A stretch of 22,963 nt of DNA, taken from a virus. The stretch lies in IMG/VR virus record IMGVR_UViG_3300028025_005103, positions 1 through 22,963 of that record. One strand, 5' to 3'. A program made the position numbers and the translations under genes. Shown here in pieces: positions 1 through 22,963 of this stretch. Position 1 is the first letter of the stretch. Every line of letters begins with the position of its first letter. The notes under the pieces were generated by a model. That model was not told the DNA's origin. It did no database searches and saw only the letters and a program-made list of their open reading frames with translations.

Positions 1-233
1 GCAGCGAGCTGGTGGGCGATGGTTGGTTGGTCGAGTGCCAGCCGTTATGGGATGAGCCGCAGCGGTCATGGTTTAGCGTGCCTAACATTCCGCAGATTGT
101 TAGGGCTTTGTCTACGGCTTATGAGCAGCCTCGAGGTAAGTCTGATCGGGCGATTCAGTTTGCTAAGGGTTATGGTGCTGAGCATGTTTGGCAAGAGTAT
201 TGGTTGCCGGCGTTGGCGCAAATTCTAAAATGA
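1..233 (+). CDS. Glycosyltransferase, C-terminal end (partial, GT4-like)
   Basis: The reading frame is open from the left edge and ends in TGA, giving about 76 residues of a C-terminus. The piece begins SELVGDGWLVE and continues with PLWDEPQRSW, VPNIPQIVRAL and a final helix, AEHVWQEYWLPAL. This resembles the end of retaining GT4 (GT-B fold) enzymes, where a G-[DE]-G-W-L-V segment and the helix following the nucleotide-sugar site close the C-terminal Rossmann domain. The catalytic parts lie outside the window. Its stop codon overlaps the ATG of the next gene (ATGA), so the two are translationally coupled and probably act together in sugar transfer onto a phage or host surface molecule. An internal GTG at 12 is not the true start. 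Confidence 0.6.
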   Translation, partial: SELVGDGWLVECQPLWDEPQRSWFSVPNIPQIVRALSTAYEQPRGKSDRAIQFAKGYGAEHVWQEYWLPALAQILK

Positions 234-877
234 TTCCGGTTCTTGGCTTTTGCACTCTCAAGCGTTTTGATTTGGCTGAGCGTTTGTTGGCCAGCATCGA
301 TTACCCGGTTGAGCATCTAGTGATCGTAAACAATTCAGGCACGAAAGCCTGGCAACCTAAGAAACCCGATTTGGTGCAGAATCTGTGGCACATTGAAGTG
401 CCGTTTGGTTTGGGTTTGGTTGGCGCTTGGAATCTGATCGTGAAAACGACACCGTATGCGCCGTACTGGGTTTTGGTAAATGATGATGCCTATTTTCTGC
501 CAGGCCAGATGCAGCTCATACCCGAGCAGGTCGATACTCAGGCGCTGAATTTTCTCGACATTGTGCCAGCCTGGTCGGGCGTGGTTTTCGGTGAGGGCAT
601 GGTTGAGCGTGTCGGGCTTTATAGCGAGGATTTTTACCCTCTTTATTTCGATGATAATGATCTCGAGCGCCGCGTTGATTTAGCTGGTGTGCCTAAGAAA
701 AGCATTAGTTGCAAGATGGGTCACGATAACAGTTCTACGCTGCATAGCGGCTTTCAGGCCGTCAATTCGGTGAGTTATAGCAACAATGGGCGTTTATACG
801 CTCAGAGAGCCGCTGAGGGCCGTATAGAGGCATCTCTGTGGTCATTACAAACTAGGAGAGCAAACCGATGGGATTGA
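230..877 (+). CDS. GT2-like (GT-A fold) glycosyltransferase
   Basis: The start is the ATG overlapping the upstream TGA, giving 215 residues. The N-terminus (MIPVLGFCTLKRFDLAERLL then HLVIVNNS) is the usual beta-alpha-beta opening of GT-A enzymes. A central VNDDAYF supplies the DxD-like acidic pair that binds metal and nucleotide sugar, and YPLYFDDNDLERRV resembles the acidic region near the acceptor site. Length suits a single-domain GT2-type enzyme. It lies between another glycosyltransferase and a cytidylyltransferase, so it probably belongs to a sugar or polyol decoration cassette placed upstream of the connector genes. Donor and acceptor cannot be told from sequence. A longer in-frame start at 188 exists but would lie deep inside the previous gene. 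Confidence 0.65.
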   Translation: MIPVLGFCTLKRFDLAERLLASIDYPVEHLVIVNNSGTKAWQPKKPDLVQNLWHIEVPFGLGLVGAWNLIVKTTPYAPYWVLVNDDAYFLPGQMQLIPEQVDTQALNFLDIVPAWSGVVFGEGMVERVGLYSEDFYPLYFDDNDLERRVDLAGVPKKSISCKMGHDNSSTLHSGFQAVNSVSYSNNGRLYAQRAAEGRIEASLWSLQTRRANRWD

Positions 878-1287
878 TTTATACAGGTGGCACTTTTGAC
901 CTATTCCATGCCGGGCATGTGGCGTTTCTAAAGCGCGCAGCTCAGTTGGGTGAGGTGGTTGTGGCCCTAAACACCGATGAATTCATTGTGGAGTACAAAA
1001 GTAAAGCGCCGGTCATGAGCTACGCTGAGCGCCGCGATGTGCTGCTGGGTTGTAAGTGGGTTAGCCAGGTTGTGCCTAACGCTGGTGGCGCTGATTCGCG
1101 AATTGCCATCGAGCAAGTAAAACCCGACTACATCATTGTTGGCAGCGACTGGGCTAGGCGTGATTACTACTACCAGATGGGTTTCGATCAGGATTGGTTG
1201 GATGAGCGCGGCATTGGTTTGATTTACATTCCGTATACCGATGGCATCTCGACTACCGCCATCAAGCATCGACTATCTAAGCGGTAA
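868..1287 (+). CDS. Cytidylyltransferase, glycerol-3-phosphate (TagD)-like
   Basis: A 139-residue protein spanning a whole TagD-type nucleotidyltransferase. Near the N-terminus is GGTFDLFHAGH, containing the HxGH signature that contacts the nucleotide triphosphate; ALNTDEF follows, and the C-terminus has DGISTTAIKHRL, the ISTT signature. Enzymes of this family make CDP-glycerol, or CDP-ribitol-type or ADP-sugar activated alcohols, for cell-surface polymers. The residue corresponding to the Arg of the classical RTxGISTT motif appears to be Tyr (PYTDGISTT), so the substrate may differ. AGGAGA precedes the ATG by eight bases, and the gene overlaps the end of the glycosyltransferase. With its neighbours it could supply an activated polyol for modifying the virion or host wall. 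Confidence 0.75.
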   Translation: MGLIYTGGTFDLFHAGHVAFLKRAAQLGEVVVALNTDEFIVEYKSKAPVMSYAERRDVLLGCKWVSQVVPNAGGADSRIAIEQVKPDYIIVGSDWARRDYYYQMGFDQDWLDERGIGLIYIPYTDGISTTAIKHRLSKR

Positions 1288-1314
1288 AATAGAAACAATA
1301 CTTTAGGAGTCATT

Positions 1315-1920
1315 TTGGCTATTACAAATGGTTATGCGTCACTCGCAGAAGTGAAAGCCGCACTAAGAATCACCGATAACATTGACGATTCTTTACTGGA
1401 AACGGCTATTGAATCTGCATCGCGCCTGGTCGATGGTTTCGCCGGTCGCAACTTTTACCCGAATGGTACGGCAACCCGATACTTCACACCTGACGACATG
1501 ATTGTTTGCGAGATCGATGACTTGATTACTCTCACAACGCTTGAGGTGTCTGCCGATCTCGATGGCGTGTTTGACCAGACTTGGACTGCATCGGATTACC
1601 AGCTTGAGCCGTTGAATGGTCGGGCCGATGGTTTGACTGGTTGGCCGCGCACTCGCATCAGGGCCGTTGGCGATTATGTGTTCGCTCAGAATGTTGGCGA
1701 GGCCAGCGTAAAGGTAACAGGCACTTGGGGTTGGTCTGCCGTACCGACTGCCGTAAAGCAAGCAACCGTTTTACAATCGAGCCGAATTTTTACCCGTCTA
1801 CAATCGCCTCTCGGCGTTTTGTCTGCGCCCGACTTGGGTTACATCCGCGTTGGCACTCGACTCGATCCTGATGTGCAGCAACTGGTTGAGCCGTATCGCC
1901 TGGCAAGGTTTCTCGCATAA
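1315..1920 (+). CDS. Head-tail connector protein (HK97 gp6-like)
   Basis: A 201-residue protein starting at TTG 1315, preceded by TAGGAG at good spacing; no ATG lies nearby in frame. The opening, YASLAEVKAALRI followed by DDSLLETAIESASRLVDGFAGRNF, is the usual start of gp6-like connector (adaptor) proteins: a short strand, then a long helix ending in an aromatic-rich turn. A beta-rich middle follows (TRYFTPDD, LTTLEVSAD, VKVTGTWGWSAVP) and a C-terminal helical segment with PYRLARF. These proteins form the ring below the portal in HK97-type heads. Position immediately before the tail terminator and major tail genes agrees with this. Its stop overlaps the next start (TAATG). Confidence 0.75.
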   Translation: MAITNGYASLAEVKAALRITDNIDDSLLETAIESASRLVDGFAGRNFYPNGTATRYFTPDDMIVCEIDDLITLTTLEVSADLDGVFDQTWTASDYQLEPLNGRADGLTGWPRTRIRAVGDYVFAQNVGEASVKVTGTWGWSAVPTAVKQATVLQSSRIFTRLQSPLGVLSAPDLGYIRVGTRLDPDVQQLVEPYRLARFLA

Positions 1921-2327
1921 TGGCTCTCATTAGTGATCTACGCACTGGCATCGCAACTAACCTGGCAACTATTGCAGGTTTGCGCACCGGCGCTACCATT
2001 CCCGAGAATCCAAATCCACCGTTTGCGATTGTCGCACCGTCATCGATGACTTATCACATGGCGATGCGTAACGGCATGACGACTTACAACTTCGTTGTTA
2101 CTTTGGTTGTGGGCCGAGCTGATGCGCGCTCAGGGCAGAATGCGTTGGATGCTTTCTGCTCTAGCACCGGCTCTAGTAGTATTAGAGGTGCAGTTGAAAG
2201 TGATCGCACATTGGGTGGGAAAGCGTTTGATTGTGTTGTTACTCAGATGCGCTCATACGGCAGTCTGGCTATCGGCGATACCACATACCTGGCGGCAGAA
2301 TTCGATCTGACCGTTCAGGCTGATTAA
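1920..2327 (+). CDS. Tail terminator / tail completion protein
   Basis: A 135-residue protein coupled to the connector gene by TAATG. It begins ALISDLRTGIATNLATI, a helix typical of tail terminator proteins, followed by NPPFAIVAPSSMTYHMAM and YNFVVTLVVGRAD, a beta hairpin pattern, then a region that turns around a Ser-rich loop and ends with YLAAEFDLTVQAD. Length, the alpha-beta pattern and position between the connector and the major tail gene all match siphovirus tail terminators, which cap the tail tube and join it to the head. Assignment is mainly by gene order and secondary-structure pattern rather than a unique motif. Confidence 0.6.
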   Translation: MALISDLRTGIATNLATIAGLRTGATIPENPNPPFAIVAPSSMTYHMAMRNGMTTYNFVVTLVVGRADARSGQNALDAFCSSTGSSSIRGAVESDRTLGGKAFDCVVTQMRSYGSLAIGDTTYLAAEFDLTVQAD

Positions 2328-2341
2328 GTAAAGGAAATCTA

Positions 2342-2749
2342 ATGGCAAAATTTGTTGCTACTGATTACTCGATTACCCTGAATGGCACAGCACTAAGCGA
2401 TGCGCTGCAGTCTGTAAACCTCACCATTCAGAGTGATGAAGTAGAAACTACCACTTTTGGTGGCGGTTGGAAAACTATGGTTGGCGGTTTGAGATCAGGC
2501 TCATTGCAGCTAAATTTCTTCCAGGACTTCGCTGCCGGTTCTGTTGATGCGACTTTGTGGCCGCTACTCAACACAGTCGGTACTGTTGTTATCAAACCGA
2601 CTTCATCAACGGTTTCATCAACTAACCCGAGCTACACCGTACCAATCTTGATCTCGCAGTATCAGCCATTTGCGAGCTCAGTCGGCGATGCAGCGACTCT
2701 TTCAGTTACTTTCCCGACTTCGGGTACTGTAACTCGCGCAACTGCCTAA
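2342..2749 (+). CDS. Major tail (tube) protein
   Basis: A 135-residue, beta-rich protein with a strong AAGGA site before the ATG. The N-terminus, VATDYSITLNGTALSDALQSV, and the sequence DEVETTTFGGGWKTMVGGLRSGSLQLNF are typical of siphovirus tail-tube proteins in actinophages, where a strand carrying E-x-T-x-F-G precedes a loop and a second strand. The C-terminal half consists of alternating Thr/Ser/Val strands (YTVPILISQYQPFASSVGD, LSVTFPTSGTVTRA). Gene order (terminator, tube, chaperone, tape measure) is the standard siphovirus order. It is expected to be among the most abundant virion proteins. Confidence 0.75.
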   Translation: MAKFVATDYSITLNGTALSDALQSVNLTIQSDEVETTTFGGGWKTMVGGLRSGSLQLNFFQDFAAGSVDATLWPLLNTVGTVVIKPTSSTVSSTNPSYTVPILISQYQPFASSVGDAATLSVTFPTSGTVTRATA

Positions 2750-2786
2750 TAAGGTTTTTGCAAACAACTAAACAAAGAAAGACATA

Positions 2787-3041
2787 ATGAAACTAAATCT
2801 ACGCGTTGAGTTTTTGGATGGTCGCACAGTTGATCCGGTATCGGTTCAAATGCCCGACATGCTGAAGTTCGAGGAAAAGTTTTCTATTTCTATTTCGGCT
2901 CTTGAGAAAGAGCAGAAACTGACTTACATTGTGTTTCTCGCGTGGGCTGCGTTGCACCGCCAGAAACTGACTGATAAGCCGTTTGATGATTTCATTGATA
3001 CGGTTTCGTTGGTTACGGCGAGTGAGGCCGACCCAAAATAG
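2787..3041 (+). CDS. Tail assembly chaperone, short form (gpG-like)
   Basis: An 84-residue protein following the major tail gene. Sequence: a short beta start (KLNLRVEFLDGRTV), then helices with MLKFEEKFSISISAL, LTYIVFLAWAALHR and FDDFIDTVSLV. This pattern is typical of the first tail assembly chaperone of siphoviruses, which coats the tape measure during tail polymerisation. The last sense codons are CCA AAA followed by TAG; the bases C CCA AAA form a canonical slippery heptamer directly before the stop, so a minority of ribosomes should shift by -1 into the downstream frame to give a longer form. A purine-rich AAAGAAAGA stretch lies upstream of the ATG. Confidence 0.75.
   Translation: MKLNLRVEFLDGRTVDPVSVQMPDMLKFEEKFSISISALEKEQKLTYIVFLAWAALHRQKLTDKPFDDFIDTVSLVTASEADPK
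3032..3038 (+). promoter_or_regulatory. -1 ribosomal frameshift slippery site
   Basis: CCCAAAA, read as C CCA AAA in the chaperone frame, is an X XXY YYZ heptamer and is followed at once by the TAG stop. After a one-base backward slip, decoding continues ATA GTG CCG in the -1 frame, which is open to 3190. Programmed -1 shifting at this gene position is conserved in siphoviruses (lambda G/GT and its relatives). The perfect heptamer exactly at the stop codon makes this a strong call. Confidence 0.8.
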
Positions 3042-3190
3042 TGCCGTTGGGCGATGAGTCTGCACATTGGACTATTGCTCAACTGGCGGTGGAGTTAGGC
3101 ATTGCACCTAGTGTGCTTATGAATGAGTCGCCGCGAATGCTGTTCACTATGCAGCGAGTTTTGCTTTCTCGCAACAATAGCCAGGCATGA
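3038..3190 (+). CDS. Tail assembly chaperone, frameshift extension (T part)
   Basis: This is the -1 frame read after slipping at the CCCAAAA site. It adds Ile plus 49 residues, beginning VPLGDESAHWTIAQLAVELG and containing PRMLFTMQRVLLSR, to the short chaperone, for a total of about 134 residues. A W-x-I-x-x-L-A-x-E-L helix and an M-x-x-x-L helix are common in the second chaperone segment of actinophages. The segment also begins with a GTG at 3041 overlapping the TAG, but no ribosome binding site precedes it, so expression as a fusion is more likely. The stop codon is immediately followed by a terminator hairpin. Confidence 0.7.
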   Translation: MVPLGDESAHWTIAQLAVELGIAPSVLMNESPRMLFTMQRVLLSRNNSQA

Positions 3191-3223
3191 AGAAAGCCCT
3201 AGACATTTGATCTAGGGCTTTCT
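3191..3223. terminator. Bidirectional intrinsic terminator
   Basis: AGAAAGCCCTAGA (3191-3203) and TCTAGGGCTTTCT (3211-3223) form a perfect 13-bp stem with a 7-base loop, starting one base after the chaperone stop. T-rich bases follow on the plus strand, and the minus strand reads into a T-rich stretch as well. It sits between the convergent ends of the chaperone gene and the leftward gene at 3237-3785, so it can serve both. It implies that genes from 3911 onward need their own promoter or read-through. Confidence 0.8.
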
Positions 3224-3236
3224 CATTTTCGGCAGC

Positions 3237-3785
3237 TTAGGGGGTAAGTTGCTCGAAACCTGCGAGGTTGAAGTTGGGGTGTTTTAGTACTTCGCCGGCA
3301 GCTTTGTCTAGCATCTCTTGGACTGCTTGAGGGCCGTACCAGGTGTTTGCAGCGAGATCAGATAGAAACTCTGCATCGGTGATTGCGTTGTATGCCAGCG
3401 AAACTACTAGGCGCTGCCAAAACTCTGACTCGATCGGTATCAGCCCATGATCGAGCCACATCAGTACCGTTTCTGATTCTGAAATTTTGTAATCAATTTC
3501 GTGGTTTGGCATCATCTTTGCCTCGAGCTGCAATAGCTCATCTGCCTCTTTTAGGTCAAAAAGAGTGTTGTCGATGAAGTTCCAGTATGCCCATGCGCGC
3601 GAGTAGTAGTTATCTTTGATTACTTCGCCCTCGCGTTGCACATTGATTACTTGCGCGACTACTAGGCCATGATCATCTTTGAATGGTTTGACTGGTGTGT
3701 AGATGGTGAAACCCTGTATGTAATCGGGGTTGTTGAAGATGTGCGGTCTGCCGAGCACTGACTCGATGTGTGCCATGATTCCCAT
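3237..3785 (-). CDS. Unknown protein encoded against the tail operon (moron-like)
   Basis: A 182-residue protein with no family I recognise. It is soluble-looking and acidic in its middle part, with no signal peptide, membrane segment, Cys motif or nucleotide-binding motif. Visible pieces include GRPHIFNNPDYIQGFTIYTP, SRAWAYWNFIDNTLFDLKEADELLQLEAKM and, toward the end, a helical region with Trp residues (EFWQRLVVSLAYNA, NTWYGPQAVQEML). The gene lies on the minus strand between chaperone and gp10-like genes, a place where siphoviruses normally have no gene, and has its own promoter and terminator: the signature of a moron. The start could be ATG 3785 or ATG 3776, because both follow a GGGAATC repeat; the AGATAGGGA site fits the first slightly better. 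Confidence 0.7.
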   Translation of the reverse strand: MGIMAHIESVLGRPHIFNNPDYIQGFTIYTPVKPFKDDHGLVVAQVINVQREGEVIKDNYYSRAWAYWNFIDNTLFDLKEADELLQLEAKMMPNHEIDYKISESETVLMWLDHGLIPIESEFWQRLVVSLAYNAITDAEFLSDLAANTWYGPQAVQEMLDKAAGEVLKHPNFNLAGFEQLTP

Positions 3786-3824
3786 GATTCCCTATCTTTC
3801 TACCGGCGGTTGCCTGGTACTCAA

Positions 3825-3853
3825 AGTATGCCGTTTCGAGCTGGCGATGGCAA
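3825..3853 (-). promoter_or_regulatory. Promoter of the leftward unknown gene
   Basis: On the minus strand TTGCCA (3853-3848) and CATACT (3830-3825) are separated by exactly 17 bases, close to the sigma-70/SigA consensus. The predicted transcript would start near 3817 and have a leader of about 32 bases ending in the GAAAGATAGGG ribosome binding site. The leader shares the string CCGGTAGAAAGATAGG, with one base changed, with the leader of the gene at 22039. Confidence 0.6.
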
Positions 3854-3874
3854 CTTTCGGCGCGTTAGGTTTCA

Positions 3875-3892
3875 TAACGGTTTGGTAACGGC
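3875..3892 (+). repeat. TAACGG-N5-TAACGG tandem motif, copy 1
   Basis: TAACGGTTTGGTAACGGC contains two TAACGG half-sites 11 bases apart, one helical turn. A copy matching at 16 of 18 bases lies at 22132-22149 on the other strand. Each copy lies 21-23 bases upstream of the -35 box of a leftward promoter (3853 and 22108), although in opposite orientation. A binding site for a regulator is a reasonable inference; no regulator is identified. Confidence 0.4.
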
Positions 3893-3897
3893 GGCGG

Positions 3898-3903
3898 TAG
3901 AAT
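3898..3903 (+). promoter_or_regulatory. -10 element of a possible leaderless promoter
   Basis: TAGAAT ends seven bases before the ATG at 3911, and no ribosome binding site can be seen there (the upstream bases are GCGGCGGTAGAATTGATGTT). A -10 box at this distance would put the transcript start on or next to the start codon, as in the leaderless genes common in Actinobacteria. No good -35 is present 16-18 bases upstream. Since the terminator at 3191 cuts off upstream transcription, a promoter somewhere here is expected. Confidence 0.4.
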
Positions 3904-3910
3904 TGATGTT

Positions 3911-4546
3911 ATGCCTGAGCCAATCACACTTACCGTAGCCAAGTTCACCGGCCGCCTGAGCAATAGGGGTGGCGTGAATGTGGGCGCTAACGACATAAGT
4001 GTTTTGGATGTGCGCGAGCTGCAGCGCCGGATGAAAGAGGCTGGCCCTAATTTTAGGCGCGAGTTTCTGCGTGATGTGAAAGACATTGGTAAGCCGCTTG
4101 AGAGCAAGATTAGGGCGCAGATCAACTCTGTTGAGCCGTTGTCGGGTTTTCTTTCGGATCGTGGGCGTTTGGGTTGGAATAATGGCGTTGCCGCCGATAA
4201 GGTCACAACTCAGTTTCGTACCTCGATGGGTGGGCGTTCGCTTACAACTACGCTTTTGCGTATCAAGGTTTGGTCGCCGGCGATCATCATTATGGACATG
4301 GCTGGGCGATCGGGTGCGAGCATTGGTAAGGGTCGCCGTAACGATAATGCCAGCCCGACTACGCGCCGCCGTAATGCCAACATCAAAAAGGGTGAGGCTT
4401 TTATTGCGAGCCTAAACCGAGAGCTCGGTGGGCGCGCCTCGAGAATCATTTACCCGGCTGCTGAGAGTAGTTTGCCGGCATTGACTGCACAAACTGATCG
4501 CGTGCTGAAAGATGCGATGCGCCGATTCAACATGAGAGGCTTTTGA
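3911..4546 (+). CDS. HK97 gp10-like tail protein
   Basis: A 211-residue basic protein placed before the tape measure. It contains LDVRELQRRMKEAGPNFRREF and a helix, LRDVKDIGKPLESKIRAQI, then RGRLGWNN, a beta region (LLRIKVWSPAIIIMDMAG), a basic loop and a C-terminal helix with RASRIIYPAAES. The order helix, Gly/Arg loop, strand, IxDxAG, AFIAxLN is that of gp10-like minor tail or tail completion proteins in actinophages. Its place after, rather than before, the chaperones is slightly unusual but seen in actinophages. It probably takes part in neck or tail assembly; the precise role is inferred. Its TGA overlaps the ATG of the tape measure gene. Confidence 0.55.
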   Translation: MPEPITLTVAKFTGRLSNRGGVNVGANDISVLDVRELQRRMKEAGPNFRREFLRDVKDIGKPLESKIRAQINSVEPLSGFLSDRGRLGWNNGVAADKVTTQFRTSMGGRSLTTTLLRIKVWSPAIIIMDMAGRSGASIGKGRRNDNASPTTRRRNANIKKGEAFIASLNRELGGRASRIIYPAAESSLPALTAQTDRVLKDAMRRFNMRGF

Positions 4547-6735
4547 TGGCTGCTGGTGGACTGTACATACCGTTAAAGGCAATCTTTGACGATAAGGGCT
4601 TTAAAGAGGCTCAAAAGAGCATGGGTTCTCTTGGCTCGACTATGAAGAAAACGCTGGGCGCTGTTGGCCTAACCGTTGGTATTGGCGCGCTAGTCAATCA
4701 GTTGAATCGTGCTGGTAAAGCGGCGGCTGAAGATGCTAAGTCGCAGGGGTTGTTGGCTCTTGCGTTGCGTAACACCGTAAGCGCGACTGATGCTCAGATT
4801 TCGGCGGTCGAGAAGTCGATTGCCAAGATGGAGTTGATGGCATCGATTCCTGATGATGTTATTCGGCCGGCTTTCGCTAGTTTGGTTCGCGCTACTGGTG
4901 ATGTGACTCAGGCGACTGGTTTGATGGAGTTGGCGCTGGATGTGGCGGCCGGTACTGGTAAAGATGTGGGTACGGTTTCGGCTGCGTTGGCTAAGGCGTA
5001 TGCAGGGCAGGGTACGGCCCTAAATCGTTTAGTGCCTGGTATCGCTAATGCCACAGACAAGTTTGGTTTCTTGCAAGAAAAGTTTGCTGGTGCTGCAGCT
5101 GAGGCCGCCAATCTCGATCCATATCAGCGTATGCAGCTTATCTTTGGCAATTTGCAAGAGGCCATCGGTACTTATCTTTTGCCGTATCTGCAAGATTTCG
5201 CTAAGTGGTTGGCATCGCCGCCAGGTCAAGAGAAACTTCAGGCCATCGCCAAAACTTTCGGTTCGATTGTTATCGCCGTTGGCAACATGGTTAGTTTCTT
5301 GCTCGATAACACTTGGCTGGTGAAAACTGTTGCCGGTTTGCTGGTGATGTATAAGGTTTGGAAAAACATTTTCTTGGTCACTAAGGCCATCTACGGCGCT
5401 CAAAAGGCGGCGGCTCTTACTACGCTCGCGATGAAAGGTGCTGAGTCTGCTAAGGGTTGGGCTGCGATTGCGGCGGCGGCTGCGGCGGTGGCTGCAGGTA
5501 TCGGTACTTTCGTTGTACTAGACAAAATGATTGGCAGCATCGGCAACAATGTAAAAGAGCTTGATGCGAGCGTTGGCAACCTAAACACTTTCGATCCAGG
5601 CATTATTACACCGCCAGCCGATCCAAGTGCCACTAAGGGCAAGACACCGGCTGAGAAAGCCGCTGATTCGGCTGCTAAGGCCGCTGCTACCGCTATGGAT
5701 GCGTATCAGAAACTTGCGATGAGCATGATGCAGTTCAAAGCCTCGATGGGTGAGGTTTTGTCGGGTGTTAGGCCGTTGGAAACTGCTACGCGCATTGTGG
5801 GCGAGTTTGAGCAAGCATCGGTTGATGCGTTCACTAAGGTGCAAGAAAAGGTTGCTGAGGCGCTGCAGTCTGGTTTGGTTTCGGCTGCGACTTACGATGC
5901 GCTAGTGAAGTATGCGGCGCGTGAGGCTAAGGTGCTGAATGAGATTGCAGCTAAGCGTGATGCCATTGCTAAGAAAATAGACATTGCTAAAAACTTGGTT
6001 TCTACGGTTCGCGACTATGTGAGCATTAGCGACTTGGGTGCTACTTCGGCTGAGATCACTAGCGGTTTCCGTAGCATCATTGATAAGACTGTTGCTTTTG
6101 GTAAGAATCTTTTGGCGCTCAAGAAAGCAGGGCTTGATCGTAATCTGTTTGCTCAGATTTTGGGTGCTGGCCTCGAGGCTGGTGGGCAGACTGCTCAGGC
6201 GATTGTTGAGGGTGGCGATTCTGCGATTAGTGAGTTGAATGGGCTTTTCAAAGAGCTGAATTCTGCAGCTGAGGGTATTGCGGTGGCATCTACCGACATC
6301 ATGTATTCGGTCGGTGAGGAGATCATTAGCAACGGCTTTATTGCTGGGTTGATGGATCAGGATTCTGCGCTGGTAAAAGCAGCTCAGGCGTTGGCTGATG
6401 CGTTTACTTCAACATTTACTACCGGGCTGAGCGTGGGCATGGCTGAGCAGTTGGCTAAGATTCAGCCGCCAACCGTGAATGTGCCTATGAGTTCGACTGT
6501 TACACCATTGAGCGGTGGCATGGCATCTCAGTTGGCTCAGTTGGGTTTCAAGAATAGCCAGGATGCGTTTATTCGCCGCGACTCGATGGGTCAGAGTTTC
6601 TTGACTACTAAGGCTGGCATAAACATTACGGTAAACGCTGGCATGGGTACTGATGGCAAGAGCGTGGCTCAGTCGATCATTGATGAGATCAAGCGTTATG
6701 AGCGCGCCAATGGCGCTGTTTGGACACCGGCCTAA
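4546..6735 (+). CDS. Tail tape measure protein
   Basis: The longest gene in the window: 729 residues, starting at ATG 4546 within TGATG (a TTG one codon earlier is an artefact of the open frame). The N-terminus, GGLYIPLKAIFDDKGFKEAQKSM, is the usual tape-measure opening, followed by long helical Ala/Lys/Gln-rich stretches. Hydrophobic segments lie at about residues 240-285 and 305-327 (an Ala-rich stretch then VVL), matching the membrane-active segments of tape measures. At roughly 1.5 angstrom per residue the tail would be about 110 nm long. It ends in TAATG overlapping the next gene. No peptidase or lysozyme domain is visible, so it appears to lack a built-in wall hydrolase. Confidence 0.9.
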   Translation: MAAGGLYIPLKAIFDDKGFKEAQKSMGSLGSTMKKTLGAVGLTVGIGALVNQLNRAGKAAAEDAKSQGLLALALRNTVSATDAQISAVEKSIAKMELMASIPDDVIRPAFASLVRATGDVTQATGLMELALDVAAGTGKDVGTVSAALAKAYAGQGTALNRLVPGIANATDKFGFLQEKFAGAAAEAANLDPYQRMQLIFGNLQEAIGTYLLPYLQDFAKWLASPPGQEKLQAIAKTFGSIVIAVGNMVSFLLDNTWLVKTVAGLLVMYKVWKNIFLVTKAIYGAQKAAALTTLAMKGAESAKGWAAIAAAAAAVAAGIGTFVVLDKMIGSIGNNVKELDASVGNLNTFDPGIITPPADPSATKGKTPAEKAADSAAKAAATAMDAYQKLAMSMMQFKASMGEVLSGVRPLETATRIVGEFEQASVDAFTKVQEKVAEALQSGLVSAATYDALVKYAAREAKVLNEIAAKRDAIAKKIDIAKNLVSTVRDYVSISDLGATSAEITSGFRSIIDKTVAFGKNLLALKKAGLDRNLFAQILGAGLEAGGQTAQAIVEGGDSAISELNGLFKELNSAAEGIAVASTDIMYSVGEEIISNGFIAGLMDQDSALVKAAQALADAFTSTFTTGLSVGMAEQLAKIQPPTVNVPMSSTVTPLSGGMASQLAQLGFKNSQDAFIRRDSMGQSFLTTKAGINITVNAGMGTDGKSVAQSIIDEIKRYERANGAVWTPA

Positions 6736-7961
6736 TGCCTATTCCAACTACTAGAGTCGAGCTTGGTTTTGATGGCAATGGGCCAGGGCCATTCTTTGTG
6801 CTGGATGACCCGGTTGCCGGTGTTTTAGATAACACTTCGTATGTGTTGGCTGGGCCGTATTTTCAGGATGTTAGCGAGTATGTGATAAACATCCGCACTA
6901 ATCGCGGTAAGTCGCGTGCGCTGGATAGGTATCAGGCTGGGCAGGTTGGCATCGACTTCAATAACCGCAACCGTTACTTTGACCCGACATTTACGGCATC
7001 GCCGTTTTATGGACAGATTGTGCCTCGCCGCGATGTGCGAATTTATGCCAATAATCTCGAGGTGTTTTATGGCACTATCGATGACTGGGACTTGGTCTAT
7101 TCGCCTAGCGGTGATTCGATTGCGAGCCTAAGTGCTTATGACGGTTTTGCGTTTCTTTCTCAGCAGACTTTGGCGGCGGCTACTAATACGGTGCAGTTGT
7201 CTGGTGCGCGTATCAATGCGGTGCTTGATGATCCAGGTGTAAATTGGCCGGTTGCTCAGCGTGCCATTGATACTGGTGTTGAAACTTTGCAAGCCGATGT
7301 GGTTGAGGCTGGTACTAACGCGCTGCAATACATGCAGACTGTGGAAACTAGCGAGCCTGGCGAGTTGTTTATTGCTAAGTCGGGTAACTTGACTTTTCTT
7401 GACCGGTCAAGTGTCGCGCCATCGAGTGCTGCACCGGTGTTGGCTGATGATGGCACAGGCATTAATTACTCGAGTGTGCGCGTGGTTTATGGCTCGGAGT
7501 TGCTATTTACTCAGACTGAGCTAACGCGTGTGGGTTCGAGTTATCTGGCTCAGGGTAACGATCTAACCTCTCAAGAGGTTTACGGTATCCGTACTTTGAC
7601 TAGCGATAATCTTTTGCACAATTCTGATGCGGCGTTGCAGACTTTGGCTAATTACCTGGTCAATGAGTATTCGCGGCCTGAGTATCGTTTTGAGGCTGTC
7701 GAGGTTATTCTGTCGCAGGTTTCGACTGTAAATCAGAATCTGCTTTTGGGCCTCGAGCTTGGGTCGGTTTGTAAGGTGATTTTCACGCCTAATGGCATTG
7801 CACCGGCGATCACCGAGTTTGCCAAGATTATCTCAATCTCGCACGCGAGTGATGGTATTGAGCATCGTATGGTTTTGGGTCTGGGTACACTAAACACCGA
7901 TGTGTTTGTTTTAGATGACGCTGCGTTTGGTATCCTTGATGCAGGGCGATTGAGTTTCTAG
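6735..7961 (+). CDS. Minor tail / distal tail protein
   Basis: A 408-residue protein coupled by TAATG to the tape measure gene. N-terminal region: FFVLDDPVAGVLDN, followed by YVINIRTNRGKSRALDRYQAG and VGIDFNNRNRYFDP, which is the typical opening of actinophage minor tail proteins located after the tape measure. The middle has RDVRIYANNLEVFYGTIDDWDL, a galectin-like beta region. The C-terminus repeats the N-terminal phrase (FVLDDAAFGILDAGRL), as often seen in this family. It probably forms the baseplate hub or distal tail ring. Function is assigned from this pattern and gene order. Confidence 0.7.
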   Translation: MPIPTTRVELGFDGNGPGPFFVLDDPVAGVLDNTSYVLAGPYFQDVSEYVINIRTNRGKSRALDRYQAGQVGIDFNNRNRYFDPTFTASPFYGQIVPRRDVRIYANNLEVFYGTIDDWDLVYSPSGDSIASLSAYDGFAFLSQQTLAAATNTVQLSGARINAVLDDPGVNWPVAQRAIDTGVETLQADVVEAGTNALQYMQTVETSEPGELFIAKSGNLTFLDRSSVAPSSAAPVLADDGTGINYSSVRVVYGSELLFTQTELTRVGSSYLAQGNDLTSQEVYGIRTLTSDNLLHNSDAALQTLANYLVNEYSRPEYRFEAVEVILSQVSTVNQNLLLGLELGSVCKVIFTPNGIAPAITEFAKIISISHASDGIEHRMVLGLGTLNTDVFVLDDAAFGILDAGRLSF

Positions 7962-7969
7962 GAGTATAG

Positions 7970-8227
7970 ATGGCTGGCGCAGGTTACAAAGATTTCACCG
8001 CAGGTGCGGTGCTTACTGCCGATCAGGTAGACACCTATTTGATGCAGCAAACCGTTATGGTTTTTGCATCATCTGCAGCTCGCACAACCGCTCTTAACGG
8101 CGTGGTTTCTGCTGGCATGGTTAGTTACTTGACCAGTACCGCGCAGACTCAGTATTACAATGGAAGTGCCTGGGTCGATCTTGGCGGCGGCGGCGGTTTC
8201 GACAATTTTCTACTAATGGGAGCATAA
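7970..8227 (+). CDS. Small tail-tip protein
   Basis: An 85-residue protein preceded by AGGAGTATAG. It has the recurrent actinophage tail pattern: YKDFTAGAVLTADQVDTYLM, then VMVFASSAARTTAL, a GMVSYL strand, and YYNGSAWVDL before a Gly run. These short proteins are usually found between the minor tail protein and the fibre genes and have beta-rich ends resembling the N-terminal anchoring segment of fibres. It may attach the following proteins to the tail tip. No enzyme signature is visible. Confidence 0.55.
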   Translation: MAGAGYKDFTAGAVLTADQVDTYLMQQTVMVFASSAARTTALNGVVSAGMVSYLTSTAQTQYYNGSAWVDLGGGGGFDNFLLMGA

Positions 8228-8231
8228 AAAG

Positions 8232-8561
8232 ATGCCAACAATTTACAAAGTTTTGGGCCAGTCTGCACCATCGGCGACAACTAACACCGATGTTTACACC
8301 AGCCCAGCAAGCACTCAAACTGTTATCTCAACTCTTACGGTTGCTAACCGCGCGGCTACTGCAGCCACTTTCCGCATTGCGGTTCGCCCGGGTGGTACTG
8401 CGATCGCGAATCAGCATTACATTGCTTACGATGCAACTGTTGCAGCGAGCGATGCCACTAACTTGACTTTGGGTGTTACTTTGGCGGCGACAGATGTTGT
8501 GACCGTTTATGCCAGCACCGCTAACCTGAGCTTCAACCTTTTCGGTTCGCAGATTTCTTAA
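8232..8561 (+). CDS. Small beta-rich tail-tip/fibre protein
   Basis: A 109-residue protein almost abutting the previous gene. Composition is dominated by Thr, Ala, Ser and Val in alternating strands, with TIYKVLGQSAPSATTNTDVY at the start, TLTVANRAATAATFRIAVRPG in the middle, and VTVYASTANLSFNLFGSQIS at the end. That ending and the ATNLTLGVTLAATDVVTVYAS phrase are typical of small actinophage tail proteins near the fibre. It is probably structural, perhaps a jelly-roll domain displayed at the tip. The role is inferred from composition and context. Confidence 0.5.
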   Translation: MPTIYKVLGQSAPSATTNTDVYTSPASTQTVISTLTVANRAATAATFRIAVRPGGTAIANQHYIAYDATVAASDATNLTLGVTLAATDVVTVYASTANLSFNLFGSQIS

Positions 8562-8572
8562 GGAGTTAGTCA

Positions 8573-9541
8573 ATGGCTATCTCAACCGTTGCAAAGTCGG
8601 GTCTAACTACTTTCGATAAGTTTCAGCGCACAAGTGCTGGCAATACACCGGCTACTGGTGTTTTTGTTATGGCTGGCAATAACACAAGCGCGAGCAACTA
8701 TGCGACTAGCGCAGACGGCATAACTTGGACTTTGCGCAGCGGCACACACATGGGCCAATCTTGGGGATTGTATAAAATTGGCTCGGCTTTCGTAAATGTT
8801 GCCGGTGGAGCGGCCAATGTCGTTTCTACTGTTATTGATGCTGTTAATGGGCCGGTAACAACGGGTGGTACGCGACTCGCACCGCCTACGACTGACGCCG
8901 GTTCTCTTGACGGAGTCGTTTATACAAATAACGGCTGGGCTATGTGGAATGTTTGGGGCTGGCATTTCAACGGGTTTGGCTTGACCAATGGCGGCTCTAG
9001 CATCACTTTTACTTCGTTGGTTTATGGCAACGGCCGGTGGGTTCGAGTTACTAGTGGCAACATCGCTTACTCGATAGCAACGGCAGAAAAATTCCCAGCA
9101 GGTCTTTCGTATACTGGCGCAACTTCAGCAGTTACTTCGCCGCACCGAGTTGTTTTTGATAACGGCATTTTTGTTGCATCTGGCTCAAATGGACTAGCAA
9201 CATCAACTGATGCAATCACCTGGACTCAGCGCAGCTCGGCTGGTGACTTTAGATTTAACCGCATTATTTTTGCTGGCGGTTTGTGGTTTGCTGGTCTAAG
9301 CTCTGGCGCGTTTTACACTTCACCTGATGCAATAACTTGGACTGCGAGAACATCAATGGCCGGTTCAAACTTGGTCGGTGCAACTTATGGTGCTGGTGTC
9401 TGGTGTGTTATGACTGCGGCTGGATCGCTGTTTTCAAGCCCTGATGGAACAACCTGGACTTCGCGTACTAATCCGGTAACTGGCACTAACTGGATTACTG
9501 ATTCGACTGCTCAGGGTTCGTCAGTTTTGGCGTTTGGTTAG
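8573..9541 (+). CDS. Tail fibre-like protein with Asp-box (propeller) repeats
   Basis: A 322-residue protein with a clear AAGGAG site. It carries Asp-box-type repeats: TSADGITWTLRS at residues 45-56, then three evenly spaced ones, STDAITWTQRS from 211, TSPDAITWTAR from about 249 and SSPDGTTWTSR from 288, so about 38-39 residues apart. Such S-x-D-G-x-x-W turns mark blades of beta-propellers, known in sialidases and in phage adhesins. Being near the end of the tail operon, this is a good receptor-binding candidate; a carbohydrate ligand is an inference. No catalytic Asp/Glu/Tyr set for a glycosidase can be named from the sequence. Confidence 0.65.
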   Translation: MAISTVAKSGLTTFDKFQRTSAGNTPATGVFVMAGNNTSASNYATSADGITWTLRSGTHMGQSWGLYKIGSAFVNVAGGAANVVSTVIDAVNGPVTTGGTRLAPPTTDAGSLDGVVYTNNGWAMWNVWGWHFNGFGLTNGGSSITFTSLVYGNGRWVRVTSGNIAYSIATAEKFPAGLSYTGATSAVTSPHRVVFDNGIFVASGSNGLATSTDAITWTQRSSAGDFRFNRIIFAGGLWFAGLSSGAFYTSPDAITWTARTSMAGSNLVGATYGAGVWCVMTAAGSLFSSPDGTTWTSRTNPVTGTNWITDSTAQGSSVLAFG

Positions 9542-9547
9542 GAAATT

Positions 9548-9793
9548 ATGAATATGCGCGCAGAATTTGTTGATGGCGTTTTGCTTGGTTTCGATGGTGT
9601 GAATGATGCACCGTTTTTGTCGCAACCGACTTGGCCCGATGGTACGGCTTGGGCTAATGAGGCTCAGGCTTTAGAGTTTTTTGATGTGTTGGTTACTTCA
9701 CTTACAGATGAGTCTGCACCGCTAGTTGGCAACAACCCGGCTAATCATCCGCAAGAGCGACTGGTTATCGAAGAAACCGAATCGCCTAAATAA
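9548..9793 (+). CDS. Small acidic protein after the tail fibre
   Basis: An 81-residue acidic protein with AGGA before the ATG. It reads MNMRAEFVDGVLLGFDG, then PFLSQPTWPDGTAWANEAQALEFFDVLV and a charged tail (ERLVIEETESPK). The phrase QPTWPDGTAW followed by an A-x-x-F/W helix is reminiscent of the short C-terminal fibre-associated or fibre-assembly proteins that follow fibre genes in many siphoviruses. It may be a hinge, an assembly factor or a minor virion part. No domain is recognised with certainty. Confidence 0.45.
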   Translation: MNMRAEFVDGVLLGFDGVNDAPFLSQPTWPDGTAWANEAQALEFFDVLVTSLTDESAPLVGNNPANHPQERLVIEETESPK

Positions 9794-9800
9794 TCATCGG

Positions 9801-9815
9801 CTAAACTAGGTTTAG
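9801..9815. repeat. Short inverted repeat before the lysis genes
   Basis: CTAAAC, TAG, GTTTAG forms a 6-bp stem with a 3-base loop in the 66-base gap between tail and lysis genes, followed by TTATT. The stem is AT-rich and too weak for a confident terminator; it could equally be an operator or part of a promoter for the lysis genes. Confidence 0.3.
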
Positions 9816-9859
9816 TTATTCACCGAATCCACGCTTTCGGCTAATAGAAAGTTTGTTTG

Positions 9860-10066
9860 ATGGATTCTGGCAACGATAAGATTCTGATTCAGTTGGTTCG
9901 CGACATCGCTGAAGTAAAAGCGATGGTGCAGAATTATGCCGACATTGAGTTGCGTGTGCGCGAGCTTGAGAAAGAGCGTTGGAAATCTGCCTGGATCACC
10001 GGGTTGCTTTCGGCGGCTATCAGCTCATCGGCGGTTGCGGTAATTATTCGTTTGGTTGTGGCCTGA
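9860..10066 (+). CDS. Small coiled-coil protein with C-terminal membrane anchor (lysis cassette)
   Basis: A 68-residue protein starting at ATG 9860 (the TTG one codon earlier is less likely). Residues 5-45 form a charged amphipathic helix (QLVRDIAEVKAMVQNY, ELRVRELEKERW), and the end is a single membrane segment with the sequence LLSAAISSSAVAVIIRLVVA. This is the layout of XhlA-type and similar lysis-accessory proteins: cytoplasmic coiled coil plus tail anchor. It overlaps the endolysin gene (TGATG), so it belongs to the lysis operon, possibly helping or restraining the holin. A structural or spanin-like role cannot be excluded. Confidence 0.5.
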   Translation: MDSGNDKILIQLVRDIAEVKAMVQNYADIELRVRELEKERWKSAWITGLLSAAISSSAVAVIIRLVVA

Positions 10067-10539
10067 TGACCGCGATGCAGTATTTTGAGCCGTTTCCTAA
10101 GAATCGTGGCGATGAGTTGGGCAATTTTGCCTCTTACCGCACTCAGCCTCATCGAGGCTCGGATTGGGGCATTCGTAAAGCGATCGAGAATCAGCCGATT
10201 CGTGCGATCACTAATGGCCGGGTCAAGAAAATCTTTTGGTCTGATGTGTTGGGTCATTGCCTGGTGCAGTCGAGTGGCGATGGTATCAACTGGTTGTATG
10301 CTCACCTGGCTGCTAAGCCGGCCCTCGAGCTGAATAGTGTTTTGGTTGGCGGTCAGACTGTTGTTGGCCTGGTGGGTGGCGGTAAGAAAACACCTAGTGG
10401 CTCGGCATCGACTGGCGCTCATTTGCACATGGCTGGGGCGCGTGGCACGCTAAATGTTCACTTAGCTCCGTATGAAAATTTGGTTGATGTGCATAAGCAC
10501 ATAGACGCCAATCTAAAGCCCGTAAGTGAAAGGGGTTAG
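10066..10539 (+). CDS. M23 family peptidase, endolysin
   Basis: A 157-residue protein starting at the ATG that overlaps the upstream TGA (a second ATG is at 10075). It contains the zinc and catalytic motifs of M23 (lysostaphin/LytM-type) peptidases: HRGSDWG (His29, Asp33), WLYAHL (His80) and GAHLHM (His119, His121). These enzymes cut peptide cross-bridges in peptidoglycan. There is no signal peptide, so it needs a holin for release, and a holin-like gene follows at once. No separate wall-binding domain is visible; the last 35 residues (YENLVDVHKHI...) are short. Gene order strongly supports the endolysin role. Confidence 0.8.
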   Translation: MTAMQYFEPFPKNRGDELGNFASYRTQPHRGSDWGIRKAIENQPIRAITNGRVKKIFWSDVLGHCLVQSSGDGINWLYAHLAAKPALELNSVLVGGQTVVGLVGGGKKTPSGSASTGAHLHMAGARGTLNVHLAPYENLVDVHKHIDANLKPVSERG

Positions 10540-10542
10540 CAG

Positions 10543-10833
10543 ATGACTTCAAATAACATCAAAAGCCGTCTAAGAGCCGTATACGGCGTTTTAGGGGCTA
10601 TTGCGTGGCGTGGGTTTGGGCTATTCCTGTTTATTTTGGGTGCATCGGCTGGTACTGGCGCTGTTGTGGTCGGTAACTGGATGACCGGCGTTCTTATCGC
10701 GTGGGCCACTTTGATGCTGGGCGTGATTGGCGCGATTGGTTATGCCATTGCGACTACTGGCGCGGCGACTGAAGAAACCGTTGCCAGGGCGACTCAGGAT
10801 GCTGTTCAGAAAGCCAACGAAACTAAGAAATAA
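10543..10833 (+). CDS. Holin-like membrane protein
   Basis: A 96-residue protein preceded by AAAGGGG. Two hydrophobic segments lie at about residues 23-45 (GFGLFLFILGASAGTGAVVV) and 49-70 (TGVLIAWATLMLGVIGAIGY), with a charged, helical C-terminal tail (EETVARATQDAVQKANETKK). Size, two membrane spans, charged tail and position right after the endolysin are typical of actinophage holins, which form the membrane lesion that lets the endolysin through. Its last 11 bases overlap the end of the convergent whiB gene. Confidence 0.65.
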   Translation: MTSNNIKSRLRAVYGVLGAIAWRGFGLFLFILGASAGTGAVVVGNWMTGVLIAWATLMLGVIGAIGYAIATTGAATEETVARATQDAVQKANETKK

Positions 10834-11059
10834 GCCGGCCGCGATCTTCGGGCGATAATCCGCCATAGATTCCAAACGGCTCGGCAGCCATGATGCCATA
10901 GTTGCGACATTGCTCGACAACCGGGCAGGTCTTACAAAGCTCTTTCGCTATTTTCTCGGCCATGCGCTGCATGATGCTATCTGGCTGATCTTCGGGAAAG
11001 AATAGATCGGGCGACTGTTCGCAGGGTACACCGCCAGGCGTTTCCAGCACTAGTTCCAT
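10823..11059 (-). CDS. whiB: WhiB-family iron-sulfur regulator
   Basis: A 78-residue protein if ATG 11059 is used; GTG 11101 would add 14 residues and might be leaderless. The WhiB signature is complete: a first Cys followed by SPDLFFPE, then CKTCPVVEQC (C-x2-C-x5-C) and FGIYGGLSPEDRGRL, the G-[IV]-[WY]-G-G turn plus basic end. The four Cys hold a 4Fe-4S cluster, and the protein binds sigma factor or DNA. Phage WhiB proteins such as TM4 gp49 can interfere with host septation and exclude superinfecting phage. It lies alone on the minus strand between the lysis and replication blocks, convergent with the holin gene and divergent from the exonuclease gene. The long open frame up to 11350 is not the gene. 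Confidence 0.85.
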   Translation of the reverse strand: MELVLETPGGVPCEQSPDLFFPEDQPDSIMQRMAEKIAKELCKTCPVVEQCRNYGIMAAEPFGIYGGLSPEDRGRLIS

Positions 11060-11132
11060 CAGGCGGTCTTTCGCATTCTGCGTTTGTCGGTGGTCTTGCA
11101 CATAATTAGGGTACTCAATGAAAGGGTATTTT

Positions 11133-12005
11133 ATGGCAAAACTATTAGGCAACTTTGAGTCGGGTTCGGCTGAGTGGTTGGCGTTGCGTGAGGGCGAGGC
11201 TGTTGTTACTGGCACGCTCGCCGGCATTGTTTGTGGGTGGTCGCAATGGGAATCGCCGTTTACTGCGTGGGCTAAAGCAACCGGCAGGATTCCGAGCGAG
11301 GTCAAACAGTCGCTTGCGATGCGTTTCGGCCAGGTGTTTGAGTCGGGCATAAAGCAGGTTTGGTCTGAGTTGAATCCTGAGTTTGTGATTCATGATGATG
11401 TTGGCACTTTCGCGCATGACGATCATGATTGGGCTAGAGCTAACCCGGATGGGTTGCTAACTTACCCTGATGGTTCGATGGGTGTACTCGAGATCAAGAC
11501 GGCGCGTGTGCCGTTTGATGAAGTGCCGTTGAATTATCGGGCGCAGGTGTTGTGGTATTGCTGGGTGATGGGTTTGCGTAAAGCAAAACTGGTGGCCCTT
11601 TTCAGCGGCAACGATCTCAAAGAGTTCGACATTGAGTTTGATGATTTTGAGTTTGCTGGAATGTTGAGCGCGGTTGAGCGTTGGCGTAAGTGTGTGTTGG
11701 ATGATGTGAAACCTGAGTGGGATGGGTCTGCTAATACTCTCGAAACGGTGAAGTTTCTGAATCCTGGCGTGGCCGATTCGGGTGTTGATTTGGGTGATTT
11801 GGGCATAAGTGTACAAAATGCACAATCGGAGTTTGATGAGGCTCAGACTCACCTGAATGAGATGAAGTCGCGCACGCTTGATGCGTTGGGTGATTCTAAG
11901 TACGGTTATGTTGAAGTCAGCGGCGAGCAGTATGTTGTTTGCACTCGGGCCGTAAACCGTAATGGCGTGGTTTCTTTGAGTATCAAGAAAGGTAAAAATG
12001 TCTAA
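11133..12005 (+). CDS. YqaJ-like PD-(D/E)XK recombination exonuclease
   Basis: A 290-residue protein starting at ATG 11133, seven bases after AAAGGG (ATG 11118 is upstream of that site). The N-terminal WLALREGEAVVTGTLAGIV resembles the R-x-x-x-[IV]-T-[AG]-[ST] entry of YqaJ/lambda Exo proteins. Key residues: Glu70 (GQVFE), Asp106 (ANPDGLL), and Glu120 with Lys122 (VLEIKTA), the PD-(D/E)XK set, followed by YRAQVLWYCWVMG, the Q-x-x-x-Y-x-x-V-x-G helix. Such enzymes degrade one strand of double-stranded DNA for single-strand annealing. An annealase-like gene follows two genes later, so this is one half of a Red-like system. It is the first gene of the replication operon. Confidence 0.8.
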   Translation: MAKLLGNFESGSAEWLALREGEAVVTGTLAGIVCGWSQWESPFTAWAKATGRIPSEVKQSLAMRFGQVFESGIKQVWSELNPEFVIHDDVGTFAHDDHDWARANPDGLLTYPDGSMGVLEIKTARVPFDEVPLNYRAQVLWYCWVMGLRKAKLVALFSGNDLKEFDIEFDDFEFAGMLSAVERWRKCVLDDVKPEWDGSANTLETVKFLNPGVADSGVDLGDLGISVQNAQSEFDEAQTHLNEMKSRTLDALGDSKYGYVEVSGEQYVVCTRAVNRNGVVSLSIKKGKNV

Positions 12006-12213
12006 CATTACTGAGCAGATGGTGAATCTGGTTGGGGAGTTGCAGAAAGCGTTGAGCGCACAGTTGCAGCTCAATGAGTTGATGCGTAAGCGCATCGAGA
12101 AGTTAGAGAATCACGCGGTTATGACCGGTGATGCGGTGTTGAAACTTATCAAGGATCAGCATGGCGCTGATAAGTGCGGTAGGCATTGTGCATGTAAAGC
12201 TGGTGAGATGTAA
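11998..12213 (+). CDS. Small coiled-coil protein with Cys/His tail, unknown
   Basis: A 71-residue protein between the exonuclease and annealase genes, overlapping both (ATGTCTAA before, TAATG after) and preceded by AAAGG. Most of it is an amphipathic helix (VNLVGELQKALSAQLQLNEL, KRIEKLENH). The C-terminal region carries DKCGRHCACKAGEM, three Cys and a His close together that could bind a metal. I do not recognise the family. Its position inside a two-gene recombination module suggests a helper of one of the partners, but this is only contextual. Confidence 0.55.
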   Translation: MSNITEQMVNLVGELQKALSAQLQLNELMRKRIEKLENHAVMTGDAVLKLIKDQHGADKCGRHCACKAGEM

Positions 12214-12773
12214 TGGCATCTTTCAACCTGGCTGATTATGAAACGGTCGAGCAGCGCATAAAGCGTTTCTACACCGATAACCCGAATGGCCGCATCATCA
12301 CTAAAAACAAAACATCGCCAACCGATAGGGCCGTTTCGACTTGGGTTGTGAAAGCTGAGATTTGGTTGCCGTTCGAGAATCCCGAGCTTGAGAAAGTCAA
12401 TTTCTCTAAGATGCCTGGTGCATACCTAAAAGCGACCGGCTGGGCGTTTGAGATTGACGGTCAGGGCATGGCTAACAAAACATCGGCGCTCGAGAATGCT
12501 GAAACTAGCGCCATCGGGCGTGCGTTGGCTAATGCTGGCTATTCGGGCAACAAGCGTGCCTCGCGTGAGGAAATGGCTAAGGTCGCCAAACAAACCGACA
12601 TAACCGACATAACCGACAAGAAACGCGACTGGCTGGGTGAGGCCGACAAACTAGCATTGACTTATGATGTTGATGGTTTGCGGTTGCTCTACACCGATGC
12701 GGTGGCTGCCAACGCTGGGCCGAAGATTTTAGAGAAAATCAAAGCCTATGGATCAGAAGTTGCCAAACCTTAA
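12213..12773 (+). CDS. ERF-like single-strand DNA annealing protein
   Basis: A 186-residue protein coupled to the upstream gene by TAATG. The hallmark is the segment ENAETSAIGRALANAGYSG, matching the E-T-S-A-x-G-R-A-L-A-x-x-G motif of ERF-superfamily annealases and their phage relatives; before it lies AEIWLPF and ATGWAFEIDGQGMANK, likely the beta sheet of the ring fold. The family forms rings that anneal complementary single strands, here together with the YqaJ-like exonuclease. The linker holds a Thr-Asp-Ile repeat encoded by a small tandem repeat, and the C-terminal part (about residues 145-186) looks like a separate helical bundle. I prefer ERF to RecT because of the motif. Confidence 0.65.
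   Translation: MASFNLADYETVEQRIKRFYTDNPNGRIITKNKTSPTDRAVSTWVVKAEIWLPFENPELEKVNFSKMPGAYLKATGWAFEIDGQGMANKTSALENAETSAIGRALANAGYSGNKRASREEMAKVAKQTDITDITDKKRDWLGEADKLALTYDVDGLRLLYTDAVAANAGPKILEKIKAYGSEVAKP
12594..12618 (+). repeat. 9-bp tandem repeat inside the annealase gene
   Basis: ACCGACATA occurs twice in tandem followed by a partial third unit (ACCGACA), encoding TDITDITDK in the linker of the annealase. In-frame 9-bp units can vary in number by replication slippage without breaking the gene. Confidence 0.5.
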
Positions 12774-12915
12774 AATTCTTTTGGCCTCGATTCTCGAGCT
12801 GCAAGAGTTGATTGATTACGCGTTTTTTAGTGGCCAGCACAATCTGTTGCCTGGTCTGATTGCTCTACAAAAAGAGAGGCTGGTGCATCTTGATAACACC
12901 CGATCAGGTAATTAG
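12748..12915 (+). CDS. Small hidden gene, 55 residues, unknown
   Basis: An open frame beginning with ATG inside the last codons of the annealase gene and ending inside the next gene. The product has a mainly helical pattern: MDQKLPNLKILLASILELQE, LIDYAFFSGQHNLLPGLIAL, QKERLVHLDN. Without it the stretch from 12774 to 12889 would be empty in an otherwise gapless operon, which argues for it being real. It is soluble-looking with a hydrophobic core. I recognise no family. No strong ribosome binding site is present, so translation would probably depend on coupling to the annealase gene. Confidence 0.5.
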   Translation: MDQKLPNLKILLASILELQELIDYAFFSGQHNLLPGLIALQKERLVHLDNTRSGN

Positions 12916-13225
12916 CGAGATTCAGCGTTTGACTGGTGAGGCTGCTAAAGCGCCTCAAGCGATTTATGATGCCGAAAAGGTGGTTGCCGATAAGCAGTTG
13001 GCTTATGACCGTAAGAGCGCGCTCGAGTTTATGAATGCTCAGGGTACTGTTGCCGATCGTGAGAATCTGGCTAAGTACAATTCGGCTGATGAGAAATTTG
13101 AGTTGGAGTTGGCTAAAGCCGAGCTGAATCGGGTCAAGAATAAGGCTAAGCAGTTGGCTGATGCCGGTGTTTTGACGGCGAGTATTGGCCGCCAGGTGGA
13201 GTTGATGTACCGTAACGCTGGCTAA
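12890..13225 (+). CDS. Coiled-coil protein of the recombination operon, unknown
   Basis: A 111-residue highly helical protein. Start chosen at TTG 12890 (product MITPDQVISEIQRLTGEAA) with AGAGAGG about ten bases upstream; an in-frame TTG at 12860 is the alternative. The body has heptad-like Ala/Leu/Lys/Glu periodicity (AIYDAEKVVADKQLAYD, ENLAKYNSADEKFELELAKA, LNRVKNKAKQLADAG) and ends TASIGRQVELMYRNAG. Similar small coiled-coil proteins commonly follow the annealase gene in actinophages, but I cannot assign a biochemical function. It overlaps the 55-residue upstream gene. Confidence 0.55.
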   Translation: MITPDQVISEIQRLTGEAAKAPQAIYDAEKVVADKQLAYDRKSALEFMNAQGTVADRENLAKYNSADEKFELELAKAELNRVKNKAKQLADAGVLTASIGRQVELMYRNAG

Positions 13226-13234
13226 TCTTGGATT

Positions 13235-13465
13235 ATGTCGATTAGCAACACTTGCGGTTTTTGTGGGTCATCTTTTGAGGTGGCGCACAATCAAGAGGTC
13301 AGGTTATGGCGCGAGTGGCGCGAAACTCACCGTTGCGAGGCCAGCCCGGATGTGACCGAAACTAACATTATGACTTCGGCGGAAACCTCGAGCGAGCGTA
13401 TCGGCTTTCAGATGAAGTCACTCAACATCGAGTTGCCGGATAAGCCTGGCTGGGGCGATGAGTGA
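13235..13465 (+). CDS. Small zinc-ribbon-like protein
   Basis: A 76-residue protein with CGFCGSSFEV near the N-terminus followed by ETHRCEAS, so C-x2-C plus H-x-C about 25 residues later: a plausible zinc site. The remainder is polar. TAATCT lies six bases before the ATG and there is no good ribosome binding site, so a leaderless transcript is possible. Its TGA is overlapped by the GTG of the HNH gene (GTGA). I recognise no named family; a DNA- or RNA-binding accessory role would fit the operon but is not shown. Confidence 0.5.
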   Translation: MSISNTCGFCGSSFEVAHNQEVRLWREWRETHRCEASPDVTETNIMTSAETSSERIGFQMKSLNIELPDKPGWGDE

Positions 13466-13824
13466 GGCCGAAAGAGTTTCTGCGACTGCTCGAGCGTGAT
13501 GGTGGCAGGTGTTGGCATTGTGGTAGCACCGGCGATGATCTGATTCCGCAACATCGGGCGAATCGTGGTTTTGGTGGCGCAAGCACCGGATCGAAATTTA
13601 ACAAGCCCTCGAATCTCATTGTGATGTGTAGCCGGGCAAATTTTCTGATGGAGTTTGATGCCGATTTTGCAGCTCGCGCCAGGCTGTTTGGTTGGAAGTT
13701 GTCGCGGTGGGCCGATCCGACTGTTGTGCCGGTCTGGGATGGGCCTAAGCAGGTTTATTGCATTTTGGGCGATGACTTTTCGCGAATTGAGTTGCATAAC
13801 TACGGCAAGGGTGTATTGTCTTAG
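13462..13824 (+). CDS. HNH-type nuclease-like protein
   Basis: A 120-residue protein starting at GTG 13462, coupled to the previous stop. It has CWHCGSTGDDLIPQHRANRGFGG, the zinc Cys pair followed by the beta-alpha-metal region, then KPSNLIVMC, the N of HNH, and later FGWKLSRWADP, a motif of actinophage HNH proteins of this size. In the canonical motif the first His pair reads HH; here it is QH, which might lower or abolish cutting. Possible roles are DNA processing in replication or a remnant of a homing-type nuclease. The end of the gene marks the end of this operon; a regulatory gap follows. Confidence 0.6.
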   Translation: MRPKEFLRLLERDGGRCWHCGSTGDDLIPQHRANRGFGGASTGSKFNKPSNLIVMCSRANFLMEFDADFAARARLFGWKLSRWADPTVVPVWDGPKQVYCILGDDFSRIELHNYGKGVLS

Positions 13825-13841
13825 CACGATAGAATAAAAGA

Positions 13842-13915
13842 GCGGCCACAGAGCGTGAGAACCCTGTGACCGCGATACCGATAACTAGACTATCGGCGAT
13901 ACCTAGAATACTAGG
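13842..13915 (+). promoter_or_regulatory. Structured regulatory gap upstream of the initiator gene
   Basis: The 116 bases between 13824 and 13941 contain three inverted repeats in a row: GCGGCCACAG with CTGTGACCGC (13842-13851/13864-13873, one mismatch), CCGATA with TATCGG (13878-13883/13891-13896), and CCTAG with CTAGG (13902-13906/13911-13915). GCGATACC occurs twice as a direct repeat (13872-13879 and 13896-13903), each followed by a copy of an ACTAG-containing string. TAGAAT boxes lie at 13830 and 13904. None of the hairpins has a T tract. This looks like an operator/promoter region controlling replication initiation, with the second half ending in an AAAAGG ribosome binding site before ATG 13941. 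Confidence 0.45.
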
Positions 13916-13940
13916 TTTGCCGAAGAAAAGGCAGTAAAAA

Positions 13941-14633
13941 ATGAGCATCGAAGCTCTCACCGTTGTATTGAATCACTCGCAAGCCAAAGGCGCGGTGAAA
14001 CTCATCCTGATTGGCATCGCTAATCACATCAACCCGGATAATGATGGCGCTTGGCCCAGCCAGGCTAAGTTAGCCAGTTATGCAAACTGCAGCGAGCGTT
14101 ATGTTCACGATGCGGTGAATGAGCTGATCGAGTTGGGCGAGTTGCGTGTTGATGCTCGAGGTGGCAAAAGCAGCGGTGGCAATAAGTCAAACCGTTATTG
14201 GATCAACATCTCATGCCCGGATGATTGCGATGGTACAACGAATCACCGAATTGGCAAACCACGAACTCTGTCGCACGAAACCATGAACTCTGAGCATGAA
14301 ACCATGAACTCTGTCGCAGATACCCTGAACCCTACTTCAGATGAACCGTATATAGAAACCTTAAAGAAACCTTTAAAAGAAACTTTTAAGACAAAACAAC
14401 TTTTGCTTGAAACTTGGCAACCTAATGAGAAATTATTGGCCATGTTTGCAACTAAGTGGCCGCTACTAAAAGCCGCTGATGAAACTGAGGCATTTATGCT
14501 CTACCATCGCGGTAAAGGGTCGAGATTTGTTGATTGGGATTTGGCGTATCAGTCATGGATGAATCGAGCGCAAAAGTGGGCTGCCGAAAAGCAACCGGCG
14601 CAACCCGAGCGCAACATTCTGGGTGATTTCTGA
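13941..14633 (+). CDS. Replication initiator protein with winged-helix domain (lambda O-like role)
   Basis: A 230-residue protein with a good AAAAGG site. Residues 15-75 form a winged helix of the Rep/HTH_36 kind (ILIGIANHINPDNDGAWPSQ, KLASYANCSERYVHDAVNEL, LGELRVDARGGKSSGGNKSN). A low-complexity linker follows at about residues 95-150 (HETMNSEHETMNS, LKKPLKETFKTKQ). The C-terminal domain has FATKWPLL and FVDWDLAYQSWMNRAQKWA, the W-x-x-A-x-x-x-W-x-x-R-A signature of phage initiators that engage the helicase. The DnaB gene follows with a one-base overlap. The linker-coding DNA carries four iterons and AT-rich repeats, exactly where lambda O has its origin. It should bind the origin and recruit the phage DnaB. 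Confidence 0.75.
   Translation: MSIEALTVVLNHSQAKGAVKLILIGIANHINPDNDGAWPSQAKLASYANCSERYVHDAVNELIELGELRVDARGGKSSGGNKSNRYWINISCPDDCDGTTNHRIGKPRTLSHETMNSEHETMNSVADTLNPTSDEPYIETLKKPLKETFKTKQLLLETWQPNEKLLAMFATKWPLLKAADETEAFMLYHRGKGSRFVDWDLAYQSWMNRAQKWAAEKQPAQPERNILGDF
14256..14341 (+). repeat. Four 21-22 bp iterons, candidate replication origin
   Basis: Four head-to-tail units starting at 14256, 14278, 14299 and 14321. Units 1-3 share AAACC[AC][TC]GAACTCTG with a TCGCA or AGCAT tail; unit 4 is more diverged (TACCCTGAACCCTACTTCAG). The spacing of 21-22 bases keeps the units about two helical turns apart, and it is not a multiple of three overall, so amino-acid selection alone would not produce the pattern. 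They lie in the linker-coding part of the initiator gene, like the four iterons of lambda inside gene O. This is presumably the initiator binding array. Confidence 0.6.
14349..14390 (+). other. AT-rich triple repeat, candidate DNA unwinding element
   Basis: Directly after the iterons lie TATATAG and three consecutive AT-rich units: GAAACCTTAAA (14355), GAAACCTTTAAAA (14366) and GAAACTTTTAAG (14379), in a stretch much more A/T-rich than its surroundings. Origins such as lambda ori and oriC have AT-rich 11-13-mers next to the initiator sites where strands separate. Position and repeat structure fit that role. Confidence 0.55.
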
Positions 14634-15874
14634 TGTATGAGGCCAACGCTGAGAAAATTCTTATTGGCTCAATTCTTTTGAGTGAGGGCGCTTACCTGGA
14701 TGATTGCAACCTGATCGCGAGCGATTTCACTAATGAGCGCAATCAAAAGATTTTTGCTCTTATGGTGCAGATGCGCCGCAACGGTGAGGGCATCGACACC
14801 GTAACGGTTGGGTCGAAGATTCCCGAGCAAACCGCTTATTTGCATGAGGCTACTGCAGAAACACCGACTTGGCGCAATGCAACATTTTATGAGCAACTGA
14901 TTCATGACCGCAATGCGCGCTGGGCGCTGGTGCAGGTGGGCCATGAGCTGCAGTCTGCCGGTAACGCGGTCGATTCCGATGTTGATTTGGCTCTTGATAA
15001 AGCCGGCGATCGTATCGAGCAGGTTACGGTTGGCAGGTTGCGGTCTGAGGTCGAGTTTGTGAGTGACCTGGTGTTGCCATCGGTCAAACACCTGGATAGT
15101 GAGCCTGATTATTTTGCATCTGATTGGGCGTTGCTAAATAGTTTCATTGGCGGTTTCAGGCCTGGTGCGCTGTACATTATTGGCGCGCGACCAGCGGTGG
15201 GCAAGTCTGTTGTTGCCGTAAACATGGCTTTCGGGTTGGCTAAGCATGGCGCGGTTTCGTTTCACTCTCTCGAGATGAGCAAGCGCGAGATCATGAATCG
15301 TTTGTTTGCCAGCGTGTGCAATGTGAGCATGGATCACCTCGAGAATCGCAAACTCACCGATGTGGATTGGGAAAGAATCCGGTCGAATCGTGAAAAGGTT
15401 GGGCGGCCTATCGCCATTGCAGATAAGTCGGGTCAGACTCTCTCAGAGGTGCGAGCGTTTGCCAGGCAGGTTGGGCGCAAGCAAAAGTTGGTCGCTATCG
15501 TTGTGGACTATTTGCAGCTCATGCAGGATACTGAGCGCGGTCGCAGCCGTTATGAATCGGTTACGGCCATCTCTAACGGGCTGAAGATTATGGCGCGCGA
15601 TCTCGATGTGCCGGTAATCGCGTTGGCTCAGCTCAACCGGCAAATCGAGGGCCGAAAGGATACCTCACCTGGCTTGAGCGATTTGCGCGATTCTGGCGCT
15701 ATCGAGCAGGATGCCGATGTTGTGATTCTGCTAAACCGCGAGCAAGCCGATGACGATGGCAAGGATGAGAAAAGCAAGATGGTGTTGCACATCGCCAAAA
15801 ATAGGCATGGCAAGACTGGGTATCTGGCGCTCAGGTTCGATGGGTTGTTTGCGAGAGTCACAGAAAGCCGATAA
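14633..15874 (+). CDS. dnaB: Replicative DNA helicase, DnaB family
   Basis: A 413-residue protein, complete for the family though with a compact N-terminal domain. Residues 1-100 are the DnaB N-domain (AEKILIGSILLSEGAY, DFTNERNQKIFALM, TAYLHEATAETP). Residues 165-413 form the RecA-like motor: GARPAVGKS (Walker A, 184-192), SLEMSKREIMNRL, VVDYLQLM (Walker B, about 290-297), ALAQLNR (H3-like), and DLRDSGAIEQDADVV with later Arg finger region. The enzyme travels 5' to 3' on the lagging strand as a hexamer. It overlaps the initiator gene by one base, giving a self-contained initiator-helicase pair that may not need the host DnaB loader. Confidence 0.92.
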   Translation: MYEANAEKILIGSILLSEGAYLDDCNLIASDFTNERNQKIFALMVQMRRNGEGIDTVTVGSKIPEQTAYLHEATAETPTWRNATFYEQLIHDRNARWALVQVGHELQSAGNAVDSDVDLALDKAGDRIEQVTVGRLRSEVEFVSDLVLPSVKHLDSEPDYFASDWALLNSFIGGFRPGALYIIGARPAVGKSVVAVNMAFGLAKHGAVSFHSLEMSKREIMNRLFASVCNVSMDHLENRKLTDVDWERIRSNREKVGRPIAIADKSGQTLSEVRAFARQVGRKQKLVAIVVDYLQLMQDTERGRSRYESVTAISNGLKIMARDLDVPVIALAQLNRQIEGRKDTSPGLSDLRDSGAIEQDADVVILLNREQADDDGKDEKSKMVLHIAKNRHGKTGYLALRFDGLFARVTESR

Positions 15875-15884
15875 TGTTGGGCCG

Positions 15885-16154
15885 ATGGAAGAAAACCAAG
15901 TGCAATGCCGTAAGTGCGGCTTTATTTGGGTTGTTGTGCCTAAGAAAAAACACCTGGCTCAATACTGTGCCAGTTGCCGGGCTAAACCAGCAAAGATGGT
16001 GAAATACAATGGCGAGATTTGTGTACCGTTTCATGGCAAATTTGACCGCTTTGATCGGCCCATTGTTGATGGCGTTCTTTTCATGCCTGGTGATCGTATT
16101 TGTAATCATTCCGACTGTGTTGCTCAGGCTCACATTGTCGGTGGCAATAAATAG
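15885..16154 (+). CDS. Zinc-binding HNH-related protein, paralogue A
   Basis: An 89-residue protein starting at ATG 15885; the long open frame to 15750 lies inside the helicase gene and is not used. It has CRKCGF and YCASCRA (two C-x2-C pairs), then ICVPFHGKFDRFDRPI and PGDRICNHSDCVAQAHI. The second half matches a leftward gene at 17341-17739 in the order C-x-P-x-x-G-x-x-D, P-G-x-R-[LI]-C-x-x-S-D-C-x-x-x-x-H-I. The Cys and His placement resembles treble-clef/HNH folds, but the complete HNH triad cannot be confirmed. It lies between helicase and SSB genes, so a replication-associated DNA-binding role is possible. Confidence 0.55.
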   Translation: MEENQVQCRKCGFIWVVVPKKKHLAQYCASCRAKPAKMVKYNGEICVPFHGKFDRFDRPIVDGVLFMPGDRICNHSDCVAQAHIVGGNK

Positions 16155-16185
16155 AATCAGAGAATCTCTAACGAAAAGGTGAATC

Positions 16186-16542
16186 ATGGCTAAAAATCTA
16201 TTAGTAACAATTACTGGCTACGCTGGCGAGGTCAAGGAATCAAAGGCCGGGCAGTATGTGGTCATCCCTGTACCGGTAAATCGCAAGAATGATGCCGGCG
16301 AATGGGAAACCATCGAAAAGCATTACTTCAATGTTGCCCTCGATGATCTGGGCCTGGTGAAAGATAATCTTTACAAGATCACCGGTGAGCTGAAGATTAG
16401 CAAGTGGAAAAACGATGCTGGCGAAACTCAGGTTTCTTTCTGGGTCACTAAAGCAACCGCTGAGCGACTAGCGAAAGCCGGCAACCCTAGCGCAACTAAC
16501 GGCGCTGATCTACTCTCTGGCTTTGGCGCGACACCGTTCTAA
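16186..16542 (+). CDS. Single-stranded DNA-binding (SSB-like) protein
   Basis: A 118-residue protein with AAAAGGTGA before the ATG. The first 90 residues alternate as an OB fold (NLLVTITGYAGEVKES, YVVIPVPVNRKN, HYFNVALDDLG, NLYKITGELKISKW, TQVSFWVTKATAERL). The short Gly/Ala/Ser linker ends LLSGFGATPF, and a terminal aromatic after Pro echoes the C-terminal tip by which SSBs recruit partner proteins, although the acidic residues of the classical tip are missing. Position after DnaB supports the role. From residue 50 onward the gene is duplicated, in inverted orientation, at the right edge of the window. Confidence 0.6.
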   Translation: MAKNLLVTITGYAGEVKESKAGQYVVIPVPVNRKNDAGEWETIEKHYFNVALDDLGLVKDNLYKITGELKISKWKNDAGETQVSFWVTKATAERLAKAGNPSATNGADLLSGFGATPF

Positions 16543-16631
16543 TGGTCAAGATAACTGTTTTACTGTTCTTCATCGCCAACGCGATTTTCATGTGGTTGTC
16601 GGTGGATAACGCGGCGTTGCCTATCCCGGTG
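16333..16631 (+). repeat. Inverted repeat, left copy (SSB tail plus start of membrane gene)
   Basis: These 299 bases recur as the reverse complement of 22665-22963. By eye the copies differ at 8 positions: seven silent changes (for example GCC/GCG, GGC/GGT, CTG/TTG, AAC/AAT, GCG/GCA) and one Val/Ile change. The match reaches the window's right edge, so the true repeat may be longer. Coding-neutral differences mean both versions evolved as functional genes rather than arising from sequencing error. Confidence 0.9.
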
Positions 16632-16652
16632 TTCTTCGTGGTGTTTCTGTAG
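16542..16652 (+). pseudogene. Small membrane protein, shortened left copy
   Basis: Starts at the ATG of TAATG at the end of the SSB-like gene. It gives 36 residues: MVKITVLLFFIANAIFMWLS, VDNAALPIPV, then FFVVFL and stop. The right-edge copy has the same first 30 residues but continues to 53 residues with a second hydrophobic stretch. Here the protein ends in TAG just after nucleotide identity is lost, so it is probably a truncated or recombinant version. Whether the short form works cannot be told. It lies just before the convergence point at 16.65-16.70 kb. Confidence 0.5.
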
Positions 16653-16695
16653 GAATTGACCCACTCCGGGTTGATGCCGGCGGGGGATAGGGGGA
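16653..16695. other. Junction between convergent blocks, with G-rich tract
   Basis: This short gap separates the rightward replication operon from the leftward block. It holds GACCCACTCCGGGTTG (a weak 4-bp stem) and CCGGCGGGGGATAGGGGG, a G-run block unlike the rest of the window. GC-rich homopolymer tracts beside an HNH gene are often found near actinophage cos ends. It is also where the inverted-repeat rearrangement must have its left breakpoint. Confidence 0.35.
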
Positions 16696-17019
16696 TTAGT
16701 TGAGTGGTTTGTTACCGCGTTGGCCGTTGCATGACCGGTGTGCGGCTTTCAGCTCGCTGGTCGCGCTGCCAGGCTCGATGTGATCGGCCTCGAACGGGTC
16801 ATTGAATCTTGGGCCGTCACCGCATAGATGGCAGACGGTTGCCATTGCTCTTACTTGAGCGGCGCGCTTACGGTAGTCGCCTGAGTATTGACCGGTTTGT
16901 TTTTTGATGAGATCGCGTTTGATGTTGTGAAGTTTGTCTTCGATGGCTTGATGGTAGTCACAAAGATTACCTAGTGAGAGATTGCCACAAACCCTGCATG
17001 GTTTCGGGAATCGGCCCAT
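16696..17019 (-). CDS. HNH endonuclease
   Basis: A 107-residue protein with a full HNH layout: CRVCG at the start and CHLCGDGPR (zinc pair), then FEADHIEPGS (the D-H of the first catalytic segment), HRSCNGQRGNK, the N-G-x-R-G end. The region between contains a basic helix with IKRDLIKKQTGQYSGDYRKRA. HNH proteins of this type sit beside cos and the terminase genes in many actinophages and siphoviruses, where they help genome cutting during packaging. Here the gene is the last of the leftward block and terminase is not in view. Its ATG overlaps the TGA of the FmdB gene. Confidence 0.8.
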   Translation of the reverse strand: MGRFPKPCRVCGNLSLGNLCDYHQAIEDKLHNIKRDLIKKQTGQYSGDYRKRAAQVRAMATVCHLCGDGPRFNDPFEADHIEPGSATSELKAAHRSCNGQRGNKPLN

Positions 17020-17204
17020 CAGCCGTTGCCCTTATCGGTGGTATAGAAACCTTTACCTTTGAAAGTTATTGCGACACCGCCCAACACCTGGTGCATGGGG
17101 GATAGACATTCAGGGCATTCGACTACGGCCGGCTCATCCTCATGGATTGAGCGAACGGTTTGCATGGTGTGACCGTTGCCACATCGATACTCATACAGCG
17201 GCAT
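17019..17204 (-). CDS. FmdB-family zinc ribbon protein
   Basis: A 61-residue protein with the complete FmdB signature: MPLYEYRCGNGH at the start, VECPECLSPM (the second Cys pair), and AITFKGKGFYTTDKG at the end. The family is widespread in bacteria and in actinophages; the first member was called a regulator, but the biochemical role is not established. The four Cys/His ligands for zinc are present (C8, H12 area; CPEC). It overlaps the HNH gene by one base (TGATG), so the two are co-translated; a nucleic-acid-related role beside the nuclease is plausible only by context. Confidence 0.8.
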   Translation of the reverse strand: MPLYEYRCGNGHTMQTVRSIHEDEPAVVECPECLSPMHQVLGGVAITFKGKGFYTTDKGNG

Positions 17205-17206
17205 GG

Positions 17207-17323
17207 TTACTTAGATACTCGCTTAGCAAACTCTTTGATTGCTACAGCCTCACGCTCAGCACCCAGTTTCATCAGCTCAATGTAATAAGCGTTTAGCGCC
17301 TCGAGTAGTTGTTTAGCATCCAT
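17207..17323 (-). CDS. Small helical protein, 38 residues, unknown
   Basis: A short frame filling the gap between FmdB and the zinc gene: MDAKQLLEALNAYYIELMKL followed by GAEREAVAIKEFAKRVSK. The whole protein can form one or two amphipathic helices with alternating charge. AAGAAAGAAAAG precedes the ATG. Two bases separate its stop from the FmdB start. Similar very short helical proteins are common in this leftward block. I do not recognise the family. Confidence 0.55.
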   Translation of the reverse strand: MDAKQLLEALNAYYIELMKLGAEREAVAIKEFAKRVSK

Positions 17324-17340
17324 TCTTTTCTTTCTTTGGC

Positions 17341-17739
17341 CTAGCCTCTACCTACTCGGCAAATTCTGCACTCACAGTTGAGGCCATCGCGTTTCTTACG
17401 ATCGATACCAAAAGCCTCTAACGGTTTCGGCTGGCCGCATCGTGAGCATTCTTTAGTAACGGTATCCGTTATTGCGCTCTCGATGTGATCCAGGTTGATG
17501 CAGTCCGAGTATCCACATAGCCTAACGCCGGGCCGGTACAACTCACCGAGCCTAGTGAGCGGCCGGTAGTCATCATCCAACTCGCCCTGATGTGGCTCAC
17601 AAATACCGTAATCGGTTGTGAGCTTAGTTTTCTTAGCCGCCCGGCATTCCTGGCATCCCCAAAGATCGCGACCGCGTTTAGCCCTTTGTTGCGCCGTATC
17701 ATCTTTCATCGCGCAACCGCAACGCGCACACTCAGCCAT
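17341..17739 (-). CDS. Zinc-binding HNH-related protein, paralogue B (two zinc modules)
   Basis: A 132-residue protein with four Cys pairs. N-terminal part: CARCGCAMK and CQECRAAKK. Middle: GICEPHQGELDDDYRP then YRPGVRLCGYSDCINLDHI, which parallels the gene at 15885-16154. C-terminal part: CSRCGQPKPLEAFGIDRKK and CECRICRVGRG, the zinc module often found in phage and bacterial HNH proteins (C-x2-C-x3-K-x-L-x-x-F with a later C-x-C-x2-C). It differs from paralogue A by this extra module. Probably a nucleic-acid-binding or nuclease-related protein. The start overlaps the previous gene (TAATG). Confidence 0.6.
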   Translation of the reverse strand: MAECARCGCAMKDDTAQQRAKRGRDLWGCQECRAAKKTKLTTDYGICEPHQGELDDDYRPLTRLGELYRPGVRLCGYSDCINLDHIESAITDTVTKECSRCGQPKPLEAFGIDRKKRDGLNCECRICRVGRG

Positions 17740-17975
17740 TAGTGCTTACCGTTGATAAGAGCAATAGCAACACATTGTGCGCAGTTGTCGTGCGATTTGT
17801 AAGTTTCGCCCATGCCTCTATCAATCACTTCAACATTGTGATTCGGGTAGCGTTCAACAAAAGCCGTAATAAGGCGTTCGCGTTCATCATTCACACCAAT
17901 CTGCCTACCAGCGCAAACGGCGCAGTTACCGCAATACTCGCTATGCAATTCGATGCTTACAACTCGATTAGCCAT
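17739..17975 (-). CDS. Small Cys-rich protein, unknown
   Basis: A 78-residue protein with CGNCAVCAG near residues 15-23 and NCAQC near residue 65: several Cys spaced for a zinc or iron site, with His residues between (LHSEYC, NHNVEV, KSHDNC). It also contains DERERLITAFVERYPNHNVE, similar to the E-R-x-R-[IL]-I helix shared by other small proteins of this block, and ends AIALINGKH. Its start overlaps the end of the NlpC/P60 gene. Function unknown. Confidence 0.5.
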   Translation of the reverse strand: MANRVVSIELHSEYCGNCAVCAGRQIGVNDERERLITAFVERYPNHNVEVIDRGMGETYKSHDNCAQCVAIALINGKH

Positions 17976-18498
17976 TTGTACTCACTCTCACAAATCTCAT
18001 CTTTGTATTCTTTACGCTGGCCGAACCTAAGTCAAGTATCGAAGTTGTTTGGCCGCGCTTGAACCCAGCGTGAATAACTTTGTTGTTGCCGATGTAGATG
18101 CTGGCATGAAAGAAAGTATTGCTACCTGGATAGCCGAATAACACCAGGTCGCCTATTGCCGGCGATGAAACCTTTACACCTGAGCGCGCTTGCTTATTCG
18201 CTGAGTGAGGCAACTCAACACCGATCTGCTCATAAGCCCAACGGGTTAGGCCCGAGCAATCCCAGCCTCGAGGTGTCGAACCGCTAAACACATACCAGGT
18301 TTTGCCGATGCGTTTCTTGAGCTGCTTGACTACCTTAGCCATGCGAAACTCTTGAGCATCTTGCATAACGATGGTCATGAAATCAGGGTTTGTTTTTACG
18401 ATGGCCTGTGGCGCTGATGTCTGCGCGGCCGTTGCCGATGATGTGCATCCGGCGAGAATAGCCCCCAAAGTTGTGAGAGCAATTAGTTGTTTCTTCAT
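17968..18498 (-). CDS. NlpC/P60 peptidase-like lipoprotein
   Basis: A 176-residue protein. Residues 1-18 form a lipoprotein signal peptide: KKQ, a hydrophobic core, then LAGC with the lipidated Cys18. After a Ser/Ala/Thr linker, residues 55-176 form an NlpC/P60 domain: RGWDCSGLTRWAYEQIG with catalytic Cys81, VELPHSANKQ, GDLVLF, FFHASIYIG with His131, and VIHAG with His143. The domain cleaves D-gamma-glutamyl-diaminopimelate bonds in peptidoglycan. A membrane-anchored, exported wall enzyme in a phage is unusual: it would act from outside the membrane without holin. Possible roles are superinfection exclusion, wall remodelling or lysis help. GAAAGG lies upstream of the ATG. Confidence 0.8.
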   Translation of the reverse strand: MKKQLIALTTLGAILAGCTSSATAAQTSAPQAIVKTNPDFMTIVMQDAQEFRMAKVVKQLKKRIGKTWYVFSGSTPRGWDCSGLTRWAYEQIGVELPHSANKQARSGVKVSSPAIGDLVLFGYPGSNTFFHASIYIGNNKVIHAGFKRGQTTSILDLGSASVKNTKMRFVRVSTNG

Positions 18499-18561
18499 TT
18501 AGCCACTTACCTTTCTTGAGGTTAGTTGGGTGGTTTATTGTCGAACGATATTCAGTTTTAG

Positions 18562-18640
18562 TGGATCATCAGGGAATCGAACCCTGCTCTGACGGATGCG
18601 CCTGAGCGCCTTGACCGGCATCGAAACCAGATTATGACCC
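18562..18640 (-). other. tRNA-like element
   Basis: On the minus strand, GGGTCAT and ATGATCC form a 7-bp acceptor stem (one G-U), with A as discriminator. Directly inside the 3' side is a perfect T-arm: CAGGG, loop TTCGATT, CCCTG. On the 5' side CTGG and CCGG frame an 8-base loop where a D-arm belongs. The remaining part, CTCAGGCG-CATC-CGTCAGAG, folds as a long hairpin with one A-A mismatch and a 4-base loop, not as a canonical anticodon arm with seven-base loop. So two arms are tRNA-perfect and one is not; a decayed tRNA, a tRNA mimic or an attachment-site remnant are options. It begins at the last base of the metallophosphoesterase stop codon. Confidence 0.45.
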
Positions 18641-19809
18641 TAGAGCTTGAGAACCGCACCTTGATAGGGAATGCCTTTAGACAATTCTAGGCATGTAATG
18701 CCGCTGGCTGAATCCTCGCCAGAGATGCGCCTGAACCAGCCTGAGCCATTGTCGCTGGTCGAAGTCTGCACCCAGTAGCGCGAACCGCCATTGTGACTTG
18801 CACCAGCCTCGATAACTCTGAGATGGTGAAAATGTGCGGTGAGTAGCAGCGATGCCGATGCGATCGTTTGATTACCGAAAGTGTTTTGTCGCCACCAGGT
18901 AAGAGCATTCTCGGGCCTCGAGTACTGATGCCCATGCGCGATACCTACCAAGTGATAGCCATCACCGAAAGCATCAAACACCAGCGATTCTTCATCAGGG
19001 TTTGGAATCAAGAAAGTTATCGGCAACCCAACCTCTACGGCTAGGCGGCGCACCTGCTGCAGAATCACAATGCCCCAGTCATCCAAGCCAGGCTTACCGA
19101 TCTGCTGGCGATTCACACGCCATTGGCAATGATTAGACCCGATGCTGGCATAAGTTACCGGCGCATACTTTGTGGCCATCTTGAGAAAATCCCAGATAAG
19201 AGCTGATGCCAAATCAACCTGTTGCATAACGCTTAGGTCATTAGTCTGCAACTGATTCATGCTGCTCGCGTTATCGATGCCCTCGATGATGTCGCCTAAG
19301 TCCAGGGCGTAGATGTGCTGATACTTTCCAGCCTTTATTTGAGCCTCGATGCGATCGTAAGATTCCAGGATGCGCTGCACTAGGCTTTCGGTGTTGCCAC
19401 GATAATCGACTTTGCCAACCTGAAAATCTGCCAGGCAGACAACAAATACTTTGTCCGACTGAGTTTGCTTAGTTGCTGGCTTTCTTGTTTTCTTTGCGTT
19501 GGCATACAGCGTTGGCAGATCAGGTACAGACCCGATGCGCTTGCGAAAGTGGAAACGCCACGAAGATAACCATTGAGGCTCGAGTGGAAACGGCCGGGCG
19601 ACCTGCCACCGAGATGTGCGAGGCGTGCCAACAATCTCATACTCATCAGGTGAAAAGCCCTGCTCTTTTAGAAACTCATCAAAGTTTGGCAGCTCATCAT
19701 CGGGGATGGCTGGCAGCGTAGCCGTACCATTAGTGCCATCAAACTCGAGGGCCGGTCGCCAATCTTTCGGCGCATCAATCTTCGGTGCTGGCTGCAGATC
19801 ATCAAGCAT
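18640..19809 (-). CDS. Metallophosphoesterase
   Basis: A 389-residue protein. The first 115 residues are an N-terminal region with PDDELPNFDEFLKEQGFSPD and SSWRFHFRKRIG, as in the actinophage members of this family. The calcineurin-like domain follows with CLADFQVGKVD (D128, Q130), ALDLGDIIEG (D173), IGSNHCQWR in place of the usual G-N-H-D (H227), VGIAHGHQ (H292, H294) and LLTAHFHHLRV (H326, H328). These ligate two metals and cleave phosphodiester or phosphomonoester bonds. The substrate in phages is unknown, nucleic acid being the likely one. The ATG lies in TAATG, coupled to the HTH-like gene, a pairing repeatedly seen in actinophages. Confidence 0.8.
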   Translation of the reverse strand: MLDDLQPAPKIDAPKDWRPALEFDGTNGTATLPAIPDDELPNFDEFLKEQGFSPDEYEIVGTPRTSRWQVARPFPLEPQWLSSWRFHFRKRIGSVPDLPTLYANAKKTRKPATKQTQSDKVFVVCLADFQVGKVDYRGNTESLVQRILESYDRIEAQIKAGKYQHIYALDLGDIIEGIDNASSMNQLQTNDLSVMQQVDLASALIWDFLKMATKYAPVTYASIGSNHCQWRVNRQQIGKPGLDDWGIVILQQVRRLAVEVGLPITFLIPNPDEESLVFDAFGDGYHLVGIAHGHQYSRPENALTWWRQNTFGNQTIASASLLLTAHFHHLRVIEAGASHNGGSRYWVQTSTSDNGSGWFRRISGEDSASGITCLELSKGIPYQGAVLKL

Positions 19810-20039
19810 TAGTTAATCTTCCCACATGAGCATGACCCTTTACGGTGTTGCGCAATCGCACCATCCGAAAGAACCAAGCCACGCTGCTTTAGCGCATTGC
19901 TTAGAGTGCGAGCCGGCCACAAATCGAAAGACTGAATGGCAACCTCGAAAATCTTTTTATCTTTGGCATCCAGCGTTTCCAACACCGAGCGAACCCGGCA
20001 ATTGAAAACTCTCTTAGGCGGCTCTAGTCCATCAAGCAT
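19809..20039 (-). CDS. Small HTH-like protein upstream of the metallophosphoesterase
   Basis: A 76-residue protein with the pattern VRSVLETLDAKDKKIFEVAI, LWPARTLSNALKQRGLVLSD, GAIAQHRKGSCSCGK. The order of a short helix, a L-x-x-A-L-x-x-x-G turn and an A-I-x-x-H-R helix resembles a helix-turn-helix with a Cys-x-Cys end. Such proteins are often found next to the metallophosphoesterase gene in actinophages. It may bind DNA; the regulated target, if any, is not visible. The stop overlaps the next gene. Confidence 0.55.
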   Translation of the reverse strand: MLDGLEPPKRVFNCRVRSVLETLDAKDKKIFEVAIQSFDLWPARTLSNALKQRGLVLSDGAIAQHRKGSCSCGKIN

Positions 20040-20041
20040 CG

Positions 20042-20248
20042 TTACCCTTTCAACGGCTCTAAGTCTGCCAGAGTTTTCGATAGAACCACAACCGTTGGCA
20101 TCGGGTGAGTTTGGCGTGACTCATGCTTGAGAACCTGCGCCAAATCCTGCCGGATGGCCTCAAAGTCATCAGACCACACCAGGTTGTTATCTTTCACCAG
20201 CTCATAGGCTCGAGTCACCATCTCACGATCTGAGCGAATCCAGGTCAT
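20042..20248 (-). CDS. Small protein, 68 residues, unknown
   Basis: Begins MTWIRSDREMVTRAYELVKD and continues LVWSDDFEAIRQDLAQVLKH, then HPMPTVVVLSKTLADLEPLKG. The first 45 residues look like two helices; the end has one possible strand (PTVVVL). No Cys motif or membrane segment. The start overlaps the stop of the 27-residue membrane gene (ATGA) and two bases separate its stop from the HTH-like gene, so it is part of the coupled operon. Family not recognised. Confidence 0.55.
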   Translation of the reverse strand: MTWIRSDREMVTRAYELVKDNNLVWSDDFEAIRQDLAQVLKHESRQTHPMPTVVVLSKTLADLEPLKG

Positions 20249-20328
20249 TCTTCATCCCTCTGCCTCATGTAAGCCACAATAAAAGTGCATACCGCTATCA
20301 GCGCCAAACCCCATAGAAATACATCCAT
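20245..20328 (-). CDS. Very small membrane protein, 27 residues
   Basis: A short frame: MDVFLWGLALIAVCTFIVAY followed by MRQRDEE. It is one hydrophobic segment with an acidic/basic tail, as in phage mini-membrane proteins. Its ATG overlaps the TGA of the upstream gene, and its TGA overlaps the ATG of the downstream gene, so both junctions are four-base couplings. Such exact double coupling is unlikely by chance, which supports reality. Function unknown. Confidence 0.55.
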   Translation of the reverse strand: MDVFLWGLALIAVCTFIVAYMRQRDEE

Positions 20329-20723
20329 CAGTTATCCCTGCCTTTGAGTATGCCCATAACGGCGCTCTCGATCGCGGCATGGGCGTGGCTGCCCTCAGCA
20401 TCGTGAGCTGGCGCGATGCTATCAAAATAGGCTTTCACCGCATCGTAAAGTTTCTCGCGCTCAATCTGTGCAGCTCTAACTTTGTAATCCTCGAGCAACG
20501 CCGGCGACATGGTGAGTTGGCGGTAATCCATGCCCTCATCAATCATCCGGTAAATGTCCACCCAATCCCAGCGCAGATTCAAATCCCAATCTTTCAGGAT
20601 GGCGATGATCCGTTTGCGCTCATGGTCGCGGCCCTTATAGAAACCCTGAGTGTACTCATTGTGATTCTTTTGCGGCTGAAACCAAGCCGGATCAACATCG
20701 CGGCTCATGTGCGGCTCAAGCAT
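20328..20723 (-). CDS. ER-x-RII small-protein family member, 131 residues
   Basis: Starts at ATG 20723 after AAAGGG (a TTG two codons earlier is less likely). Includes YTQGFYKGRDHERKRIIAIL, the motif G-x3-E-R-x-R-I-I shared with neighbours, then DLNLRWDWVDIYRMIDEGMD and a long helical part (LLEDYKVRAAQIEREKLYDA) with an acidic/His stretch near the end. It is the largest of the related proteins in this block. The stretch after the motif may be a dimerisation helix. No enzymatic signature. Function unknown. Confidence 0.6.
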   Translation of the reverse strand: MLEPHMSRDVDPAWFQPQKNHNEYTQGFYKGRDHERKRIIAILKDWDLNLRWDWVDIYRMIDEGMDYRQLTMSPALLEDYKVRAAQIEREKLYDAVKAYFDSIAPAHDAEGSHAHAAIESAVMGILKGRDN

Positions 20724-20814
20724 TGCCAAACCCTTTACGGCGTGAACGGCGCAGACGGCGGCGAACGGCCGCTTTCCTGCGATGCGTTGGCCAAGCGATG
20801 AAGTTGCTAGACAT
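20716..20814 (-). CDS. Very basic 32-residue protein, uncertain
   Basis: An open frame between two neighbouring genes, overlapping both by eight bases. Product: MSSNFIAWPTHRRKAAVRRR followed by LRRSRRKGFGNA, with about twelve Arg/Lys. The frame starts just within the stop region of the upstream gene (ATGTCTAG) and ends within the start of the next (AATGCTTGA). A nucleic-acid-binding peptide is conceivable. The ribosome binding site is weak, and a non-coding spacer is the alternative. Confidence 0.35.
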   Translation of the reverse strand: MSSNFIAWPTHRRKAAVRRRLRRSRRKGFGNA

Positions 20815-21037
20815 TCCCATTTAGTGCCTCTTTCTGCAGTCGGGTTATTAGCTCGCGCAAGTCATAACATTTGCCACCATGATGCGAGCAGCGCCCATCA
20901 TCATCGGCTAGGGCATCAAAACAAATCCTGCGCTCGATTAGGTCAATGATTCGCTTACGCTCAAATTCTTCGCCTTGTCGAGCTGCCCTTGTTATGGCTT
21001 GCCAAACTTCAGGCGTGTAACTGGCTTTTTCGGTCAT
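20807..21037 (-). CDS. ER-x-RII small-protein family member with Cys/His motif
   Basis: A 76-residue protein coupled by ATGA to the upstream gene. It contains QAITRAARQGEEFERKRIID, the shared G-x3-E-R-x-R-I-I motif, followed by LIERRICFDALADDDGRCSH and HGGKCYDLRELITRLQKEAL. The RCSHHGGKC piece with an earlier Cys gives a possible zinc site. The first half is predicted helical. Together with three or four similar proteins nearby it forms a local paralogous family. Function unknown. Confidence 0.6.
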   Translation of the reverse strand: MTEKASYTPEVWQAITRAARQGEEFERKRIIDLIERRICFDALADDDGRCSHHGGKCYDLRELITRLQKEALNGNV

Positions 21038-21249
21038 TTGTTTTCTTTCTCTAACATGGCAATGGCCAGGCGAAACCCGACCGCCACCTGCATGTAGTTT
21101 TCAATCGTGTTTTCTTCAGGGCCTCTCAGCCAGTTGAAATACTCAACATTGTCTGCATCGGTAAGCAACTTGATTAGGCGCTGGCGCTCACGCACTTCGC
21201 CCTGCTTACGGTAAAACTCGCGAACCGGCTCACCATGCGGATCAATCAT
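21034..21249 (-). CDS. ER-x-RII small-protein family member, 71 residues
   Basis: Start chosen at ATG 21249, seven bases after GAGGAG; the open frame up to 21360 lies inside the neighbouring gene. It contains EPVREFYRKQGEVRERQRLI, the shared motif, then KLLTDADNVEYFNWLRG and a final helix (MQVAVGFRLAIAMLEKENK). Overlaps its upstream neighbour by eight bases and its downstream neighbour by four. No Cys, no membrane segment. Function unknown. Confidence 0.6.
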   Translation of the reverse strand: MIDPHGEPVREFYRKQGEVRERQRLIKLLTDADNVEYFNWLRGPEENTIENYMQVAVGFRLAIAMLEKENK

Positions 21250-21475
21250 CCACAAACTCCTCACCCTTGATAAGCGCAATACATTGAGCAACCACGCGCC
21301 CACGCGCTGTAGACCGCTTAGCATTACACTCGCGGCGAAACATGTCCAGTTGGCGCACAATGCGAGTTTCAGTCACAACCGCAACACGATCAAGCTCTTT
21401 AGCGTAATTCATCTTGCCAGCCTCAATACCCAAAAGGTAAGCCTGGCGCACATCAGGTTTCGTTAGGTCAATCAC
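21242..21475 (-). CDS. Small helical protein, 77 residues, unknown
   Basis: Start at GTG 21475 in a GTGA overlap with the previous stop. Sequence begins MIDLTKPDVRQAYLLGIEAG and continues with AKELDRVAVVTETRIVRQLD and RGRVVAQCIALIKGEEFVDD. The first part (QAYLLGIEAG...) is similar in position to the [AY]-x-x-G helix of the neighbouring ER-x-RII proteins but the motif itself is absent or diverged. It looks like two long helices. Function unknown. Confidence 0.55.
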   Translation of the reverse strand: MIDLTKPDVRQAYLLGIEAGKMNYAKELDRVAVVTETRIVRQLDMFRRECNAKRSTARGRVVAQCIALIKGEEFVDD

Positions 21476-21663
21476 TTCAAACCACCGCGCAAACGCTCAA
21501 TGATGAGATCGAGTCCAGGTTTAGCCGGGTGCAACTGCATCGACTCAAGAAACTTGATAATGCGCTGCTCGCACTCCAACTGGCCCATCTCATAGGCGGT
21601 GTTAGATGCCTCGCGAACAGCCAGCGACACTTGCTCATAAGTGAAAGTAGTTTCAGTAGCCAT
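21472..21663 (-). CDS. ER-x-RII small-protein family member, 63 residues
   Basis: Begins MATETTFTYEQVSLAVREAS and has NTAYEMGQLECEQRIIKFLE, the shared helix with the first Arg replaced by Cys-Glu (G-x-x-E-C-E-x-R-I-I). It ends with LIIERLRGGLK. The start overlaps the upstream stop (TGATG), and its stop overlaps the next start (GTGA). Purely helical by appearance, soluble. Function unknown. Confidence 0.6.
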   Translation of the reverse strand: MATETTFTYEQVSLAVREASNTAYEMGQLECEQRIIKFLESMQLHPAKPGLDLIIERLRGGLK

Positions 21664-21845
21664 CAGCGGTTTCTCTTAGCTCTCGATGATCGCATTGAGT
21701 GAATCTGAGCTGCGAAAAGAAATACGCCAATACCGATTAGGCCAATCGCGCCAACTACCGGCGCAAATCCGTTATCGCCCAACCAAAGAGCCAGACCCAT
21801 AACAACGGTCATGCCCACAATCATTAGTACATCGGTGATTTTCAT
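21663..21845 (-). CDS. Small membrane protein with two spans
   Basis: A 60-residue protein. Two hydrophobic segments are visible: VLMIVGMTVVMGLALWLGDN and APVVGAIGLIGIGVFLFAAQ, followed by a basic tail (RSSRAKRNR), so the C-terminus is likely cytoplasmic. Coupled to both neighbours (TAATG, TGATG). Could be an early membrane protein such as an exclusion or host-takeover factor; holin-like function is less likely because the lysis cassette has its own holin. Family unknown. Confidence 0.6.
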   Translation of the reverse strand: MKITDVLMIVGMTVVMGLALWLGDNGFAPVVGAIGLIGIGVFLFAAQIHSMRSSRAKRNR

Positions 21846-22039
21846 TACGCGGCCACCTGCTCTTTTGCATCCTCTAGGTGATCTAGTTTGATGTAGCGTG
21901 CCTCTGCGCGAACCTTTGCAATGCTCGAAGTGTAAATGTTTGTCTTGCTAACTGAATTGTAAAAACCACAGCTGCAGCGAATCTCATAAGTGTTTTCATA
22001 ACTTAGGCTTTTTGCCACCGTCACTTTGTGCTTGTTCAT
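21845..22039 (-). CDS. Small protein with Cys-Ser-Cys motif, first gene of the leftward operon
   Basis: A 64-residue protein: MNKHKVTVAKSLSYENTYEI, RCSCGFYNSVSKTNIYTSSI, then AKVRAEARYIKLDHLEDAKE. The C-x-C-G turn followed by a helix with a late His (HLEDA) recurs in small actinophage proteins and might bind a metal. It is the first gene after the promoter at 22080-22108, with a leader of about 34 bases ending in AGAAAGATAGG. It should be the best-expressed gene of the set. Function unknown. Confidence 0.6.
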   Translation of the reverse strand: MNKHKVTVAKSLSYENTYEIRCSCGFYNSVSKTNIYTSSIAKVRAEARYIKLDHLEDAKEQVAA

Positions 22040-22079
22040 TTTGTCCTATCTTTCTGCCGGCCCTATACCGACAAAACCC

Positions 22080-22108
22080 AGATTAGACACAAAATAGGCT
22101 CGAGTCAA
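22080..22108 (-). promoter_or_regulatory. Leftward promoter for the small-gene operon
   Basis: On the minus strand TTGACT (22108-22103) and TAATCT (22085-22080) are separated by exactly 17 bases: five and four or five of six consensus positions. The transcript would start near 22073 and run through the coupled genes from 22039 downward. The leader contains CCGGCAGAAAGATAGG, almost identical to the leader of the moron-like gene at 3785. A CTCGAG sequence overlaps the -35 box. Confidence 0.7.
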
Positions 22109-22131
22109 ACATTTACACGCCCTAAAATCAA

Positions 22132-22149
22132 GCCGTTATCTAACCGTTA
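22132..22149 (-). repeat. TAACGG-N5-TAACGG tandem motif, copy 2
   Basis: The minus strand reads TAACGGTTAGATAACGGC, overlapping the stop codon of the RusA gene and lying 23 bases upstream of the -35 box of the leftward promoter. It matches the copy at 3875-3892 at 16 of 18 bases. Likely a regulator binding site shared by the two leftward promoters. Confidence 0.4.
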
Positions 22150-22596
22150 CAAACGCCACAATTCGATGGTCGCGCCTGGCTCGGGCTTAGTTGTCGGGCC
22201 GCACCAGACCTTTTCAGCCTGAATCTTCACAATCAAGGCATCATCGGCCAACAGGCCGCCGATCGTGAGCGCATCGCCCACCGCGCGAATGTAATGATCC
22301 AGGTCGGGTTTGCCACCTGGATAAACTTTCCACTTTGGCTGCTTAGGTCGCTCAAGAAAGAAAGTCATCCGAACCTTGACCGGCTCAACAAACTTCGACA
22401 CATCCTCAGTATCGGCAAACAGTTTCTTGACCGCCAAAATAATGTCTGCGCGCCACGCCGGTAGATGCTTGCTCGCCTCAACCATTACAGCTCGCTTACC
22501 AATCACATAAGCGTTTTTAGACCCTTGCGGCGCTGGCCGGCCATCCACAAATAACAACGCATGTGAACGGCCCGACTCAACAACCTCAACCATCAT
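22147..22596 (-). CDS. rusA: RusA-like Holliday junction resolvase
   Basis: A 149-residue protein. The N-terminus has LLFVDGRPAPQGSKNAYVIG, the P-x-P-Q-G-S-K motif of phage RusA proteins, and later KPDLDHYIRAVGDALTIGGL followed by ADDALIV. The acidic residues Asp98, Asp100, Asp108 and Asp118/119 correspond to the catalytic Asp set of RusA dimers, which nick symmetric junctions in branched DNA before packaging. Its ATG overlaps the stop of the membrane-protein gene (ATGA). Position directly after SSB and the small membrane gene suggests a replication/recombination role. Confidence 0.85.
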   Translation of the reverse strand: MMVEVVESGRSHALLFVDGRPAPQGSKNAYVIGKRAVMVEASKHLPAWRADIILAVKKLFADTEDVSKFVEPVKVRMTFFLERPKQPKWKVYPGGKPDLDHYIRAVGDALTIGGLLADDALIVKIQAEKVWCGPTTKPEPGATIELWRL

Positions 22597-22754
22597 CGAG
22601 CCTTAGCCAGAAAACCTGCAGCGGTGAAAATGTTTAGCGCCAACAACAAAAACGCCAAGAACCTCACCGGGATAGGCAACGCCGCGTTATCCACCGACAA
22701 CCACATGAAAATTGCGTTGGCGATGAAGAACAGTAAAACCGTTATCTTGACCAT
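22593..22754 (-). CDS. Small membrane protein, full-length right copy
   Basis: A 53-residue protein: MVKITVLLFFIANAIFMWLS, VDNAALPIPVRFLAFLLLAL, NIFTAAGFLAKAR. Two hydrophobic segments separated by a short polar turn. Coupled to SSB on one side (TAATG) and to RusA on the other (ATGA). The first 30 residues are also encoded at 16542-16652, but that copy stops at residue 36. The intact couplings identify this as the ancestral arrangement. Confidence 0.6.
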   Translation of the reverse strand: MVKITVLLFFIANAIFMWLSVDNAALPIPVRFLAFLLLALNIFTAAGFLAKAR

Positions 22755-22963
22755 TAGAACGGTGTCGCGCCAAAGCCAGAGAGTAGATCAGCGCCATTAG
22801 TTGCGCTAGGGTTGCCGGCTTTCGCTAGTCGCTCAGCGGTTGCTTTAGTGACCCAGAAAGAAACCTGAGTTTCGCCAGCATCGTTTTTCCACTTGCTAAT
22901 CTTCAGCTCGCCGGTGATCTTGTAAAGATTATCTTTCACCAAACCCAGATCATCGAGCGCAAT
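22665..22963 (-). repeat. Inverted repeat, right copy
   Basis: Reverse complement of 16333-16631 with eight differences. It runs to the last base of the window. Its left boundary lies inside the small membrane gene: identity ends after the codons for PIPV. See the left copy for the nature of the differences. Confidence 0.9.
22754..22963 (-). CDS. SSB-like protein, partial right copy
   Basis: The last 69 residues of a second SSB-like gene, cut by the window edge. Apart from one Val/Ile difference at the very first visible residue, it encodes the same protein as residues 50-118 of the gene at 16186-16542, down to the LLSGFGATPF end, despite several silent changes. It is followed by the intact small membrane gene and RusA. 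Its upstream part and its promoter are outside the window. Confidence 0.85.
   Translation of the reverse strand: MALDDLGLVKDNLYKITGELKISKWKNDAGETQVSFWVTKATAERLAKAGNPSATNGADLLSGFGATPF

Follow-up and report, generated by a model that had tools for sequence, protein, structure and literature searches.

The 22,963-nucleotide stretch analysed here (hereafter the window; positions 1 to 22,963 of IMG/VR virus record IMGVR_UViG_3300028025_005103) is very probably a chimera produced by an in-vitro or assembly route, as judged from the assembled sequence. The inverted repeat at its right-hand side is almost certainly an artefact of a false join rather than a biological unit: with the right arm joined backwards to an upstream point, one locus is seen twice. 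In this scenario, positions 1 to about 16632 would hold the left and middle portions of a linear actinobacterial cos phage genome of roughly 31 kb, a relative of Pontimonas phage phiPsal1, and the sequence from 16633 would be the right arm of a sister strain, read backwards from its physical cos end to the gene for the single-stranded DNA-binding protein (SSB). Judging from the contig ends of relatives, the inverted arm breaks exactly where the virion DNA physically ends on the right, a point that the original prediction had missed.

The inverted repeat and the gene order of relatives

Comparison of the window with itself recovered the 299-bp inverted repeat of the original prediction, with 16333-16631 matching 22665-22963 at eight mismatches and no gaps. 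Seven of the mismatches are synonymous and one, at 16333, is a GTT/ATT (Val/Ile) difference; six lie in the SSB gene and two in the membrane gene. Past the repeat, weaker similarity extends to 16650/22646 (13 of 18 further bases). The description of the two copies also held. The window ends within the right copy, where SSB, the 53-aa membrane protein and RusA are coupled without gaps, their starts and stops overlapping. In the left copy the membrane gene is cut: its ORF matches the complete version for 30 codons and then enters foreign sequence, where it terminates after codon 36. The GC skew of the window is positive to about 17 kb and mostly negative beyond, a change of sign that is expected if the right arm is inverted.

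Relatives were gathered by RusA and SSB searches of IMG/VR and range from about 96% identity downward. Ten contigs have both arms (L020, L021, L003, L005, L006, L007, L010, L011, L012 and L015), and in all ten the order SSB, membrane protein, RusA, further genes, phosphoesterase and HNH lies on one strand. The right arm is thus on the strand of the replication/SSB arm in each of them, and reversed in the window alone; in three further contigs (L013, L022 and L023) the left arm and RusA share one strand. This single-strand order implies that all window sequence to the right of 16632 is inverted. It also bears out the operon that had been expected (SSB, membrane protein, RusA, small genes, HNH, leading to the terminase), including the proposed check that RusA should follow SSB on the same strand. 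Aligned with its nearest relative, G001 (31,388 bases), the window covers 8264 to about 25,711 and then jumps to 31,381, from where it proceeds in reverse to 25,395. The membrane-gene site and the terminus, about 5.7 kb apart in G001, are joined in inverted orientation in the window.

Table 1. Coordinates of the features discussed, in positions of the window.
Feature	Position	Strand	Basis or remark
YqaJ/RecE-type exonuclease	11118-12005		Library matches (Pfam/PHROG scan)
Putative annealing protein	12213-12773		Assigned by eye; sole library matches are families without known function
SSB, complete, 118 aa	16186-16542	+	Named in the original prediction and by position relative to phiPsal1; no match in Pfam or PHROG
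Left repeat copy: SSB C-terminal part and membrane-gene codons 1-30	16333-16632	+	
Predicted false junction, membrane gene to right physical genome end	16629-16632		Shared GTG, or GGTG counting the first overhang base
Right terminus of virion DNA (right half of cos)	16629-16650	-	Reads ACAGAAACACCACGAAGAACAC-3' on the minus strand; contig ends of relatives
Right arm of phage genome, reversed relative to all relatives	16633-22963	-	
HNH endonuclease, adjoins cos in relatives	16696-17019	-	phrog_338; Pfam HNH slightly under cut-off
Phosphoesterase/exonuclease	18640-19809	-	phrog_284
RusA-like Holliday junction resolvase	22147-22596	-	Pfam PF05866, phrog_140
Small membrane protein, complete, 53 aa	22593-22754	-	
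Right repeat copy, running to contig end	22664-22963	-	

Several other genes of the window may be recorded here. Two cysteine-rich proteins, at 15879-16154 (+) directly upstream of SSB and at 17341-17739 (-) in the right arm, are paralogues (38% over 58 aa). Upstream of the neck and tail genes, 188-1287 holds glycosyltransferase-like and cytidylyltransferase-like genes, recognized by eye; by eye and position, the glycosyltransferases of phiPsal1 occupy the same place. The C-terminal part of a minus-strand ORF at 10823-11350 appears WhiB-like by eye, and phiPsal1 also encodes a WhiB protein. A 182-aa minus-strand ORF (3237-3785) lies within the rightward tail gene cluster, a region of which much is conserved in G001.

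The physical end of the genome

The sequence at the junction end of the inverted arm reads ...ACAGAAACACCACGAAGAACAC-3' on its own strand, and six relatives' contigs stop at the same base (...GAACAC). The contigs L021/L028, L007/L087, L010/L100 and L027/L096 stop exactly there, L021 with a one-base variant upstream (CACCGAGAACAC). In L020/L024/L081 and L006 the terminus base is followed by AGATCGG and AGATCGGAA, which we take to be the start of the standard Illumina adapter. An adapter directly after the terminus base implies that the DNA molecule ended at that point.

Five contigs run through the terminus (L025/L092, L003/L026, L080, L085 and L091). They continue with CCCGGCCCTG or CCCGACCTCA and then with CTTTTTCATAC or a close variant, the left genome end. 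On the left, G001, G002 and G004 each have CTTTT as their very first bases (left ends read CTTTTTC or CTTTTGC), and terminase ORFs follow. The 10 nt between the right and left ends are present in the run-through contigs only. Fixed ends on both sides, with the intervening bases confined to joined forms, are the pattern of a cos phage. The 10 bases, absent from both ends and present in the joined forms, point to a cos site whose 3' overhang of 10 nt would have been lost in end repair; the polarity is deduced from that loss. A search of bacterial genomes for the joined cos sequence did not find it. In a more distant group, contigs end at ...TATCAC and the run-through reads CCCGACC.

Including the window, 12 sequences carry this terminus: six stop there, five run into the cos sequence, and the window alone joins an internal gene. 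For a 31-kb genome, the chance that a random breakpoint would fall within a few bases of the terminus is of the order of 1 in 10,000.

The join and its possible origins

The membrane-gene sequence of the right copy is CCCGGTGAGGTTCTTGGCGTTTTTGT; in the left copy it gives way after CCCGGTG to that of the terminus, TTCTTCGTGGTGTTTCTGT. The two sides of the join have GTG in common (3 nt), or GGTG (4 nt) if the first overhang base is counted. An ungapped alignment of the membrane-gene site with the final 22 nt of the terminus gives 16 identical positions of 22. When the roughly 45,800 registers of both strands of the window's own sequence (i.e., the genome minus its left 8 kb) are ranked by their identity, without gaps, to the final 18-24 nt, this site comes first or second, the match length having been chosen after the junction was known. 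At 12-15 nt its rank is unremarkable; when the comparison is confined to the 613 registers with an initial GTG, the site takes first place for the majority of lengths. The duplex energy at the site is good (rank 12 of 614), a weaker support than the identity ranks. This similarity fits mispriming of the terminal 3' end at the membrane-gene site.

We suspect that the right terminus lost its 10-nt overhang, and that its free 3' end then annealed to the partly complementary membrane-gene site and was extended, and consider this the probable route. The extension would have taken place during multiple displacement amplification (MDA) or another in-vitro polymerase step. Such reads would then have been accepted by the assembler, a possible reason being that strain variation had interrupted the correct path.

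A chimera could also have formed by random ligation of an end-repaired terminal fragment during library making, without annealing. Phage DNA is rich in terminal fragments, and at the join the terminus is intact with its overhang removed, like the other end contigs. Ligation would, however, make a coincidence of both the shared bases and the top-ranking similarity over 18-24 nt (about 2 in 45,800 registers, for a length picked afterwards), and we regard it as rather unlikely. A literature search on library end-repair chimeras returned nothing directly relevant.

Two strains contributed to the window. Pairwise comparison of the repeat in its left, right and L020 versions gives 6-10 differing bases, and the left and right copies are about as divergent from each other as either is from L020. 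Given that the differences between left and right are mostly silent, polymerase error is not their cause; the arms were apparently supplied by two co-occurring sister strains, or mixed by the assembler. The presence of two strains points to linkage of separate molecules, or to a mosaic made by the assembler, more than to the simple fold-back of one molecule.

This bears on the possibility that the window represents real, rearranged phage DNA, in which, during replication, phage recombination proteins annealed a resected cos end to the membrane-gene site and primed copying yielded a defective snap-back genome. A YqaJ/RecE-type exonuclease is encoded, the similarity at the join is of the annealing type, and a DNA end is the expected substrate for such a reaction. 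However, the candidate annealing protein was assigned by eye, and its library matches have no known function. Only half a cos lies at the join, so cutting and packaging of the product would be impossible at that point. The join is in no other contig, and the copies come from two strains, which snap-back of a single molecule would not yield. We therefore think such an origin very improbable, and a population of defective snap-back genomes in infected cells, made by the phage annealing system and possibly between co-infecting strains, slightly more so.

The original prediction offered an inversion, a duplication and a chimera (of two strains or from amplification) and inclined to the last; the chimera is supported and an active inversion is not. 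An invertible segment, or homologous inversion between the repeats with both orientations in the population, could account for inverted repeats that flank about 6 kb and retain coding sequence in both copies. But the relatives show a single orientation (the 10 contigs and phiPsal1), none of 104 other loci has a comparable inverted repeat, and one boundary is a physical genome end. If the segment were flipped, the right terminus would abut a reversed SSB and membrane gene instead of the left half-cos that it meets in relatives. The scan of proteins with Pfam and PHROG turned up no site-specific recombinase. On the gene order of the relatives and the location of the cos we reject an invertible element, the chance of which we put close to nil. 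An old duplication was likewise rejected, as the truncated copy lacks decay (both differences in the 91 nt of the membrane gene are silent, a short stretch) and the relatives have no such inverted copy.

Self-comparison of 105 sequences gave only one inverted repeat of 299 bp, that of the window, and the window junction 22-mer is in no other IMG/VR contig. The one other inverted repeat is a 63-bp fold-back at the end of a relative's contig, L055 (2811-2873 / 3290-3352), with 6 nt, ACAGTC, common at its join, apparently another inverted chimera.

From the perspective of virus catalogues, this reading removes a false inversion from a catalogued contig. In metagenomes, true phage genome ends are marked by adapter remnants and by contigs that share an end, and chimeras may form at such ends. 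The inferred cos, with its 10-nt 3' overhang and neighbouring HNH gene, is also a useful annotation for an uncultured actinophage group.

Comparison with known systems

The nearest named phage is phiPsal1 (MG835450), which was detected in a culture of Pontimonas salivibrio, at low copy, and was described as lytic (PMC6106888). Its gene order in both arms is that of the IMG/VR relatives, among them those of freshwater type (3300032335_000855 and others). It has an HNH-like sequence beside its genome end and a comparable cos region, and its large terminase is 57% identical to that of L025. Both phiPsal1 and the IMG/VR relatives differ from the window in that they lack the inverted repeat and have the right arm in normal orientation.

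With respect to the join, the closest likeness is to the inverted chimeras of MDA. In one study 85% of amplification chimeras were inverted, and inverted joins of less than 10 kb, the main type, had complementarity of 2-21 nt in 93.5% of cases (PMC1855051). In another, overlaps of 3-13 nt accounted for more than 95% of chimeras and the distances were mostly below 5 kb, compared with about 5.7 kb here (PMC5372508). The window has inverted segments within 10 kb of each other (by the G001 distance) and complementarity within the 2-21 nt range (GTG/GGTG), in addition to the imperfect 22-nt match. The likeness rests on the orientation, distance and complementarity of the join. In the chimeras of Lasken and Stockwell 2007 (PMC1855051) a displaced strand is joined at a random position, whereas in the window the joined end is a natural cos terminus and the arms come from two strains.
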